A stretch of 64,000 bases of DNA from contig AP024629.1 in NCBI GenBank assembly GCA_019670725.1, positions 1,984,001-2,048,000 on the forward strand, written 5' to 3'. This stretch comes from Alphaproteobacteria bacterium SO-S41 (GTDB taxonomy: Bacteria > Pseudomonadota > Alphaproteobacteria > Micropepsales > Micropepsaceae). The notes beneath the pieces were generated by a model. The model saw only the letters and a list, made by a program, of their open reading frames with translations. It had not been told where the DNA came from and did not search any database. The translations under genes were made by a program, and so were the position numbers. Shown in pieces: positions 1 to 64,000 of the stretch (positions are counted from its first letter, which is position 1; every line of letters starts with the position of its first letter).

Positions 1-118
1 GCGCGGCGTCGCGGGCCTTCTGCACCTCGGCGCGGGGATCGGCGGGCACTTCGGCAGCGGGTGTAGCTGGTGCCGCGGTCTTTTCGCCGCCGCCGAAGAG
101 GCGTTTCAGGAGGGACAT
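1..118 (-). CDS. 5' end of an unidentified gene (cut by window edge)
   Basis: Only the first 39 codons of a minus-strand gene are present; it runs on past position 1. The ATG lies at 118-116 and the product opens MSLLKRLFGGGEK, then an Ala/Pro-rich stretch, then a charged segment ending RAEVQKARDAA. Codons are GC-rich in the third position, as in neighbouring genes. Openings of the type MSLxKRLFGG occur in several small cytoplasmic alphaproteobacterial proteins, HlyU-like ones among them, but too little is visible to choose a family, so no function is assigned. Confidence 0.55.
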   Translation of the reverse strand, partial: MSLLKRLFGGGEKTAAPATPAAEVPADPRAEVQKARDAA

Positions 119-169
119 ACGGGCAACGCCTTATTGCGGACTTGCGTCACTGTAGCGGCGTTGCCGCCT

Positions 170-844
170 TCACCCAACACGCCGCAGGAAGGTCGCGACC
201 ATCTCGCGGCGCGCGGTGAAGCCGAGTTTGCGATAGACGGAGATGGCGCCGGTATTGTCGGTCACGACGTGAAGGAACGGCGTCTTGCCCGCCGCGAGAA
301 TTTGTCGTGCGACGCGGGAGACGAGCAGGCGGGCATAGCCGCGGCCGAGATAGTCGGGGTGCGTGCAGACGGCGCTGACCTCCTGAAAGGCGGGGAGGTG
401 CAGGCGCTGGCCCGTCATGGCGGTGAGTCGCGCACCGTCGCGGATGCCGAGATAGGCGCCCATGGCGATGGTGCGCAGCGCGAACGGGCCGGGGCGGGTG
501 AGCTCGGTGAGCGCGACCATCTCGGGCGCGTCGGCGTCCGTCAGCTCTTCGAGGGGGAGGTCGCTCTCCACAGCTTCGACGCTGGGCGCGATCATCTGGA
601 TGAGGGGAAACACGCCCAGGATTTCGATACCGGGCGATGGCTCAAGCGCCTGCGGCAACAGCGTGCCGCCGATCGTGCCGGGCGGCAGGTGCTTGGCGAA
701 ATCGGCCGGCGCCGCGCCGCCTTCGAGGCCGAGGAAGGGCGAGACGTCGGCGGGAAACCGGAGCGCCGGCGCGGCGCCCAATGCGAGCGATGCGTGCGGG
801 CCGGTGAGCGCGTGCCAGGCGGGATTGTCGAGCGGATGGGTCAT
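170..844 (-). CDS. GNAT family N-acetyltransferase
   Basis: A 224-residue protein whose C-terminal third is a GNAT fold (FR47-like). It has the acetyl-CoA loop motif YLGRGYARLL preceded by the strand VSAVCTHPD, and ends with the typical NTGAISVYRKLGF helix-strand. It should transfer an acetyl group from acetyl-CoA to an amine; the acceptor cannot be told. The longer reading to 898 adds 18 residues (MSENGACR...) that look non-coding, so the Met at 844 before THPLDNPAW was preferred. No strong ribosome site is seen. It follows the truncated first gene in the same direction with a gap of about 50 bases. Confidence 0.8.
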   Translation of the reverse strand: MTHPLDNPAWHALTGPHASLALGAAPALRFPADVSPFLGLEGGAAPADFAKHLPPGTIGGTLLPQALEPSPGIEILGVFPLIQMIAPSVEAVESDLPLEELTDADAPEMVALTELTRPGPFALRTIAMGAYLGIRDGARLTAMTGQRLHLPAFQEVSAVCTHPDYLGRGYARLLVSRVARQILAAGKTPFLHVVTDNTGAISVYRKLGFTARREMVATFLRRVG

Positions 845-974
845 GGTGCCGCTGATATGGGCGCAAGGCGGCGTGCGGCACGCGCCGTTTTCGGACAATT
901 CATCGCAGGGTCATCCGGCATCGCTTCAGAATAGCCGGACTATAATGCCGTCCGACAAGCCTTGGAGAGCCGCA

Positions 975-1400
975 GTGAATTTCGTGAGAGCCGCCGCGAT
1001 CGCGGCGTTGATGACCGGAAGCAGCCTCGCGCCGGCTATGGCGAAGCAGACCCAGGTTTTCGACCAGACGGAATGCCCGACCTATTTCGTCGGCACGTGG
1101 CAGCTCTACACGCCGTTCGTCAGCAGCGACGGCGTGAATCTCGGCGGCAAGTCGTGGGACATCGTTTTCGCAAAGGATGGGACCTTCACGCTGAAGATCA
1201 TGATCTTCGCCGAGGGCAGCCCCAATGTCGGCGAAAGCACCGACAAAGGAAGTTGGACCGCCAAGGCGGCCAAGGCGAAGAACGCCTGCGAGGTGTCGCT
1301 GAAGGGCGAAAAGAAGTCTTACATGGAAACCTATACCGTGACCGGGTCCGACAGTTTCGAGTCCGGCGACACGCGCGGCACGCGTGAGCGGCAGCGTTAG
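975..1400 (+). CDS. Small exported protein, lipocalin-like
   Basis: A 141-residue product beginning at GTG 975, chosen because GGAGAG lies five bases upstream and because the reading then opens directly with a signal peptide (VNFVRAAAIAALM...APAMA, cleavage near residue 23). The mature part has the pattern GTWQLYTP, then a DGTFTLKIM strand, then DKGSWTA and a Cys-containing strand. This resembles small lipocalin-like single-barrel domains, but that is inference from pattern only. An upstream ATG at 945 is possible in frame. It stands alone, with the ilv promoter region just downstream. No function is known. Confidence 0.6.
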   Translation: MNFVRAAAIAALMTGSSLAPAMAKQTQVFDQTECPTYFVGTWQLYTPFVSSDGVNLGGKSWDIVFAKDGTFTLKIMIFAEGSPNVGESTDKGSWTAKAAKAKNACEVSLKGEKKSYMETYTVTGSDSFESGDTRGTRERQR

Positions 1401-1430
1401 CGGCGGCCGCAAAGAAAGCCGCCGGCGGGC

Positions 1431-1459
1431 TTGACAGTTTCATCGGCCTGCGGCATTAC
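1431..1459 (+). promoter_or_regulatory. Candidate sigma70 promoter of the ilvBN leader
   Basis: A perfect -35 hexamer TTGACA lies at 1431-1436, followed after 17 bases by CATTAC at 1454-1459, a weak -10. Transcription would begin near 1466, giving a leader of about 150 bases before ilvB that contains the leader ORF and attenuator described next. Confidence 0.5.
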
Positions 1460-1489
1460 CGCGACACTAAATTTCAAGGTAGCTACGCC

Positions 1490-1543
1490 GTGCGCAACAA
1501 ATCACAGGTACTTATTCGGAGCGCCGCCCGGCCGGGGTCCTAA
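1490..1543 (+). CDS. ilvBN leader peptide with Val-Leu-Ile control codons
   Basis: A 17-codon ORF starting GTG at 1490 and stopping at TAA 1541-1543 reads VRNKSQVLIRSAARPGS. AAGG at 1476-1479 lies about ten bases before the start. Codons 7-9 are GTA-CTT-ATT, that is Val, Leu and Ile in a row, the three end products of the pathway. All three are A/T-ending codons that are uncommon in this GC-rich DNA, which would make ribosomes sensitive to shortage of these charged tRNAs. The ORF ends inside a set of alternative hairpins followed by an intrinsic terminator, the arrangement of a transcription attenuator. Attenuation of ilvBN has been described in Caulobacter. The peptide itself probably has no function. 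Confidence 0.8.
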   Translation: MRNKSQVLIRSAARPGS

Positions 1544-1591
1544 GGGACCCAGGATACGGCGGCGCATGTGGGGCCCATCGGGGCCTTTTTT
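1521..1591 (+). promoter_or_regulatory. ilvBN attenuator: alternative hairpins and intrinsic terminator
   Basis: Two upstream pairings are visible. GCGCCGCC (1521-1528) is an exact inverted repeat of GGCGGCGC (1558-1565). Inside it GGGTCC (1535-1540) pairs with GGACCC (1545-1550). Downstream, GGCCC (1572-1576), loop ATCG and GGGCC (1581-1585) are followed by six T residues (1586-1591), a textbook intrinsic terminator 25 bases before ilvB. GGGTCC can instead pair with GGGCCC at 1571-1576 (one G-U), which would break the terminator. A ribosome stalled on codons 7-9 would cover 1521-1528. Which fold corresponds to read-through is inference. Confidence 0.75.
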
Positions 1592-1615
1592 GTTGCCCAA
1601 ACGACGTCAAACGGA

Positions 1616-3406
1616 ATGAAGACGATGGACCGCGAACAGACTGCCGAGATCGAAGCCGAGGAACTGACCGGCGCGGAGATCGTCGTCCGCGCGCTGCGCG
1701 ACCAGGGGGTCGAGCACATTTTCGGGTATCCCGGCGGCGCGGTCCTGCCGATCTATGACGCGCTGTTCCAGCAGGACGCGGTCGAGCATGTGCTGGTGCG
1801 CCACGAGCAGGGCGCCGCCCATGCCGCCGAGGGCTATGCCCGCTCGACCGGCAAGCCCGGCGTGCTGCTGGTGACCTCCGGCCCCGGCGCGACGAACGCG
1901 GTGACGGGCCTGACCGACGCGCTGATGGATTCCATCCCGCTGGTCTGCTTCACCGGCCAGGTGCCGACGCATCTGATCGGCAGCGACGCGTTCCAGGAGG
2001 CCGACACCGTCGGCATCACGCGCCCCTGCACCAAGCACAACTATCTCGTGAAGGACGTGAACGATCTCGCGCGGATCATTCACGAGGCGTTCTATGTCGC
2101 GACGCATGGCCGGCCTGGTCCCGTCGTCATCGACGTGCCGAAGGACGTGCAGTTCAAGAAGGGCCGCTATGTCGGCCCGGCGAACGTGCAGCACCGCACC
2201 TATCGCCCGCAGACCAAGGGCGATCCGCGCCGCATCGAGCAGGCGCTGGACCTGATCGCCAAGGCGAAGCGCCCAGTCTTCTATACCGGCGGCGGTGTCA
2301 TCAATGCGGGGCCTGGCGCGAGCCGGCTGCTGCGCGAACTGGTGCGGGCGACGGGCTTTCCGATCACCTCGACGCTGATGGGGCTCGGCGCCTACCCAGC
2401 GAGCGACGGGCAGTGGCTGGGCATGCTGGGCATGCACGGCACGTATGAAGCCAATCTCGCGATGAACCGCTGCGACCTGCTGATCAATATCGGCGCGCGG
2501 TTCGATGATCGCGTCACCGGGCGGCTTGATGCCTTCTCGCCGCATTCCAAGAAGATCCATGTCGATATCGACGCCTCGTCCTTCAACAAGACGGTGCGCG
2601 TGGACGTGCCGATCCTGGGCGATGCCGGCGAAATCCTGGCCGAGCTGCTGGCCGGGTGGAAAGCGCGCAAGCTGCAGGCCGATCCCGCCACGCTGAAATC
2701 GTGGTGGCACGAGATCAGCGAATGGCGCGGGCGCAAGAGCCTCGGCTATCGCCACTCCGACACGATCATCAAGCCGCAATACGCGATCGAGCGGCTCTAC
2801 CAGCTCACCAAGGGGCGCAAGACCTACATCACCACCGAGGTCGGTCAGCACCAGATGTGGGCGGCGCAGCACTATCACTTCGAGGAGCCCAATCGCTGGA
2901 TGACGTCAGGTGGGCTCGGGACGATGGGCTATGGCGTGCCGGCGGCGGTCGGCGTGCAGGTCGCGCATCCCGACGCGCTGGTCATCGATATCGCGGGCGA
3001 GGCGAGCGTGCAGATGACGATCCAGGAGATCTCGACGGCGGTGCAGTACCGGTTGCCGGTCAAGATCTTCATCCTCAACAACGAGTATATGGGCATGGTG
3101 CGCCAGTGGCAGCAGTTGCTGCATGGCGGGCGCTACTCGCACTCGTACTCCGAGGCGCTGCCGGATTTCGTAAAGCTGGCCGATGCTTACGGCGCCGTCG
3201 GCCTCCGCGCCACGACGCCAGCCGAGCTGGACTCCAAGATCATGGAAATGCTCGCCGTCGACCGCCCCGTCATCTTCGACTGCGTCGTCGACAAAACCGA
3301 AAACTGCTTCCCCATGATCCCCTCCGGCGCCGCCCATGACGAGATGATCCTCGCCGACATGACCGACCAGCCCGGCGTTTCCGAAGCCGGAAGGCAGATG
3401 GTGTAA
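1616..3406 (+). CDS. ilvB: Acetolactate synthase large (catalytic) subunit
   Basis: A 596-residue ThDP enzyme that condenses two pyruvates to 2-acetolactate, or pyruvate with 2-ketobutyrate, the first common step to Val, Leu and Ile. The N-terminal ThDP domain has FGYPGGAVLPIYDAL and the activating Glu in RHEQGAAHAAEGYA (about residue 63). The central FAD domain holds NIGARFDDRVTGR. The C-terminal domain has the Mg-ThDP loop DIAGEASVQMTIQEI...FILNNEYMGMVRQW. The usual GDG of this loop is AGEA here, a substitution I recall from alphaproteobacterial acetolactate synthases. ATG 1616 was preferred to an upstream in-frame ATG at 1568 that lies inside the attenuator; 1625 is also possible. The stop overlaps the ilvN start by one base (TAATG). 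Confidence 0.97.
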   Translation: MKTMDREQTAEIEAEELTGAEIVVRALRDQGVEHIFGYPGGAVLPIYDALFQQDAVEHVLVRHEQGAAHAAEGYARSTGKPGVLLVTSGPGATNAVTGLTDALMDSIPLVCFTGQVPTHLIGSDAFQEADTVGITRPCTKHNYLVKDVNDLARIIHEAFYVATHGRPGPVVIDVPKDVQFKKGRYVGPANVQHRTYRPQTKGDPRRIEQALDLIAKAKRPVFYTGGGVINAGPGASRLLRELVRATGFPITSTLMGLGAYPASDGQWLGMLGMHGTYEANLAMNRCDLLINIGARFDDRVTGRLDAFSPHSKKIHVDIDASSFNKTVRVDVPILGDAGEILAELLAGWKARKLQADPATLKSWWHEISEWRGRKSLGYRHSDTIIKPQYAIERLYQLTKGRKTYITTEVGQHQMWAAQHYHFEEPNRWMTSGGLGTMGYGVPAAVGVQVAHPDALVIDIAGEASVQMTIQEISTAVQYRLPVKIFILNNEYMGMVRQWQQLLHGGRYSHSYSEALPDFVKLADAYGAVGLRATTPAELDSKIMEMLAVDRPVIFDCVVDKTENCFPMIPSGAAHDEMILADMTDQPGVSEAGRQMV

Positions 3407-3960
3407 TGACCAACGATCCCAACGCGCCGAAATCCGCCTACTTCCTGGTCGAGGACCACGACGCCGTCATCAAGCGGACGCTGGCCGTCATCGTCGACAA
3501 CGAACCGGGGGTTCTTGCCCGCGTGGTCGGGCTGTTCTCGGGGCGCGGCTACAATATCGAGTCGCTGACGGTGGCGGAGACCGACCACCAGAAGCACACC
3601 TCGCGTATCACCATCGTGACCTCCGGCACCGCCGAGACGATCACTCAGATCAAGGCGCAGCTCGGGCGGCTGGTGCCGGTGCACCGCGTCGTGGACCTTT
3701 CCATCGACCGACCCGGCATCGAGCGCGAGATGGCGCTGGTGAAGGTGGCGGGCGAGGGCGACCGCCGGGTCGAAGCGCTGCGCCTCTCCGACGCGTTCCG
3801 CGCCCGGGTGATCGACACGACGCATACCAGCTTCGTCTTCGAGCTGACCGGCGCCCCGTCCAAGATCGACGCTTTTGTGGACTTAATGAAGCCACTAGGT
3901 CTTGTTGAGGTCAGCCGGACCGGTGTCGTCGCTATCGCGCGCGGCGCGGAGGCGATGTGA
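3406..3960 (+). CDS. ilvN: Acetolactate synthase small (regulatory) subunit
   Basis: A 184-residue subunit that activates IlvB and gives feedback inhibition by valine. An ACT domain occupies about residues 24-100 (TLAVIVDNEPGVLARVVGLFSGRGYNIESL split over two elements), followed by the C-terminal ALS_ss_C domain with MALVKV and DTTHTSFVFELTG. It is slightly longer than the 160-170 residues usual for the family because of an N-terminal extension. Its start codon shares one base with the ilvB stop, implying translational coupling and a fixed subunit ratio. Its own stop overlaps the following gene's ATG (ATGA). Expression should fall under the upstream attenuator. Confidence 0.96.
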   Translation: MTNDPNAPKSAYFLVEDHDAVIKRTLAVIVDNEPGVLARVVGLFSGRGYNIESLTVAETDHQKHTSRITIVTSGTAETITQIKAQLGRLVPVHRVVDLSIDRPGIEREMALVKVAGEGDRRVEALRLSDAFRARVIDTTHTSFVFELTGAPSKIDAFVDLMKPLGLVEVSRTGVVAIARGAEAM

Positions 3961-5033
3961 AGGGGCGTTCAGTGAAAGTTATTCTTGGGGTAAGCGCGAT
4001 GGCGCTCGCGGCGGCTTTGGCGAGCCATGCGTCGGCGCAGGACATTAATATGTTCGATCCCCGCTTCGAAGCAAAGAATGTCTGTGACTATATCGCCGGG
4101 GTCACGGGGTCCGGCCCTTTCACGTATTCCACGACCGGCCTTGCGGCGGGCGGCGAGGCCGTGACGCGCGGCGCGATCGATCTTGATGGCGACGGCACGG
4201 ACGAATTCATCATGACGCCGGGCAACGAGATGTCCGAGGAATTGAGCTTCGCGATCAAGCCGGATGGAACGCAGACACCCCTGACCGAGGCCATTGAAGG
4301 CTACGGCACGGGCACCCGTTTCCTGCCCTTCCATGGCCGGTGGTATCTGGTCAATTCATCGACTTCCTATGGCGCGTATGTGCTTGCCGCCTACAGCTTC
4401 GCCAAAGGCTCGCTGAAGCCGGAGCCAACCTGCAAGTTCGACAACGAGACCAAGGAAACCATGGCGCAAGGCGTCGACGGCGGTGCCGAGGACGGCGAAT
4501 GGTGCGCGGCGACGGCACTGAGCGACGCCGCCGCGTACCGGCTGAAACCCGCGGCGACGTTGAGTGCGGCCCAGAAGGCCGCGCTGATGGCGCAGGTGAA
4601 TGCCGACGGCCTCGAACGGCCGGAATCGGCAGGCGACATCTACAAGCCGACGATAGGGCCGTTTGCCGGGCTGCTGCTGTGGAAGGCGAAGATCGCGCCG
4701 TATCTCGCCTGCACGGGATCGACCTTCACGATCATCGCCGACGACGGCGCCGGCGGCTACAAGCTCGCGCCCGGCGACAAGCAGAAGGAGCTCGATCTCC
4801 TCCAGGGCAACGAGGGTTTCTACAACACCAGCTGCACGCCCGATGTCGAGATCTTCGAGACCAAGGGCCGCTTCTTCGTCGAGCGTTACTGGGGCGGCGG
4901 CAAGCAGACCGACGACCATCAGTTGATCCATTCGATCCAGGAACTGAAGGACGGCAAAACGCAGGAAATCTGCGCCGCCTATTTCGAGGTCACGCCCAAG
5001 GTCACCTGGATGTCCCCGGACCAGCCGAAATAG
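3957..5033 (+). CDS. Exported protein with FG-GAP-like motif, coupled to ilvN
   Basis: A 358-residue protein whose ATG overlaps the ilvN stop by four bases, so it is likely translated from the ilv mRNA. Residues 1-28 form a signal peptide (basic start, MALAAALASHASAQ), so the product is periplasmic or outer-envelope. Around residue 75 is IDLDGDGTDEF, the Ca-binding loop type found in FG-GAP/VCBS repeats, here as a single copy. Several Cys residues (CDYIAG, CKFD, CAATAL, CTGST, CTPD, CAAYF) could form disulfides. I do not recognise the family and see no link with amino acid synthesis beyond position. A start at GTG 3972 is possible. Confidence 0.7.
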   Translation: MKGRSVKVILGVSAMALAAALASHASAQDINMFDPRFEAKNVCDYIAGVTGSGPFTYSTTGLAAGGEAVTRGAIDLDGDGTDEFIMTPGNEMSEELSFAIKPDGTQTPLTEAIEGYGTGTRFLPFHGRWYLVNSSTSYGAYVLAAYSFAKGSLKPEPTCKFDNETKETMAQGVDGGAEDGEWCAATALSDAAAYRLKPAATLSAAQKAALMAQVNADGLERPESAGDIYKPTIGPFAGLLLWKAKIAPYLACTGSTFTIIADDGAGGYKLAPGDKQKELDLLQGNEGFYNTSCTPDVEIFETKGRFFVERYWGGGKQTDDHQLIHSIQELKDGKTQEICAAYFEVTPKVTWMSPDQPK

Positions 5034-5050
5034 CCATGCCGCACGCCGTC

Positions 5051-5599
5051 TCATCCCGCAAAGCCGCCGTCATCGAGGAACGCCTGTTCCTCGGGCGTCG
5101 TCTCGCGCTCGAGAACGGCGTTGCGGTGGGGGAAGCGGCCGAAGCGGGCGATGATGTCGCGGTGCAGCTCTGCCCATTTGAGCTGATCGGGCGCGTTGGC
5201 GCGGAAGACCTCGACGCAGTAGTTCTGGTCGCCGATGCGCTCGGAATGCATGTAGGGCACATAGAAGAAGATGCGCAGGTCCGCATCGAACTCGGCGTCG
5301 AAGTTCGAGGCGATCGCCTCAGCGGCGGCGTGCCGCGCCCAGACATCGTTCTGAAATGCCCAATAGCTGCCGCGATGGAGGTTCCTAGAGAACTGGTCGA
5401 GCAGCAGGATGAGGGCGAGCGAGCCCTCCGCCGTCTCCTTCCAGTCGTCGAGCTGGCCGGTCGTGGCCAGCTTGTGGGTCGCGCCGAAGCGGGCGGCGAT
5501 CTCGGCGTCGAAGGCGTCGTCCTTCGCCCACCATTTATCGGGACCGGCGGCGCGCCAGAAATCGATGATGTCCCTGGGGGTGACGGCAGCGTCGCTCAT
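5051..5599 (-). CDS. DUF924 family protein
   Basis: A 182-residue all-helical protein of the DUF924 family. Typical features are DIIDFWRAAGPDKWWAKDDAFD at the N-terminus (in two parts), the central LILLLDQFSRNLHRGS (the family's most conserved segment), and IFFYVPYMHSE with QNYCVEVF further on. The start at 5599 follows GGAGCTGCCG on the minus strand; an eight-residue longer reading lacks such a site. Function of the family is unknown. It points toward the preceding secreted-protein gene, the two ends being 17 bases apart, and is divergent from the small DUF2945 gene. Confidence 0.88.
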   Translation of the reverse strand: MSDAAVTPRDIIDFWRAAGPDKWWAKDDAFDAEIAARFGATHKLATTGQLDDWKETAEGSLALILLLDQFSRNLHRGSYWAFQNDVWARHAAAEAIASNFDAEFDADLRIFFYVPYMHSERIGDQNYCVEVFRANAPDQLKWAELHRDIIARFGRFPHRNAVLERETTPEEQAFLDDGGFAG

Positions 5600-5651
5600 C
5601 GGCAGCTCCTGAGGCGGGAACACAAGGCCCCGGCATGGCGTTCCACGCTAC

Positions 5652-5873
5652 ATGGCCGAGAAGACGACATTCGCCAAGGGCGACAAGGTGTCCTGGATGA
5701 CCTCGCAGGGCCGCACGCGCGGCACGGTCGTCCGCAAGGCCGTCCGGCGCTTCAAGATCAAGGACTTCGAGATCGCCGCCAGCGCGGACGATCCGCGCTA
5801 TGTCGTGAAGAGCGCCAGCAGCGGCGAACTCGCCGCGCACAAGCCGAGCGGCCTGCGCAAGCTGAAAAGCTGA
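5652..5873 (+). CDS. DUF2945 / HVA1-TUDOR small protein
   Basis: A 73-residue basic protein. FAKGDKVSW and GTVVRKAVRRFKIKDFEI form the SH3-like barrel of the hypervirulence-associated TUDOR (DUF2945) family, and DDPRYVVKSASSGELAAHKPSGLRKL is the conserved second half. The family's role is unknown; the fold and charge suggest nucleic acid or protein binding, which is inference. It lies directly upstream of ilvC, separated by 99 bases containing a GC hairpin, and could be read into ilvC. Confidence 0.85.
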   Translation: MAEKTTFAKGDKVSWMTSQGRTRGTVVRKAVRRFKIKDFEIAASADDPRYVVKSASSGELAAHKPSGLRKLKS

Positions 5874-6992
<1,119 letters not shown>

Positions 6993-7005
6993 GTCTCCGC
7001 TCTGC

Positions 7006-7081
7006 CGTCATGGCCGCCCTTGAGGCGGCCATCCAGCCTACCGTGCGGCGTGGATGGCCGGGTCAAGCCCGGCCATGACGG
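7006..7081. repeat. Paired-hairpin intergenic repeat, family 1 (complete copy)
   Basis: Two hairpins stand side by side: ATGGCCGCC-CTTGA-GGCGGCCAT (7010-7032) and ATGGCCGGG-TCAAG-CCCGGCCAT (7054-7076). They are flanked by CGTCATGG and CCATGACG, so the whole unit is itself an inverted repeat. This layout matches abundant REP-like elements of Alphaproteobacteria. It probably serves as terminator or mRNA stabiliser for ilvC. One arm recurs at 33522-33544. Confidence 0.85.
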
Positions 7082-7090
7082 GTGGGAGAG

Positions 7091-7309
7091 ATGGAGAACA
7101 AGATGCACCTGAAACTACCCGCCTTCCCCGTCGAAGGCGGCTGCGTGTGCAGAGAGGTGCGCTATCGCCTCTCCGCGCCGCCGCTTGGACTTTATGCCTG
7201 TCACTGCACCGACTGCCAGCGGCTGTCGGGCGGGATGTCGTCGATGTCGATGCCGATTAAGAGGCTTTCTGCGTCGGCGCAGCGACCGGCGCTTCGCCGA
7301 CCAGGCTGA
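7091..7309 (+). pseudogene. Truncated GFA-family (glutathione-dependent formaldehyde-activating) gene
   Basis: The first ~56 codons read as the N-terminal half of a GFA/Mss4-like Zn protein: GGCVCREVRYRLSAPP and then YACHCTDCQRLSG, giving the CxC and CxxC zinc ligands. After MSMPI (about 7256) homology stops and the frame continues for 17 codons of unrelated sequence. Full-length relatives are about 120-135 residues with a further Cys motif that is missing here. The break coincides with the stop codon of the convergent PAS gene (7257-7259), suggesting a deletion or rearrangement joined the two. ATG 7091 follows GGGAGAG. Confidence 0.7.
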
Positions 7310-7793
7310 CGACGATGACGCGATCGATGGTCTCGCCGTCGTCGGCGCAGGGCAGCCACAGGCTTTCCAGCGGCTGGCGCGCGCCATTGGGCAGCGCGAT
7401 CGCCTGGGGCGCCTTGAGGTGCAGGAAGGTGCGGCCGGTCTCGACCGCGGTCAGCAGGCCCGAAATGGCATGGCGCAGCGGTTCGGACGGGATCTCGTCG
7501 ACGAGCTTGCCGGCGAGCCCGGCGCCCAGATGATCGGTCATGCGCGTGCCGATCAGGCGCACGGCGTAGCGCGGCGCGGTGGGGCGGACGTCGTAGATGT
7601 GGACGTTCGGCAGGACGGCTTTCAACTGGACCGGGCCCAGCGAGCGGTGGGCAGGGAAAGCGCGGTCGCCCGCGGCGGCGCGCCAGGTCTCGAGAACGCG
7701 GGCAATTTGCGGGTTCGCCGACTCCATCAGCTTTCCACTGGCCCACTGGCCGGGAAAGGCGGTCATCATCTTGGCGAGCGCGCTCTCACTCAT
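7257..7793 (-). CDS. PAS-domain protein (PAS_5 type)
   Basis: A 178-residue protein resembling the single-domain PAS_5 family frequent in Alphaproteobacteria. After a helical start, residues ~40-165 carry LKAVLPNVHIYDV, PRYAVRLIGTRMTDHLGAGLAG (in two strands), a helix SEPLRHAISGLL and the final strands. No kinase, cyclase or DNA-binding domain is attached, so the role is unknown; family members are thought to sense small ligands. The C-terminus abuts the broken GFA gene, so the last residues could differ from an ancestral form. It is divergent from the next large gene. Confidence 0.72.
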   Translation of the reverse strand: MSESALAKMMTAFPGQWASGKLMESANPQIARVLETWRAAAGDRAFPAHRSLGPVQLKAVLPNVHIYDVRPTAPRYAVRLIGTRMTDHLGAGLAGKLVDEIPSEPLRHAISGLLTAVETGRTFLHLKAPQAIALPNGARQPLESLWLPCADDGETIDRVIVVSLVGEAPVAAPTQKAS

Positions 7794-7899
7794 GTTGAGG
7801 GTTACTAGACCCGAAAGGCTAAACTTCCCTTACGGCAAAAAAAGTGAGAGCGCGACGTGCGGAGCGCTAGGCTGCGGTCACAGAATGGGGAGGCGTCGC

Positions 7900-10056
7900 A
7901 TGCGTTTCTTTGGTCTCGTGTTTTTCGCCGCCGCATTGGGGGTCGCACCGGTCAACGCGGCGCCGCCGGACACCTACGGCGCGCGGATCGACGCCGCGCT
8001 GGCGACCGCTTCCGGCGAGGCCGGCGGCGATCCCGCCAAGGCGCTGGCATGGGTGCAGGACAAGACGGACTACGAGGCCTATCGCGGGAAGCTGCGCGGC
8101 GCCCGGGGCGCCTATGCGACGGGGCGGGCCAACAGCGTCGATCAGGCGCTGCTGCTGCAGGCGGTCCTGAAGCCGGCGAAAAGCCGGTTCGCGAGCTGCA
8201 CGCTGAGCGATGCGGATGCGGTGGCGCTGGCCGCGACGGCGCTGTCGAGCCAGCCCTTGCTGATCGAGCGCGCGGAAACGCTGGCGAACGAGGTGACGGA
8301 CGCCAGGGTCAAGGACGGGCTGATGCGGCTCGCCGCGGCGTGGACGGGCCTCAAGGCGGTCCAGGCCGAAGAAGGCGCGGCGCTGGCCGACGCCGTAACC
8401 GCGGCCGGTCTCACCTTCGCCGGGCCGGACGTCGCGACGCTGAAGCGCGAAGCGGCCGCGACGCAGGTCTGGTTGCAGGTCGAAAGCGGCGGGGCGTGGG
8501 TCGATCTCGATCCGACGATCGACGGCGGCGCGCCCGGAGCGACACGCTGCGCCGCGACGGCGACTTTCGAGACGCTGCCGGCGGCGCTGCGACACCGCGT
8601 GGTGGTCTCGCTCGTCGCCGATTTGCGGACGGCGGCGGGACCGGAGCGGCGCGAGCTGCTGCATCACGAGGCCGACGCCGCGGAGCTCGCCTATGACGAC
8701 ACGCTGCTGTTCTTCGCCGAAGCGCAGGGCGCGAAGACCGAGGCGGATGCCGCGGCGGTGAAGACGGGCGCATTCGCCTACACGCCGGTCCTGCGGATCG
8801 GCGCGACCGATGTGACGGGAACGCCGCTGCTGGCGGCGGCGCCGAAGACCGGATTCGATGTGGTGGGGGCGACGACCGCGGAAGCGGCGGGCGGGGCGAC
8901 GGACCTGATCGGCGGGATGCCGGTCGGTGAAAATGCCGAACCGGAACCTGCGCCTGCGCCGCCGCCGCTCGCGGAAGAACCGGTGGCGGCCTTCCTCGAA
9001 CTGACGCTGCTCTCGCCGGACCAGGTGCCGGCGACGGTCGCGGCGCCCATCTTCGATCGCCTGGGCGAAGCCGCCCGCGCTGCGGGCACGGCCGATGCGC
9101 CGCTGAAGGATCTGGCGGAGACGGAAGGCGATTACGCAGAGCTCGCGACGATCTGGACCGTCGGGGTGATGCCGGGTGCGGCGCTGCGCCCGTTCGCGCC
9201 GGAGCTCAAAACGGCGGCGGCGGACGATACGTTCGCGCAGATCCGCCTCCTGGCGGCGGCAGCACGCGGTTTCGAGCCGATGGAGGGCGCGCTGCTGCGG
9301 GCGGTCGGGCTGGCGCCGTTGACGACCCATGTGCGCCCCCGCCTACTGCTGGTCGGGCTGGGGCCGACCGGTCTTGGCGATGCGATGCGCGTGACCTTCA
9401 CGGCTGACCTCGCGGCGAGCGGCGCTGAGGATGCGCCCGATGCGGCCGAGACGGCGACACAGCGCGCCGCACGGGCCGTTGCGCGCGTGCTCGCCGAGCG
9501 GCTGGCGATCGGCGTGGCGGGGATGCCGGTGCCGGGCGGCGACAAGCTGCCGGCCGTGGATACCGCGCGCGATCTGCTGACCGTGACGGCGGCGGCGCGA
9601 GGGCAGGGCCTCGCCTGGGCGGCGGGGACGCCGGCCTTCGACGACCCGGACGCCAATGCGCTGGCGGCGGCCCATGTCGCGGCCGGCCGTCTGGTCCTGC
9701 TGCCGCCCGGATCGGTGGAGGTCGGTGGCGAGCGCCTGGCCGGCTGGTGGGTCGCCGACGCGAAATTGGGCCTCCTCTACGACGAACTCGGCGATGGGCG
9801 CTCGAACGAGTCCGCCGATTACAACAACGCATCCCAACCGGCCCGGCAGTCCGCGCCCGCCATCGGCCGGACCGGCTGCATCGTCCGCCGGCTCGTCATG
9901 GTCGCGGCGGTCGGGATGGGCCTGCTCACCAGCGCGGTCGATCCGACGGCCACCAACCATGCGATGCAACTCGCGGAGGAATGGCGGGCGGCGGAGGAGG
10001 CGGCCGAGGCGGCTGCGGAGCACGCCAATGCGCCGCCCGGGCCGGGCGGCTGCTGA
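7900..10056 (+). CDS. Large exported protein with degenerate transglutaminase-like domain
   Basis: A 718-residue protein. ATG 7900 follows GGGAGG by six bases and opens a clear signal peptide (MRFFGLVFFAAALGVAPVNA). Residues ~30-75 contain ALAWVQDKTDYEAYRGKLRG then ANSVDQALLLQAVL, the pattern of transglutaminase-like superfamily proteins. The position where catalytic members have Cys is Val here, so it may be inactive. The long Ala-rich middle includes a Pro-rich linker around residue 350. Near the C-terminus is a hydrophobic segment (LVMVAAVGMGLLTSAV), then an acidic Ala/Glu tail ending PPGPGGC. Probably periplasmic or membrane anchored; role unknown. Confidence 0.68.
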   Translation: MRFFGLVFFAAALGVAPVNAAPPDTYGARIDAALATASGEAGGDPAKALAWVQDKTDYEAYRGKLRGARGAYATGRANSVDQALLLQAVLKPAKSRFASCTLSDADAVALAATALSSQPLLIERAETLANEVTDARVKDGLMRLAAAWTGLKAVQAEEGAALADAVTAAGLTFAGPDVATLKREAAATQVWLQVESGGAWVDLDPTIDGGAPGATRCAATATFETLPAALRHRVVVSLVADLRTAAGPERRELLHHEADAAELAYDDTLLFFAEAQGAKTEADAAAVKTGAFAYTPVLRIGATDVTGTPLLAAAPKTGFDVVGATTAEAAGGATDLIGGMPVGENAEPEPAPAPPPLAEEPVAAFLELTLLSPDQVPATVAAPIFDRLGEAARAAGTADAPLKDLAETEGDYAELATIWTVGVMPGAALRPFAPELKTAAADDTFAQIRLLAAAARGFEPMEGALLRAVGLAPLTTHVRPRLLLVGLGPTGLGDAMRVTFTADLAASGAEDAPDAAETATQRAARAVARVLAERLAIGVAGMPVPGGDKLPAVDTARDLLTVTAAARGQGLAWAAGTPAFDDPDANALAAAHVAAGRLVLLPPGSVEVGGERLAGWWVADAKLGLLYDELGDGRSNESADYNNASQPARQSAPAIGRTGCIVRRLVMVAAVGMGLLTSAVDPTATNHAMQLAEEWRAAEEAAEAAAEHANAPPGPGGC

Positions 10057-10143
10057 CGGACGGGCAACGCCGCTTTTTTGCACTGCGAGACTTGCCGCAC
10101 AGGTTAACGGCAGGTACAACGCAAGCCGACTAGGCCAGAGGCT

Positions 10144-10173
10144 TTGACGACTCGTTAAGAAACGACCGTTAAC
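10144..10173 (+). promoter_or_regulatory. Possible promoter of the leuA leader
   Basis: TTGACG at 10144-10149 is followed after 18 bases by GTTAAC (10168-10173). A start near 10180 would place the leuA leader ORF about 40 bases downstream. The -10 is poor, so this is tentative. Confidence 0.3.
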
Positions 10174-10219
10174 CTTTGTTCACATTGGGTAATTTCGTTC
10201 GCGCCGGCGAGGGCCAGCA

Positions 10220-10333
10220 GTGATTGCTGCAAGCGTCGATTCTTGGGGATACGAACTGGCGGACAGCTTGTCGCCAGCGCGTACCGGCGCGTGCGTGCGA
10301 CTTCTTGAGGGTCTGCTCCTTAGACGCCCCTAG
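10220..10333 (+). CDS. leuA leader peptide with a run of leucine codons
   Basis: A 37-codon ORF from GTG 10220 to TAG 10331-10333, with GAGGG (10209-10213) six bases upstream. Its last 12 residues read V-RLLEGLLLRRP: five Leu codons (CTT CTT .. .. CTG CTC CTT, 10301-10321) within seven positions, immediately before the stop. A shorter version starting at GTG 10295 would be 12 residues with the same Leu run. It lies about 100 bases before leuA and its end overlaps the first strand of a hairpin system, as expected of a leucine attenuation leader. The analogous E. coli leu leader also has consecutive Leu codons. Confidence 0.75.
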   Translation: MIAASVDSWGYELADSLSPARTGACVRLLEGLLLRRP

Positions 10334-10385
10334 GCGTTGCCATCGCTCTTGGAATTCGTTCGAAGAGCCGGCGTCTGGGGGGACG
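10322..10385 (+). promoter_or_regulatory. leuA leader alternative RNA structures
   Basis: AGACGCC (10322-10328), which directly follows the Leu codons and overlaps the leader stop region, is complementary to GGCGTCT (10370-10376). Nested between them is GCTCTT-G-GAA-TTCG-TTC-G-AAGAGC (10345-10368), a strong tetraloop hairpin. GGCGTCT could alternatively take part in CGTC/GACG (10372-10375 with 10382-10385). A ribosome paused on the Leu codons would block the first pairing. No T-run follows, so the end step may be Rho-dependent or act on translation of leuA; that part is unresolved. Confidence 0.55.
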
Positions 10386-10430
10386 ACGAGCCGTACGACT
10401 TCTCAAGACAGACATAGGGCCCTCAGCGCC

Positions 10431-11990
10431 ATGACCATCATCCAAGAACCCAACCGCGTCATCATCTTCGACACCACTTTGCGCGACGGCGAGCAATCGC
10501 CCGGCGCCGCGATGAACCTCGAGGAAAAACTGCGGATCGCCGAAGCGCTCGACCAATTCGGCGTCGACGTGATCGAAGCCGGCTTCCCGATCTCGTCGAA
10601 CGGCGACTTCGAAGCGGTCACCGAGATCTCGAAACTCGTGAAGAATGCCACGGTGTGTGGGCTGGCCCGCGCGGGCATGAAGGATATCGACCGCGCGGGC
10701 GAAGCGTTGAAGCACGCGAAACGCGGCCGCATCCACACGTTCCTGTCCACCAGCCCCGTGCACATGAAGCACAAGCTGAACATGACGCCCGAACAGGTGC
10801 TCGGCGCCGTCGTCGCCAGCGTCACGCGCGCCCGCGATCTGGTGGAAGACGTCGAATGGTCGGGCGAGGATGCGACGCGCACCGAGTTCGATTTCCTCTG
10901 CCGCTGCATCGAAGCCGCGATCAAGGCCGGCGCCTCGACGATCAACCTGCCGGATACGGTCGGCTATGCGACGCCGCAGGAATATGCCGAGATGTTCCGC
11001 AAGGTGATCGCGCGGGTGCCCGGCGCCGATACGGTGCGCTTCTCCACCCACTGTCACAACGATCTGGGCCTCGCGGTCGCGAACTCGCTGGCCGGCGTGA
11101 TCGGCGGCGCGCGTCAGATCGAGTGCTCGATCAACGGCATCGGCGAGCGGGCGGGCAATGCCGCGCTCGAAGAGATCGTGATGGCGATGAAGGTGCGGCA
11201 CGACGCCATGCCGTTCGACACCAATATCGACACCTCGCAGATCGCCAGGATCTCGAAGCTGGTGTCGTCCACGATCGCCTTCCCGGTGCAGTACAACAAG
11301 GCGATCGTCGGCAAGAACGCCTTCGCGCATGAGAGCGGCATCCACCAGGACGGGATGCTGAAGAACGCCGAGACCTACGAGATCATGCGGCCCGAGGATG
11401 TCGGCGTCGCGAAGTCCTCGCTGGTGCTGGGCAAGCTGTCGGGCCGTCACGCCTTCCGCGAGAAGCTCTCGGCGATGGGCTACGAGCTGGGCGCCAATGC
11501 GCTGCAGGACGCGTTCGAGCGCTTCAAGGCCCTGGCCGACAAGAAGCGCCATGTCTTCGACGAGGACATCGTCGCGCTGGTAGACGACGAGATGGCGCGC
11601 GGGCAGGATCGCCTGCGCTTCGAGAACATGCGCGTCGTCGCCGGCACGTTCGGGCCGCAGAGCGCCGAGATGGAGCTCTCCATCGACGGCGAGATCCGCG
11701 TCGGCCTCGCGCGCGGCGATGGCCCGGTGGATGCGATCTTCAACGCGATCCGCGGGCTCTATCCGCACGAGGCGTCGCTGCAGCTCTACCAGGTCCACGC
11801 CGTCACCGAGGGCACCGATGCCCAGGCGGAAGTGAGCGTGCGTCTTGAGGAGAACGGCAAATCCGTCACCGGCCGCGGCGCCGACACCGACACGCTGGTC
11901 GCGTCCGCCAAGGCCTATCTGAATGCGCTGAACAAGCTGTTGGTGAAGCGGCAGAAGACCGCCCCCGAAGCGATGTCGGCGACACACTGA
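10431..11990 (+). CDS. leuA: 2-isopropylmalate synthase
   Basis: A 519-residue enzyme that condenses acetyl-CoA with 2-ketoisovalerate, the committed step to leucine. The catalytic TIM barrel shows IFDTTLRDGEQSPGA (residues ~9-23), STHCHNDLGLAVANS with the metal-binding His pair, and NAFAHESGIHQDGM. The C-terminal LeuA_dimer domain (FGPQSAEMELSIDGE onward) binds leucine for feedback inhibition. ATG 10431 matches family N-termini; the longer in-frame reading from 10224 overlaps the leader. Upstream lies a leucine-rich leader ORF, so expression is probably controlled by Leu supply. Confidence 0.97.
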   Translation: MTIIQEPNRVIIFDTTLRDGEQSPGAAMNLEEKLRIAEALDQFGVDVIEAGFPISSNGDFEAVTEISKLVKNATVCGLARAGMKDIDRAGEALKHAKRGRIHTFLSTSPVHMKHKLNMTPEQVLGAVVASVTRARDLVEDVEWSGEDATRTEFDFLCRCIEAAIKAGASTINLPDTVGYATPQEYAEMFRKVIARVPGADTVRFSTHCHNDLGLAVANSLAGVIGGARQIECSINGIGERAGNAALEEIVMAMKVRHDAMPFDTNIDTSQIARISKLVSSTIAFPVQYNKAIVGKNAFAHESGIHQDGMLKNAETYEIMRPEDVGVAKSSLVLGKLSGRHAFREKLSAMGYELGANALQDAFERFKALADKKRHVFDEDIVALVDDEMARGQDRLRFENMRVVAGTFGPQSAEMELSIDGEIRVGLARGDGPVDAIFNAIRGLYPHEASLQLYQVHAVTEGTDAQAEVSVRLEENGKSVTGRGADTDTLVASAKAYLNALNKLLVKRQKTAPEAMSATH

Positions 11991-12015
11991 CCGCCGCTGA
12001 GGCGATTTGAAATGA

Positions 12016-13119
<1,104 letters not shown>

Positions 13120-13138
13120 CGGAGGGCGGCGCAGCGTA

Positions 13139-14068
13139 ATGGCGCACGCGACCTACAAGCGGCCAGGCTGGAAGACCCCGATCGAGCTCAGGGCTCATCG
13201 TGGCGGCCTGATTGCGTTCGGGTCGGCGGCCGTTCTGCTGTTGCTGGTCGGCCGCGCCGAGATTCCGCTGGTCGACGATGTCCGCATGGCCGCCGCCGAT
13301 GCCTCGCGCCAGGTGCTGCAGGTGGGCTCGGAAGCGGCCGACTGGGTGGCCGGCGGGATCGAGCACATCTCCAACGCCGTCACCCTCTACGACGAGAACG
13401 AGCGGCTGCGGGCGGAGAATGCCGAACTACTGGCATGGCGCGAGAAGGCGATGGAGTACGAGCGCCGGATCGAGGCCTTCGAATCCATCCTGGAAATCTC
13501 CTACACGCCCGTGAAGGGCGTCACGACCGCCAGCGTCATCGCCGATACCGGCGGGCCGTTCTCGCGGGCGATCATCGTCAATGCCGGCGCGAGCCAAGGT
13601 GTGCAGAAGGGCGATGCGGCGCTCGACCGGTTCGGTCTGGTGGGACGGGTGATCTCGGTGGGCAGCGGGTCGTCGCGCGTGCTGCTGCTGACCGATACGA
13701 GCAGCCATATCCCCGTCGTCATCCAGCCGGGCGGGGTGCGCGCCATCCTGTCGGGCGACGCGGACGGCCAGCCCGAGATCCAGTTCGTCCCCGGCGACGT
13801 CAAGCTAAGCGAGGGCGCGGCGATCGTGACCTCGGGCGACGGCGGCGTGCTGGCGCCCGGCCTGCCGGTCGGCGTGGTGCGGCTGAAGGAAGACGGCGGC
13901 GCGGTTGCCGCGCTTTATGCCGATATCGCGCGGGTCGAGGTGGTGGCGCTGAAGCGCTACGAGTTCATCAACGACGTCGACGTGCCGACCATGCCCGTGC
14001 CGGACATCCCGGCGCCCGAGGCGCAGCCGGAGCCGACCGTCGCCGCCAATCCAGCGACGGGGCAGTAG
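13139..14068 (+). CDS. mreC: Rod shape-determining protein MreC
   Basis: A 309-residue inner-membrane protein with a large periplasmic part that scaffolds PBP2, RodA and MreB. A transmembrane segment lies at residues ~23-38 (GLIAFGSAAVLLLLVG). A coiled coil follows (LYDENERLRAENAELLAWREKA in two heptad blocks, ~80-105), then the beta-rich MreC domain (VIADTGGPFSRAIIVNAG, VGRVISVGSGSSRVLLLTD). The C-terminus is Pro/Glu-rich (VPTMPVPDIPAPEAQPEP), a common variable tail. It sits between mreB and mreD. Confidence 0.96.
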   Translation: MAHATYKRPGWKTPIELRAHRGGLIAFGSAAVLLLLVGRAEIPLVDDVRMAAADASRQVLQVGSEAADWVAGGIEHISNAVTLYDENERLRAENAELLAWREKAMEYERRIEAFESILEISYTPVKGVTTASVIADTGGPFSRAIIVNAGASQGVQKGDAALDRFGLVGRVISVGSGSSRVLLLTDTSSHIPVVIQPGGVRAILSGDADGQPEIQFVPGDVKLSEGAAIVTSGDGGVLAPGLPVGVVRLKEDGGAVAALYADIARVEVVALKRYEFINDVDVPTMPVPDIPAPEAQPEPTVAANPATGQ

Positions 14069-14071
14069 CCC

Positions 14072-14590
14072 ATGGTCGTGTCGATCTTCTCGCGGTTCAT
14101 CAGGTGGGTGGGGCGGCGGCTGCCGTTCCTGCTGGCGCTGATCGCCTGCATCGCCGCGATCATCCCGATGCGCCTGCCGGGCGATCTGGAGATGACGCCG
14201 CTCTATCCGCTGATGGTCGTGTTCTTCTGGGGCATGCATCGCGGCGACCTGATGACGCCGGCGCCGATTTTCTTCACCGGGCTGTTCTACGACCTGCTGA
14301 GCGGCGCTCCGCTGGGCCTGTGGGCCTTTGTCTTCCTCGTCGTCCATGCGATGGCGCTGGTGCTGCGCGATACGTTCGGGCGCGTGCTGTTCTCGGCCTG
14401 GGCGCTGTTCGCGGTGACCTGCATCGGCGCCTGCTTCCTCGCCTGGGCGATTGCCTCGATCTATGACTGGACGCTGCTTAACCCGCTGAACTTCGTTGTG
14501 CAGGCGCTGGTGACGATCGGGCTTTATCCGTTCTTCGGCTTCGCCTTCGCCTTCGTCGAGCGCCGCGTCGTCGTTCCGATGCGGGCCTGA
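14072..14590 (+). CDS. mreD: Rod shape-determining protein MreD
   Basis: A 172-residue integral membrane protein with about five or six hydrophobic segments, starting four bases after mreC. The motif FFTGLFYDLLSGAPLGLWAF is typical of MreD, as is the preceding PLMVVFFWGMHRGDL. It bridges MreC with the rest of the elongasome in the inner membrane. Three bases separate its stop from the PBP2 gene. Sequence conservation in this family is low, so synteny carries much of the weight. Confidence 0.94.
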   Translation: MVVSIFSRFIRWVGRRLPFLLALIACIAAIIPMRLPGDLEMTPLYPLMVVFFWGMHRGDLMTPAPIFFTGLFYDLLSGAPLGLWAFVFLVVHAMALVLRDTFGRVLFSAWALFAVTCIGACFLAWAIASIYDWTLLNPLNFVVQALVTIGLYPFFGFAFAFVERRVVVPMRA

Positions 14591-14593
14591 GCC

Positions 14594-16468
14594 ATGCCCA
14601 CGCAGACCGACCGCGACGAGTACGAACGCTCCGCCGTCTTCACCCGGCGCGGGCTGCTGCTCGGCGTCGGCGCGACCGCGCTGCTGGGCGGGCTCGTCTC
14701 GCGCATGTACCAGCTGCAGATCCTCGACGCGGACAAGTACAAGACGCTCAGCGACACCAACCGCATCAACCTGCAGCTTTTGCCGCCGCCGCGCGGGCGC
14801 ATTCTCGACCGCTACCGCCAGGAGCTGGCGGCCAACCGGCCGAATTATCGCGTGCTGCTGGTGCCGGACCAGACCGACTCCATCGACATGTCGCTCGACA
14901 TGCTCTCGCACTTCATCGCGGTCACGCCCAAGCAGCGCGAGAAGGTGAAGCGCGAGGCGCGCACCAAGAGTGGCCTTGCGGCGGTGATCGTCGCGGACAA
15001 TCTCAGCTGGGACATCTTCGCCAAGATCAACCTCGCGGCGCCCGACCTGCCGGGCATCGTCGCCGATGTCGGGCAAGTCAGGACCTACCCCTACACCGTC
15101 CAGCTCAGCCATGTGCTCGGCTATGTCGCAGCGGTCTCGGAGGCCGACCTCCAGAAGCGCGATGACGGCGATCCGCTGCTGCGCCTGCCGGGCTTCCCGA
15201 TCGGCAAGAACGGCGTTGAGAAGGCCGTCGATCGCCCGCTGCGCGGCAAAGGCGGCGTCCGGCAGATCGAGGTCAATGCCCATGGCCGCGTCATCCGCGA
15301 ACTCGGCCGCACCGAGGGCAAGCCCGGCGCCGATATCGAGCTGACGCTCGACATGGAGCTGCAGCGCTTCGCCCAGGAGCGCATGAAGGACGAGAGCGCC
15401 AGCGCCGTCATGATCGACGTGACCAATGGCGAGATCCTGACCTTCGTCTCCAATCCGGGTTTCGATCCCAACGAGTTCATCACCGGCTTCAGTCAGAAGC
15501 GCTGGGAGGAGATGAACGCCGATCCCCTGAAGCCGCTGCTCAACAAGGCGCTGGCGGGCGAATACGCGCCGGGGTCGACCTTCAAGATCGTGACGGCGCT
15601 GGCGGGGCTGGAGGCTGGCGCGATCGACGGCAATAGCCGCATCCGCTGTCCCGGCTTCCTGAAACTCGGCAGTCATGTCTTCCACTGCCACCGCCGCGGC
15701 GGGCATGGCTCGGTCGACGTGATCGGGGCGCTGAAGGCCTCGTGCAACGTCTTCTTCTACGAGGTCGGTCGCCGCATCGGCACCGATGCTATCGCGGCGA
15801 TGGCGCACCGCTTCGGTCTCGGCGAGAAATACAAGTTCGAGGTCCCGGGCGAGCGCGCCGGCTCCATCCCCTCGACGGCCTGGAAGATGGAGCGCTTCGG
15901 CGAGGGGCTGCTGCCCGGCGACGCGCTGAACGCGGCGATCGGGCAGGGCTATGTCACGGCGACGCCGCTGCAGCTCGCGGTCATGGTCGCCCGGGTCGCC
16001 AATGGCGGCGCCGCGATCGTGCCCCATATCGTGCGGCGGGTCGGCGACGGCGCTATCGCGGCGCCCGAGGGTCCGCCGCTGGGCATCTCACCCGGCGCGA
16101 TCGGGCTGGTCCATGCGGGCATGGACGCCGTCGTGAACGCCGCCGGCGGCACGGCGGGGCGCTCGCGCCTCACCGGCGATATCCGCATGGCCGGCAAGAC
16201 CGGCACAGCCCAGGTGCGCGGCGCGAAAAGCGTCGGCGGCGAGGCGAAGGGCAATGCCGTGCCCTGGCACCTCCGCAACCACGCGCTCTTCATCTGTTTC
16301 GCGCCGGTCGAGGCGCCGAAATATGCGATGGCCGTGGTCGTCGAGCACGGGCAGGGCGGTTCGAAGGCCGCGGCCCCCATCGCCAAGGACATCATGCAGA
16401 AGGCGCTGGAGCGTCTCGCCGCGCCGCCCGGCTCGGCACCCGTCGCGACCAACGTGGTGCCCGGCTAG
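14594..16468 (+). CDS. mrdA: Penicillin-binding protein 2 (elongation transpeptidase)
   Basis: A 624-residue class B PBP that cross-links peptidoglycan during side-wall growth. A single N-terminal membrane anchor lies at ~20-36 (LLLGVGATALLGGLV). The dimerisation domain has PPPRGRILDRYRQELAANRP. The transpeptidase domain carries SxxK as STFK (Ser328, Lys331), SxN as SCN in LKASCNVFFYEVG, and KTG at residues 535-537 (GKTGTAQVRG). Stop TAG and the rodA ATG are one base apart, so the two partner enzymes are co-translated. Confidence 0.97.
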   Translation: MPTQTDRDEYERSAVFTRRGLLLGVGATALLGGLVSRMYQLQILDADKYKTLSDTNRINLQLLPPPRGRILDRYRQELAANRPNYRVLLVPDQTDSIDMSLDMLSHFIAVTPKQREKVKREARTKSGLAAVIVADNLSWDIFAKINLAAPDLPGIVADVGQVRTYPYTVQLSHVLGYVAAVSEADLQKRDDGDPLLRLPGFPIGKNGVEKAVDRPLRGKGGVRQIEVNAHGRVIRELGRTEGKPGADIELTLDMELQRFAQERMKDESASAVMIDVTNGEILTFVSNPGFDPNEFITGFSQKRWEEMNADPLKPLLNKALAGEYAPGSTFKIVTALAGLEAGAIDGNSRIRCPGFLKLGSHVFHCHRRGGHGSVDVIGALKASCNVFFYEVGRRIGTDAIAAMAHRFGLGEKYKFEVPGERAGSIPSTAWKMERFGEGLLPGDALNAAIGQGYVTATPLQLAVMVARVANGGAAIVPHIVRRVGDGAIAAPEGPPLGISPGAIGLVHAGMDAVVNAAGGTAGRSRLTGDIRMAGKTGTAQVRGAKSVGGEAKGNAVPWHLRNHALFICFAPVEAPKYAMAVVVEHGQGGSKAAAPIAKDIMQKALERLAAPPGSAPVATNVVPG

Positions 16469-16469
16469 G

Positions 16470-17624
16470 ATGGCCGGCGTCCGCGCCCTCGCGATCGACC
16501 GGCCGCGGCCGTCGCCGTTCGCCAAGCTGCTCGACCTGCACTGGCCGCTGCTGCTGGCGATCATGGCGATCGCCTCGATCGGCTTCCTGATGCTCTATTC
16601 CGTGGCGGGCGGAAATCTCGACCCGTGGGCGATGCGCCAGATGATCCGTTTCGGGGTCGGCCTCTGCATCCTCGTCGTCTTCGCGATGATCGACATCAAG
16701 TACTGGATGGCGGTCGCCTATCCCTTCTACGCGCTCACCATTGTCCTGCTGCTGGTCGTCCAGTTCGCGGGACGGTTCGGCAAGGGCGCGGAGCGCTGGA
16801 TTGACCTCGGGATCATCCAGATCCAGCCCTCGGAGCTGGTAAAACTTGCGCTGGTGCTGGCGCTCGCCCGGTTCTTCCACGGGCGCAGCTTCGAGGATGC
16901 GGTGAAGCTGAAATCGCTGATCGTGCCGCTCGGCCTGATCGGCCTGCCGGTCGCGCTGGTGCTGATGCAGCCCAATCTCGGGACCGCGCTCATCCTCTGT
17001 TTCATCGGGGCCTGTATCCTGTTCGTCTCGGGCCTGCGCTGGTGGGTGATCATCGCCGGGTTGATCGCCGTGGGCAGCGCGCTGCCCATCGCCTGGGAGT
17101 TCCTGCACGACTACCAGAAGCAGCGCGTCTACACGTTCCTCGACCCGGAATCCGACCCGCTGGGCGCCGGCTACAACATCATGCAGTCCTACATCGCGAT
17201 GGGTTCGGGCGGGCTGTTCGGCAAGGGCTTCCTGGGCGGCACGCAGAGCCAGCTCGACTTCCTGCCCGAGAAGCACACCGACTTCATCCTGCCGATGCTG
17301 GGCGAGGAATTCGGCTTTGCCGGCTGCTGTGTGCTGATGGGCCTCTATGTGCTGGTCGTGCTGATCGGCCTCGCCATCTCGCTGGGCGCGCGCAGCCATT
17401 TCGCGCGAATCACGGCGCTTGGCCTGACGATGAATTTCCTCGCCTATATCCTCATCAACATGGCCATGGTTATGGGCGTCATACCCGTCGTCGGCATCCC
17501 CCTGCCGCTCGTCTCCTACGGCGGGACGGCCATGCTGACGGTCATGATGGGCTTCGGCATCCTGATGAGCGTCCACGTCCACCGCCAGGCGGATCTGCCG
17601 CGGAATACGGGCTGGCTGCTTTAG
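16470..17624 (+). CDS. rodA: SEDS peptidoglycan glycosyltransferase RodA
   Basis: A 384-residue polytopic membrane protein of the SEDS family that polymerises lipid II in the elongasome. Signatures are RWIDLGIIQIQPSELVKLAL, QPNLGTALILCFIGACILF, and the large periplasmic loop with AMGSGGLFGKGFLGGTQSQ and LPEKHTDFI, ending with PVVGIPLPLVSYGGTAMLT. ATG 16470 directly follows the mrdA stop; the in-frame reading can be extended upstream to 16254 but that lies inside mrdA. It is the last gene of the operon. Confidence 0.97.
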   Translation: MAGVRALAIDRPRPSPFAKLLDLHWPLLLAIMAIASIGFLMLYSVAGGNLDPWAMRQMIRFGVGLCILVVFAMIDIKYWMAVAYPFYALTIVLLLVVQFAGRFGKGAERWIDLGIIQIQPSELVKLALVLALARFFHGRSFEDAVKLKSLIVPLGLIGLPVALVLMQPNLGTALILCFIGACILFVSGLRWWVIIAGLIAVGSALPIAWEFLHDYQKQRVYTFLDPESDPLGAGYNIMQSYIAMGSGGLFGKGFLGGTQSQLDFLPEKHTDFILPMLGEEFGFAGCCVLMGLYVLVVLIGLAISLGARSHFARITALGLTMNFLAYILINMAMVMGVIPVVGIPLPLVSYGGTAMLTVMMGFGILMSVHVHRQADLPRNTGWLL

Positions 17625-17647
17625 CGGCGGGCACGGCAAAGCGCGCC

Positions 17648-17665
17648 GCGGTTCTGTCGAACCGC
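17648..17665. terminator. Hairpin between rodA and tRNA-Lys
   Basis: GCGGTTC (17648-17654), loop TGTC, GAACCGC (17659-17665) forms a seven-pair stem between two convergent units. No long T-run is visible on either side, though the minus-strand sequence before it contains CTCTTTTC. It is a plausible bidirectional terminator. Confidence 0.4.
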
Positions 17666-17692
17666 CGCCGCTTCAGGCCGAAAAGAGGGAAA

Positions 17693-17768
<76 letters not shown>

Positions 17769-17781
17769 GACCGAGGGCGGG

Positions 17782-17810
17782 CGTATAGAGCACGCTGCCG
17801 GGCCTGTCCA
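17782..17810 (-). promoter_or_regulatory. Promoter of tRNA-Lys
   Basis: Reading the minus strand, TGGACA (17810-17805) and TATACG (17787-17782) are separated by exactly 17 bases, and the tRNA begins 13 bases after the -10. This is a good sigma70-type promoter. Confidence 0.65.
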
Positions 17811-17828
17811 CACCTGAATGGAATGGCT

Positions 17829-18695
17829 TCAGCGGTAGATTTTCCCGCCGCTATAGGCGGTCGCGTATTGCGCCGTGGCGTCCTGGGGGAGGTAGGCTTT
17901 CAGGGCCGCTTCCTGGGCTTCGATCGTGTCGTTGGCGGGGTCGCGTGGCATGGCGGCGATGAGGTCGAAGACCTTCTGGGGCGACTGGGCCCACAGCCAG
18001 TGAAAGAACAGGACATTCCCGTAGTCCATCTGGGTGACGGCCTTGGCGTTCGCGATGTCGGCGTAGCCCATGTTCACCTTCATCTGCGAATCGATGCCGG
18101 GATAGGCCAGCATCGCGATGAGGTCGGCCGAGCCTTCCTTCCACCAGTTCGCGGAGTCCAGCGCGAGCTGGTGCGACCAGTTCCAGGACTGGACGCAGTG
18201 GAACGCCTCGTGCGCCACGATGAACTTGAACATCAGCAAGTTGGCTTCGGGCGTGAAGCGCGAGGCCGGCACGACCTCCAGCGAGATCACGCATTCCGCC
18301 TTGCCGCGCCAATAGGTGACGCCCGACATCTTGGCTTCGCGGCGCTGGTTGTAGACGTCGCGCGGCAGGATCGAGACGTTGTGGAAGTTCAGCTTGCGCT
18401 GCTTCGCCACGATCTCGAACGACTTGGTGATCGCCTCCAGTGCCGCGGCCTCATAGGCGGGCGGCAGCTGGGCGTCTTCCGCGTCGTCCCGCAGTACGCG
18501 CAGCGTGATCGTCTGGTCCTGGATCGTCAGCCTGTTCCGGCTGATTTCCTGGCACTCCACATCGTTGGAGTAGATCTGGCTCTTGAAGACCGCGCCGTTG
18601 CAGTCGATGGGCGCGCCGACGGGCTGCGCGGGCAGCAAGAGGGAGGGGGCCGGCGTCAAGGCGACGACGAACGCGAACGTAGCAGACAGCAACAT
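17829..18695 (-). CDS. Exported HExxH metallopeptidase-like protein
   Basis: A 288-residue protein starting at Met 18695, where the reading opens with a signal peptide (MLLSATFAFVVALTPAPSLL). The 33-base longer reading puts a charged stretch in front and is less likely. Residues ~165-178 read FIVAHEAFHCVQSW, which contains the zinc-protease signature HEAFH. About 20 residues on, WWKEGSADLIAML supplies a downstream Glu, as in gluzincin-type peptidases. Paired Cys residues fit the periplasm. Substrate unknown; the peptidase role is inference from the motif. Confidence 0.7.
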   Translation of the reverse strand: MLLSATFAFVVALTPAPSLLLPAQPVGAPIDCNGAVFKSQIYSNDVECQEISRNRLTIQDQTITLRVLRDDAEDAQLPPAYEAAALEAITKSFEIVAKQRKLNFHNVSILPRDVYNQRREAKMSGVTYWRGKAECVISLEVVPASRFTPEANLLMFKFIVAHEAFHCVQSWNWSHQLALDSANWWKEGSADLIAMLAYPGIDSQMKVNMGYADIANAKAVTQMDYGNVLFFHWLWAQSPQKVFDLIAAMPRDPANDTIEAQEAALKAYLPQDATAQYATAYSGGKIYR

Positions 18696-18944
18696 GGACG
18701 ATGGGCCCCGGGGCAGTGACTTCGGCACAGCCTAAGTCGCGCCGCTTAACGCGCCGGACAGCTGGCATGGTCTAAATTCGGGTTAATTTGAACCAATTGC
18801 CGCAAACCCGCGGCTTTCAAGCCCGACCTAAGTCTAGCTTGCCCGCTTTTCGGGTGCGCTCATTGTCGCACCTTGGCACCAACCGCGCCTAGCCGCGTTG
18901 GGTTTCCATTGACTGCGGGCACACGCCCGCTTGGGAGGGTAGCA

Positions 18945-19211
18945 ATGACTATTACACTTCAGGGCGTTCTTATCTGGCTGGTCGTCGGCGCTATTGCCGG
19001 CTGGCTTGCCGGGCAAATCGTACGCGGCGCCGGCTTTGGCCTGGTTGGGAACATCGTGATCGGCATTGTAGGCGCCGCCGTGGCCAGCCTTGTGCTGCCG
19101 CGGGTCATCGCTTTCGGAACGCTCGATCCGCTCCTCGCCATGATCATCTATGCGACCATCGGGGCGGTGATCGTGATCGTGCTGCTGTCGCTGATCCGGC
19201 GCGCGGCCTAG
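18945..19211 (+). CDS. GlsB/YeaQ/YmgE family stress-response membrane protein
   Basis: An 88-residue inner-membrane protein with three hydrophobic segments and the family hallmark GAIAGWLAGQIVRGAGFGLV followed by GNIVIGIVGA (transglycosylase-associated protein family). The family is usually stress- or stationary-phase induced; its biochemical role is unclear. ATG 18945 follows GGGAGGG by six bases. A GC hairpin (GCGGGC-ACAC-GCCCGC) lies in the 5' leader just before the ribosome site. It converges on ppk2 with two bases between stops. Confidence 0.92.
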   Translation: MTITLQGVLIWLVVGAIAGWLAGQIVRGAGFGLVGNIVIGIVGAAVASLVLPRVIAFGTLDPLLAMIIYATIGAVIVIVLLSLIRRAA

Positions 19212-19213
19212 GC

Positions 19214-19990
19214 CTAACGCGCCAGGGCCTTCGATCTCAGAAGGCCTTTGGTGAATGGAATGACGACGGCGCGGTCGGCCTTGGCAAGGGCCGACCGTTT
19301 GCCTTTGTACTCGGACCGTTCCAGCAGGTCGCGGATGACGTTGAGCCGCGCCTGCTTCTTGTTGTTGGCGCGGACGACCGACCAGGGACCATGCTTGTGG
19401 TCGGTGCGCTTGAACATGGTGTCGCGCGCCTTGGTATAGTCGTCGAACTTCTCCATCGCCTTCGCGTCGATGGGCGAGATTTTCCACTGCTTCAGCGGGT
19501 CCTCGAGGCGTTCCTCCAGCCGCTCCTTCTGCTCGTCGCGGTCGATATCGAGATAGTATTTGAAGAGCTGCACGCCGGATTTGACCAGCATGTGCTCGAA
19601 CTCGACGACGTCGTCGAAGAACGCCTCGGTCTGGGCCGGGGTGCAGAAGCCCATGACCGGCTCGACGCCGGCGCGGTTGTACCAGGAGCGGTTGAAGAGC
19701 ACGAACTCGCCGGCCGCGGGCAGCCAGAAGCTGTAGCGCTGGAAATACCACTGCGAGGCCTCGCGGTCCGAGGGCTTGGGCAGGGCGACCACGCGGGTTT
19801 CGCGGGGGGAAAGATTCTCGACGATCCGCTTGATCGTGCCGTCCTTCCCGGCGCCGTCGCGGCCTTCCATGATGACCAGGACCTTCTCGCCGTTGGCGAT
19901 GATGTCGCGCTGGAACTTCACCAGCTCGACCTGGAGGTCGTACAGCTCGTTCTCGTAGTCCTCGTTCTTGGACTCGTGCTTCTTGGACAT
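19214..19990 (-). CDS. ppk2: Polyphosphate kinase 2 (class I)
   Basis: A 258-residue PPK2 that uses polyphosphate to phosphorylate nucleoside diphosphates, or runs in reverse. Walker A is GRDGAGKDGT (residues 43-52), Walker B-like FNRSWYNRAGVEPVMGF lies from ~99, and the lid contains SDREASQWYFQRY. A single PPK2 domain of this length is class I. The start at MSKKHESK (19990) was chosen because the 20 extra upstream residues are poorly coding. It may help the cell manage energy and phosphate stores; no other polyphosphate gene is nearby. Confidence 0.93.
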   Translation of the reverse strand: MSKKHESKNEDYENELYDLQVELVKFQRDIIANGEKVLVIMEGRDGAGKDGTIKRIVENLSPRETRVVALPKPSDREASQWYFQRYSFWLPAAGEFVLFNRSWYNRAGVEPVMGFCTPAQTEAFFDDVVEFEHMLVKSGVQLFKYYLDIDRDEQKERLEERLEDPLKQWKISPIDAKAMEKFDDYTKARDTMFKRTDHKHGPWSVVRANNKKQARLNVIRDLLERSEYKGKRSALAKADRAVVIPFTKGLLRSKALAR

Positions 19991-20125
19991 GCCCGGAACC
20001 TTCAATCGTACGGCGGGCCGCCATTGAAACGGAGTTGCCGAAAAGCGCAATGCGCCGCGGCCCAGCGGCGTTGTGAGGGGCGGCGGCGGTGCCTATCATA
20101 AGGTCAACATTGTCAGGAGGCTTTG

Positions 20126-21190
20126 ATGGCCGACCTCTTCGAAAACCCCATGGGCACCGACGGCTTCGAGTTCGTCGAATACACCGCCCCCGATACCGCC
20201 GAACTTGGGCGCCTGTTCGAACAGATGGGCTTTCGCGCCGTGGGTAAACACCGCTCCAAGGATGTGACGCTCTATCGCCAGGGCGACATCAATTTCATCG
20301 TCAATGCCGAGCCGGGCAGCCACGGGTCCGAATTCGCCAAGGCGCACGGCCCCTCGGCCTGCGCGATGGGCTTCCGCGTCCGCGATGCGGCCGCCGCTTA
20401 CAAGCGCGCGCTGGAACTGGGCGCCGAGCCGCATACCGCCGCGGTCGGCCCGATGGAGCTCAACATCCCGGCGATCAAGGGGATCGGCGGCAGCGTGATC
20501 TATCTCGTCGACCGCTACGGCGAACGCTCGATCTATGATGTCGATTTCGTGCCGACCGATCCGGCGCTCGGCTTCGAGCATCCGGGCGCGGGCATGACCT
20601 ATCTCGATCACGTCACGCACAACGTCTATCGCGGCAACATGGACAAGTGGGCGGGCTATTACGAGAAGCTCTTCAACTTCCGCGAAATCCGCTACTTCGA
20701 CATCGAGGGCAAGCTGACGGGCCTCAAAAGCCGGGCGATGACGAGTCCCGACGGCAAGATCCGCATCCCCATTAACGAAAGCTCCGACGACAAGTCGCAG
20801 ATCGCGGAATATCTCGACACGTACAAGGGCGAGGGGATCCAGCACATCGCGCTGGGGGTGAAGGACATCTACGAGACGGTCGAGAAGCTGGCGGCGGACG
20901 GCGTCGCCTTCCAGGACACGATCGACACCTATTTCGACCTGATCGACAAGCGCCTGCCGGGCCATGGCGAGAACGTCCAGCGGCTGCGCGCCGACCGCAT
21001 CCTGATCGACGGAGCGGAAGAGCAGGGCCTGCTGCTGCAGATCTTCACCCAGAACGCGATCGGCCCGATCTTCTTCGAACTGATCCAGCGCAAGGGGAAC
21101 GAGGGCTTCGGCGAGGGCAATTTCAAGGCGCTATTCGAGTCGATCGAACTCGACCAGATCAAGCGCGGCGTACTGGCCGATCCCACCTGA
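20126..21190 (+). CDS. hppD: 4-hydroxyphenylpyruvate dioxygenase
   Basis: A 354-residue Fe(II) enzyme converting 4-hydroxyphenylpyruvate to homogentisate in tyrosine breakdown. Two VOC-like halves are present. The iron ligands are His162 in LDHVTHNVYRG, His240 in GIQHIALGV and Glu318 in PIFFELIQRKG. ATG 20126 follows AGGAGG by five bases. The stop overlaps the maiA start (TGATG), so the two are coupled. The fumarylacetoacetase-family gene that should complete the pathway is 27 kb away on the other strand, and homogentisate dioxygenase is not in the window. Confidence 0.97.
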   Translation: MADLFENPMGTDGFEFVEYTAPDTAELGRLFEQMGFRAVGKHRSKDVTLYRQGDINFIVNAEPGSHGSEFAKAHGPSACAMGFRVRDAAAAYKRALELGAEPHTAAVGPMELNIPAIKGIGGSVIYLVDRYGERSIYDVDFVPTDPALGFEHPGAGMTYLDHVTHNVYRGNMDKWAGYYEKLFNFREIRYFDIEGKLTGLKSRAMTSPDGKIRIPINESSDDKSQIAEYLDTYKGEGIQHIALGVKDIYETVEKLAADGVAFQDTIDTYFDLIDKRLPGHGENVQRLRADRILIDGAEEQGLLLQIFTQNAIGPIFFELIQRKGNEGFGEGNFKALFESIELDQIKRGVLADPT

Positions 21191-21837
21191 TGAGCAACCT
21201 CGTTCACTACACCTACGCCAATTCGTCGGCCGCCTACCGCGTGCGCATTGCGCTGAACCTGAAAGGGTTGAAGGCCGAGGAGCGTTACGTCCATCTGCTG
21301 AAGGACGGCGGCCAGCATCACGCCGCCGGCTATGCCGCGCTCAACCCGCAGGAGGTCGTGCCGACCCTGGTCGATGACGGGCAGGCGATCGGCCAGTCGC
21401 TGGCGATCATCGAATATCTGGACGAGGTGCATCCCGAACCGGCGCTGCTGCCGCGCGATCCGCTGGGGCGTGCGCGGGTGCGGCAGATCGCGCTGGCGGT
21501 CGCCTGCGATATCCACCCCGTCAACAATCTGAGGGTCCGTCAGTATCTGAAGAACGACCTGGCGCTGGATGACGCGGCCTCCACCACCTGGATGAAGCAC
21601 TGGATCGATCTGGGGTTCGCCGGGATCGAGCCGCTGCTCGATCCCGTGGGGCCTTATGCGTGCGGCGCGACGGTGACGCTGGCGGACATCTTCCTGGTGC
21701 CGCAGGTCTTCAATGCGCGGCGCTTTGCGTTCCCGCTCGACGCCTATCCGCGGCTCGTCCGGGCCGATGCGGCGGCGCGGGCGTTGTCAGCCTTTGCCGA
21801 CGCGGCGCCGGAAAAGCAGCCCGACTTCGGCGCCTGA
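21190..21837 (+). CDS. maiA: Maleylacetoacetate isomerase (zeta-class GST)
   Basis: A 215-residue glutathione S-transferase of the zeta class that isomerises maleylacetoacetate to fumarylacetoacetate. The N-terminal thioredoxin fold opens with HYTYANSSAAYRVRIALNLK, which carries the zeta SSx[S/A] active-site motif, followed by NPQEVVPTLVDDG and QSLAIIEYLDE for glutathione binding. The helical C-terminal domain has ATVTLADIFLVPQV. It overlaps hppD by one base, and its stop directly abuts that of the convergent glycan gene. Confidence 0.94.
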   Translation: MSNLVHYTYANSSAAYRVRIALNLKGLKAEERYVHLLKDGGQHHAAGYAALNPQEVVPTLVDDGQAIGQSLAIIEYLDEVHPEPALLPRDPLGRARVRQIALAVACDIHPVNNLRVRQYLKNDLALDDAASTTWMKHWIDLGFAGIEPLLDPVGPYACGATVTLADIFLVPQVFNARRFAFPLDAYPRLVRADAAARALSAFADAAPEKQPDFGA

Positions 21838-22887
21838 TCAGGGCAGGAGGCCGGTCAGCGCTTCATTGGGCTGGCGGAGGGGCGAGGTTTCCACCTCGAT
21901 GACGCGCGGCCCACGCAGGCGGAAGGCGGAGACGACCGCGGCCTGCGCCAGAATCGCCGCCACACACGCCCAGCCGCCAAAATAGGCGGCGGCGGCGCCC
22001 GCGCCGACGAGGGCGAGATAGACGATCAGGCTCGGCCACTTGCCGACGGCCTGCTGCAGGATGTGATGCAGGTGCTGGCGGTCGGGGTCGAACGGCGAGT
22101 GGCCGCGCCGCTTGCGCTCGATCATCAGCCAGACGCAGTCCACGACCGGCACGGTGAGCAGCGTGACGATCTGCCCGTGGTCGATATCGCCCGTCGAGAC
22201 GCCCGCCAGCATGAGCCCCAGGACGAACGCGCCAACCCCGAACGCGCCGATATCGCCGAGGAAGACGAGGCCGAACAGGTTGAACAACAGCACGACGGCA
22301 AGCCCGGCGGCGGTGATCGACGCGGCGCTCGCGTAGGGCATGTCGAGCGACGCGGCGAGGAAGGCGCACCAGATGAGCAGCAGGCCGGTGCAGAGCCCGT
22401 CCTGTCCGTCCGACATGTTGATCGCGTTCAAGGCGCCGCTGGCCGCGAAGATGGCGAGCAGGGCGATCGTGCCGGCGCCGAGGGGGATGGCGACCCCGCC
22501 GAAGACGAACTCGGTCGGCATCAGGCCGGGCGTCATCAGGGTGAGGCCCGCGAACAGAGCGAGGGTGAGGAGCAGCCGTCGCGAGGGGCGGATCTGCACC
22601 CGGTCGTCGGCGTAGCCGATCAGGAAGAAGCCGAAGACCACGGCGTAGAGAATGGCGATGGCGTCGTCCTTGGCGCCGGACCCGACCGCCTCGACGCAGG
22701 CGAGGGCGATCGCCGGGAAGACGGCGAGCCCGCCCACCAGCGGCGTGACGGTGCGGTGAAGCTTGCGCGTCGCGTCGGGCGTGTCGAGCAGGTCCATGGT
22801 GCGGGCGATCGGCATACGCAGCGCGCAGACGGTCAGCGCACCGGCTGCCGCGATCGAGCATTGCAACGCTACCGATGCCAGCGACAC
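21838..22887 (-). CDS. WecA/MraY-type sugar-1-phosphate transferase
   Basis: A 349-residue polytopic membrane protein (about ten hydrophobic segments) of the polyprenyl-phosphate N-acetylhexosamine-1-phosphate transferase family. Motifs in order are DATRKLHRTVTPLVGGLAVF, the acidic site GYADDRVQI, NAINMSDGQDGL, FLGDIGAFGVG and the cytoplasmic RQHLHHIL. It should start a lipid-linked glycan (O-antigen or exopolysaccharide) on undecaprenyl phosphate. GTG 22887, six bases after GGGGGAA, was chosen over an upstream reading of 37 poorly coding residues. The HLHH arrangement is closer to WecA/TagO than to MraY. Confidence 0.88.
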   Translation of the reverse strand: MSLASVALQCSIAAAGALTVCALRMPIARTMDLLDTPDATRKLHRTVTPLVGGLAVFPAIALACVEAVGSGAKDDAIAILYAVVFGFFLIGYADDRVQIRPSRRLLLTLALFAGLTLMTPGLMPTEFVFGGVAIPLGAGTIALLAIFAASGALNAINMSDGQDGLCTGLLLIWCAFLAASLDMPYASAASITAAGLAVVLLFNLFGLVFLGDIGAFGVGAFVLGLMLAGVSTGDIDHGQIVTLLTVPVVDCVWLMIERKRRGHSPFDPDRQHLHHILQQAVGKWPSLIVYLALVGAGAAAAYFGGWACVAAILAQAAVVSAFRLRGPRVIEVETSPLRQPNEALTGLLP

Positions 22888-22978
22888 GTAGAATTCCCCC
22901 GGGGCGCTCAGCCTCGTCCTATGCCGCCTTTCTAGGAGGTGTGTCGCTCGCAATGCAACGCGGCTTTGTGCCTGATTG

Positions 22979-22991
22979 AATGTAATACATT
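22979..22991. promoter_or_regulatory. A/T-rich 13-base palindrome upstream of the WecA-like gene
   Basis: AATGTA-A-TACATT is a perfect inverted repeat in an otherwise GC-rich intergenic region, about 90 bases before the GTG start of the minus-strand glycan gene. It has the size of an operator for a small dimeric repressor. No specific regulator can be named. Confidence 0.3.
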
Positions 22992-23070
22992 GTTTCAAAC
23001 GGTTGCGGCCGGTTGCGGTGAACAGATCGCAGGACGTTCAATCGTCTCGGGCCCGCCGGCGGGCGGCCGG

Positions 23071-23853
23071 CTATTGCGGCGCAACCCAGCCGCCCAGCCG
23101 CATGAGACGGCCATTGATGACCTCCCGGGCTTTCAGGGGGTAGCGTGACAGGACGCTCCAGCGGGTGACATCGATGCCGTTGGCCCGGCAGCTGCGCAAA
23201 ATCTCCAGCGAGGCCGCATAGGTGCCCTTCACGCCCTGGGTGCTGAGGCCGCCGAGCCGCATCAGCGTGACCACGCCGGGCCGGTGAGCCGCCCGAAAGC
23301 CGGGGTCGCGGAACAGGCGGGCCATCAGGTCGAAATCGGCGGCCCGGCGATAGCTGGTGTCGAAGCCGCCCGCCGCACGCAGGATATGCGTCCGCGCGTA
23401 GAAGGCGGGATGCGGCGGCATCAGGCCGCGGCGCAGGCCGCGCGCCGGCATCGCCGCGCCCTTGATGAGGCGGCTCGCGCGGTCATAGGCATCGACCTGG
23501 AGTACATCGCCATAGACCGCGTCGCTGCCCGTCCGCGTGGCGACCCGCATGAGGCCCTCGATGACGTCGGGAGCGGCAAAGGCGTCGTCGGCGTTCAGGA
23601 AGCCGACGAACTCGCCCGTCGCCAAGGCCAGCCCCTTGTTCATGGCGTCGTAGAGGCCTGTGTCGGGCTCCGAGACGAGATGGGCGATCGTGTCGCGATG
23701 GCGTTCCAGGATGGCGAGCGTGCCGTCCGTGGAGCCGCCGTCGATCACGATGTGCTCGATCGCGACATCCTTCTGCGAGCGGATCGAGCGCAGCGTCCGC
23801 TCGATCGTCGCGGCCGCGTTGAGGCAGACGGTGATGACCGAAACCCTGGTCAC
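23071..23853 (-). CDS. Family 2 glycosyltransferase
   Basis: A 260-residue GT-A fold enzyme. SVITVCLNAAATIERTL opens the nucleotide-binding domain, IEHIVIDGGSTDGT follows, and the metal-binding DxD region is GFLNADDAF. Acceptor-side elements are MPPHPAFYARTHIL and FDTSYRRAADFDLMARL. This is the WcaA-like group that adds a sugar to a growing lipid-linked glycan at the cytoplasmic face. The start overlaps the upstream acyltransferase stop by four bases (ATGA). The neighbouring WecA-like gene on the same strand, 183 bases downstream, suggests a common glycan pathway. Confidence 0.9.
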   Translation of the reverse strand: MTRVSVITVCLNAAATIERTLRSIRSQKDVAIEHIVIDGGSTDGTLAILERHRDTIAHLVSEPDTGLYDAMNKGLALATGEFVGFLNADDAFAAPDVIEGLMRVATRTGSDAVYGDVLQVDAYDRASRLIKGAAMPARGLRRGLMPPHPAFYARTHILRAAGGFDTSYRRAADFDLMARLFRDPGFRAAHRPGVVTLMRLGGLSTQGVKGTYAASLEILRSCRANGIDVTRWSVLSRYPLKAREVINGRLMRLGGWVAPQ

Positions 23854-24767
23854 GGCGCGGCCTGCTCCAGGTCGAACACCGATTTACGCAGGAACTCCAT
23901 GACCTCGTCGCGTTCGCTGCTGAGGGCGGCGATCTTCTCGTAAGGGATGACATCGCCGATCGTGATGGGCAGGCGGGTGCCGATGCGGCGATGGACCTCG
24001 CGGAAGATCAGCGCCAGGCGCACGGTCAGACTGGCCTGGCTGGCGATCTGGAAGAGGCGGCTGTTCTGGCCGTGGAAGAAGATCGGCAGGACCGGCGCCT
24101 TGCCCTGCTTGATCAGCTTGGCGGTCAGCGGCTTCCATTCCGCATCGACGGCCTTGCGGGCGAGGGCGCTGGGCGTGGTGGCGACGCCGCCGGCCGGGAA
24201 AATGATCAGTGCGCCGCCGCCCTCAACGAACTTCCGCGCCTCGGCCCGCGTCTTGATATTGGTCGCCAGCGCCTCGCGCGTCTCCGCGAAATCGACCGGC
24301 AGCAGCCATTGGTAGATTTCCGGCACCCGGTACAGCGCGCTGTTGGAGAGGATGCGGAAATCGCTCCGCAGCTTCAGCATCAGGTGGCAGATGACGACCC
24401 CGTCGAGCACGCCGAACGGGTGGTTGGCGATGACGACCAGCGGGCCGGTCTTCGGCGCGGCGAGCAGCTTCGCCTGGTCGTAGGCGAGGTCGAGCCGCAG
24501 CTTCTTGACCCCGGCGGTGAAGAAGTCGTCGGGGTTGCGGCCGGAAGCGAGCTCCTCCTGGAATTCCAGGTAGAGCCGCTTAAGATGCGGCTGGCCGGTC
24601 GCCTTCTCGATCGCCCGGATGATCATGCGGCGGGCCTTCGAATCCGAAGGCGCGGCATAGGTGAACATTTCCTGCTGGGCAGTCTCGGCCATCCCGCTGG
24701 GATAGCGCCGAATCCGGGGTTCCCGCAAGGAAGCGGGTGGTGGCAGGGCGGGTGCCAGTTTCGCCAT
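23850..24767 (-). CDS. Lysophospholipid acyltransferase family protein
   Basis: A 305-residue PlsC-like acyltransferase. Block I is VVIANHPFGVLDG (the NHxxxxD catalytic dyad), block II lies around FRILSNSALYRVP, and block III is ALIIFPAGGVATTPS. It resembles the hemolysin-type LPLAT proteins that acylate ornithine lipids or lysophospholipids; the acceptor is unknown. Start 24767 follows AAGGGCAGAAGC; a further in-frame Met at 24692 is possible. The downstream GT2 gene overlaps its stop. Confidence 0.9.
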   Translation of the reverse strand: MAKLAPALPPPASLREPRIRRYPSGMAETAQQEMFTYAAPSDSKARRMIIRAIEKATGQPHLKRLYLEFQEELASGRNPDDFFTAGVKKLRLDLAYDQAKLLAAPKTGPLVVIANHPFGVLDGVVICHLMLKLRSDFRILSNSALYRVPEIYQWLLPVDFAETREALATNIKTRAEARKFVEGGGALIIFPAGGVATTPSALARKAVDAEWKPLTAKLIKQGKAPVLPIFFHGQNSRLFQIASQASLTVRLALIFREVHRRIGTRLPITIGDVIPYEKIAALSSERDEVMEFLRKSVFDLEQAAP

Positions 24768-24831
24768 GCTTCTGCCCTTCACCGGGCGCAGACTGTGCTA
24801 AGGCGTCGGCAGGACGGCCGGGGACTCGGGC

Positions 24832-25686
24832 ATGACGACATTACAGGGCAAGCGCATTCTGGTGACGGGCGCGACCGACGGGATCGGGCTGCAGGCCGCG
24901 ATGGAACTGGCCGCCATGGGGGCGAGCCTGCATCTGGTCGGGCGCAATCCCGAAAAGCTCGGCCAGGCCGCCGACAAGGTCGCGGCGGCGGCGAACGGGC
25001 GGCCGCCGGCGACCTATCTGGCGGACCTGTCGTCGCAGGAGAGCATCCGCGCCCTCGCCGACCAGGTGAAGACGAATGCGCCGAAGCTGGACGTGCTGTT
25101 GAACAATGCCGGCGGCATGTTCTCGGGCCGGGTGCTGACGCCCGAGAATATCGAGATGACGTTCGGGTTGAATCATCTCGGCTATTTCCTGCTGACCCAT
25201 CTGCTGCTCGACAATCTCTATGCGGCGCCCAAGGGCCGCGTGGTGAACGTCGCCTCCGACGCGCATAAGGGCGTCAGCCTCGATTTCGACAATCTGCAGG
25301 GCGAGCGGTCCTATTCGGCGTGGCGCGCATATCAGCGCTCGAAGCTCGCCAATATCTATTTCACCAGCGAACTCGCGACCCGCGTCGATCCGAACCAGGT
25401 CACGGTCAACTGCCTCCATCCCGGCTTCGTCGCCTCGAACTTCGCAGGCAGCGCGAGCGGCTTCATGGGCTGGGCGATCGGCATCGGCAAGCGCATCGCG
25501 GCGATCGACGTGGTGAAGGGCGCGGCGACCTCGGTCTATCTCTGCTCATCGCCCGACGTCGAGGGCGTCACCGGCAAGTATTTCGTGAAGTCCAAGGTCG
25601 CGACGCCTTCGCGCCAGGCGCAGGACAAGGCGGCGCAGCAACAGCTCTGGGCCGTCAGCGAGCGGCTGACCGGGATCATGCCGTGA
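24832..25686 (+). CDS. Short-chain dehydrogenase/reductase
   Basis: A 284-residue classical SDR of the retinol-dehydrogenase-like group. The NAD(P) motif is ILVTGATDGIGLQAA (TGxxxGIG), followed by LLNNAGG, the catalytic Ser region VVNVASDAH and the YxxxK pair in YQRSKLANIYF. HPGFVASNF is also typical. The substrate is not predictable. Its stop overlaps the GTG start of the methyltransferase gene, and it is divergent from the acyltransferase-GT2 pair. Confidence 0.92.
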   Translation: MTTLQGKRILVTGATDGIGLQAAMELAAMGASLHLVGRNPEKLGQAADKVAAAANGRPPATYLADLSSQESIRALADQVKTNAPKLDVLLNNAGGMFSGRVLTPENIEMTFGLNHLGYFLLTHLLLDNLYAAPKGRVVNVASDAHKGVSLDFDNLQGERSYSAWRAYQRSKLANIYFTSELATRVDPNQVTVNCLHPGFVASNFAGSASGFMGWAIGIGKRIAAIDVVKGAATSVYLCSSPDVEGVTGKYFVKSKVATPSRQAQDKAAQQQLWAVSERLTGIMP

Positions 25687-26300
25687 AACTTTCGATCGAT
25701 CCGGAGAGCGTCAAAGGCTTCCTCGACCCCGCCGAGGGCTCGGCGCTCTATCGCTGGGCGCAGGACGCCGTCGCGTGGGGGCCGTGCCTTGAGGTCGGCT
25801 CTTACTGCGGCAAGTCGGCGCTCTATATCGGCTCGGCCTGCAAGGCGCGGGGCGGGGTCATGTTCACGGTCGACCACCATCGCGGCTCGGAAGAGATGCA
25901 GCCCGGCTGGGAACATCACGACGCCGAGACGTGGGACGCCAAGACCGGCGGCATGGAGACGCTGCCCTTCCTGCGCGACACGCTGCACCGGGCCAATCTG
26001 GAAGACCACGTCATCCCCATCGTCGGGCGCTCCGCGACCGTGGCGCGACACTGGCACACGCCGCTGGCGCTGCTCTTCATCGACGGCGGGCACGCGATGG
26101 AGACGGCGCTCGCCGATTATCGCGGCTGGGCACGGCACGTGATGCCGGGCGGCTATATGGCGATCCACGACGTCTTCCCGAATCCGGAAGACGGCGGCCG
26201 GCCGCCCTTCGAGATCTACAAGGCGGCGATCGCCAGCCGGCAGTTCCGCGAGCTAGAGGTGGTGAAGTCCCTGCGCCTGCTCGTGCGGCTCGGTGGTTGA
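25683..26300 (+). CDS. Class I SAM-dependent methyltransferase (Methyltransf_24 type)
   Basis: A 205-residue protein starting at GTG 25683, which overlaps the SDR stop (GTGA). Motif I is CLEVGSYCGKSALYIG, motif II FTVDHH, and later LALLFIDGGHAMETALADY with PGGYMAIHDVFP, the pattern of the Methyltransf_24 group seen in small-molecule and glycan O-methylation. Its last 48 bases overlap the convergent toroid gene, so the two transcripts are antisense at their ends. Substrate unknown. Confidence 0.85.
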   Translation: MKLSIDPESVKGFLDPAEGSALYRWAQDAVAWGPCLEVGSYCGKSALYIGSACKARGGVMFTVDHHRGSEEMQPGWEHHDAETWDAKTGGMETLPFLRDTLHRANLEDHVIPIVGRSATVARHWHTPLALLFIDGGHAMETALADYRGWARHVMPGGYMAIHDVFPNPEDGGRPPFEIYKAAIASRQFRELEVVKSLRLLVRLGG

Positions 26301-27329
26301 AGCCCGGCTGAAGAGGCCGGCGGCAGGGGAGAGCTTGTAGATCGCATCGGCTGCCAGGATCGCGGCGGCGGCGGTCCAGGCAGGCTTCTCGACCGGCCAG
26401 GGCACATTCTCGGCGTATTGGAAGCCCATCCAGTAGGCGTGGCTGTCGTCGCGCCACTGGTCCTGCAGATGGAACATCGCCTTGGCGCGTTCGGTGTCGC
26501 CGGCGACCATCAGCGCCATGGCGAGCTCGCAGCCCTCGGCGATGGTGACCCAGGGCTCGCCCAGCACGCAGCGGCAGCCGCGGCCTTCGACGACGAACTC
26601 GTCCCAGCGCGCGGCCAGCCGGTCCAGCGCCTCGCTGCCGGTCACCGCGCCGACGAGGACCGGGTAGTACCAGTCCATCGAGAAGTTATCCTTCTTCGCC
26701 CAGGTGCGGTCGAAGCGTTCCGGCTTGTTGCGGATGGCCTCGCCCAGCGCGGTGCGCGCGCGGCGCCAGGGCGTCGCATCATGGCCGAGCGCCGCGGCGA
26801 TCATGATCGCGCATTCCAGGCTCTTGTAGATCGAGGCATTGCCGGTCAGCAGGGCATCGTCGGGTTCGGCTTCCGGCCCGGGCGCCGCCCAGCGGATTTC
26901 GCCATGCGGGCTTTGCAGCGCCAGCACGAAGTCGATGGAGGCGCGCACCATCTGCCAGTAGCGGGTCAGCAGCTTCACATCGCCGGTAACGAGATAGAGG
27001 TGCCAGATGCCGGTCGCGGGATAGGCGCAGAAATTCGTGTCGCGCTTCTTCGGCTCGTCGCCGGTGCCTTCATAGCGCCCGGTCTCGAGGTTCACCGCGC
27101 TGCCGTAATGCGCCCACCACGACCCGTCCGCTTCCTGCACGGAGGCAAGATAGTCATAGGCGCGTTTCGCCTCGACGATATGGCCGAGCACGGCGAGGCC
27201 CATCGCTGCTTCGGTGTGGTTCCACGGGTCCCACACGCCCTTGTCGAACCACGGGATCGCGCCGTCGGGGCGCTGCAGTTCGAGGATGCGCTTCAGCGCG
27301 CCGTCGAAGAATTTGGCGGGCAGGCTCAT
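26253..27329 (-). CDS. Alpha/alpha-toroid (prenyltransferase/cyclase-like) protein
   Basis: A 358-residue protein rich in Trp and helical repeats such as LQRPDGAIPWFDKG, VQEADGSWWAHYG and LQSPHGEIRWAAPG. These match the (alpha/alpha)6 barrel of terpene cyclases, prenyltransferase beta subunits and some glycosidases. The QxxDGSW-type repeats are the recognisable element; a specific reaction cannot be given. Start 27329 overlaps the preceding methyltransferase stop by four bases (ATGA). It closes the GT4-methyltransferase-toroid cassette, which suggests all three act on one glycolipid or glycan. Confidence 0.78.
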   Translation of the reverse strand: MSLPAKFFDGALKRILELQRPDGAIPWFDKGVWDPWNHTEAAMGLAVLGHIVEAKRAYDYLASVQEADGSWWAHYGSAVNLETGRYEGTGDEPKKRDTNFCAYPATGIWHLYLVTGDVKLLTRYWQMVRASIDFVLALQSPHGEIRWAAPGPEAEPDDALLTGNASIYKSLECAIMIAAALGHDATPWRRARTALGEAIRNKPERFDRTWAKKDNFSMDWYYPVLVGAVTGSEALDRLAARWDEFVVEGRGCRCVLGEPWVTIAEGCELAMALMVAGDTERAKAMFHLQDQWRDDSHAYWMGFQYAENVPWPVEKPAWTAAAAILAADAIYKLSPAAGLFSRASTTEPHEQAQGLHHL

Positions 27330-28042
27330 GCGGCGGGCTTCGTGAAATAGAGCACGATGCTCTTGCCCATCAGCGGATCGGCAACCTTCTCCAGCGCGCG
27401 GGTCAGCAGCGGGCGCTTGAGGATGTCCCACTCCAGGAAGGTGCGATACCAGCGCACGAGCCGGCTGGTCTCGCGCTTGTCCCACATGGCGCATTGCAGC
27501 CACCAATAGGGCGAGTGCAGGCCGTGCGCCCAGTGGCGGCGGTCGAACTTGAAGCCGGCGCCGCGCACATCGGCCTTGAGGCCGGAGGTGCGGAAGATGC
27601 GGACATGGCCGCCGGGATTGGTGTGATAGCGCTCTTCCAGCTTCCAGCAGACCCATTCGGGGAAGGCGCGGGGCACGGAGACGCCGAACCGGCCGCCGGG
27701 TTTCAGCACGCGGGCGATTTCCTTCAACGCGCCGCGATGGTCGGGAATGTGCTCCAGCACCTCGCTGCAGATGATGCGGTCGAAGCTGGCGTCCGGGAAG
27801 GGCAGGGTCAGCGCGTCGGCGACCGTCAGGCTGAAGCTGCGCTTCGAGTTGGGGTCCATGTCGGGCGCGTATTCAAAGCCCTTGCGTGTCGCGACCACGT
27901 CGTCGAAGCCGAGATCGGCGCCGACCACGTGGCAGACCGCGTGATAGTACATCTGGTGCGTATGCCGCCCCCGGCCGCAGCCGAGATCGAGCGCCCGCAT
28001 GCCGTCGCGCAGGTCCAGCAGGCGCAGATCAATCGTCTGCAC
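27326..28042 (-). CDS. SAM-dependent methyltransferase (Methyltransf_11)
   Basis: A 238-residue enzyme with motif I ALDLGCGRGRHTHQM, the post-I acidic loop and CSEVLEHIPDH, and motif III IARVLKPGGRFGVSVPR. Start GTG 28042 was chosen: it lies 14 bases inside the end of the GT4 gene and gives a product that opens just before motif I. The longer reading adds a Ser/Pro-rich stretch antisense-like in composition. Methylation of the glycan made by the adjacent GT4 is the simplest idea, but this is inference from context. Confidence 0.88.
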   Translation of the reverse strand: MQTIDLRLLDLRDGMRALDLGCGRGRHTHQMYYHAVCHVVGADLGFDDVVATRKGFEYAPDMDPNSKRSFSLTVADALTLPFPDASFDRIICSEVLEHIPDHRGALKEIARVLKPGGRFGVSVPRAFPEWVCWKLEERYHTNPGGHVRIFRTSGLKADVRGAGFKFDRRHWAHGLHSPYWWLQCAMWDKRETSRLVRWYRTFLEWDILKRPLLTRALEKVADPLMGKSIVLYFTKPAA

Positions 28043-29390
28043 GTTGCATCCCGTAATGCTTGGCGATGGCGTCCTTGTAGACGGCGACGGCATCGGCGGC
28101 CGCGCGCGTCCACAGGAACTTCTCCTGGATGCGGCGATAGCCGGCCGCGCCGTAATGGGCGCGCTTCTCGGGATTGTCGAGCAGGTCGCCTATGGCCGCC
28201 GCCAGCGCCGCGCTGTCGCGTGTGGGTACGACGATGCCGGCATCGCCGACGACTTCCGGCAGCGAGCCGCCATCGGTGGTGACGACCGGCACGCCGCAGG
28301 CCATCGCCTCGCCGGCCGGGAAGCCAAAGCCTTCATAGACCGACGGCGAAACGGCGACGGTTGCTTCGGCGTAGTAGTGCCGCATTTCCTCGATCGTCAG
28401 CCCGTGGACGAACTTCACCTTGTCGCGGATGCCCAGCTCGTCGAGTGCGCGCGAGGTATTGCCCTCGCGCAGCTTGGAGACGACCAGCAGCTCAAGATCG
28501 GGCTTGGTCTTCAGCAGTTCAGCATAGGCGTGGATCAGGTACATCAGGCCCTTCAGCGCGACGTCGGCGCTGGTGACGCACATAATGCGGTTCGGCTTGC
28601 GCGCAATGCCGGGCTCGGGATGGAAGTCGGTCGCGTTTATGCCGTGCAGCACGACCTTCATGTGCTTGGGATCGACGCCGAACTCCGTCACCACGTCGCG
28701 CTTGGTAGATTCAGAGACGACGATCACCGGGTCGAGCCGGCGCGCGACCTTCTTCTGCATGTTGACGAAGCTGTGCCAGCGGCGGATCAGCAGCTTCAGC
28801 TTGTAGGACTGGGCATGGGCGATCGCGATGTCGCGGTCGCGCGTGATGGGATGGTGGATCGTGCCGGCGACCGGCAGGCCGAGCGCACGCACCTTGAGCA
28901 GGCCCCAGCACAGGGTCTGGTTGTCATGCACCACGTCGTAATTCTGGTGCCGCGTGCGCATGTGGCGATAGAGTCGCTCGCCGAAGCTCTTCAGCTCGCC
29001 GAACCCGCCGGTGATGTGGGTGAGGTATTCCTGGATATCGGTCCAGGTTTTAGACGCGCCCTTGGGATAGCTCGGGATGCCCATCCAGTTCTTGGGCTTC
29101 GCATAGAGATCGAGCGATTCCAGCTTGGTCAGCATGATCCGCGGATCAAGATTGGGATACGGCGGGCCGGAGATGACTTCGACCTCGTGTCCCAGCTCCA
29201 GAATCGCGCGGGACATGTAGTCCATATAGATGCCCTGGCCGCCGGTATGCGGATCGGAGCGATAGCTCGGCAGCAGGATGCGCAGGGGTTCATCGCCGCG
29301 CAGGACAGCCTCGCGCCGGCGGGCGGCGACGGCGGGGTCGAGGGGCGTGCTGTGCGGCTTGAAAGCGGCGGTGGTGGCGAGCGAGTTCAA
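28029..29390 (-). CDS. Family 4 glycosyltransferase
   Basis: A 453-residue GT-B enzyme. The N-terminal domain has ILLPSYRSDPHTGGQGIY, and the C-terminal domain has the EX7E donor site in SPSVYEGFGFPAGEAMACG followed by PVVTTDGGSLPEVVGDAG. It should transfer a sugar from a nucleotide donor with retention. TTG 29390 is taken as start (GGTGG six bases before); the first ~35 residues lie before the fold begins, so a later start cannot be excluded. First gene of the three-gene minus-strand cassette, 73 bases after soxR. Confidence 0.9.
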   Translation of the reverse strand: MNSLATTAAFKPHSTPLDPAVAARRREAVLRGDEPLRILLPSYRSDPHTGGQGIYMDYMSRAILELGHEVEVISGPPYPNLDPRIMLTKLESLDLYAKPKNWMGIPSYPKGASKTWTDIQEYLTHITGGFGELKSFGERLYRHMRTRHQNYDVVHDNQTLCWGLLKVRALGLPVAGTIHHPITRDRDIAIAHAQSYKLKLLIRRWHSFVNMQKKVARRLDPVIVVSESTKRDVVTEFGVDPKHMKVVLHGINATDFHPEPGIARKPNRIMCVTSADVALKGLMYLIHAYAELLKTKPDLELLVVSKLREGNTSRALDELGIRDKVKFVHGLTIEEMRHYYAEATVAVSPSVYEGFGFPAGEAMACGVPVVTTDGGSLPEVVGDAGIVVPTRDSAALAAAIGDLLDNPEKRAHYGAAGYRRIQEKFLWTRAAADAVAVYKDAIAKHYGMQRADD

Positions 29391-29463
29391 GCGGGTCCAC
29401 CTGACGGAAACGGAAGGCGCGAGGAGTGCCAGAAGCCCTCTCTTGCCGCAAGACGACGTTACG

Positions 29464-29928
29464 TCAGCCGAGGTCAGACTCCGAGAACTCGGCCACGACG
29501 TAACGAGGCCCGGCGCCCAGCCGGGCGGCGCGGTCTTCGCGGTTATAGAGCGCGCAGGTTTTCAGCGAGAGGCAGCCGCAGCCGATGCAGCCGTCCAGTC
29601 GTTCGCGCATGCGGGTGAGGGCGGCGATCTTGTCGTCGATCGTCGCGCGCACCGCGCGGCTGATGTCGTTCCAGTCCTTGCGGTTCGGCGTGCGGCCTTC
29701 GGGCAGGCGGCGGAGCTGGCCTTCGATGTCCTGGATGGAGAGGCCGAGCATCTGGGCAATGACGACGAAGGAGAGGCGGCGGATGTCGGAGCGCGGGAAG
29801 CGCCGCTGGCCGCCGGTATTGCGGATGGGGTGAACCAGCCCCTTCGCCTCGTAGAAGCGGATCGCCGAGACCGAGAGGCCGGTGCGCGCGGCCAGCTGGC
29901 CGATGGAAAGCAGGTCGGTGCTGAGCAT
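29464..29928 (-). CDS. soxR: Redox-sensitive transcriptional activator SoxR
   Basis: A 154-residue MerR-family regulator. The winged HTH is LSIGQLAARTGLSVSAIRFY with RNTGGQRRFPRSDIRRL, followed by a dimerisation helix. The [2Fe-2S] cluster is formed by Cys114, Cys117, Cys119 and Cys125 (CIGCGCLSLKTC), spaced exactly as in E. coli SoxR. Oxidation of the cluster by redox-cycling compounds or nitric oxide turns it into an activator. The gene is divergent from a VOC gene whose promoter holds a SoxR box. No soxS is near, as expected outside enteric bacteria, where SoxR controls its targets directly. Confidence 0.96.
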   Translation of the reverse strand: MLSTDLLSIGQLAARTGLSVSAIRFYEAKGLVHPIRNTGGQRRFPRSDIRRLSFVVIAQMLGLSIQDIEGQLRRLPEGRTPNRKDWNDISRAVRATIDDKIAALTRMRERLDGCIGCGCLSLKTCALYNREDRAARLGAGPRYVVAEFSESDLG

Positions 29929-29961
29929 GTGTGACGAGCGTCGCAGGTGCCAGATGGAAGC

Positions 29962-29992
29962 TTGACCTCAACTTAGGTTGAGGAATTACAAA
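29962..29992 (+). promoter_or_regulatory. SoxR box within a 19-base-spacer promoter
   Basis: CCTCAAC-TTAG-GTTGAGG (29966-29983) is a perfect seven-base inverted repeat, very close to the known SoxR operator (CCTCAAG-N4-CTTGAGG). It overlaps -35 TTGACC (29962-29967) and lies before TACAAA (29987-29992). The -35 to -10 spacing of 19 bases is the hallmark of MerR-type activated promoters. The direction is plus, toward the VOC gene at 30047. Confidence 0.88.
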
Positions 29993-30046
29993 ACGCAAAC
30001 CGAAGCGATCCCCGGCGCGTCTGTGCCGGACAGAAGGAGAGAAGAG

Positions 30047-30406
30047 ATGCGTCAGGCAGTGTTGGAACACGTCAACATCACGGTCAGCGACCCCGTCCGC
30101 ACGGCGGCGCTGATGACCGTGCTGTTCGGCTGGCAGGTGCGCTGGCAGGGTCCGGCCAAGCTGGGTGGGCATACCGTGCATGTGGGGCCGGAGGACTGCT
30201 ATCTCGCGGTCTATTCGAACGGGTCCGCGCCGCCGACCGGGCGGTTGAACCATGTCGGCGTCGTGGTCGGTGATCTCGATGCGGTCGAGAAGCGCGTGCT
30301 GGCGGCCGGCTATCGCACGCACAGCCATGGCGACTACGCGCCCGGCCGCCGGTTCTATTTCAACGACCACGACGATATCGAGTTCGAGGTCGTCAGCTAT
30401 GACTGA
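30047..30406 (+). CDS. VOC (glyoxalase-like) family protein, SoxR target
   Basis: A 119-residue single VOC domain (LEHVNITVSDPVRTAALM at the start, LNHVGVVVGDLDAVE in the second half, FYFNDHDDIEFEVVSYD at the end). His8, Glu and similar ligands fit a metal-binding fold; members include glyoxalases, drug-binding and dioxygenase proteins. ATG 30047 follows AAGGAGAGAAGAG. It is the first gene after the SoxR box, so it probably detoxifies or binds a redox-active compound. The next gene overlaps its end by eight bases. Confidence 0.88.
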   Translation: MRQAVLEHVNITVSDPVRTAALMTVLFGWQVRWQGPAKLGGHTVHVGPEDCYLAVYSNGSAPPTGRLNHVGVVVGDLDAVEKRVLAAGYRTHSHGDYAPGRRFYFNDHDDIEFEVVSYD

Positions 30407-30929
30407 CACGGCGCTGCGCGAGACGGAGGGGATGACGGTGATCCTCTATCGTGGCGCGGGCGGCGCCGCGCTGCTGGCCGGCGTGCTGCGCATCGCCAGC
30501 GCGTTCATTCCCTACGCGCCGGATCAGGCGGCGCTGGAGACCGTATTCGGCTTGGTGGATCTCGGCTTGCTGTTCGGGACCATCGGCATCTATCTCGCGG
30601 ATCGCGACGCGCTGGGCCTTGCAGGGCTAGCGGGGTTCGTCGTGCTGCTCTCCGGCATCGCCAGCATTGTCGGCCCGGACAGCGTGTTTCTCGGCGTCAA
30701 CACCTATGCGGTCGGCGTGAACGTCATCGCCGCCGGCGCGGTGATCCTTGCGGTGCAATGGCTGCGGACGGGGCGGCTGACGACCAGCGCGCTCACGCTG
30801 ATCAGTTCGGTCGCGATCGGCGGGATTGGCCCGGTGGCGGGGCTGGGCGGCGCATCGTTCGTCGCGGCGGGCGTGTTGTTCGGGATCGCCTATGCCGCCG
30901 CTGGATTACATCTGCTGCGCCGGTTCTGA
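30399..30929 (+). CDS. Small polytopic membrane protein, SoxR operon
   Basis: A 176-residue hydrophobic protein with about six transmembrane stretches (for example AALLAGVLRIASAF, LGLLFGTIGIYLA, GLAGFVVLLSGIASIVG, VNVIAAGAVILAVQWL, FVAAGVLFGIAYAAAGLHLL). No transport or catalytic motif stands out and I do not recognise the family. ATG 30399 lies eight bases inside the VOC gene, so both are expressed from the SoxR-controlled promoter. A role in handling redox-active compounds at the membrane is inference from context. Confidence 0.8.
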   Translation: MTDTALRETEGMTVILYRGAGGAALLAGVLRIASAFIPYAPDQAALETVFGLVDLGLLFGTIGIYLADRDALGLAGLAGFVVLLSGIASIVGPDSVFLGVNTYAVGVNVIAAGAVILAVQWLRTGRLTTSALTLISSVAIGGIGPVAGLGGASFVAAGVLFGIAYAAAGLHLLRRF

Positions 30930-30931
30930 GG

Positions 30932-31540
30932 TCAGCGCGGCCGCTTCGCTTTCGCAACCTGCTTGTGGCGGAAGCAGTCGGTCATGTGGTCGTTGACGAG
31001 ACCGCAGGCCTGCATCCAGGCGTAGACAATGGTCGGGCCGCAAAAGGTGAAGCCGCGCTTCTTCAAATCTTTGGAGAAGGCGGTGGAGATGTCGGTCGCG
31101 GCGGGCACCTGCTTGAACGAATTGAAGCTGTTGACCAGCGGCTTGCCGCCGACGAACGACCAGCAATAGGCCGAAAACCCTCCGGGATAGGTCTTCTCCA
31201 TCTCAAGATACGCCTTGGCGTTCTTGATCGCGCCTTCGATCTTGCCGCGATGGCGGATGATGCCTTCATCGCCGAGCAGGCGGGTCACGTCGTCTTCCGT
31301 GAATTTCGAAACCTTCACCGGGTCGAAATTCCTGAACGCCTTCCGGAAGTTCTCGCGTTTCCTGAGGATGGTGATCCACGACAGGCCGGCCTGGAAGCCG
31401 TCGAGGATCAGCTTCTCCCACAGCGCGCGGCCGTCATATTCCGGCACGCCCCATTCGGTGTCGTGATAGTCGAGATAGAGCGGGTCGGACCCGGGCCAGA
31501 CGCAGCCGCCGCGTTGTTTGCCGCTCACGTGTGCAGGCAC
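30932..31540 (-). CDS. tag: DNA-3-methyladenine glycosylase I
   Basis: A 202-residue base-excision enzyme that removes 3-methyladenine from alkylated DNA. Zinc ligands are visible as CVWPGSDPLYLDYHD near the N-terminus and HMTDCF near the C-terminus. The catalytic region is WGVPEYDGRALWEKLILDG with FQAGLSWITILRKRENFR, closely like E. coli Tag. The start overlaps the upstream VOC gene by 16 bases. It converges on the SoxR-controlled membrane protein gene with two bases between stops. Confidence 0.95.
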   Translation of the reverse strand: MPAHVSGKQRGGCVWPGSDPLYLDYHDTEWGVPEYDGRALWEKLILDGFQAGLSWITILRKRENFRKAFRNFDPVKVSKFTEDDVTRLLGDEGIIRHRGKIEGAIKNAKAYLEMEKTYPGGFSAYCWSFVGGKPLVNSFNSFKQVPAATDISTAFSKDLKKRGFTFCGPTIVYAWMQACGLVNDHMTDCFRHKQVAKAKRPR

Positions 31541-31905
31541 GCTTCAATCTTGTTTCCGTCGGGATCGCGCACGAAGGCGCCGTAATAGTGGTGGCCGTAA
31601 TCGGGGCGGGGACCGGGCGGCCCGTCATCGATGCCGCCATGCTTCAGCGCCGCCTCGTAAAAGGCCGCAATCTGCGCCTCGGACTTCGCGTCGAAGCAGA
31701 TATGGACGCCGTTGCCGACGCTGGCGCGGCTGCGGTCGTGCGGCTGCTGAATCCAGAATTCGGGATGATCGACGCCATAGCCGACCGCAAAGGGCGCGAA
31801 ATCCATGACGCGCTTATAGCCGAGCACTTCCATGCAGGCGTCATAGAAGGTGAGCGCCTTGCCCATGTCGTTCGAGCCCAGCGATACGTGATGCACCATG
31901 GCCAT
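31525..31905 (-). CDS. VOC family protein (glyoxalase-like)
   Basis: A 126-residue single VOC domain: MVHHVSLGSNDMGKALTFYD opens the first beta-alpha-beta unit, GNGVHICFDAKSEAQIAAFY the second, and FVRDPDGNKIEACLH is the common C-terminal strand with the metal-binding Glu. Start 31905 follows GGGGAGACGCAAA; the longer reading from 31977 adds 24 unlikely residues. It is coupled to tag by overlap. Function within the superfamily is open. Confidence 0.88.
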   Translation of the reverse strand: MAMVHHVSLGSNDMGKALTFYDACMEVLGYKRVMDFAPFAVGYGVDHPEFWIQQPHDRSRASVGNGVHICFDAKSEAQIAAFYEAALKHGGIDDGPPGPRPDYGHHYYGAFVRDPDGNKIEACLHT

Positions 31906-32060
31906 TTTGCGTCTCCCCAAGAGCGCCGCCAGTATGTGAACAAAAGCGGAACTGTCAAGCACGAAACACAGATGCAATGACGCTCAGGCGGCGGTTGGCG
32001 TAACGGCAGAGCGGAGTCATGCTCCCGCCCATAAAGACATAACAACCAGGGACGGACGCC

Positions 32061-33497
32061 ATGCCTTTGAAGACCCAGGAGGAGTATATCGCCAGCCTGC
32101 GCGACGGCCGTGAAACCTATTGGGACGGCGAGCGCATCGAGGACATCACGACCCATCCGCGCTTTCGCGTGCCGATCGCGGTGGCCGCGCGCGACTACGC
32201 GGCGACCGAGGGCGGGCGCAACGCCGTCCACGCCTATCGCACCGAAGCGGGCGAGGCGGCGCACCGCGTCTTCCAGATCCCGCGCACCGAGGACGACCTC
32301 AACGCGCGCGTCGCGATGATGGACCACATGTCCATCGTCGGCGGCGTCACCGGCGTGATGATGGCGCTGATGAGCGTCAAGGACGCCGTCGCGGCGGTGA
32401 ACCCCAAATACGCCGAGAATATCGAGCGGCTCTACGCCTATGTCCGCGACAACGATCTGCGCGCCGCGGAGGTCATCACCGATCCCAAGGGCGACCGCTC
32501 CAAGCGCGCGCATGAGCAGGACGATCCCGACCTCTATGTCCGCATCGTCAAGCGCACCGACGAGGGCATCGTGGTGCGCGGCGCCAAGCTGCACATCACG
32601 GCGGCTTCACTGGTGCACGAACTGGTGGTGATGCCGACCAAGGGCATGCGGCAGGACGAGACGGACTACGCCGTCTCGTTCTCGATCCCCGTCAACGCGC
32701 CGGGCGTGAAGGTCATCAATCGCAGCTTCGCGCCGCCCGAGTTGAACGCGTTCGACTATCCCTCCAGCGCGCATCACTCGATGCCGGAAGGCTTCGTCGT
32801 GTTCGACGATGTCTTCGTGCCGTGGGACCGGGTGTTCCTCGCGGGCGAGGTGCGGCTCGCTTCGGTACTGGCGCAGTCGCTGGGCCTGTGGGAGCGCACG
32901 GGCGGGCTCGTCGCCGCGGTGGCGTCATCGAAACTCTTCGTCGGTCTCGCGACGCTGGTCAGCGAGTATCAGGGCAAGGAGCGTGACGCCCATGTGCAGA
33001 GCACGATCGCAGAGCTGGTTTGCTACGCCGAGATGTTGCGCATGGGGCTCGACTTCGCGCTCCGCCATTACGAGACGACGCCGACCGGGATGATCCATCC
33101 CAACGTGCTCGCGGTGAATGCGGCGAAATACTACTACGCCGCCAACTACCATGTGATGGTGCGCAATCTTCAGGACCTCAGCGGCGGTCTGGTCGTCACG
33201 CTGCCCGAGGAGGCGGATCTCCGCAGCCCGGTCACCGGCCCCTATATCCGCAAATATCTCGCGACCAAATCCAGCGTCGATGTCGAAACGCGGATGCGTG
33301 TCTACAACCTCATCCGAGACATGACGGCGGACGCCTATGGCGGCTGGCACCTGGTCGTGGCGCTGCAGGCCGGCGGTGGCCTCGCGGCCCAGCGCGTGAT
33401 GATGAACCGCACCTACGACATGGCCGGCGCGCGCGAGATGGCGCTGCGGGCGGCGGGCGCGGTGACAGGGGAGGCACAGCTGAAGGCGGCGGAATAG
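32061..33497 (+). CDS. 4-hydroxyphenylacetate 3-hydroxylase (HpaB) family flavoenzyme
   Basis: A 478-residue protein with the HpaB N- and C-terminal domains: KTQEEYIASLRDGRETYWDG at the start, ITDPKGDRSKRAHEQ, GAKLHITAASLVHELVVMP, and FVVFDDVFVPWDRVFLAGE in the flavin-binding core. Such enzymes hydroxylate phenols using FADH2 from a separate reductase, which is not seen nearby. The Cys residues of the related 4-hydroxybutyryl-CoA dehydratase Fe-S site are absent (MMDHMSIVGG in that region), so a monooxygenase is more likely. Substrate unknown; aromatic catabolism elsewhere in the window makes a phenolic plausible. Confidence 0.85.
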   Translation: MPLKTQEEYIASLRDGRETYWDGERIEDITTHPRFRVPIAVAARDYAATEGGRNAVHAYRTEAGEAAHRVFQIPRTEDDLNARVAMMDHMSIVGGVTGVMMALMSVKDAVAAVNPKYAENIERLYAYVRDNDLRAAEVITDPKGDRSKRAHEQDDPDLYVRIVKRTDEGIVVRGAKLHITAASLVHELVVMPTKGMRQDETDYAVSFSIPVNAPGVKVINRSFAPPELNAFDYPSSAHHSMPEGFVVFDDVFVPWDRVFLAGEVRLASVLAQSLGLWERTGGLVAAVASSKLFVGLATLVSEYQGKERDAHVQSTIAELVCYAEMLRMGLDFALRHYETTPTGMIHPNVLAVNAAKYYYAANYHVMVRNLQDLSGGLVVTLPEEADLRSPVTGPYIRKYLATKSSVDVETRMRVYNLIRDMTADAYGGWHLVVALQAGGGLAAQRVMMNRTYDMAGAREMALRAAGAVTGEAQLKAAE

Positions 33498-33521
33498 CCG
33501 TCCGCTCCCTTACTCCTCTTC

Positions 33522-33544
33522 ATGGCCGCCCTTGAGGCAGCCAT
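33522..33544. repeat. Paired-hairpin repeat, family 1 (one arm)
   Basis: ATGGCCGCCCTTGAGGCAGCCAT matches the first arm of the element at 7010-7032 except for one base (GCGG to GCAG) in the stem. The partner arm is missing; only a loose CCATGAG remains near 33568. It lies just after the HpaB-family gene and may act as its terminator. Confidence 0.75.
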
Positions 33545-33602
33545 CCGCGCCTGAGTGTGGTGGTGACCATGAGTTGGACGGGTTTGAAACCGCCGCTTAC
33601 CG

Positions 33603-34523
33603 CTACTCGCCCTGTTGTATGCGGACGCGAAAAACCGAGCGTCCCCATCGCGCCAGAAGAAGCGGCACCCAAGCAAATGCGATAATGCCGAACACCCAGG
33701 CACGGTGCGCCCACATCCAAGTTGGATATTGAACGAAAGCGACGATGCTAAAGATGATAGGTTGGAGCGCGATGTTGGTGACGATGAGGACACGTCGCGT
33801 GCTGCCGAAAGCGAGCCTGGTATAGGCGTAGAGCGCTCTTCGTCCCCAACTCTCTCGATTGGTCACGATGCCGCGCGTCGCCTCGAAGGCAGCGCGATTG
33901 CCATGCAGATGCGAAGCTATTTCCAAATGCGCCTTTGCGCGTTTCATGTCGCCATCGGCCATCCAGATTTCGGCGGCGATGCATCGCGCCAATTGCCAGT
34001 CAGGCGCGTGCACAATGGCCATTTCAATGTGGCGGCGAGCGGCTGACAGAGTCCGCTGCTGGAGGAGGTAGCTGGCGTATCCACAATTGATCTCGGGACA
34101 ATCGGGCGCGCGGAGCAGAGCCGCCAGCCAAAGATTGCGCGTCGCGGGAACGGTGTTGACGCCAGTATCGCCGGCGCTCTGCGCCTGGGCGATCATCGCA
34201 TCAATTGCCTGGTTCCATGGCGATTGCGGATCGAGTGTCCGCGCGTCGTCCAGCGTCTCGGCTGATTGCTTCAACCGGCCGATGGCGAGGAACACCCACG
34301 CGAGCAAGTAGAGCGACAACGCCTGGCTCGGTCGGTCCCATGGACCGCGGCGAACCGTTTCATCAAGGGCGCGTGTCGTGAAGGCGACGATCAACGCCAG
34401 TCCTTCGGCCTCGGCAATGCCGTCAACCACGCGCTCAAGCGCAGGGAGCGCGTCGGGCAGGCGTCCGTTCAAGATGAGAACAGTCGCCTCCGCCAATGCC
34501 TGGCTGGCTTCATTCCGATCCAT
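33603..34523 (-). CDS. TPR-like protein with C-terminal membrane segments
   Basis: A 306-residue protein. Helical repeats resembling TPRs are seen at ~65-100 (LYLLAWVFLAIGRLKQSAETL, split) and ~150-220 (CGYASYLLQQRTLSAARRHI, AEIWMADGDMKRAKAHLEIA). Two hydrophobic segments lie near the end (IALQPIIFSIVAFVQYP, VFGIIAFAWVPLLLARW). The DNA is visibly less GC-rich than its neighbours, with more A/T third positions, which hints at recent acquisition or relaxed selection. The start lies 14 bases inside ygfZ, so it is co-transcribed with it. No function recognised. Confidence 0.7.
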   Translation of the reverse strand: MDRNEASQALAEATVLILNGRLPDALPALERVVDGIAEAEGLALIVAFTTRALDETVRRGPWDRPSQALSLYLLAWVFLAIGRLKQSAETLDDARTLDPQSPWNQAIDAMIAQAQSAGDTGVNTVPATRNLWLAALLRAPDCPEINCGYASYLLQQRTLSAARRHIEMAIVHAPDWQLARCIAAEIWMADGDMKRAKAHLEIASHLHGNRAAFEATRGIVTNRESWGRRALYAYTRLAFGSTRRVLIVTNIALQPIIFSIVAFVQYPTWMWAHRAWVFGIIAFAWVPLLLARWGRSVFRVRIQQGE

Positions 34524-35376
34524 GCGCGGCGTCGAACTTCAGGGCGGGCAACGGATAGGCCGGAGCGGTCAGGGCAATCGCCAGACCTGCTGATACGAGG
34601 TCCGTTGTGTTCACCAGTCGTTCAATCCGCACGGACGCGATGGCGCGGCGATCGCTTCCTGACCGCATTTCGCCAACCGCGAGACCCGTCGCATCCTCGA
34701 TCGGAGCACCTGCCGGTGGCAGTTCGCCGGAGATGAAGACCGGCACGAGGCGTTTGCGCGGCTGGGCCTTGTGCTTCATGCGGGCGGTGACTTCCTGGCC
34801 GACGAAGCAGCCTTTGCGGAAATCGACGCCGTGCAGTTCCTCGAAATTGGCGTCGAGCGCGAATTCGCCTTCGACGTCGGCGCTGTCGGGGACGCCCAGC
34901 GTGAGCCGATGGAGCGTGTAGGCGGCGAGGTCGGCGTCGGGTGCGATGCTGTCAGAAGGCGCGATCCAACGCTGACCGAGGGCGGGGAGGCGGGGGTCCG
35001 TCGCGGGTGCGTCCTTCGGGACGGGCGCGAGCGCGCCCTCCTCAGGATGAGGTGGGGTGGGGGAGGCCCAGGCGGCGAAGACGGCGAGGTCGGGGCGGGC
35101 GTCCAGCGTCACGGGCGCGCGCAGGCGGTACATCTTCAGGCGCTTGAGGAGGTCGTCCGTTTTCTCCACCGCCACATCGAGCAGATAGCCCTCGGCCTCG
35201 CCATGGATCACGAAGTCGAACTGCACCTTGCCCTGCGGTGTCAGCAGCGCGGCATAGGTGCTCCAGCCCGCACGCGGCGTGGCGACGGCGTTGGTGACGA
35301 GGGTCTGCAGGAAGGCCTCGGCGCCGGGGCCGCCTACGGCAATGACAGCGCGGTCGGTGAGTCGGACAGTCGGCAT
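34510..35376 (-). CDS. ygfZ: Folate-binding YgfZ/GcvT-like protein (Fe-S cluster maintenance)
   Basis: A 288-residue protein of the YgfZ (IBA57-like) family, which uses tetrahydrofolate in repair or assembly of certain [4Fe-4S] enzymes. The signature is KGCFVGQEVTARMKHKAQPR (~residues 193-212), normally KGCYxGQE. The N-terminal VRLTDRAVIAVGGPGAEAFLQ and TPQGKVQFDFVIHGE fit the GcvT fold. The start at 35376 is usual for the family. It is divergent from the dihydroorotase gene, 57 bases apart, and overlaps the TPR gene. Confidence 0.93.
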   Translation of the reverse strand: MPTVRLTDRAVIAVGGPGAEAFLQTLVTNAVATPRAGWSTYAALLTPQGKVQFDFVIHGEAEGYLLDVAVEKTDDLLKRLKMYRLRAPVTLDARPDLAVFAAWASPTPPHPEEGALAPVPKDAPATDPRLPALGQRWIAPSDSIAPDADLAAYTLHRLTLGVPDSADVEGEFALDANFEELHGVDFRKGCFVGQEVTARMKHKAQPRKRLVPVFISGELPPAGAPIEDATGLAVGEMRSGSDRRAIASVRIERLVNTTDLVSAGLAIALTAPAYPLPALKFDAAHGSE

Positions 35377-35433
35377 GGGGCAGACATGGGAGAGAGCGCT
35401 TTGAAGGGCAAGGGGCGGTGCCTATAAGGCGTC

Positions 35434-36753
35434 ATGTCCGACACGTTCGATCTCGTCCTCCGCAACGGCCAGGTGGTGACGTCCAGCGGCCTGATCGCCG
35501 CCGATATCGGCGTCCGCGACGGGCGCATCGCGGCGCTGGGGCGGATCGGCGCGGGGCAGGGCGGCGAGACCGTTGACGCGACGGGCCTCCACATCCTGCC
35601 CGGCGTGATCGACGCCCATGTCCATTTCCGCGAGCCCGGCCTCACCCACAAGGAAGACTTCGAGACCGGATCGCGCGCCGCCGTGCTGGGCGGGGTCACC
35701 ACCGTATTCGAGATGCCGAACTCCGACCCCGTGACGACCACCGCCGAGCGGCTGCTCGACAAGCTGGACCGGGCGAAGGGGCGGATGGCCTGCGACTACG
35801 CCTTTTATATCGGCGCGTCGTCGGAGAACGCGTCACTGCTGGGCGAGCTCGAACGCCTGCCGGGTTGTGCGGGCGTGAAGGCCTTCATGGGCGCTTCGAC
35901 CGGCTCGCTGCTGCTGGCGGATGAGGAAGGGCTGATGCGCGCGCTGACCAGCGGGCGGCGGCGCATGTCGTTCCATGCCGAGGACGAAGACCGGCTGCAG
36001 GCGCGCAAGGCGCTGGCGCTGCCCGGGCGGCCGGAGACGCATCCCGTCTGGCGCGATGCGGAATGCGCGCGGCTCGCGGGCGAGCGGCTGATGCGCCTTG
36101 CCCGCGCCGCGCGGCGGCAGGTCCATGTGCTGCACGCGACCACGGCGCAGGAGATGGAGCTCTACACCCAGCATCGCGACATCGCGACGGTCGAGGTGAC
36201 CGCCAATCACCTGACCATGGTCGCGCCCGACTGCTACGAGCGGCTCGGCGCCTATGCGCAGATGAACCCGCCCGTGCGCGACGAGCCGCATCGCGCCGCG
36301 CTGTGGCGGGCGATCGGGAGCGGGCTGATCGACGCGATCGGCTCCGACCACGCGCCGCATGTGCGCGCCGAAAAGGACGGCACCTATCCGCAGACGCCCT
36401 CGGGCATGCCCGGCGTGCAGACGCTGGTGCCGGTGTTGCTGAACCATGTCGCCGAGGGCCGCATAACGCTGCAGCGTCTGGCCGATCTCACCTCGGCGGG
36501 GCCGGCGCGCATCTACGGCGTCGCGGGCAAGGGGCGGATCGCCGCGGGCTACGACGCCGACTTCACCCTGGTCGATCTGAAGGCAAGGAAGACCATCCGC
36601 AACGAAGACATGGCCTCGCGCTGCGGCTGGACGCAGTTCGACGGGATGGAGATCACCGGCTGGCCCATCGCGACCATCGTGCGCGGTCGCATTGCGATGC
36701 GCGATGGAGCGGTGGAGAGCGCGCCGGCTGGTGCGCCGGCGCGGTTCCAGTAG
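35434..36753 (+). CDS. pyrC: Dihydroorotase (type I)
   Basis: A 439-residue zinc amidohydrolase converting carbamoyl aspartate to dihydroorotate in pyrimidine synthesis. Metal ligands are His62 and His64 (DAHVHFREPG), the carboxylated Lys149 (GVKAFMGAS), His181 (SFHAEDE), His234 (HVLHATT) and Asp305 (GSDHAPH). EMPNSDPVTTTAERL and ASTGSLLLADEEGL are typical of the class I DHOase/allantoinase group. DHOase is preferred, but hydantoinase-like members look similar and no other pyr gene is adjacent. It converges on a 44-residue basic protein gene. Confidence 0.87.
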   Translation: MSDTFDLVLRNGQVVTSSGLIAADIGVRDGRIAALGRIGAGQGGETVDATGLHILPGVIDAHVHFREPGLTHKEDFETGSRAAVLGGVTTVFEMPNSDPVTTTAERLLDKLDRAKGRMACDYAFYIGASSENASLLGELERLPGCAGVKAFMGASTGSLLLADEEGLMRALTSGRRRMSFHAEDEDRLQARKALALPGRPETHPVWRDAECARLAGERLMRLARAARRQVHVLHATTAQEMELYTQHRDIATVEVTANHLTMVAPDCYERLGAYAQMNPPVRDEPHRAALWRAIGSGLIDAIGSDHAPHVRAEKDGTYPQTPSGMPGVQTLVPVLLNHVAEGRITLQRLADLTSAGPARIYGVAGKGRIAAGYDADFTLVDLKARKTIRNEDMASRCGWTQFDGMEITGWPIATIVRGRIAMRDGAVESAPAGAPARFQ

Positions 36754-36769
36754 ACGCGAGACGCGTCGC

Positions 36770-36904
36770 TCAGCTCTTCTTCTTGGACTTGGGCGTGCCG
36801 GCCGGCTTGCGGTCGGCGAAGGTCGAGGTCGTAGCGGCCACCGCGGGCTTGGCCTTCTTGGGCTTCTTCAGTTCGCGATTGCCGCGATTTTTTTCCTTGG
36901 ACAT
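36770..36904 (-). CDS. 44-residue Lys-rich small protein
   Basis: A short ORF (MSKEKNRGNRELKKPKKAKP, then PAVAATTSTFADRK, ending TPKSKKKS). It is strongly basic, about one third Lys/Arg, and probably unstructured. AGAGGAGT lies six bases before the ATG, a good ribosome site, and a hairpin GGCCCG-CTACGC-CGGGCC sits in its leader. Small proteins of this kind (MSKEKxRGN... KKPK) recur in Alphaproteobacteria as hypothetical genes. Nucleic acid or ribosome binding is a guess from charge. Confidence 0.7.
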   Translation of the reverse strand: MSKEKNRGNRELKKPKKAKPAVAATTSTFADRKPAGTPKSKKKS

Positions 36905-36980
36905 GGGTTACTCCTCTGGCCCGCTACGCCGGGCCCCAGTCACCTACGCCCTTGTTGCGGGGGGTGCCAGCGCGCCAACG

Positions 36981-37008
36981 AAAACGCCGCCCGATTGCCC
37001 GGGCGGCG
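36981..37008 (-). terminator. Intrinsic terminator of the 37034-37564 gene
   Basis: On the minus strand CGCCGCCCG (37008-37000), loop of six bases, CGGGCGGCG (36993-36985) is followed by TTTT (36984-36981). The stem begins 26 bases after the stop codon of the upstream exported-protein gene. Confidence 0.75.
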
Positions 37009-37033
37009 CGGTTCGCGGCGAAGGCCAGGTCGT

Positions 37034-37564
37034 TCAGTCGGCGCCCTTGCACAGCTCGCTCTTGGTCGACGAGAGCAGGAAGCTCGCCTGGTCGTCCTTG
37101 GGATCGATGGTCACGCGCGCCTCCAGCATGGCTTCGTACGTGTCGAGATTGGGCATCACCATGATGCGGTTGGTGTTGTTCAGCACCGGACCTTCGGCGC
37201 TTTTGGTCAGCGTGAAGCTGCCGCCGTCCTCGTCGATGATGCAATCGACATCCGTGCCCTTGCCGGCCTTGCAATAGGCGTCGGCGAACAGTTTCGTCTT
37301 GCTGTCCTTCAGCGTGACGACCAGCAGCGCGGAGATCGTGCCCGCTGCCTTGTCTTCCTCGGCGGCCGGCGCGTAGGTGAGGGCGATGCCGGTCACCTTC
37401 TGCTTGGGATGCGCCTTCATATGCGCGGCATCGTATTCGCGGGCGATGCAGGTGCCCTCGTTCGAATCCAGAAACCCGACCTTCCCCGATGTGTCCGCCG
37501 CGCCCGCTGTGCCGGCGAACGCCGCCACAACGACGCCGAACGCCGCAAGCTTGATACCAACCAT
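37034..37564 (-). CDS. Exported Cys-containing protein of unknown function
   Basis: A 176-residue protein from Met 37564 (GAGGGG upstream) with signal peptide MVGIKLAAFGVVVAAFAGTAGA. The mature protein has Cys in GTCIAREYD, AYCKAG, VDCIID and SELCKGAD, consistent with two disulfides in the periplasm. KVTGIALTYAP and ISALLVVTLKDSKTKLFAD look like beta strands of a sandwich fold. I do not recognise the family. The longer reading to 37747 runs through a terminator hairpin and was rejected. A terminator follows the gene. Confidence 0.72.
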   Translation of the reverse strand: MVGIKLAAFGVVVAAFAGTAGAADTSGKVGFLDSNEGTCIAREYDAAHMKAHPKQKVTGIALTYAPAAEEDKAAGTISALLVVTLKDSKTKLFADAYCKAGKGTDVDCIIDEDGGSFTLTKSAEGPVLNNTNRIMVMPNLDTYEAMLEARVTIDPKDDQASFLLSSTKSELCKGAD

Positions 37565-37597
37565 GAAACTGTGCCCCTCGTGAAAAGCCGTATGCAA

Positions 37598-37632
37598 CAA
37601 AAACGGCCGCGGAGCGCGATGCCCCACGGCCG
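37598..37632 (-). terminator. Intrinsic terminator downstream of usg
   Basis: Minus strand: CGGCCGTGGGGC (37632-37621), loop ATCGC, GCTCCGCGGCCG (37615-37604), followed by TTTTT (37603-37599). Two G-U pairs are included in the stem. It would stop transcripts coming from usg before the exported-protein gene. Confidence 0.65.
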
Positions 37633-37778
37633 CCGCACGCGAACGCCAAGCGTCCGGTGTCGTTTGTTGCCTAGGGCTCCTTTGCGCCCATACCAAGGCA
37701 AATGGACCACGGGGCGACGCGGCGTCACGATGGTTGGAATCGTACAAAGCGGCCGGGTGGCCGCGCTAAGTCTTCAGC

Positions 37779-38045
37779 CTAGTGAATGCGGAATTCCGCG
37801 CCGTAGAGCTTCAGCTCGGTCGGCGTGAAGACGCCCTTCACGGCGATCCGCACCGAGTGCAGCTTTCCGTCGAGATGGTGCGACCAGAACGTCAGGAATT
37901 TGTTCAGCACCGGCAGCTTGGGCACGATGTCGAGGTCCTGCCACAGGAAGCTCTGCAGGACGGCCGGATGGTCCGGCAGGTGATAGAGGATTTCAGCGGT
38001 GGTGAGCTTGTAGCCTTCGATACGTCTCGCCAGCGAATCTTCCAT
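37779..38045 (-). CDS. usg: Usg-family protein
   Basis: An 88-residue protein matching the alphaproteobacterial Usg family: GYKLTTAEILYHLPDHPAVL, QSFLWQDLDIVPKLPVLNKF, LTFWSHHLDGKLHSVRIA, and a C-terminal ELKLYGAEFRIH. The name comes from the gene's frequent place near tryptophan genes; its molecular role is unknown. Here no trp gene is close. A terminator hairpin lies about 150 bases downstream. Confidence 0.92.
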   Translation of the reverse strand: MEDSLARRIEGYKLTTAEILYHLPDHPAVLQSFLWQDLDIVPKLPVLNKFLTFWSHHLDGKLHSVRIAVKGVFTPTELKLYGAEFRIH

Positions 38046-38172
38046 GGTTCAGGGCACCTCTTGAAGGTTGAAAGCACCTCCCCCTGACTGTCCCACCTGC
38101 CGGCTCTTGCCGATCAGCTTGGCGCGGATTCGTCAACGAACGGTAACAAAGCGGCGCCGCGTGGCAAGCGCC

Positions 38173-39246
38173 TCATGCGGCCATGAACCAGTCGATGATC
38201 CCGGCATGCAGGTCCTGCGGCACGGTGTGGCTGAGATCCTCGACGAAATGCGTCACGACCGCCGCGCCTGCCGCGGTGAGCGTACGCTGCGCCTCGACGG
38301 CAAGCTCTATGGGGAACATCCAGTCGAGCGCGCCATGGACGATATGGATCGGCAGGCCCTGTAGGCGTTCGCGGTCGGCGAATTCGATCAGCATCGGATG
38401 GAACGCCGCCGCGGTGGGCGCGAGATGGGTGAAGGGCGAGCCCGTCTCCAGCCCCGTCACATAGGCGAAGGTGCCGCCGTCGCTCATGCCGGTCAGCAGG
38501 ATGCGGCGCGGATCGACCGGCCAGCGGGCGCTCACCTCGGCGACGATGCGCGCGAGGTTCGGCGTGTCGGCATCCTGGCCCTGGATCGCCCAGGTACGGT
38601 CAATCGAGGTCGGCGCGACCAGGATCGCGCCCCGGCTGCGGGCGTCGCGCAGCCAGCTATAGAGGAAGCTGCGGCCATGCCCGCTGCCGCCATGCAGCGC
38701 GACGATCAGGGGCAACGGCGTATCCGGCGCCATCGTCTCGGGGACATAGAGCGAAAAGCCGCCGCGGGAATCGTAGGTGTTGTCGACATGCAGGAGGCCG
38801 GTCTCCGGCCGCGGCTCGGCGCTTACGAGGCGCTGCTGCAGGTCCAGATCGGCGCGGCGGTCGGGACTTAGGAAATAGCGGTTCACCGGCGAGAGATCGC
38901 GCGCGAAGGGATAGAGCGCCTCCTGCGCCAGCGGGATGCGGCGAAAGGCCTGGAACGCCGCCATCAACTCGCCCGTGCCCGTCGCGGCGGTGCGCAGCGT
39001 GTCATAGGCGGCCAGCACATGATCCGCCGCCCGCACCAGCGGCGCACGCAGCTCGGCCATCTCGGCCGGCCACGCATCCAGCAGCGGCCGCACTTCGCGC
39101 AGCGCCGCGTCGCGCCCGCCGACACTCGCCACGAGCTCCGCCAATTGCGGCGGATGAAAATGCCGCGCGACAAACCCCAGCGTCTCCAGAGCCTGGAGCA
39201 GGGTGGGGATGACGATGGCGAGGTCAGAGGTGGGGGAGTTGGTCAC
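38173..39246 (-). CDS. Alpha/beta hydrolase (esterase/depolymerase-like)
   Basis: A 357-residue protein. After a helical N-terminal region, residues ~165-355 form an alpha/beta hydrolase: oxyanion strand PLPLIVALHGGSGHGRSF, nucleophile LTGMSDGGTFAY (GxSxG), an Asp in VHGALDWMFPIE and the His in LSHTVPQD. It resembles the PHB-depolymerase/feruloyl-esterase LpqC group that lacks a clear signal peptide here. Substrate unknown. The next gene on the same strand, with a signal peptide, starts upstream; the two are separated by one base. Confidence 0.82.
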   Translation of the reverse strand: MTNSPTSDLAIVIPTLLQALETLGFVARHFHPPQLAELVASVGGRDAALREVRPLLDAWPAEMAELRAPLVRAADHVLAAYDTLRTAATGTGELMAAFQAFRRIPLAQEALYPFARDLSPVNRYFLSPDRRADLDLQQRLVSAEPRPETGLLHVDNTYDSRGGFSLYVPETMAPDTPLPLIVALHGGSGHGRSFLYSWLRDARSRGAILVAPTSIDRTWAIQGQDADTPNLARIVAEVSARWPVDPRRILLTGMSDGGTFAYVTGLETGSPFTHLAPTAAAFHPMLIEFADRERLQGLPIHIVHGALDWMFPIELAVEAQRTLTAAGAAVVTHFVEDLSHTVPQDLHAGIIDWFMAA

Positions 39247-39247
39247 G

Positions 39248-39658
39248 TCAGTCCTTCACCCACGGCGCGCGTTTCAGTGTGTAGGTCTTGCCGTCGTTTT
39301 CGCTGACCGTGGTCAGCACGCCGTCCTTGCCGGGTTTGAAGTCCATGAGCGGGGTCAGTTCAGCGCCGAACAGGCGGACGCCGCCGGCCTCCAGCGGCAT
39401 CCAGCCGGAAAAGTCGCTCATCCAGAAAATCTGCGTCTCGCAGCCCGCCTGCACCCAGGCACGCATCGTGGTGTAGTCCGGCTTGCCCTCCAGGTAGAGC
39501 AGGCAGGTGACATTGTCCTCGGGGTTGCGGGCGAAGATATAGACGCCGGCCAGCGGCTCGGCCGCCTTGAGGACCGCTGGATCGACCTCGGTTTCCGCAA
39601 AGGCTGGCGGGAATGCGTAGAGGCCGGCGAGGAGCGCCGCGATGACTGGTTTGCGCAT
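39248..39658 (-). CDS. Exported small protein resembling AprI/Inh protease inhibitors
   Basis: A 136-residue product from Met 39658 with signal peptide MRKPVIAALLAGLYAFPPAFA. The mature part begins LAGVYIFARNPEDNVTCLLY and has a second Cys in VQAGCETQIFW, then GWMPLEAGGVRLFGAELTPL and TVSENDGKTYTLKR. The single disulfide, the Gly-Val-Trp/Tyr opening and the 'LEAGGVRL' turn recall the AprI/Inh inhibitor of serralysin-type metalloproteases. This family call is a pattern judgement, not a search result. Its stop and the start of the hydrolase gene are adjacent, implying co-expression. Confidence 0.55.
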   Translation of the reverse strand: MRKPVIAALLAGLYAFPPAFAETEVDPAVLKAAEPLAGVYIFARNPEDNVTCLLYLEGKPDYTTMRAWVQAGCETQIFWMSDFSGWMPLEAGGVRLFGAELTPLMDFKPGKDGVLTTVSENDGKTYTLKRAPWVKD

Positions 39659-39738
39659 GAGGGGCAGGCACTCCGCTGGTTGAACTGAACCATAGCAAGG
39701 GAATGCGGCGGGCACAGGGCTTCCCGGCCCCGGTCTTC

Positions 39739-39852
39739 GTCATGGTGAGGTGCGGAGCGCGGGACGCGCGGAGCCTCGAACCACGCAGGCTGCTGCTGCC
39801 GCTCGTGCGTCCTTCGAGGCTCGCCCGTTGGGCGCGCACCTCAGGATGACGG
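39739..39852. repeat. Long palindromic intergenic repeat, family 2, copy A
   Basis: A ~114-base element bounded by CGTCATGGTGAGGTGC and GCACCTCAGGATGACG, with an inner CGGAGCCTCGAACCACGCA arm facing TGCGTCCTTCGAGGCTCGC. Copy B at 49417-49521 is the same element in reverse orientation. Elements of this sequence are widespread between genes in Alphaproteobacteria such as Bradyrhizobium and relatives. A degenerate partial unit follows at 39876. The intergenic region 39659-40012 contains only these repeats and the acuI leader; no gene is seen. Confidence 0.88.
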
Positions 39853-39875
39853 GCAGGGGGTGGGCTGCTGCAGGG

Positions 39876-39918
39876 TGCATCCTCCGAGACGCGGCCTTTG
39901 GCCACTCCCTGATGTGAC
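39876..39918. repeat. Partial family 2 repeat
   Basis: GGTGCATCCTCCGAGACGCG, then GCCTTTGGCCACTCCCTGATG, resembles one half of the family 2 element (the 'GCATCCTTCGAGACGC...CTCAGGATG' form common in this class) with several changes. It lies 24 bases from copy A, suggesting serial insertion or decay. Confidence 0.5.
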
Positions 39919-40012
39919 CGGAAGGAAAAGCGTGGCAGGCGGCGCGCCTTGACCTGCACGTCAAATTCCTATGGGTTCCCCGCCCACAGAAAACAGCACA
40001 GGGACGACACGC

Positions 40013-41005
40013 ATGGCCGGTTTCCGGGCGTTGCTGCTGGAGAAGGGTGAGGACGGCCAGCAGGCGTCCCGCATTGCCGAGCTGAGCGATGCCGATCTGA
40101 TGCCGGGCGATGTCACGGTTGCGGTCAGCCATTCCACAGTGAACTACAAGGACGGCCTTGCGCTGACCGGCGCGGCACCCGTGGTGCGCCGCTGGCCGAT
40201 GATCCCCGGGATCGATTTCGCGGGCGTGGTGGAGGAGTCGTCCAACCCGCTATGGAAGGCGGGCGACAAGGTCATCCTCAACGGCTGGGGCCTCGGCGAG
40301 ACGCATCTGGGCGGCTATGCGACGCGCGCGCGGGTGAAGGGCGAGTGGCTGGTGCCGCTGCCCGATGCGTTCACCCCGGCCGAAGCCATGGCGATCGGCA
40401 CGGCCGGCTACACCGCCATGCTGTGCGTGCTGGCGCTGGAACAGCACGGTATCCTGCCTGACACCCGCCCGGTGCTGGTCACCGGCGCGGCGGGCGGCGT
40501 GGGCTCGGTTGCGATCTCCGTTCTGGCGAAGCTCGGCTATCGCGTCATCGCCTCGACGGGCCGGGCGGAAGAAAAAGAGTATCTGACCAAGCTTGGCGCC
40601 GATGAGGTCATTCCGCGCGCCGAACTGACCGGCGAGCCGCGCCCGATGGGCAAGGAGCGCTGGGCGGGCGTGGTGGACAGCGTCGGCTCGAAGACGCTCG
40701 CCAATGCGCTCTCCATGACGAAATACGGCGGCTGCGTCGCGGCCTGCGGCCTCGCGGCAGGCATGGACCTGCCGGGCTCGGTCGCGCCCTTCATCCTGCG
40801 CGGCGTGACTCTGGCGGGCATTGACAGCGTCATGGCGCCCCGGGAGCGGCGTCTGGTCGCGTGGCAGCGTCTGGCGCGCGACCTCGATAGCGCTAAGCTC
40901 GATTCGATGATGACGACCATCGGACTGAAAGACGCGGCCGGTCTTGGCCCCGAAATCCTGCAGGGCAAGGTGCGCGGCCGCGTCGTCGTGGACGTGAACG
41001 CTTGA
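40013..41005 (+). CDS. acuI: AcuI/YhdH-type quinone oxidoreductase (acrylyl-CoA reductase family)
   Basis: A 330-residue medium-chain reductase without the zinc ligands. It has [44 protein letters not shown] (split) and the NADPH motif [17 protein letters not shown]. The NWKDxL-type opening and GLGxxxxGG loop are marks of the AcuI/YhdH group, which reduces acryloyl-CoA to propionyl-CoA. ATG 40013 is used; 39971 is an in-frame alternative. The stop overlaps the region of the feruloyl-CoA synthase start, so a role on a CoA thioester made by that ligase is possible. Confidence 0.88.
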
Positions 41006-41010
41006 ACGCG

Positions 41011-42846
41011 ATGGCCCCTTTCCGGCGCGGCGCGCATGTGACGCCGCGGGTCGAGGTCGAGCGCCGGGCCGATGGCGCGATTCTGCTGACCAACCCCTAT
41101 CCGCTGGTGACGCCGCCCGTGAACGTCATCGCGCCGTTCCGGCGTTGGGCGGTCGAAGCGCCGGACCGGATCTGGCTGGCGGAACGCACAGAGCCGGAGG
41201 CGGGTTGGCGGACGGTCACTTATGGCGCGGCGAACGAGGCCGTTCGGCGCATTGCGGAAGGGCTGATCGCCCGGGGGCTCTGCGGCCAGGACGCGCCGCT
41301 GATGATCCTCAGCGGCAACAGCGTCGATCACGCGCTGATGACCTATGGCGCGATCCTGGCGGGCATGCCGGCGGCGCCGGTCAGCCGCGGCTATTCGACG
41401 ATGTCGAGCGACTTCGACAAGCTGAAATACGTCTTCGATCTCGTGAAGCCCAAGGCGATCTTCGCCGATGACATGCCGATCTACGAGAAGGCCCTCGCGG
41501 CGCTCGATCTGACCGGCGTCCAGCTGTTCCATTCCAGGCGTGCCTTCAGCGGCGGTTCAACGGATATCGCGGCGCTGCAGGAAACGCCCTCCGGCGCCGT
41601 TGCCGATGCCGCCTATACGCGCCTCCGCTTCGACGATGTCGCGAAGTTCCTGTTCACCTCGGGCTCGACGGGGATGCCCAAGGCGGCGATGAATACCCAT
41701 CGCCAGATGTGCACCAACGCGGCGATGATCCGCTCGACGCTGGAAAATCCCGACAATGCGCCGCCGGCGGTGACGCTGACCTGGCTGCCGTGGAGCCACA
41801 CCTTCGGCGGCAACTCCATTCTCAACATCAACACGGTCTGGGGCGGCACGATCTATCTCGACAACGGCTCGCCGACGCCGGCCGGCTTTGCCGAAACGCT
41901 GCGCAACCTCCGCGAGATTTCACCGACCGCCTATTCCAACGTGCCCGCCGGCTGGACGATGCTGGTCGCGGAGCTGGAGAAGGACGAGGCGCTCGCCCGC
42001 ACTTTCTTCCACCGGCTGAAGCAGATGGCCTATGGCGGCGCGGCGCTGGGGCAGGAGATAGGCGACCGCATCCAGACCGTCGCGGCGCGCGTGACGGGCG
42101 AGCGGCTGCCGTTTTCGTCCGGCTACGGATCGACGGAGACCGGCCCCTCGATCATGAATGTGCACTGGTCCACCGAGCGCATGGGCCTGATCGGCCTGCC
42201 GCTGCCTGGCGTCGTCGTGAAGCTGGTGCCGGTCGGCGGCAAACTGGAAGTGCGCGCCAAAGGCGACACGATCACGCCGGGCTATTTCGGGCGTCCTGAT
42301 CTCACCGCCAAGGCCTTCGACGAGGAAGGCTACTACTGCCTCGGCGACGCCGCGAAATTCGTCGATCCCGAGGATCCCGCGAAGGGCTTCGTGTTCGATG
42401 GGCGCGTGGTCGAGGACTTCAAGCTCGATACCGGGACCTTCGTCAACGCGGGGCGTCTGCGCATCCAGGCGATCGACGCCGGCGGCGGCCTCATCCAGGA
42501 CGCGCTGGTCGCCGGCCAGAACCGCGCCTTTGTGGCCATTCTCGCCTGGCCTGACCTTGCGGCCTGCCGCGATCTTGTCGGCGAAGACCTCAGCGCCGAT
42601 GACCTCGTCCGCCACCCCAAGGTGCTGGACGCGCTCGCCGCCGCGCTGAGCCGTCATAACGCCGCCAATCCGGGATCGAGCACCCAGATCCGCCGCGCCT
42701 TGCTGATGACGGAGCCGCCGAGCTTCGATGCGGGCGAGATCACCGACAAGGGCTCGATCAACCAGGCTCTATCTCTCGCCCGACGCAGCGTGCTGGTCGA
42801 GCGCCTTTATGCGGAACCTGTCGGCCCGGCTGTGGTTCCTGTCTGA
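41011..42846 (+). CDS. fcs: Feruloyl-CoA synthase-like acyl-CoA ligase
   Basis: A 611-residue ANL-superfamily enzyme that activates an aromatic acid with ATP and CoA. The P-loop is KFLFTSGSTGMPKAAMNTHR (~residues 211-230), A4/A5 are TLTWLPWSHTFGGNS and GYGSTETGPSI, and the hinge YYCLGDAAKF and GRVVEDFKLDTGTFVNAGRL follow. The replacement of the usual GRxKD by GRVVEDFKL is seen in feruloyl-CoA synthases. ATG 41011 was preferred over TTG 41002, which overlaps acuI. The expected hydratase-lyase and vanillin dehydrogenase genes are not nearby, so the substrate remains uncertain. One-base overlap with lysE. Confidence 0.88.
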   Translation: MAPFRRGAHVTPRVEVERRADGAILLTNPYPLVTPPVNVIAPFRRWAVEAPDRIWLAERTEPEAGWRTVTYGAANEAVRRIAEGLIARGLCGQDAPLMILSGNSVDHALMTYGAILAGMPAAPVSRGYSTMSSDFDKLKYVFDLVKPKAIFADDMPIYEKALAALDLTGVQLFHSRRAFSGGSTDIAALQETPSGAVADAAYTRLRFDDVAKFLFTSGSTGMPKAAMNTHRQMCTNAAMIRSTLENPDNAPPAVTLTWLPWSHTFGGNSILNINTVWGGTIYLDNGSPTPAGFAETLRNLREISPTAYSNVPAGWTMLVAELEKDEALARTFFHRLKQMAYGGAALGQEIGDRIQTVAARVTGERLPFSSGYGSTETGPSIMNVHWSTERMGLIGLPLPGVVVKLVPVGGKLEVRAKGDTITPGYFGRPDLTAKAFDEEGYYCLGDAAKFVDPEDPAKGFVFDGRVVEDFKLDTGTFVNAGRLRIQAIDAGGGLIQDALVAGQNRAFVAILAWPDLAACRDLVGEDLSADDLVRHPKVLDALAAALSRHNAANPGSSTQIRRALLMTEPPSFDAGEITDKGSINQALSLARRSVLVERLYAEPVGPAVVPV

Positions 42847-43529
42847 TGCTAGACACCAAGATGATCATGGACTGGGTCTGGCTGATCGCCACGGGATTCG
42901 GTTTTGGCTTTATCGCGGCGGCGCCCATCGGCGCCGTCAACATCATCTGCATCCGGCGTACGCTGCATTACGGGCCGATCAACGGCTTCCTGTCAGGTCT
43001 GGGGGCGGCGCTGGGCGATGGCTTCTTTGCCATGCTCGTCGCGTTCGGCTTTACCAGCCTGTCCGAGTTCATGACCGGACACCGCTTCGCGCTGGAGCTT
43101 TCGGGTGGCCTCATCCTCATCGGCTATGCCGCCTACGCCCTCCTTACCAAACCGCCGATCCGGCGCATCGAGGCGAAGGGCGAGAAGGTCGAGGAGAGCT
43201 CTACCGGTTTCGTCGGCGCGGCGCTCTCGACGCTGGGCCTGACGCTGATCAATCCCGCGACGCTGTTCTTCTTCGCGGCGGTCGCCGCCTCGCTCAGCAG
43301 CACCATTCCGGTCGGCGCGCCCAGCTATGCCGGGGCCGGGGTCTTCGTCGCCTCGGTCATTCTCGGTTCGACCTTCTGGTGGGCGGTGATCGTCTCGATC
43401 ACCTATTTCGCGCACAAGCAGATCGGCGACCGTTCGATCGTCATCATCAACCGGGTGACCGGCGTGCTGATCGGACTGTTCGGCGTCGCGGTGTTGATCA
43501 ACCTTTTCTACGGCCACTGGCTGAAATGA
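42846..43529 (+). CDS. LysE-family exporter
   Basis: A 227-residue inner-membrane protein with about six transmembrane segments. FGFIAAAPIGAVNIICIRRTL is the N-terminal LysE signature (PGP-type turn as APIGA), with GLGAALGDGFFAMLVA and TLINPATLFFFAAV later. Members export amino acids and similar small molecules. It overlaps fcs by one base and is followed after seven bases by the ThDP enzyme, so it belongs to this operon and may export a product or excess substrate. Confidence 0.88.
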   Translation: MLDTKMIMDWVWLIATGFGFGFIAAAPIGAVNIICIRRTLHYGPINGFLSGLGAALGDGFFAMLVAFGFTSLSEFMTGHRFALELSGGLILIGYAAYALLTKPPIRRIEAKGEKVEESSTGFVGAALSTLGLTLINPATLFFFAAVAASLSSTIPVGAPSYAGAGVFVASVILGSTFWWAVIVSITYFAHKQIGDRSIVIINRVTGVLIGLFGVAVLINLFYGHWLK

Positions 43530-43536
43530 GACGCCG

Positions 43537-45099
43537 ATGAGTGAGATCGCCATGACCGGCGCCGAAGCGCTGGTGAAGACGCTGGAGAATGCGGGCGTCG
43601 AGCGCTGCTTCACCAATCCCGGCACATCGGAAATGCATGCGGTCGCCGCCATTGGCCGCGCCGAGACGATGAAGGCGACGCTGTGCCTGTTCGAGGGCGT
43701 GGCGACGGGTGCGGCGGACGGCTATGCACGGATCGCGGGCAAGCCGGCCTGCACGCTGCTCCATCTCGGGCCCGGCCTCGCCAACGGTCTCGCCAATCTG
43801 CACAACGCCAAGCGGGCGCGGTCGCCCATCGTCAACATTGTCGGCGACCATGCCGTCTCGCATCGCACGCTCGACGCACCGCTCGCCAGCGACATCGCCG
43901 GCTTCGCCAAGCCCGTCTCGCAATGGATCAAATCCGCCGATACCGCCGATGAGGTGGGTCAGGCGGCGGCTGAGGCGGTCGCCGCATCGCAGAACGCGCC
44001 GGGTGGCATCGCGACCTTGATCCTGCCGGCCGACACCGCCTGGAATCCATCATCCACCGGCCCCGCGGCTCCTATCGCTCCGACACCGTTCGCGGCGCCT
44101 GCCGACAGCGCCGTCGAAGCCGCGCGCGCGGCGCTCGCGCATGGCGAGAGCGCCGCATTGCTCTTGAGCGATCCCGCGATGACCGGCGAGGCCCTGGAGC
44201 TCGCGGCCAATATCGCCGCAGCGACCGGCGCACGGCTCTATTGCGACACGTTTGTCGGCCTTATGGCGCGGGGCGTCGGCCGGCCGTTCGTGCGGCGTCT
44301 GCCCTATTTCGCGGAAGCCGTCGAAGAGGAGCTGAAAGGCGTCCGCCACCTCGTCCTCGTCTCGACCAAGGCGCCGGTCGCGTTCTTCGCCTATCCCGGC
44401 CGCCGCGGCGAGCTGACGCCGGAAGGCGCCGAAGTCGTGACGCTTGCGGCCCCCGGCGAGGACGCGCTGGCGGGGTTGCGCGCTTTGGCCGCAGTCGTGG
44501 GCAAGGGGCCGGCGCCGGTGCGCGCGCTGCCCATCACGCCGGGCCTGCCGAGCGGGCCGCTCGACCCGATGAAGGTCGGCGCGATCGTCGCGCGTCACCT
44601 GCCGGAGGGGGCGATCGTTTCCGACGAGGGCGCGACCAGCGGCGCCGGTTCGTTCGTCCACACCGCGGGCGCGGCGCCGCATGACTGGCTGCAGCTCACC
44701 GGCGGGTCGATCGGCCAGGGCTTGCCGGTCGGCGTCGGCGCGGCCACGGCGGCGCCGGACCGCAAGGTCGTCTGCCTCGAAGGCGACGGCTCGGCGATGT
44801 ACACGATCCAGTCGCTGTGGACCGCGGCGCGCGAGAATCTCGACATGACCGTCGTGATCTTCGCCAACCGGTCCTATGCCATCCTGAAGATCGAGATGAT
44901 GCGGACCGGCGCGCAGAATCCCGGCCCTGCAACCCTTGCCATGTTCGACCTCTCGCGCCCCGATATCGGCTTCGTCGATCTCGCCCGCGGCCTCGGCGTC
45001 GAGGCGGTCAGTTGCGAAACCGCGGAGCAATTCAACAGCGCCTTCTCGGGTGCGATGAAGCGCCGCGGTCCGTTCCTGATCGAGGCCGTCATGCCCTGA
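43537..45099 (+). CDS. ThDP-dependent enzyme of the acetolactate synthase/benzoylformate decarboxylase family
   Basis: A 520-residue enzyme. The N-terminal domain has FTNPGTSEMHAVAAI and the activating Glu in LCLFEGVATGAADGYARIAG; the C-terminal Mg-ThDP motif is VCLEGDGSAMYTIQSLW...ANRSYAILKIEM, with a canonical GDG. It lacks the FAD domain motif seen in IlvB and has no regulatory subunit, so it is a decarboxylase or carboligase on another 2-oxo acid rather than a second acetolactate synthase. Operon position after fcs and lysE suggests an aromatic or phenylpyruvate-like substrate; inference only. Confidence 0.86.
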   Translation: MSEIAMTGAEALVKTLENAGVERCFTNPGTSEMHAVAAIGRAETMKATLCLFEGVATGAADGYARIAGKPACTLLHLGPGLANGLANLHNAKRARSPIVNIVGDHAVSHRTLDAPLASDIAGFAKPVSQWIKSADTADEVGQAAAEAVAASQNAPGGIATLILPADTAWNPSSTGPAAPIAPTPFAAPADSAVEAARAALAHGESAALLLSDPAMTGEALELAANIAAATGARLYCDTFVGLMARGVGRPFVRRLPYFAEAVEEELKGVRHLVLVSTKAPVAFFAYPGRRGELTPEGAEVVTLAAPGEDALAGLRALAAVVGKGPAPVRALPITPGLPSGPLDPMKVGAIVARHLPEGAIVSDEGATSGAGSFVHTAGAAPHDWLQLTGGSIGQGLPVGVGAATAAPDRKVVCLEGDGSAMYTIQSLWTAARENLDMTVVIFANRSYAILKIEMMRTGAQNPGPATLAMFDLSRPDIGFVDLARGLGVEAVSCETAEQFNSAFSGAMKRRGPFLIEAVMP

Positions 45100-45171
45100 G
45101 AGGCGCGGCGGCGGGGGTTTGCGCCCTCGCGCCCGCGGCCTAAACTCGGCGTCCGACCATGGAGTGCGCCG

Positions 45172-46155
45172 ATGACCTTCTTCCGCCCTGGCTTCCTGCT
45201 CGCTGCCCTTGCCATCGCTTTCTCGGCGCCAGCGATGGCCGAGGACGTTGAAGGCTCCAAGGATCATCCCCTCGTCGGACGCTACGAGGGCTCGACGATC
45301 GAGAGCTATGAGGAGCACGACTTCGACGAAGCCTATGTGCTCCAGGCCCCGAACGACTGGACCTCGAAAGTCCCGAACAACGAGACCGACCACACGGGCG
45401 GCGAGTGGCTGGGGCTGGAAGGCCGGGTCGTCAAGATCCGCTACATCGCGCCCGAGGGCCGCTCGTCGCTGGAGATCTACCGCAACTACCAGCAGGCGCT
45501 GGAGGCCAAGGGCTTCGTCAACGTCTTCAACTGCAAGGACGCCGAGTGCTTCGTCGGCGATCACGACGCACTGCCGTACCAGATCGGCCGCCTGTTCGAT
45601 AAGCCCGGCAATGACGGCGCCTATTGGGATCATTCCCGCTATCAGCTGTCCCGCCTCGGGCGGCCCGAAGGCGCGGTCTACTCGATGATCGCGGTCGGCG
45701 AGAACAAGGGCGCCGCCGTCACCATGGTCTGGGTCATCGAGACCAAGGAGATGGAGACGGGCAAGATCGTCGTGAAGACCGCCGAGGAGATGAACCAGGG
45801 CATCCTCGCCGAGGGCAGCGTCAACCTCTATACGCTCTATTTCGACTTCGACGAGGCGGTGCTGAAGCCTGAGTCCGGGCCGACGCTGGACGAGATCGCC
45901 AAGCTGCTCAACGCCGATCCGAACCTGAAGCTGAACATCGTGGGCCACACCGACAATCGCGGCGCGGCCGACTACAATCTCAGCCTGTCGAAGCGCCGCG
46001 CCGCCGCGGTCGTCGAGGCGCTGGTCATGACGCGCAACATCAACGCCGCGCGGCTCACCTCCGACGGCGCCGGCATGGATCGGCCCATCGCGACCAACGA
46101 AACCGAGGAAGGCCGCGCGCTCAACCGCCGCGTCGAACTGGTCAAGGTGCAGTGA
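45172..46155 (+). CDS. OmpA-family outer-membrane/periplasmic protein
   Basis: A 327-residue exported protein (signal peptide ending PAMA, about residue 23). Residues ~24-205 form a DUF4892-like N-terminal part ([32 protein letters not shown]). The C-terminal OmpA domain has [20 protein letters not shown] and [20 protein letters not shown] with [10 protein letters not shown], which binds peptidoglycan meso-diaminopimelate through the conserved Asp and Arg. The stop overlaps the following GTG start (GTGA). Confidence 0.9.
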
Positions 46156-47216
46156 CGGCGCGGGGCCGCGCGGAGGCTTTCTGCGCGGCCCACGGCCTGG
46201 CGCTGCCCGTCATCCACGCGCCGATGGCGGGGCTGCAGCAGACCGATCTCGCGCGCGCCGTGATGGCGGCGGGCGGCATGGGTGGCTACGGCGCGCTGAT
46301 GATCCCGCCGGAGGGCATCACGGCGTGGGCAGCCGAGATGCACCGCGAGGCGCGGCCGTTCCTTATCAATCTCTGGATTCCCGATCCGCCGCCGGTGCGC
46401 GATGCGTCGGCCGAGGCGCGAGTCGCGCGCTTCCTCGGGCAATGGGGGCCGCCCGTATCGCCCGAAGCCGGCAACGCGAAGCTTCAGGATTTCGGCGCGC
46501 AATGCGAAGCCCTGCTCGCGGCCAAACCGGCCGTTGCCTCGTCCATCATGGGATTGTTCCCGGCGCCGTTCGTCGCGCGGTTGAAGGCGGCTGGCATCGC
46601 GTGGTTCGCGACCGCGACGACGCTGGATGAAGCGTTGCAGGCGGAAGCCGCCGGCGCGGATGCGATCATCGCGCAAGGGTCGGAAGCGGGCGGCCATCGC
46701 GGCGCGTTCGACGCGGCGGCGGCGGAACGCCAGAGCATCGGGCTCTTTGCGCTGCTGCCGCATTTTGCGGATCATCTTCGCGTGCCGATCATCGCGACGG
46801 GCGGCATCGTCGACGGACGCGGTATTGCTGCCGCGCTGACGCTGGGCGCTAGCGCGGTGCAGATCGGTACGGGCCTGCTGCGCACGCCGGAGGCGCGCAT
46901 CAGTCCGGCCTGGGCAGCCGCGCTGGAGGGTCTTGCGCCGGAAAACACGATGCCGACCCGCGCCTATAGCGGGCGTCTTGGCCGCGGCATCGCGACGGAT
47001 TATGTGCGGTCGTGGACGGCGGCCGATGCGCCGCCGCCCGCGCCCTATCCGGTGCAGCGCGGTCTCGCTGCCGCGATGCGCGAGGCCGCCGTCGCCGCCG
47101 GCAAGCTCGACGGCATCACGGCGTGGTCAGGTCAAAGCGCCGCCCTCGCGCGCGCCATGCCGGCGGGGGAGTATGTGCGCGCGATCTGGGCCGAAGCGGA
47201 AACGCTGCTGCGCTAG
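46152..47216 (+). CDS. Nitronate monooxygenase family protein
   Basis: A 354-residue FMN TIM-barrel protein. It shows [38 protein letters not shown], a central [12 protein letters not shown] (FMN phosphate and active-site His region) and [30 protein letters not shown]. Nitronate monooxygenases (2-nitropropane dioxygenases) oxidise alkyl nitronates such as propionate 3-nitronate. GTG 46152 overlaps the ompA-family stop by four bases. The stop codon CTAG palindrome is shared with the convergent lipoprotein gene. Confidence 0.9.
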
Positions 47217-48001
47217 GCGCCGGGCAGGTTGAGCCGCAGGAACTTCAGCAGGTCCTGCCACGCCTGCCAGTCGGTGCTGGCGTCGAAGACGAGCGGCAGA
47301 TTGGTCTGCCACGCCGCGAAGCGGGGATCGCCGGCTTCGGCGACATCGAAGCCGTGGCCGACGCCGACATAGCGCGTCACCACGACCGGGCCGGGCCCTT
47401 CGGAGCGATCGGCCCAGGCACGGCATTCTGCGGCCGGCGTGACGGTGTCCTTCTCGCCGAGGAACAATTGCAGCGTCACGCCGCTCGCCCAGCGCGCGGC
47501 GGTCGGGCAGGGCGGATAGAACACGGCGGCGGAGACGAGGCCCGCCTCGCGCTTCGGCGCCATGATGGTTTCCAGCACGCCGCGCCCACCCCATGACCAG
47601 CCGACGAGATGCAGCCGACCGGGATCGACGCCCGGCGTTGCGCGCAGTTGTGTGAGCGCGGCGCGGATATGGGCGGCGACGACAGCAGGCTCGGACACGC
47701 GCTGACAGGCGGGATCGCCCATGCTTGCGCCGGGATAGGTGACGATCGCCGCGGCGAACCCTTGGTCGCGCAGCTTCGTCGCATAGCGCTCGTACAGTGC
47801 CGCGCGCGACGAGATCAGCGGCGCGGTGCAGCCGGGGACCAGCAGCACGGCCGAATGCGCCTTGCCGTCGGCGGGAATATAGGTCCGCAGCGGCGGTGGA
47901 TCGCTCGCGGCGGGCGCGGCGAGTTGTGGGCCGCGGGCTGGCGTGGCGCAGGCGGCGAGCGGGAGTGCGAGGCCGATCGCGGCAGCAAGGCGCAGGCTCA
48001 T
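47213..48001 (-). CDS. Alpha/beta hydrolase lipoprotein (dienelactone hydrolase-like)
   Basis: A 262-residue lipoprotein: signal sequence with lipobox LPLAAC (Cys18). The hydrolase fold has [13 protein letters not shown], the nucleophile in [13 protein letters not shown], an Asp in [11 protein letters not shown] and a His in GVGHGFD. This spacing fits the dienelactone hydrolase family, placed here in the periplasm or membrane. Substrate unknown. Its ATG overlaps the stop of the fumarylacetoacetase-family gene by four bases, so the three genes cupin-FAH-hydrolase form one operon. Confidence 0.85.
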
Positions 48002-49008
48002 GCAGCGACGACGTTCTGGTCGATCGTGCCGAAGATCGAGAGGCCTTGCGCGTCCAGCATCTCGATCCGCACGCTGTCGCCGACGCGCATGAAGGGCGTC
48101 TCCGGCTTGCCGCCGCGGATGGTTTCCACAGCGCGCAGTTCGGCGATGCAGGAATAGCCGACGCCGCCGTCGAGGATGGGCTTGCCCTCATCGCCGTCCG
48201 GCCCGCGATTGGAGACGGTGCCAGAGCCGATGATCGTGCCGGCCCCCAGCGCCCGTGTCTTCGCGGCATGGACGATAAGGCGCGGGAAGCTGAACGTCAT
48301 GTCGATGCCCGCATCCGCCATGCCGAAGGGCAGGTCGTTCAGCGTCACGCGCAGCGCGCCATGCACCTTGCCCTCGCGCCAGGCCTCGCCCAGCTCGTGC
48401 GGCGTCACCGCGACGGGGGCAAAGGCGGAAGAGGGCTTCGACTGGAAGAAGCCGAAGCTCTTGGCGAGCTCGGCGGGAATAAGATTGCGTAGCGAGACAT
48501 CGTTGAGGATGACGATCAGCTTGATCGCGGCCTCCGCCGTCGCCTCGTCCGCGCCCTGCGGCACGTCGCCGGTGATGACGGCGACCTCGGCCTCGCAGTC
48601 CAGCCCCCAGGCTTCATCGCCGAGCGCGATCGGCTGGCGGGGGCTGAGCATGATGTCGGAGCCGCCCTGGTACATCAGCGGATCGGTCCAGAAGCTCTCG
48701 GGCATTTCCGCGTTGCGGGCCTTGCGCACCAGCGCGACGTGATTGACGTAGGCCGAACCGTCCGCCCACTGATAGGCGCGCGGGAGCGGCGCCAGCGCCG
48801 CCATCTCGTCGAACGGAAAGGTCTGCACCGTGCCGCCGTTCACCGCGCCATGCAGCGCCGCGAGACGGGGACCCAGATTCTCCCAATCGTCCAGCGCCGC
48901 CTGCAGCGTATGGGCGATGCCGTCGGCATAGGCGGCCCGGGCGAGGTCGCGCGAGACGACGGCGAGCCGACCGTCGCGGGTGCCGTCCTTGATGGTCGCA
49001 AGCTTCAT
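47998..49008 (-). CDS. Fumarylacetoacetate hydrolase family protein
   Basis: A 336-residue FAH-fold protein. The metal site is GLDCEAEVAVITGDVPQG (Glu pair), and the core has LNDVSLRNLIPAELAKSFGF, QSKPSSAFAPVAVTPHELG and GAGTIIGSGTVSNRGPD. This longer form (about 335 residues with an N-terminal SH3-like part) is used as fumarylacetoacetase in many Alphaproteobacteria, splitting fumarylacetoacetate into fumarate and acetoacetate. It would complete the hppD-maiA branch at 20-22 kb, but acylpyruvase-type activity is possible. It overlaps both neighbours by one to four bases. Confidence 0.88.
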   Translation of the reverse strand: MKLATIKDGTRDGRLAVVSRDLARAAYADGIAHTLQAALDDWENLGPRLAALHGAVNGGTVQTFPFDEMAALAPLPRAYQWADGSAYVNHVALVRKARNAEMPESFWTDPLMYQGGSDIMLSPRQPIALGDEAWGLDCEAEVAVITGDVPQGADEATAEAAIKLIVILNDVSLRNLIPAELAKSFGFFQSKPSSAFAPVAVTPHELGEAWREGKVHGALRVTLNDLPFGMADAGIDMTFSFPRLIVHAAKTRALGAGTIIGSGTVSNRGPDGDEGKPILDGGVGYSCIAELRAVETIRGGKPETPFMRVGDSVRIEMLDAQGLSIFGTIDQNVVAA

Positions 49009-49391
49009 CAGATCCTCACGGCATTGGGGGCGGTGAATTCGGACGGCGCGGCGTCGCCGGTGTTCACGATCTCCGCGGGTTCGAAGACCATGACCTCGGC
49101 CTCATCGTCCGACGCGGTGCGGTGTTCGACGCCGCGCGGCACGACGCAGAACTCGCCCGGCCCCATGTCGACGATGCGGTCGCGGAACTCGACGCGAAAG
49201 CGCCCGCGCCAGACGAGGAACATCTCCTCGGCGGTCGCGTGGCTGTGCCAGGGGAACACGCCCTGCGTCTTGATCAGCTTCACTTCCTGCCCGTTCAGCT
49301 CGGCAACCACCTTGGGCCGCCAGTGCTCGGCGAAGGCGCCGAACTTGTCGGGCAGGGCGCCGGTCTGCGGCGTCGAGGGGGGAGCGGACAT
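49008..49391 (-). CDS. Cupin-domain protein
   Basis: A 127-residue single cupin. Motif 1 is GVFPWHSHATAEEMFLVWRG (His pair and Glu as metal ligands) and motif 2 is MGPGEFCVVPRGVEHRT. It starts one base from the FAH-family gene and so belongs to the tyrosine-catabolic or related aromatic operon. Single-domain cupins beside FAH genes may be isomerases or dioxygenase-like, but it is far too small to be homogentisate 1,2-dioxygenase (about 430 residues). Confidence 0.9.
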   Translation of the reverse strand: MSAPPSTPQTGALPDKFGAFAEHWRPKVVAELNGQEVKLIKTQGVFPWHSHATAEEMFLVWRGRFRVEFRDRIVDMGPGEFCVVPRGVEHRTASDDEAEVMVFEPAEIVNTGDAAPSEFTAPNAVRI

Positions 49392-49416
49392 GGTGTTCCT
49401 ACCAAAGCGCCGTTTT

Positions 49417-49521
49417 CGTCATCCTGAGGTGCCTGCGGAGCGGGCCTCGTAGGACGCAGGCTGCATCAGCGTGCGTGGTTCGAGGCTCCGCGCGTACCGC
49501 GCTCCGCACCTCACCATGACG
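49417..49521. repeat. Long palindromic intergenic repeat, family 2, copy B
   Basis: Reverse-complementing this stretch gives CGTCATGGTGAGGTGCGGAG... ending GCACCTCAGGATGACG, the same element as copy A at 39739-39852 with scattered changes and nine fewer bases. It lies upstream of the cupin gene start and downstream of the DUF3601 gene, so it fills the gap between two minus-strand units. The rest of 49392-49614 shows no gene. Confidence 0.88.
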
Positions 49522-49614
49522 GTGGTCCGGCAATTTGCAGCAAGCAGGGTTTCACGTCGATTGCGAATTCTCACACTAGTCTAATCGTTGCCGGTGCTTG
49601 CGGGCACGGCGCTC

Positions 49615-49911
49615 TCAGACCGCGGCGATGTAGCTATCCAGATGGTGCAGAATCTCCGCCTGATCCTGGTCTTGCATCCGGATATGCCATTCCTGCATCC
49701 CGTCCAGCGAGACGAAGAGCGAAAGCCCGCCGTCGTAGGGTAGGTAGTTCTTGCTGAGATAGGTCCAGCTTTCGCCGGCCGGATGGACGTCGCCGTCATA
49801 GTCGGTGAATTCGGCGGCGACGCGATAGGCGTGGCCCGGCTGAAGATGCCGGTAGGGCTCGCCGGCAAACCCATGCGTCCAATGGCCCGCCGGCTTCGGA
49901 CCGGTCGTCAC
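49615..49911 (-). CDS. DUF3601 family protein
   Basis: A 98-residue protein matching DUF3601: YRHLQPGHAYRVAAEFTDYD, GESWTYLSKNYLPYDGGLSL and a final IRMQDQDQAEILHHLDSYI. A small beta-rich cytoplasmic protein with no known role. The start overlaps the vWA gene stop by four bases, so the two are co-transcribed with vWA first. Confidence 0.82.
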   Translation of the reverse strand: MTTGPKPAGHWTHGFAGEPYRHLQPGHAYRVAAEFTDYDGDVHPAGESWTYLSKNYLPYDGGLSLFVSLDGMQEWHIRMQDQDQAEILHHLDSYIAAV

Positions 49912-51323
49912 TTGGTGACCGTAAGCTCGGTCGTCTCGCCTTCCTTGATCGTGAACGGCCGTTCGATCGGTTCACCTTCGGCGTAACTGACGACGAAGAC
50001 ATAGTCGCCGGGCGTCATTGCCTTCTCGCCCTCGACTTCGTTCAGCGAGGCGACGTCCTGGCCGTTCTGCCGGATCTGCACGATATACGAGCCGGGCGCC
50101 GAGAACTTGAACGTGCCGGCGACCAGCTCCAGCCCGACATTCAGCTCGTCGCCCGCCTTCACGGTGAATGGCTTCTCGGCCTTGGCGAGTTCGTCCTTCG
50201 TGACGGTGAGGACATAGTCGCCTTCGGGCAGGACGAAGGTCGGCACGGGATCGAAGCTGTAGGTGAGATAGGCCGTCCGATCGTCGGCCTTGTAGACGTT
50301 CCAGCTGAGCTGGCCCCAATCGTGCGACGCGGAACCGGGAATGCCGGCCTGCGCAGCCTCGCTGACCACGCGGCCGGCGTTCAGCACGATATCGACGGTG
50401 GTGAGTTTCCCCGCCTCGATCTTCGCGGGCGCCTCGCCCACGGCATTGCCGTAGTCGACCGAGACAATGTAGTCGCCGGGCTCGACGAATTTCAGGAACG
50501 AGGCGCCTACGCCGCCGTCGACTTCCTCATCGCTGCCCGAGCGCTTCACATGCCAGCTGATGGCGGTGCTGTAGCCCACGAGAGGATCGCTGTCGGCGGA
50601 GAGGCGCAGATTGCCCCGCAGGGTATTTTCGACCACTTCAGGCGCTGCTGCAGGCGGTTCCTTGGGCGCTCCGCCGGAGGCGCTGGCGGTTTCCTTCAGT
50701 GCGTCGGCGAGACCGGCTGCGTCCGCCGCATCGCGATAGACGCCGCCGGTGACGTCGGCGATGCATTGGAGCTGCGCCTTGGCGTTCGGATCGGTGATGT
50801 CGAAGCCGATGACATGGGCGGTGAAATCGACGCCGCTTTCCTCCAGCGCCTTGGCGACCGCGCACGGGTCGCCGCCGCAGGTCTCGATGCCGTCGGAGAC
50901 CAGCAGGATGGTCGCCTTGGCCTCGGTCGATTTCAGCTCGCCCGCCGCCTTGGTGATGGAGTCCGCGATCGGCGTCTTGCCCTTGGGGTTGAGCTTGTCG
51001 ACGGTTGCGGCCAACGCCGCCGCGTCGATCGTGCCGATGGGCGCGATGGTTTCGATGTCGCCGCAATCGCCCTTGCGCCGGTGGCCATAGGCCATCAGCC
51101 CCAGCTTCCGGCTGGCCGGCCAGGCCTCCAGAAGGCCCCGCACCGCCGTCCGCGCGCCAGCGATCTTGGTCTCGCCGTTCACGACGCCCCACATCGAGCC
51201 GGAGGCGTCGAGGATCATCATCGTGTCCCCCGCCGCCTCGTCCGCCCGCGCCGACAGGGGTGAAATCAGCAACGACAGAGCAAGGCAAAATCGTCTTAAG
51301 TATTTGATATTAAAAGAAAACAC
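49908..51323 (-). CDS. Exported von Willebrand factor A domain protein
   Basis: A 471-residue protein with a signal peptide (RRFCLALSLLISPLSARA, cleavage near 27). The vWA domain (~33-220) has the MIDAS motif DASGS at residues 39-43, a Thr in GKTPIADSI and an Asp in LLVSDGIETCGGDPC. After a linker, three beta-rich repeats of similar layout follow (GNLRLSADSDPLVGY, then DYIVSVDYGNAVGE; YVLTVTKDELAKAEKPFTVK; YVFVVSYAEGEPIERPFTIK). Such proteins bind partners through Mg at the MIDAS. Function unknown; DUF3601 follows in the operon. Confidence 0.85.
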   Translation of the reverse strand: MFSFNIKYLRRFCLALSLLISPLSARADEAAGDTMMILDASGSMWGVVNGETKIAGARTAVRGLLEAWPASRKLGLMAYGHRRKGDCGDIETIAPIGTIDAAALAATVDKLNPKGKTPIADSITKAAGELKSTEAKATILLVSDGIETCGGDPCAVAKALEESGVDFTAHVIGFDITDPNAKAQLQCIADVTGGVYRDAADAAGLADALKETASASGGAPKEPPAAAPEVVENTLRGNLRLSADSDPLVGYSTAISWHVKRSGSDEEVDGGVGASFLKFVEPGDYIVSVDYGNAVGEAPAKIEAGKLTTVDIVLNAGRVVSEAAQAGIPGSASHDWGQLSWNVYKADDRTAYLTYSFDPVPTFVLPEGDYVLTVTKDELAKAEKPFTVKAGDELNVGLELVAGTFKFSAPGSYIVQIRQNGQDVASLNEVEGEKAMTPGDYVFVVSYAEGEPIERPFTIKEGETTELTVTK

Positions 51324-51340
51324 GAGAAAAATTCCGATCG

Positions 51341-52279
51341 CTATTTCAGTTTAATCTCGGCGAGGCGCTGTTGGAGGTAGCCGTCGGCGGTGATCGGCTC
51401 GGGGTAGAGGTTGGGTCGCTGCGGCGTGATGCAGGAGGGCAGGGTCTTGATCAGGTAGTCCGGCCGGAAGTGCAGGAAGAAGGGCGTGGAATAGCGCGGG
51501 AAGCGCGCGCGTTCCGGCGACGGATTGACTACGCGATGGGTGGTGGAGGGCAGGACGTTGTTGGTCAGGCGCTGCAACATGTCGCCGATATTGACGACCA
51601 CCGCGCCCGCCGGCGGATTGACCGCCAGCCACGAGCCGTCGTGATCCTTGATCTCCAGGCCCGCTTCCTCGGCGCCGAGCAGCAGGGTGATGACGTTGAT
51701 GTCCTCATGCGCGCCGGCGCGGGCATGATCGGTCGCGCCCTGAACGGGCGGATAGTGCAGCAGGCGCAGGATCGAATTGCCGAAATCGACCGTGGAATCA
51801 AAGAAGTCGGGCGCGAGCTTCAAGTGGCGGGCGATGGCGCGCAGCAAGGTGAGGCCGAGCCCATCGAGCGCCTCGAACAGCGCATAGATGCTCTCGTGGA
51901 AGCCGGGGATTTCGGTCGGCCAGACATTGGGCGGCATGAAGCGCTGGAGCAGGTGGCCGGCGGGGAGTTCGCGGCCGGTGTGCCAGAACTCCTTGAGATC
52001 GCTGCGTGCCGCGCCCTTGGCGGTCTCGATGCCGAACGGGGTGAGGCCGCGCTGGCCGCCGCCGCCGGGCTGGTGATAGCGGCGCTTCACCTCTTCGGGC
52101 AAAGCGAAGAACGCCTTGATGGCGGCGTTCGCGTCGGCGATCAGCGCATCGGGAATGCCGTGATCGCGCACGCTGGCGAAGCCGTAGCGTTCGAAGTCGT
52201 GCCCCAGCCGGGCGGCGAAGGCGCCGGGGTCTTTCGTGTCGAGGGTAACCGAGATCGGATCGTCGAGAGGGCCGGACAT
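51341..52279 (-). CDS. 2-oxoglutarate/Fe(II) oxygenase, isopenicillin N synthase family
   Basis: A 312-residue enzyme. N-terminal DIOX_N part: FERYGFASVRDHGIPDALI. The jelly-roll core has the iron ligands in AGAHEDINVITLLLG (HxD) and TTHRVVNPSPERARFPRYS (distal His, and the RxS that binds 2-oxoglutarate). Substrates of this family in bacteria vary widely (plant-hormone-like, antibiotic or lipid targets), so none is assigned. It follows the VOC gene on the same strand with a 12-base gap. Confidence 0.9.
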   Translation of the reverse strand: MSGPLDDPISVTLDTKDPGAFAARLGHDFERYGFASVRDHGIPDALIADANAAIKAFFALPEEVKRRYHQPGGGGQRGLTPFGIETAKGAARSDLKEFWHTGRELPAGHLLQRFMPPNVWPTEIPGFHESIYALFEALDGLGLTLLRAIARHLKLAPDFFDSTVDFGNSILRLLHYPPVQGATDHARAGAHEDINVITLLLGAEEAGLEIKDHDGSWLAVNPPAGAVVVNIGDMLQRLTNNVLPSTTHRVVNPSPERARFPRYSTPFFLHFRPDYLIKTLPSCITPQRPNLYPEPITADGYLQQRLAEIKLK

Positions 52280-52291
52280 GGCCCGACTGTA

Positions 52292-52624
52292 TCAGACTTC
52301 GTGCAGACCGAAATGGAGGCCCTGGGGATCGCGGCACATGGCGAAGCGGCCAAAGCCGGGCTGCGGCGGGCCGGGGTCTTCCGACTCCCCGCCGATGTCA
52401 CGGACGCGGGCGACCGCCGCGGCGAGATCGGCGACGCGGAAAAAGACGGTGATCAGCCCACCGGGATCGTCGCCATGCAGGCCGGCCCGCACGGTCGGGG
52501 TCTGGAAGCAGCCATTGTCGCCTTGCATCGGCGTGAACGGCCAACCGAACAGCTCGCTGAAGAAGGTGCGCGTGCGTACGGGCGCGCCGCTGCCGAGTTC
52601 GATGAAGGATATTTCGCCGGTCAT
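52292..52624 (-). CDS. VOC family protein
   Basis: A 110-residue glyoxalase-like domain of the PA2721/lactoylglutathione-lyase-like group: FIELGSGAPVRTRTFFSELF, GGLITVFFRVADLAAAVARV, and FAMCRDPQGLHFGLHEV at the end. Met 52624 follows CAGGAGGCGATC. No catalytic assignment is possible. It precedes the 2OG oxygenase gene in the same direction. Confidence 0.87.
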   Translation of the reverse strand: MTGEISFIELGSGAPVRTRTFFSELFGWPFTPMQGDNGCFQTPTVRAGLHGDDPGGLITVFFRVADLAAAVARVRDIGGESEDPGPPQPGFGRFAMCRDPQGLHFGLHEV

Positions 52625-52689
52625 GATCGCCTCCTGATGCCGCGACACTAGCGGATTAGGGTGAGGATCGTATTGGACGGATGGAACCG

Positions 52690-53586
52690 TCAGATGACCA
52701 CGCCGCCGCCCGGTCGCAACGCTGCGACGAAAGCTGTCGGCGTCAGGCCGGTGAAAGCGCGGAAGTCGCGGTTAAAATGCGGCTGGTCGTAATAGCCGCA
52801 GCCGCCGGCGAGCTGCGCCCAGTCGATGGCCGTGGGTCGTGCCCGGATCTGCTCCACCGCGCGATCGAAGCGCAGGACGCGGGCATAGAGCGAGGGCGGC
52901 AGACCCGTCCAGCGGCGGAACTGCTGGGTCAGGTGTTTGCGGCTGACGCCCGCGTCCTCGGCGAGCGCGGCGATGTCGGTCTGACCGCGACTGGCGATCA
53001 GCCGCCGCCACAGCGCCGTGACCAGCGGCGGCGGTGCGGGGTGGCTGGTGATGCGCTCCAGCGCGAAGGCTTCGGTCAAGGCGAGCCGCTCGGCCCAGTC
53101 CGCGGCCTCGCCCAGGCGCTGCGCAAGGCGGCGGCCCTCGACGCCGATCAGGTCATCCAGCGAGGCCAGGCCGTAAGCAAGCGACTCCAACGGCATGTCC
53201 AGGAAGCGCGCCGCGCCCAGCGGCGTCAGGTCGAACTGAATGCCAGCCTGTTGGCCGACGCCCTCGGTCTGCGCGGGGGCGATGTCGAGCCCGGCGACGA
53301 AGGACGAGACGTGGTCGAGCGCGTAGCTATCACCCGACACGCGGATTGGTTCGCCGAAGCCAATGATGAGCGGCAGGCCGCTATAGGGCGGCTGGATACG
53401 CTGCAGCGGCGATGCCGACCATTCGCGATAGCCGCACATGCGCTGAACAAGGCCGGCGAGGCGCGCATCGGGTTCGGCGTAGGCCATCTCCCATGCGATG
53501 TCGGCGCTTGCGAAGCGCTCCACCCGCAAACGGCGGTGCATCGCATCGGCGCCATGGTCGCGGCGGTCGAGCGCGTCGCTGGTCAT
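52690..53586 (-). CDS. AraC-family transcriptional regulator
   Basis: A 298-residue regulator. The first ~185 residues form a ligand-binding AraC_binding_2-like domain (WSASPLQRIQPPYSG, LIIGFGEPIRV). The C-terminal double HTH contains ASRGQTDIAALAEDAGVSRKHLTQQF and WAQLAGGCGYYDQPHFNRDF with the usual RAFTGLTPTAF ending. ATG 53586 shares one base with the mmcQ stop (TAATG). The target is unknown; neighbouring VOC and 2OG oxygenase genes are candidates. Confidence 0.9.
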   Translation of the reverse strand: MTSDALDRRDHGADAMHRRLRVERFASADIAWEMAYAEPDARLAGLVQRMCGYREWSASPLQRIQPPYSGLPLIIGFGEPIRVSGDSYALDHVSSFVAGLDIAPAQTEGVGQQAGIQFDLTPLGAARFLDMPLESLAYGLASLDDLIGVEGRRLAQRLGEAADWAERLALTEAFALERITSHPAPPPLVTALWRRLIASRGQTDIAALAEDAGVSRKHLTQQFRRWTGLPPSLYARVLRFDRAVEQIRARPTAIDWAQLAGGCGYYDQPHFNRDFRAFTGLTPTAFVAALRPGGGVVI

Positions 53587-53957
53587 TACTTCGCCCGGCG
53601 TTTGGCGGGGGCAGGCGGGGCACCATCGAAGGCCTGCAACAGCTTCTTCGGCGCGGCATCGCGCCAGGCGCGTTCGAGCACGGCCTTGAGTTCGCTTTTC
53701 GAGACCTTGGCGAGGCGCACCAGCACGGCAGGCCAGGCCTTGTAGTGGTCGGTGATGAAGTAAATCTCGGGCGCGGCCTCGATGCGCATGTCGCGCTCGT
53801 CGATCGGCAGCTTGATGACGATCGAGTCGTCCTCGGTGCGAAGCCGCGTCATAAACGTCTTGGCGACCCTGAGCGCCGGCGTGCCGTAGGATGTACCTTC
53901 CACGACGCCGGGCAGCGTCTTGGTCAGGGCGACGACATCTTTCCAACTGACGCTCAT
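53586..53957 (-). CDS. MmcQ/YjbR family (DUF419) protein
   Basis: A 123-residue CyaY-like-fold protein: LTKTLPGVVEGTSYGTPALR, KLPIDERDMRIEAAPEIYFI and TDHYKAWPAVLVRLAKVSKS. The family is called DNA-binding from structure, but a role is not established. The tail is Pro/Ala/Lys-rich (PAPAKRRAK). It is coupled to the AraC gene by a one-base overlap. Confidence 0.9.
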   Translation of the reverse strand: MSVSWKDVVALTKTLPGVVEGTSYGTPALRVAKTFMTRLRTEDDSIVIKLPIDERDMRIEAAPEIYFITDHYKAWPAVLVRLAKVSKSELKAVLERAWRDAAPKKLLQAFDGAPPAPAKRRAK

Positions 53958-54074
53958 GGCGGGTATCCTGCCTCGGATAAGCGCGAGCTGGAAGCGCACC
54001 CGGAAATGGGGCAACGATTGCCTCAAATGCGCGTTGTTTTGCCGTATTCGACAGGTACATATTCGGAATCGGAC

Positions 54075-54764
54075 ATGGGGATGTCGGTCATGCGCGTTTT
54101 GTCGACCAGGCTGCTGATTGGATTGGGAATTGTGGGTTTTGGCGCATCCGCGGACGCCGCCCAGCCGGCCATGAAAGGCGGCGAGACGCGGATGTATGTG
54201 GCGAGCGGTGCGCTCGCGATGCCCAATGTGCCCTCGATCAAGGACCCGGCCTTCCAAGCGGAGATTCTGGCGGCGCACAACAACGAGCGCCGGCTGCTCG
54301 GCATTCCCGATCTCAAATGGTCCGCCGACCTCGCGGACGAGGCCAAGGACTGGGCGGACGAACTCGCCTCGAGCGGCCAGATGAAGCACGACAGCCAGCG
54401 CAAGCACGGCGAGAACCTGTTCTTCAACGGCGCCGGCCGGCGCACGCCTGCGCAGATGGTGCAGGGCTGGCTGGACGAGAAGCAGTATTACAAGCCGGGC
54501 GGCGCGATGCCTAATGTCAGCACGACCGGTAACTGGATGCATGTCGGGCATTACACCGCCGTGGTGTGGTCGGGCACGACCGAGGTCGGCTGCGCCGTCG
54601 GCCGGGGCAAGAGCAGCGATTTCCTAGTCTGCCGCTACAACCCGCCCGGCAACGTCCAAGGTTTCGCCGCCTATGACGTGAACATCGCCAAGCGGGCAGC
54701 GGAAGCCGCGGCTGCGGCCGCTGCAGCGGCGAAGCCCGGCAAGAAGAAGCCCAAGAAGACCTAG
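54075..54764 (+). CDS. Secreted CAP (SCP/PR1) domain protein
   Basis: A 229-residue protein with a signal peptide (LLIGLGIVGFGASADA, cleavage near 30) and a full CAP domain: LAAHNNERRLLGIPDLKWS, the active His pair in HGENLF and HVGHYTAVVWSGTTEVGCA, and FLVCRYNPPGNVQGF. The C-terminus is an Ala-rich helix followed by KPGKKKPKKT. Bacterial CAP proteins are secreted and of varied, mostly unknown role. Starts at 54081 and 54090 are also possible. It converges on the fatty-acid hydroxylase gene. Confidence 0.87.
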   Translation: MGMSVMRVLSTRLLIGLGIVGFGASADAAQPAMKGGETRMYVASGALAMPNVPSIKDPAFQAEILAAHNNERRLLGIPDLKWSADLADEAKDWADELASSGQMKHDSQRKHGENLFFNGAGRRTPAQMVQGWLDEKQYYKPGGAMPNVSTTGNWMHVGHYTAVVWSGTTEVGCAVGRGKSSDFLVCRYNPPGNVQGFAAYDVNIAKRAAEAAAAAAAAAKPGKKKPKKT

Positions 54765-54767
54765 GCG

Positions 54768-55640
54768 CTAAACCGTTTCAGGTTCGGCCCCATCCACGCG
54801 TACCCGCCGGAAGGGGTGGATGATCTGCGCGCCCAGCGTCGCGGGCATCGGCTCGCGAATGCCGATATCCACGGGCGGACGTCGATCGGCGTCGAAGAAC
54901 GAGCCGAACAGGATGTCGAACAGCATTAGGTTCTCACCGTAATTGCTGTTGCCCTCTTCCAATTTCTTGGAGTGGTGCCAGCGATGCAGGCCCGGCGTGT
55001 TGAAGAGATAGTTCAGCGGCCCGAAGCGCATCTCGACATTGGAGTGGGTCAGCAGGCCGATATAGGCGGTGATCGCGCTGATCCAGATGATGATCTCCTG
55101 CGGGATGCCCGCAGCGAGACCGACGGCGAGGCCAAAGGTCACGCTGACCAGCGTATCCACGAAATGGAAGCGCCCGGTATTGACGAACCACAGCCGCGTC
55201 ACGCTGTGGTGGACCGCGTGGAAGCGCCACAGGAACTGGACCTCGTGGCTGAGGCGATGGCCCCAATAGAAACCGAACTCGGCGATGACAAGGCCGAGCA
55301 CGACCTGCACCGCGAGCGGCCAACCGTGCGGCCACCATGAGGCGCCCTCGGCGCTGGCGATGCCGGAGAAGCCGATCAGGGTTGGCGCAACGATGAGGAT
55401 CTGGACGGCCGATTTGCTGATCAGCGTGTGGCCGATATCGGCCCAGAGCTGACCGTCATCGGCGAGCCAGCTGCGCTCGTGCGGCATGGCGCGTTCCAGC
55501 AGGAAGATCGCGCCAGCCAGGCTGAAATAGCTGACATTCAGCCACAGCAGCGGCATCGCGGTCTGCATGCCCACCGCGTTGATGCCGATGGCGCCGGCCA
55601 TCAGCAACGGCCACCACAGATAGGACAAGACGAAACGCAT
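54768..55640 (-). CDS. Sterol desaturase / fatty acid hydroxylase family protein
   Basis: A 290-residue di-iron membrane enzyme with about five transmembrane segments and the three His clusters of the superfamily: HRLSH, HAVHHS and HRWHHSK. PGLHRWHHSK and NYGENLMLFDILFGSFFD are typical of the bacterial sterol desaturase-like group. Met 55640 follows GAGGGAAT; the longer reading to 55700 has an Arg-rich start and was rejected. The substrate may be a lipid or hopanoid precursor. Confidence 0.9.
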   Translation of the reverse strand: MRFVLSYLWWPLLMAGAIGINAVGMQTAMPLLWLNVSYFSLAGAIFLLERAMPHERSWLADDGQLWADIGHTLISKSAVQILIVAPTLIGFSGIASAEGASWWPHGWPLAVQVVLGLVIAEFGFYWGHRLSHEVQFLWRFHAVHHSVTRLWFVNTGRFHFVDTLVSVTFGLAVGLAAGIPQEIIIWISAITAYIGLLTHSNVEMRFGPLNYLFNTPGLHRWHHSKKLEEGNSNYGENLMLFDILFGSFFDADRRPPVDIGIREPMPATLGAQIIHPFRRVRVDGAEPETV

Positions 55641-55757
55641 ATTCCCTCGCCGAAACGCCGCCCCCGCGGCTTCGCGTCTTGATCGCCAAGATTGCCTCAT
55701 CGGCCGCCGGACGCAAACCGCTTTTTGCAGCCGCGAAGGCGCGGGCGCGGAGCCGGC

Positions 55758-56291
55758 TTAGTGCGCGGCCTTCCAGGCCTCGACGGCGGCCATCGTCTTC
55801 TCGACATGGCCTTCGGGGTCGAGCGCGGTGTAGGCGAAGATGATCTTGCCCTCGGGCGAGATCACGTAGGAGGTGCGGTTCGAAAGCTCCGGCTTCTTCT
55901 CCAGCACCGCGTCATACGACTTCATGATCTTCTGATCGGCGTCGGAGGCGACGGCGAACTTGCTGCGGCACTCGCTGACGGAGAAGTCGTTGAGCTTGGC
56001 GACGCCGTCGGCCGACACGCCGATGACCGTTGCACCGAGCGATTTGAACTTGTCGGTCGCCTCGGCGAAGTCATGCGCTTCGATCGTGCACCCCTTGGTG
56101 AAGGCGGCGGGGTAGAAGTAGAGCACCACAGGGCCGGTCTTCAGTGCGTCGGAGAGGCTGAACAGGAATTCCTTGCCGCCGAGCGTCGCGGGCGCGGTGA
56201 ACGAGGGCGCGTCGGCGCCTTCGCTGAGCTGGGCGGCGGCGGGTAGGGCAAACAGGAACGCGGCAGCGAGCGTCGGCAGGATGCGGTTCAT
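55758..56291 (-). CDS. Exported peroxiredoxin (AhpC/TSA family)
   Basis: A 177-residue protein with a signal peptide (MNRILPTLAAAFLFALPAAA). The thioredoxin-like core has VVLYFYPAAFTKGCTIEAHD with the peroxidatic Cys, VIGVSADGVAKLNDF, and a second Cys in SVSECRSKFAVASD. Most peroxiredoxins of this Bcp-like type are cytoplasmic, so the export signal points to defence against peroxide in the periplasm. The reductant is unknown. Next upstream is another terminated unit. Confidence 0.9.
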   Translation of the reverse strand: MNRILPTLAAAFLFALPAAAQLSEGADAPSFTAPATLGGKEFLFSLSDALKTGPVVLYFYPAAFTKGCTIEAHDFAEATDKFKSLGATVIGVSADGVAKLNDFSVSECRSKFAVASDADQKIMKSYDAVLEKKPELSNRTSYVISPEGKIIFAYTALDPEGHVEKTMAAVEAWKAAH

Positions 56292-56336
56292 GGGAAACTC
56301 CTGAATTGTGGCCGGCAGGCTAGCCCGAAACGACGA

Positions 56337-56362
56337 CGCCCGCGAGGTTTACGTCGCGGGCG
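56337..56362 (-). terminator. Hairpin after the ion-channel gene
   Basis: CGCCCGCGA (56337-56345) and TCGCGGGCG (56354-56362) form a nine-pair stem with an eight-base loop, 30 bases after the stop of the minus-strand channel gene. Minus-strand sequence beyond it is GTCGTCGTTTC, a weak T-run. Confidence 0.5.
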
Positions 56363-56391
56363 CCGGGTCGGTTCACGGAGGGGTGTTCGCG

Positions 56392-58296
56392 CTAGTCTTC
56401 GGCGAGCACGATGATGCGGTCGCCGGCAGTGTAGACGACGGCATCCGACTTGGTCGGGTTCACGACGACGCCGCCCATCATGCGGGCGTCGTTCTCGCCG
56501 GGCCGGCGGCGGCAATAGCCGAGCGCCGATTCGCCGCGCTGCCGCGCCGCTTCGGTCACCGTGTAGAAATTCACCGGGACATCCAGCGCGACATAATCCT
56601 CGGCATTGCGCATGTAGATCTCCGAGCCTTCCTCATCGAGCAGGTCGTCGAAGATCGCCGAGAGGAACTCGTTTTCGGAGGCCTGGGCGAGCATCAAGCT
56701 GACCAGCTTGTTGCTGACGACGAAGTCGTCGGCCCGCGTGACTTCGGCCAGTTCGCGATTGCGGACATCCGCCATCTCGCTGACGACGCCGATATGCTTG
56801 CCCGCTACGTCGGCGATGCGGCGCAGGTGGAGCAGGGTGACGAGCGTGCGGGTGTCGGCCGATTGCGCGGGCAGGTGGTCGCTATAGCCCAGCACCATCA
56901 CGTGGTCGTAGGCGGGGATGTCGAGCGCCTGCAGCACGCCGCGGTTCGAGCTGTCGGCGTTCTGGCACTCGACCTTCAGGTTCTCGCCCGAGATCGGCAT
57001 GGCGGCGATCTCAGCTTCGATGTCCGGTGTGTCGGCGACGATGGTGAGCACCGAGCCGGGCGCGACATAGCGCGAGAGTTCGAACGCGATCATCGGGCCG
57101 CGACGGTTCCAGCCGAGGATCAGCGTGCGCTCGGCGTCGCGCCCGCGGGCGGGCGCCTGCCGCAGCAGCGCAGTGTCCACGGACGTCGCCGGAACGAGCT
57201 TCGTTTTGATGGCGCCGTCGTCCTCGGCAATGATGATGGCGCGCGAGCCGGCGACGATGACCGTGTCGTGCGCCGGGTTCATCTTGACCTTGCCGTCGGG
57301 ATCGCAGAGCCCGATCAGCGCACAGGATTCATAGGCGGTCAGCGCCTCGCCATAGGTCTTGCCGGTCAGCTCCTTCTGCTCGGCCGTGTAGATCTCGCAG
57401 CCGTCGAAATCGAGCAGTTCGGAATAGACGGCGCTGAGGCCCGACTGGCGGCTGGAGTGCACCACGATGCGCGAGATGAGCTCGTCGGCGAGCACGAGCT
57501 GAACTTCCTTGCCGCCGACGATGCGGGCGACGTCCGCGTTCTTGGCGTCACGGATTTCCGCCGCGATCCGGTAGGGCGCGGCACGACGCTTGGGATCATG
57601 CACCAGCGCCAGCACGGTCTTGACGACCTGCGAGTCCGGATCGTCGCTCTCGGGCGAGAGGATGATGATCGACTTGGAGGCTTCGGGGCTGACCAGCGAG
57701 AGATCGTAGAGATCGGTCGGGTCGCCGCTGCGGCAGATGATCTTCAGCTTGCCAAGATTGGCGACCTTGGCCGCGATCTCGTCCTCCATCTCGACCTTGT
57801 CCTTGGTCGCCATGATGACGAGGCGCGGCTTGCGCTCGCTTTCGTTGGCGATGGCGAGTTCGGATATGATGTCGAAAATCGAGGCGGACCAGTTGAGGAT
57901 GATGGTCTGGTTCTCCTCCAGCACCCGCGAGCGGCCTTTGCGCAACTCGTCGAGTTTACCTTCGAGGCCATTATTGATGACGCCGATCAGGGCCGAGACG
58001 ATGAAGATACCGGCCAGCGTCACGCCCAGCATGACAATGCGGAAGCTCCAGCCTTCGTCGCCGCCCATGGTGCCGGAGTCGAGGGTGCGCATGAGCGCTT
58101 CCCATGAGCCCTCCACGAGGCCGAGCGCCTCGCCGCCCTCGGGCGCGATGCCGAAGATCGCGATGATCAGTCCGGCGATGATGATGACGGCCAGTGAGAC
58201 AAGGCCAAGCCAGCCGATCAGGGCGATCGGACCCGCCGCCATCGACTTGTCGAAGCCGTAGCGCAGGCGTTCGCCGAGCGAGACGCGTTGTGTCAT
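56392..58296 (-). CDS. CASTOR/POLLUX-like ion channel with RCK-type domains
   Basis: A 634-residue membrane protein. Two transmembrane segments at ~24-48 and ~86-108 flank a pore-like stretch (SWEALMRTLDSGTMGGDEGW). The cytoplasmic part has two tandem RCK/TrkA_N-like units: LVIMATKDKVEMEDEI with IICRSGDPTDLYDL, and LILGWNRRGPMIAFELSRYV with HVMVLGYSDH. This is the layout of plant CASTOR and POLLUX channels and of their bacterial relatives. Four such subunits would form a cation-selective, ligand-gated pore. Bacterial function is poorly known. Confidence 0.85.
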   Translation of the reverse strand: MTQRVSLGERLRYGFDKSMAAGPIALIGWLGLVSLAVIIIAGLIIAIFGIAPEGGEALGLVEGSWEALMRTLDSGTMGGDEGWSFRIVMLGVTLAGIFIVSALIGVINNGLEGKLDELRKGRSRVLEENQTIILNWSASIFDIISELAIANESERKPRLVIMATKDKVEMEDEIAAKVANLGKLKIICRSGDPTDLYDLSLVSPEASKSIIILSPESDDPDSQVVKTVLALVHDPKRRAAPYRIAAEIRDAKNADVARIVGGKEVQLVLADELISRIVVHSSRQSGLSAVYSELLDFDGCEIYTAEQKELTGKTYGEALTAYESCALIGLCDPDGKVKMNPAHDTVIVAGSRAIIIAEDDGAIKTKLVPATSVDTALLRQAPARGRDAERTLILGWNRRGPMIAFELSRYVAPGSVLTIVADTPDIEAEIAAMPISGENLKVECQNADSSNRGVLQALDIPAYDHVMVLGYSDHLPAQSADTRTLVTLLHLRRIADVAGKHIGVVSEMADVRNRELAEVTRADDFVVSNKLVSLMLAQASENEFLSAIFDDLLDEEGSEIYMRNAEDYVALDVPVNFYTVTEAARQRGESALGYCRRRPGENDARMMGGVVVNPTKSDAVVYTAGDRIIVLAED

Positions 58297-58453
58297 GTGT
58301 TTTACCCGGCCGCTGCAGCGGCCCCCTGTTGACGCTATTTACCCAGAATCCCCGCGGACTCATGCTCCGTTCGCGGCGGCTTTGGAAGCGCCCCGACGTG
58401 CGACATGCGGTTACACTGACGGTATGGTGAAGCGGCCACAGGCCAAAACGAGA

Positions 58454-58476
58454 AATGGCGGCTGCCCGCCGCCATT
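58454..58476 (-). terminator. Intrinsic terminator for the EF-hand gene
   Basis: Minus strand AATGGCGGC (58476-58468), loop of five, GCCGCCATT (58462-58454), then TCTCGTTTT. The perfect nine-pair stem lies 90 bases after the EF-hand stop. Two further GC hairpins (58504-58518 and 58538-58555) lie between; no gene is seen in 58297-58565. Confidence 0.7.
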
Positions 58477-58565
58477 CTTGATCCCGGTCAGGGAGTCCAG
58501 AACCGCACCCCGGGTGCGAGCCTGTCGTTCTCTATGGCGCCCATCCCCATGGGCGTCGCCCGGCG

Positions 58566-59333
58566 TCAGGCGGAGGTCAGCGTCGAGGCGAGTGCGTTGA
58601 CGTCGATCTTGCTCGATGTCGCATAGGCCTTGATGGCCGCCATCAGGTTGTTCAGCGCATCGGTCGCGGTGCTCGAGGCCGTTGTCGTCGTCGCCGTTGT
58701 ATCGGTGCCGGTCGCCGCCGCCGTCGTCGGGTCGGCCGGTGGCGGACCCGGCGGGTGGCCATGACCGCCTTGATGCGGCGGGCGGGCGTCCTGGAACTGC
58801 GCCAGGGTGATCGACCCGGTGTTTGCGGTATCGATGCTGTCGTAGAACGAGGTCGCCTTGTCCTCGTCGACGCCGGACGGACGGGCGGCGACGAACTCCG
58901 CCTTGGTCACGGTGCCGTCGGAATCGGTGTCCATCTTGGCGAACATGTCGGCGGGCGAGAGCCGTCCGTCCGCCTTGCCGGTCTTGCTGTCGTCCTCGTC
59001 TTCGCCGCTGCCGTCCTTGATCTGCTGGACGAGGTTGAGCAGGGCCGAAAGGACGCTGTCGGCCAGACCGCCGCCCGACTTGCCGGCGGCTTCGCGGGCC
59101 GGCTTGTTGGCTTCCATCCCGGCCTTGAGCTGGTCCTCGGTCAGCGCATTTGTGCCCTCGGTGTCGATCTTCGCATAGAGATCGGCGGCCTTGGTTTCGC
59201 TGATGTCCTTGGGACGGGCGGCGACGAACTCGTCCTTCGTGACCTTGCCGTCCTGGTCGCCATCGATCTTGCTGAACATGCTGGGTCGCAGGAACAGCGA
59301 GGCGAGGGCGCTGGCATTCGATACGCTCGTCAT
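58566..59333 (-). CDS. EF-hand calcium-binding protein with internal duplication
   Basis: A 255-residue protein with four EF-hand-type loops in two pairs: DGDQDGKVTKDE and DTEGTNALTEDQ in the first half, DTDSDGTVTKAE and DTANTGSITLAQ in the second. Both pairs are followed by EFVAARP-like or AQFQDARP-like sequence, showing a duplicated module. An Asp-rich linker (GSGEDEDDSKTGKADG) joins them, and a Pro/Thr/Ala-rich stretch precedes a helical tail. There is no signal peptide. Likely a calcium buffer or sensor; partner unknown. Confidence 0.85.
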   Translation of the reverse strand: MTSVSNASALASLFLRPSMFSKIDGDQDGKVTKDEFVAARPKDISETKAADLYAKIDTEGTNALTEDQLKAGMEANKPAREAAGKSGGGLADSVLSALLNLVQQIKDGSGEDEDDSKTGKADGRLSPADMFAKMDTDSDGTVTKAEFVAARPSGVDEDKATSFYDSIDTANTGSITLAQFQDARPPHQGGHGHPPGPPPADPTTAAATGTDTTATTTTASSTATDALNNLMAAIKAYATSSKIDVNALASTLTSA

Positions 59334-59522
59334 GTCGGCGGCCTTGCCGCTGGTGGAACCATGGGGGTCTCCATTGGTGGGGTGACGCCGGGCGGATGCC
59401 GACGATCCGGCGGAGCCGGACCCTGCGGCGTCGCAAAATCCATTCCGGCGCTTGCCCGCGGAAATCCGCCGATTTTCGGCGCGCGCGATCGGTGGGACGC
59501 GGCAGATTATGCAGGGCGCCGG

Positions 59523-59918
59523 TCAGGCCGCGGCGGCAGCGGCCGTGAGGCGCTCAAGAAGGGCGGCCCATGCCGCGTCGATCTGCGGCGTCCATTCCGC
59601 GCCGAGCAGGTCGCGGAAGGTGTCCGCCATCGCGCCGAAGAAGGCCGGAAAGACATCTGGCGGCACGCCGAGGTTTTCGTGGTTCACCCGCTCGGCCTGG
59701 ATCAGCGTGGCGGCGATCGGGCTGTCGTCCGTCAGGTCGAGCAGGTTGTCGATCGCGGTCGCCAGCATGTGGCCGCGCACCGCGCCGGAGACATCCCGCA
59801 CGAACAGCGCCGCCATGCCGGGATGGGCCTCGAACAGCCGCGCATAGACCAGCGGCGCCGGATCGGCGCAGAGCTCCGCGACGCGTTCGAGGCTTTGCGA
59901 GATCGCATTCCCGGCCAT
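59523..59918 (-). CDS. Globin-family protein
   Basis: A 131-residue protein with globin helices A-H: PLVYARLFEAHPGMAALFVR (B-E region), GHMLATAIDNLLDLTD, the proximal His in AERVNHENLGVPPDVFPAF, and LLGAEWTPQIDAAWAALLER. The F-helix His and following Gly are typical of single-domain bacterial globins seen in Alphaproteobacteria. It could bind O2 or NO, but its small tail of Ala residues and lack of a reductase domain leave the role open. Confidence 0.82.
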   Translation of the reverse strand: MAGNAISQSLERVAELCADPAPLVYARLFEAHPGMAALFVRDVSGAVRGHMLATAIDNLLDLTDDSPIAATLIQAERVNHENLGVPPDVFPAFFGAMADTFRDLLGAEWTPQIDAAWAALLERLTAAAAAA

Positions 59919-60056
59919 GGCCCGACTATCCCATCATTCTGCCGGCGGCGGGTGAGGCCGTCTGTCGCGGGCCCCCGAACGAGGGATGCAGCGGACGGCC
60001 ACCCCGCCTAACGATAGCGCCATGGATACGGAAACCAACGTCGGGGGGCGGGGCGC

Positions 60057-62168
60057 ATGAGTGTCGATAGGGGGCCGGCGCAGGCACTCAAGTATCGCGC
60101 CTTCATCTCCTACCGGCACAAGGACAAGCTGTGGGGCGACTGGCTGCACAAGGCGCTGGAATCCTACCGCGTGCCTCGCGAACTGGTCGGCACGCCCGGC
60201 AAGGACGGGCCGATCCCGCAACGCATCGCGCCGGTGTTCCGCGACCGCGAGGATCTTGCCGCCTCCGTCGATCTCGGCACCGACATCCGAAATGCGATCG
60301 CGGCGAGCGCCAATCTGGTGGTGATCTGTTCGCCCGGCGCGGTCGCCTCGAAATTCGTCGCGGACGAGATCATCGAGTTCAAGCGGCTGGGCCGCTCGGA
60401 CCGGATCTTCGCGATCATCGTGGAAGGCGAACCCAATGCCGCCGATCCCGCGCTGGAATGCTTTCCCGATGCGCTGAAATTTCATCTCGCGCCTGACGGC
60501 ACGCTCTCGACGAACCGCACCGAACCCATCGCCGCCGACGCGCGCGAGCATGCCGACGGCAAGGAGAACGCGAAGCTCAAGCTGATCGCGGGCTTGCTCG
60601 GCGTCGGCTTCGACCAGTTGCGCCGCCGCGAGCTGGAAGCCCAGCGCCGGCGGTTTCGTCGCTTCATCTCGGTCGCCGCGACCTTGGTCGTGATCTTCGC
60701 AGGGTTGGCCGGCGCCGCCGTGTGGTTCGGCTATCGCGCCGAAGCGGAACGCGTGCGCGCCGAGGACAATCTCGACAAGGCGCGCAAGACCGCGAACGGC
60801 GTCGTCTCCGATCTGGCCGGTGAGTTCCGCGATGCGGCGGGGATGCAGGCCTCGCTCGGCCGCAAGATTCTCGATCGCGCCAAGCTGCTGATGGACGAAC
60901 TCGGCAGTCAGGGCGAGATGACCGAGGCGCGCCTGCGCGATCGCGGCAAGGCGCTCGGCATGCTGGGCCGGGCGGTGCTGGATATCGGCCAGATCGCGCC
61001 GGCCGAAACCTCGCTGAAGGAATCCCTGCGCATCTGGGAGAATGTCCTGGCGCTGCATTCCGGCGACGCCACGGCGATCTCGGAGGCCGCCAAGGCGGAG
61101 CATTATCTCTCATGGTCGGCGGCGGCCCGCGGTGACCTGGCTGAAGAGCGGCGGCTGGCGACGAAGGCCCGGGACCGCGTGGCGCCGCTCGTCGCTGCGC
61201 CGGACGGCACGATCGATCCGATCGTGCTCGCCGAGGCGCTCGAGATCGCCGTGGTGCTCGATCCCGCCGTGACCAGCGCGGATCGCGCCGCCAAGCTCAC
61301 ACGCCTCATCGCGCTGCGAGAGGACATGGCCCTGAAGGACGACAAGGGCGATGCCGCGATACGTTTGACGGCCAACTATCGTTTCGCGTCTCAGGCGGCG
61401 AGTGCCGGCGGCGATCTCGCCAAGGCACTGGAGTTCGACAACAAGGGAATCGCGCTGGCCGAGAAGCTGGTCGCCGCCGATCCCTATGACATGCGGCGGC
61501 AGGGCAATCTCGCTTCGCAATATATGGGTTCGGCGGTCGAGGCGTTTCAGCGCAGCGAAGTCATCCTAACCAAGTCGCGCCTGAAACAGGCCATCGACAT
61601 TCTGGAGCGCCTGATCGCGATCGATCCGACCAATGGGCAGTACCGCCAGCTCGCTGCGAGTTCGCTCGCCATGGTCAATGCCATCGCCAATCTCGAAGGC
61701 GACACGCCGGGACAGGAGGACAGTCTCCAACGCGTCATCACGACCTGGCGCGGCCTGGTGCAGGTCGATCCGCGTAATGTCGAAGCAAGGGTGGAACTTG
61801 CGGGATCGCTCGGCCAGCTCGCGAATTTCTACGACGGCGCCGACCGCGTGCCGGAGCAGATCGCGGTCCTGCGCGAGCAGTTGAAGGAAACCGAGGACAC
61901 CGTCGCGCTCGCCTCAAATCCCGAAACGCTTGCGGCTGAGGTCGATGCGCTGATCGACCTCGCCTACGCCGTCCAGTCGCAGGACTATACGAGCGAAGAG
62001 GCGATGCAGCTGCTGGATCGGGCCGAAGCGATCCTGAAACCGCTGCTGGCCGCCTCGCCGGAGGACCACAATCTCACGGGACTGCAGACCCTGATCGAGA
62101 CCCTCAGAACACTCATCGGCGCGCATCGCAACGCAGCCAAAGAAGCGGAGAAAACCAAGGAAAATTGA
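60057..62168 (+). CDS. TIR-domain protein with transmembrane segment and helical repeats
   Basis: A 703-residue protein. A TIR domain covers ~10-150: KYRAFISYRHKD starts it, RIAPVFRDREDLAAS and LVVICSPGAVASKFVADEI follow, with Glu104 in the position of the catalytic Glu of NAD-cleaving TIRs. A single transmembrane helix lies at ~203-225, a coiled segment follows (RAEAERVRAEDNLDKARK), and the rest is TPR-like repeats (ALGMLGRAVLDIGQIAPAET, AKALEFDNKGIALAEKLVAA, SRLKQAIDILERLIAIDPTN). The TIR would be cytoplasmic and the repeats periplasmic. No partner gene of a known TIR defence system is adjacent. The stop is one base from tRNA-Ser. Confidence 0.85.
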   Translation: MSVDRGPAQALKYRAFISYRHKDKLWGDWLHKALESYRVPRELVGTPGKDGPIPQRIAPVFRDREDLAASVDLGTDIRNAIAASANLVVICSPGAVASKFVADEIIEFKRLGRSDRIFAIIVEGEPNAADPALECFPDALKFHLAPDGTLSTNRTEPIAADAREHADGKENAKLKLIAGLLGVGFDQLRRRELEAQRRRFRRFISVAATLVVIFAGLAGAAVWFGYRAEAERVRAEDNLDKARKTANGVVSDLAGEFRDAAGMQASLGRKILDRAKLLMDELGSQGEMTEARLRDRGKALGMLGRAVLDIGQIAPAETSLKESLRIWENVLALHSGDATAISEAAKAEHYLSWSAAARGDLAEERRLATKARDRVAPLVAAPDGTIDPIVLAEALEIAVVLDPAVTSADRAAKLTRLIALREDMALKDDKGDAAIRLTANYRFASQAASAGGDLAKALEFDNKGIALAEKLVAADPYDMRRQGNLASQYMGSAVEAFQRSEVILTKSRLKQAIDILERLIAIDPTNGQYRQLAASSLAMVNAIANLEGDTPGQEDSLQRVITTWRGLVQVDPRNVEARVELAGSLGQLANFYDGADRVPEQIAVLREQLKETEDTVALASNPETLAAEVDALIDLAYAVQSQDYTSEEAMQLLDRAEAILKPLLAASPEDHNLTGLQTLIETLRTLIGAHRNAAKEAEKTKEN

Positions 62169-62169
62169 G

Positions 62170-62263
62170 TGGCGGAGCCGGAGGGATTCGAACCCTCGAT
62201 AAGGCTTTACAACCCTATGCCGGTTTAGCAAACCGGTGCCTTCAGCCTCTCGGCCACAGCTCC
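62170..62263 (-). tRNA. tRNA-Ser (anticodon GCT)
   Basis: Minus strand, 94 bases: acceptor GGAGCTG (5' end 62263) with CGGCTCC, then G and encoded CCA. Anticodon arm CCGGT-TTGCTAA-ACCGG gives GCT. The long variable arm (ATAGGGTTGTAAAGCCTTAT) is the class II feature of tRNA-Ser, and the T arm has GGGTTCGAATCCC. It decodes AGC and AGT. Confidence 0.97.
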
Positions 62264-62273
62264 ACGCGCGACG

Positions 62274-62302
62274 CTTCTAGAGTCAGTGCGCCGTCCTGTC
62301 GA
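62274..62302 (-). promoter_or_regulatory. Promoter of tRNA-Ser
   Basis: Minus strand TCGACA (62302-62297) and TAGAAG (62279-62274) are 17 bases apart, with the tRNA beginning ten bases after the -10. A reasonable sigma70-type promoter. Confidence 0.55.
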
Positions 62303-62338
62303 GTGTGCTGCACGCCCCCTTAACAGGGATTTTCGAAT

Positions 62339-62776
62339 TCAGCCGACCCCGGCAAGGGAGGTCCGCACCGCGCCTTTCAGCAGAGGTGGGCATCCCGGCA
62401 TCTTGTCGACGTTAGGCCAGAGCATCTTGAAGCGGTCCTGCACGTTAAAGCCGAGCGTCGCGATCGTGTAGTAGTGGCTGCCGTATCTATAGCCCTGCGC
62501 GACGCTGACGCGCCCATCCGGCTGGATGCCATCGGCACGCTGGAAATCCTCGATGGCCTGGATGGTGATCGGGTCGATCTTGCCGGTCGGTTTGACGGCG
62601 GCCAGGGAGGGCGGCGTTTTGGGGCTCGGCTGCTTGCCGATCAGCGACAGGAAATACTGGACCAGCATGACATCGTCAGGATTGCTGTTCTGGCCGCCGC
62701 GGCCCACAGACGTATCGACATTGAAAAAGATCGGAAAGCCGGGCTGCCGCGGCTTGGGCGCCATAACGTGAACCAT
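62339..62776 (-). CDS. Peptidoglycan-binding-like domain protein
   Basis: A 145-residue protein starting at Met 62776 (GAGGAAG six bases upstream). Residues ~30-100 resemble a peptidoglycan-binding domain: DDVMLVQYFLSLIGKQPSP, then GKIDPITIQAIEDFQRADGI and QPDGRVSVAQG. A second part ends TSLAGVG. There is no signal peptide and no catalytic domain, unlike most such proteins, so it may be a structural or secretion-system-linked partner, or the fold may be reused for another ligand. Confidence 0.65.
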   Translation of the reverse strand: MVHVMAPKPRQPGFPIFFNVDTSVGRGGQNSNPDDVMLVQYFLSLIGKQPSPKTPPSLAAVKPTGKIDPITIQAIEDFQRADGIQPDGRVSVAQGYRYGSHYYTIATLGFNVQDRFKMLWPNVDKMPGCPPLLKGAVRTSLAGVG

Positions 62777-62860
62777 GACGTGCTTCCTCGCAGTCAAAAG
62801 GTTCCGCATGGTCAAGCCGCGGGACGGCAAGTCAATGCGCCGCGGTGGCGCAGGATGGCG

Positions 62861-63304
62861 TCAGAACGCCACGCAGTCTGTCTCGTCGAGCCGCATGACC
62901 GAATCCTGCCGGAAGCGGGTCTTATAGGCGGTGCGAATAGCCTCGATCTTAGTCTCGGCCTCGGCCGACGGGGTGTAGAGGATCATGATGCGGCGCGAGG
63001 GCTCGCGCACGGTCTTGCCGGTCGCCGCGTCGCGCCATTGGCCGGACACGTCCTCGACGCTCAGCCCGTCTGGAAAACGCGGCGTCACTTCGGTGTCCAG
63101 GAAAGCCTGCCATTCGGTCTTGCTGACCGCTCCACCACCGGGAATGGCGAGGCCAAAATAGAGCTCGACCTTGGACATCGTCGAGCCGCCGGCGGGACAC
63201 GCCGGCGCCACGGCAACCGGAACGGGCGCGACAGGGGGCGCAGGCGTGGCGCAAGCGCTGAGCAGCGCGCATGCCGCCGCCAGGCTGATAATGCGGACAG
63301 ACAT
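62861..63304 (-). CDS. DUF3574 lipoprotein
   Basis: A 147-residue lipoprotein: signal sequence with lipobox LLSAC (Cys18), then a Pro/Val/Ala-rich linker. The DUF3574 domain follows: KVELYFGLAIPGGGAVSKTE, WQAFLDTEVTPRFPDGLSV, then RRIMILYTPSAEAETKIEAI and a final Cys near the C-terminus. The function of the domain is unknown. It stands alone between the peptidoglycan-binding-like gene and a 200-base gap without genes. Confidence 0.88.
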   Translation of the reverse strand: MSVRIISLAAACALLSACATPAPPVAPVPVAVAPACPAGGSTMSKVELYFGLAIPGGGAVSKTEWQAFLDTEVTPRFPDGLSVEDVSGQWRDAATGKTVREPSRRIMILYTPSAEAETKIEAIRTAYKTRFRQDSVMRLDETDCVAF

Positions 63305-63506
63305 CTTGGTTCCCCTCGATCCGCTCCAAGCCTATGACGCTGCCTGAAGAGGCGCCAGATACCGCCTCGTGCTTGCATAAGCGGGCAAACGAGCGCACGC
63401 TTCACAACCGCGGGTAGACGGACGCAACCCGCAACGACGACGTCCGCCGCCCCGCCAGGCTGCCGCAAGGCAGAGGCAAGGGAGGCCGCGCAGGCGGTAG
63501 TCGGAC

Positions 63507-63941
63507 ATGACGGTTTCTTCGATTCTCAGAGGCAAAGGCGGCGGCGTTATTTCAGTCGCGCCGCACGATCTTCTCGCGTCGGTTGTCGATACCCTCGCCA
63601 CGAAACGGATCGGCGCGGTCCTGGTCACAGATGCGGCGGGCAATGTGGCCGGTGTGCTGTCGGAACGCGACGTCGTCCGCGCCATCGCCAAGCACGGGGC
63701 CGCGGCGCTCGACCTGCCGGTCTCCAGTTTCATGACCGTCGAGGTCATCCACGCGACGCCGCAGGACACGGTCGAGCATGTCATGGAGACGATGACGCGC
63801 GGCCGCTTTCGCCATGTCCCCATTCTGGAAAACGGACGTCTCGTCGGCATCGTCTCGATCGGCGACGTCGTGAAGCGCCGCATCGACGATGCCGAGCACG
63901 AGGCCCAGGCGCTGCGCGAATACGTCACGCAGGCCGGCTAG
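63507..63941 (+). CDS. CBS-domain pair protein
   Basis: A 144-residue protein made of two CBS motifs: LLASVVDTLATKRIGAVLVT with GVLSERDVVRAIA, and VEHVMETMTRGRFRHVPILE with LVGIVSIGDVVKRRID. Such Bateman modules bind adenosyl nucleotides and regulate partners; stand-alone versions are common in Alphaproteobacteria. The partner is unknown. The 202-base region before it shows no gene. Confidence 0.92.
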   Translation: MTVSSILRGKGGGVISVAPHDLLASVVDTLATKRIGAVLVTDAAGNVAGVLSERDVVRAIAKHGAAALDLPVSSFMTVEVIHATPQDTVEHVMETMTRGRFRHVPILENGRLVGIVSIGDVVKRRIDDAEHEAQALREYVTQAG

Positions 63942-63945
63942 GACG

Positions 63946-64000
63946 CTAGGGGTAGGGCGAACTCACCTTCCCGAACGCGTCGAAGCAAAGGCCGGTGAGC
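63946..64000 (-). CDS. 3' end of a gene entering from beyond the window
   Basis: On the minus strand an open frame ends at TAG 63948-63946 and reads LTGLCFDAFGKVSSPYP before it. Codons end mostly in G or C, and the stop lies five bases from the convergent CBS gene, as with other gene pairs here. Too short to identify. Confidence 0.4.
   Translation of the reverse strand, partial: LTGLCFDAFGKVSSPYP

Follow-up and report, generated by a model that had tools for sequence, protein, structure and literature searches.

The locus analysed here raises the question of which genes a SoxR regulator controls outside the enterobacteria, where SoxR sensing and protection are still argued, and what those genes do for the cell. 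In Pseudomonas aeruginosa and Streptomyces coelicolor, as examples of non-enteric bacteria, SoxR acts without SoxS and has a few direct target genes, whose products handle redox-active compounds (available part of PMC4146615). A preliminary description of the present DNA proposed that a SoxR protein, acting through a near-perfect box, drives a gene pair encoding a VOC protein and a membrane protein, and that this pair detoxifies or exports a redox-active compound. A VOC protein tied to SoxR would provide one small soluble protein on which ideas about SoxR protection could be tested. The window, that is the whole stretch of 64,000 nucleotides that was analysed, corresponds to C1:1984001-2048000 of a 4.44-Mb single-contig genome, and the features of the locus are collected in Table 1.

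Table 1. Features of the SoxR-VOC-membrane protein locus, in positions of the window.
Feature	Position	Strand	Basis
soxR, [2Fe-2S] MerR-family redox sensor, 154 aa	29464..29928	-	TIGR01950
Cluster-binding motif CX2CXCX5C (C114, C117, C119, C125)	29554..29589	-	Translation
SoxR box CCTCAAC-TTAG-GTTGAGG, perfect inverted repeat	29966..29983	+	Sequence and conservation before VOC homologues
Promoter: TTGACC (29962-29967), 19-base spacer containing the box, TACAAA (29987-29992)	29962..29992	+	Sequence; base frequencies in homologous loci
Likely ribosome-binding site AAGGAG ahead of the VOC start	30034..30039	+	Sequence
VOC-superfamily protein gene, 119 aa; presumed metal ligands H8, H69, E114	30047..30406	+	PF00903, fold model, alignment
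Overlap of VOC and membrane protein genes, 8 bases	30399..30406	+	Gene coordinates
Six-helix membrane protein gene, 176 aa; no Pfam or NCBIfam family above cut-off	30399..30929	+	ORF, model

The identities of the genes and the anatomy of the promoter follow directly from these computations. The regulator scores 176.1 bits against the TIGR01950 SoxR equivalog model (cut-off 116.9), is the only protein of its genome above that cut-off, and carries the four cluster cysteines that had been noticed in the sequence; their motif is present in all 142 non-identical SoxR proteins that we gathered. The two-gene operon of the preliminary description holds in the gene coordinates, which include the 8-base overlap, and its six-segment membrane protein in a six-helix model. 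The overlap may couple the translation of the two genes. Genes for a glycosyltransferase and a methyltransferase lie on the far side of soxR, and beyond the VOC-membrane pair there are genes for a methyladenine glycosylase, a second VOC protein and an HpaB-type hydroxylase. Terminator-like sites between 29400 and 31000 are found near chance level (2, with 0.8 expected).

The box is the only match in the window at up to three mismatches, and since shuffled sequences give on average 2.1 matches at this loose level it is the perfect match that is informative. Across the genome the pattern TTGACCTCAA-N6-TTGAGG has a single site without mismatches, the one in the window, and the next best has two. 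The arrangement that was described for it, a repeat within a 19-base spacer between TTGACC and TACAAA, is borne out and corresponds to the over-long spacing of 19-20 bp typical of SoxR promoters. A standard sigma-70 scan of 29400-31000 did not find a promoter, as expected for a spacer of 19 bases when the scan allows 16-18. A two-mismatch site at C1:3842939 is followed after about 40 bases by a Peptidase_S24-type gene; around two such sites are expected by chance, and we therefore do not count it as a second SoxR target. Another site, C1:4307063 (CTTCAACCTTGGTTGAAG), adjoins a further MerR-type gene, which scores under the SoxR cut-off.

We investigated the conservation of this arrangement by searching genomes with an alignment of the VOC protein. 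Our named loci are the best 80 of at least 250 confirmed relatives and therefore favour close relatives. At 71 of these best 80, soxR lies upstream of the VOC gene and in the opposite orientation. Boxes that deviate in no more than one of the 12 specified bases are present at 54, comprising 48 of the 71 with a divergent SoxR and 6 of the other 9. The same threshold was reached by none of 1600 equal-size windows from the same loci and by one of 1600 shuffles. Base frequencies at 79 of the best 80 loci give CTTGACCTCAAGTTA..TTGAGG with the same -35 element (CTTGACC), and at the -10 position a TA is likewise conserved. Boxes with a single mismatch occur, for instance, in Maricaulis maris (L099) and Hyphomonas jannaschiana (L100). 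Among the nine loci without an adjacent SoxR, the three that were checked (L112, L119, L168) have SoxR elsewhere; neither SoxR nor a good box was found at L138, L142 and L161, which also belong to the best 80. At six loci mostly labelled as sphingomonads (L104, L107, L109, L111, L148, L156) a second VOC gene, confirmed with Pfam for L107, sits between the box and the VOC gene studied here.

The association can also be judged from the genome side, in 385 sampled genomes of the class, which the named relatives indicate to be Alphaproteobacteria. SoxR is present in 31 of them and a strong VOC match (above 170 bits, the next best scoring 76) in 14, and all 14 fall among the 31 (hypergeometric p about 2e-17, uncorrected for kinship). 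In 13 of the 14, SoxR is adjacent to the VOC gene. Strong VOC matches were found in 37 genomes of the class, those 14 included, and a second count takes in all of them except G699. SoxR lies within the fetched stretch in 30 of the 36, and the best box in up to 320 bases upstream of the VOC gene has no mismatch in 13 genomes, one in 6, two in 8, three in 4 and four in 5. Thus 27 of the 36 have a box with at most two mismatches and 9 do not; such a box is also missing from the Ruegeria and Tritonibacter plasmid loci, though SoxR adjoins the VOC gene there. Most of the sites with poor boxes retain an altered but symmetric repeat, CTAAA..TTTAG, at the same place; a clear repeat was not found at the Ruegeria plasmid locus, in G422 or in G769. 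The box also stays with the VOC gene when soxR moves: a box of 0-2 mismatches precedes the VOC gene in L177 and G331, where SoxR is convergent with it, and in six genomes with SoxR elsewhere (G359, G634, G673, G782, G796, G799).

The association reaches beyond the class. In a sample of 398 genomes of the phylum, VOC matches occur in 53, of which 20 lie outside the class; with all 20 loci fetched, SoxR is beside the VOC gene in 11 and a box with at most two mismatches precedes it in 14. Two Vibrio replicons (L086, L087) show the box before a distant VOC gene, with SoxR absent from the fetched stretch, and a metagenome-assembled genome labelled Pseudomonadales (L113) has both SoxR and the box. 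Where SoxR was not in its usual place beside the VOC gene, 19 genomes were checked for it, and 16 of them have it, in G331 as the adjacent convergent gene. In the other three (G800, G738, G481) SoxR was not found genome-wide, and the box is absent as well. Outside the class, G487, G530 and G696 have SoxR, and a good box was not found before their VOC genes.

SoxR itself is rare around the genome of the window, with 3 of 41 genomes searched (itself included) having a protein over the cut-off. One member of the same genus, G012, has a different SoxR, no VOC gene in its fetched stretch (L027), and a two-mismatch box site facing another divergent gene; other SoxR lineages without the VOC gene likewise exist in some genomes. 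On a tree of the 142 SoxR sequences, with identical sequences counted once here and in the VOC set and SoxR pieces shorter than 110 residues left out, the label 'VOC in fetched stretch' needs 4 changes, while shuffled labels need 30 on average. This label stands on 109 of the 142 rows, as VOC searches were the source of most of them. Its absence refers to the fetched stretch, which often extends 1.5 kb to either side, so that some genomes labelled as lacking it carry VOC elsewhere. The complete arrangement of soxR, box, VOC gene and membrane protein gene also occurs in G008, which belongs to another genus of the same family, and together with the SoxR-box-VOC part in many other genomes this makes the arrangement more than chance. 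On the evidence of conservation the VOC gene is a conserved SoxR target, and transcription of the VOC gene under SoxR is strongly supported, as is the SoxR control of the VOC-membrane operon that was originally proposed. The recurrence of the couple in many related bacteria suggests a standard and little-studied defence against redox-active chemicals.

The membrane protein shows a different distribution. Among 96 genomes of the order, 18 have its family, as do 8 of the 385 genomes of the class sample, two of which are common to the order set; with two named loci added and each genome counted once, the total is 26. Directly upstream, and on the same strand, there is a SoxR-linked VOC gene in 4 of the 26 (the window, G008, L090 from an uncultured Kordiimonas and L102 from a Hyphomonadaceae metagenome-assembled genome), a questin oxidase-like gene (PF14027) in 7, a gene for a Rieske-domain protein of about 495 residues in 7 (L024 being assigned by eye, as Pfam found nothing there) and an amidohydrolase gene in 2, with another or no gene in the remaining 6 (L010, L012, L013, L017, L247, L252). 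The VOC and membrane protein genes overlap by 4 bases in L090 and by 11 in L102. The pair is thus linked to SoxR in three genomes besides that of the window, and the preliminary idea of a SoxR-driven pair stands for its VOC half, while the membrane half is tied to SoxR and VOC in a small part of its family. Boxes before homologues of the membrane protein were another point raised earlier; at the loci of the family away from SoxR-VOC (L022 included), none with at most two mismatches was found. Since the family is absent from the fetched stretch at 78 of the best 80 named VOC loci, the VOC enzyme can work without it. From this distribution we regard the membrane protein as an accessory, an optional add-on that is not itself a conserved SoxR target.

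What the membrane protein does is suggested mostly by its neighbours. Its AlphaFold2 model has a mean pLDDT of 95.4, and G28, R31, D54, G60, G76, G99 and Y103 are invariant in 18 aligned sequences (the window included), R31 and D54 being charged residues within predicted helices. The sole Pfam match is DUF2678, at 18.8 bits under a cut-off of 27.8, and NCBIfam gives none, so that it matches no known small-molecule transporter or DoxX/MexG-type family in either database. Foldseek returned no match for the model at E up to 0.001, and the PDB contains no related sequence. The best structural Z is 8.5; the succinate-acetate permease reaches 8.3 (4.2 A over 158 residues), which is below helical-bundle level. 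As a query on its own against the genome contigs the protein found no relative, and the plasmid collection gave none either. The proposed export role receives no direct support, the protein being under every Pfam and NCBIfam cut-off. As a separate observation bearing on export, a transporter gene directly follows the VOC gene in two other genomes, EamA in G116 and MFS in L119. Fungal questin oxidase opens the ring of an anthraquinone, and the questin oxidase-like and Rieske-domain neighbours hint that the membrane protein could be a partner of oxygenases that handle aromatic compounds or quinones, an interest of its own in a family without a Pfam model. The PF14027 loci resemble ours in having a gene just upstream of the same membrane protein family, but the upstream protein is of a different family and their fetched stretches contain neither SoxR, a VOC relative nor the box. 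An hhalign comparison (probability 1.5) did not support a questin oxidase domain in the long C-terminal region of the Rieske-domain proteins.

The VOC protein matches the Pfam Glyoxalase family PF00903 with 36.5 bits (cut-off 20.6), and its model (pLDDT 93.1) matches many VOC structures with Z up to 14.6. The VOC superfamily is functionally very broad. Among the top 50 fold neighbours E. coli glyoxalase I, ChaP oxidase, TnmS3 and FosA all lie between Z 12.3 and 14.6, so that the fold does not choose among glyoxalase, oxidase, FosA-type enzyme and binding protein; the matches include both metal enzymes and proteins that bind natural products, tiancimycin for example. A putative active site is conserved. 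All 139 non-identical homologues, a set reaching down to about 30% identity, have E7, H8, N10, H45, G47, Y52, H69, Y104 and E114 in common, and H8, H69 and E114 align with the H, H and E of the fosfomycin-resistance protein 1npb, which bind the metal there. The protein is quite probably an enzyme rather than a binder.

These observations lead us, by a narrow preference, to a mechanism in which a VOC metalloenzyme, induced by SoxR in response to a redox-active compound, modifies this compound or a close product, with the membrane protein helping. The compound, or the electron drain that it causes, would oxidise SoxR, and oxidised SoxR would distort the long-spacer promoter at 29962-29992, so that the VOC gene and the membrane protein gene overlapping it would be switched on together. 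The VOC protein, as a metal-dependent enzyme using the H8/H69/E114 site, would then chemically modify the inducer or a close product. The likeliest substrate is a redox cycler that is quinone-like or otherwise aromatic, and the reaction may be ring opening or the addition of oxygen or of a thiol. The membrane protein may be a lineage-specific helper, which could for example carry the compound or the reaction product into the membrane or across it. The substrate of the VOC protein should, in this mechanism, be a natural SoxR inducer or the product of one, and we lean towards action on the inducing compound itself. Such action is made likelier by toxoflavin, which activates SoxR in Streptomyces coelicolor (available part of PMC5288332) and is degraded by the VOC enzymes TflA, TxeA and ToxM (available part of PMC5749703).

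Several other readings have to be weighed against this mechanism. The promoter might not be a SoxR target at all, the box and divergent layout being coincidental or serving the autoregulation of soxR. The box does lie within soxR's own upstream region too, and boxes are poor at several homologous loci, but they precede the VOC gene where soxR is elsewhere or convergent (L177, L184, L187, L203, L208), they are kept at the six of nine best-80 loci without an adjacent SoxR, and the promoter elements at -35 and -10 are oriented towards the VOC gene. We consider this reading highly improbable. For the membrane protein it might be asked whether it is functionally unrelated to SoxR and simply rides on the operon in a few lineages. 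Its presence at 2 of the best 80 named VOC loci, in addition to the window and G008, and the location of the family away from SoxR-VOC in 22 of 26 genomes would fit such a passenger. The order SoxR-VOC-membrane in four separate genomes does not, and a family found behind questin oxidase-like or Rieske-domain genes in 14 genomes looks more like a shared partner, which makes the passenger rather doubtful.

The chemistry of the VOC protein leaves room for two further readings. It could be a glyoxalase-like or thiol-transferring enzyme that clears secondary electrophiles of redox stress, such as aldehydes or quinone-thiol adducts, and not the inducer. E. coli glyoxalase I is the top structure by Z (14.6 over 115 residues at 2.2 A), tied with others within 1 Z, and the metal-site alignment with the fosfomycin-resistance protein points the same way. 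Against this, NCBIfam gives no lactoylglutathione lyase (glyoxalase I) match at E up to 1, and published non-enteric SoxR targets are transporters and small-molecule-modifying enzymes (available part of PMC4146615), so that we think this reading unlikely. Alternatively, the protein could sequester a redox-active compound without catalysis, like the VOC proteins that bind bleomycin or enediynes. Its fold matches include TnmS3 (in tiancimycin and riboflavin complexes), UcmS2, ZbmA and the bleomycin-binding protein; yet the invariance of E7, N10, H45, G47, Y52 and Y104 along with the presumed metal triad goes beyond what sequestration would be expected to need, and a pure binder seems to us distinctly improbable.

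The mechanism of SoxR sensing followed by VOC modification can also be extended. SoxR-VOC might be a core, old and undescribed defence of Proteobacteria in which the VOC enzyme destroys redox cyclers directly, and the six-helix protein might supply or remove the hydrophobic substrate of oxygenases opening quinone or polyaromatic rings (SoxR-controlled VOC, questin oxidase-like, Rieske-domain), as their general partner in the membrane. We offer this extension as speculative and hold it to be unlikely in its full form.

How far the SoxR-VOC couple has been recognised before can be judged from the open-licence literature matches listed in our search. The pair is undescribed in their titles and abstract openings, although the SoxR-target survey cited in PMC4146615 may list such genes. 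The main text of PMC4146615 contains neither the word glyoxalase nor the word VOC, and the pair is not mentioned in the SoxR passages of PMC5045206 and PMC3223726. Sphingomonas wittichii has a glyoxalase-family gene, Swit_3298, for which a tie to SoxR was not seen in the available part of PMC4219479. Control of transporter and small-molecule-modifying genes by non-enteric SoxR is established (available part of PMC4146615), and the general kind of regulation is therefore known; what is new, relative to the open-licence matches listed, is that a VOC family recurs as a divergently encoded target of SoxR.

Among known VOC proteins, glyoxalase I and the fosfomycin-resistance enzymes share the fold of the present protein. 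Besides glyoxalase I, the FosA of Klebsiella is matched with Z 12.9, and identities to the two are 15 and 19%. The cut-offs of the FosA, FosX and FosC models in NCBIfam are not reached, the sole match being fosC with 13.1 bits against 250. TflA, TxeA and ToxM are likewise VOC metalloenzymes, acting on a redox-active and SoxR-activating compound (available parts of PMC5749703 and PMC5288332). Their reported ligand sets are E/H/E (TxeA, ToxM) and H/E/E (TflA), whereas the invariant set here is by alignment H8/H69/E114, and in this comparison of reported ligands the protein departs from the toxoflavin lyase type (available part of PMC5749703). With the SoxR regulons of Pseudomonas aeruginosa and Streptomyces coelicolor our locus would share the direct control of genes that handle redox-active compounds; the enzymes among their targets are a monooxygenase, oxidoreductases and an epimerase/dehydratase (available part of PMC4146615), whereas here the target is a VOC protein.

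In six of the fetched loci (L104, L107, L109, L111, L148 and L156) the SoxR box is separated from the conserved VOC gene by a second, different VOC gene, which was tested against Pfam in L107 only and recognised by eye in the other five. In L116 and L144 the box-to-VOC interval contains a small open frame, about 60-80 codons in length, and L125 and L133 have a gap of similar size there. In genome G359 (locus L180) the VOC gene is followed by about three tandem repeats of its own 3' part, with a period near 157 bases, and these repeats account for the extra overlapping frames in this locus. The window itself contains a second VOC gene, which adjoins a methyladenine glycosylase gene. Searching the window's genome with the SoxR-linked VOC subfamily profile gave one match at E up to 1e-18, and this second gene was not matched.

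The SoxR boxes of two Vibrio replicons (L086 and L087) accompany distant VOC genes with 32-33% identity, and SoxR was not found in the fetched stretch of either replicon. Upstream of the VOC gene in L174, L189, L194, L198 and L088 the boxes are diverged, with both half-sites changed symmetrically (CTAAA..TTTAG), as if the repeat were retained despite the altered letters. The palindrome CTTCAACCTTGGTTGAAG is found directly 5' of another MerR-type regulator gene in the window's genome and is perhaps the operator of that regulator itself.

Genes of the six-helix membrane family are also found without SoxR, regularly with questin-oxidase-like or Rieske-domain genes directly 5' of them (L246, L249, L250, L251, L015, L016, L026; L018, L019, L021-L025, L248).

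Coordinates of the additional genes, frames, boxes and repeats
Feature	Position	Strand	Remark
Second VOC gene, box-to-VOC interval	L104:3503-4001		by eye
Second VOC gene, box-to-VOC interval	L107:3604-4143		Pfam-tested
Second VOC gene, box-to-VOC interval	L156:1840-2371		by eye
Small open frame between box and VOC gene	L116:3764-3986		
Small open frame between box and VOC gene	L144:3767-4001		
Tandem repeat of VOC gene 3' part	L180:1823-2355		
Second VOC gene of the window	31528-31977	-	
SoxR box of Vibrio VOC gene	L086:2917		perfect
SoxR box of Vibrio VOC gene	L087:2926		one mismatch
Palindrome before MerR-type gene	G000:C1:4307063-4307080
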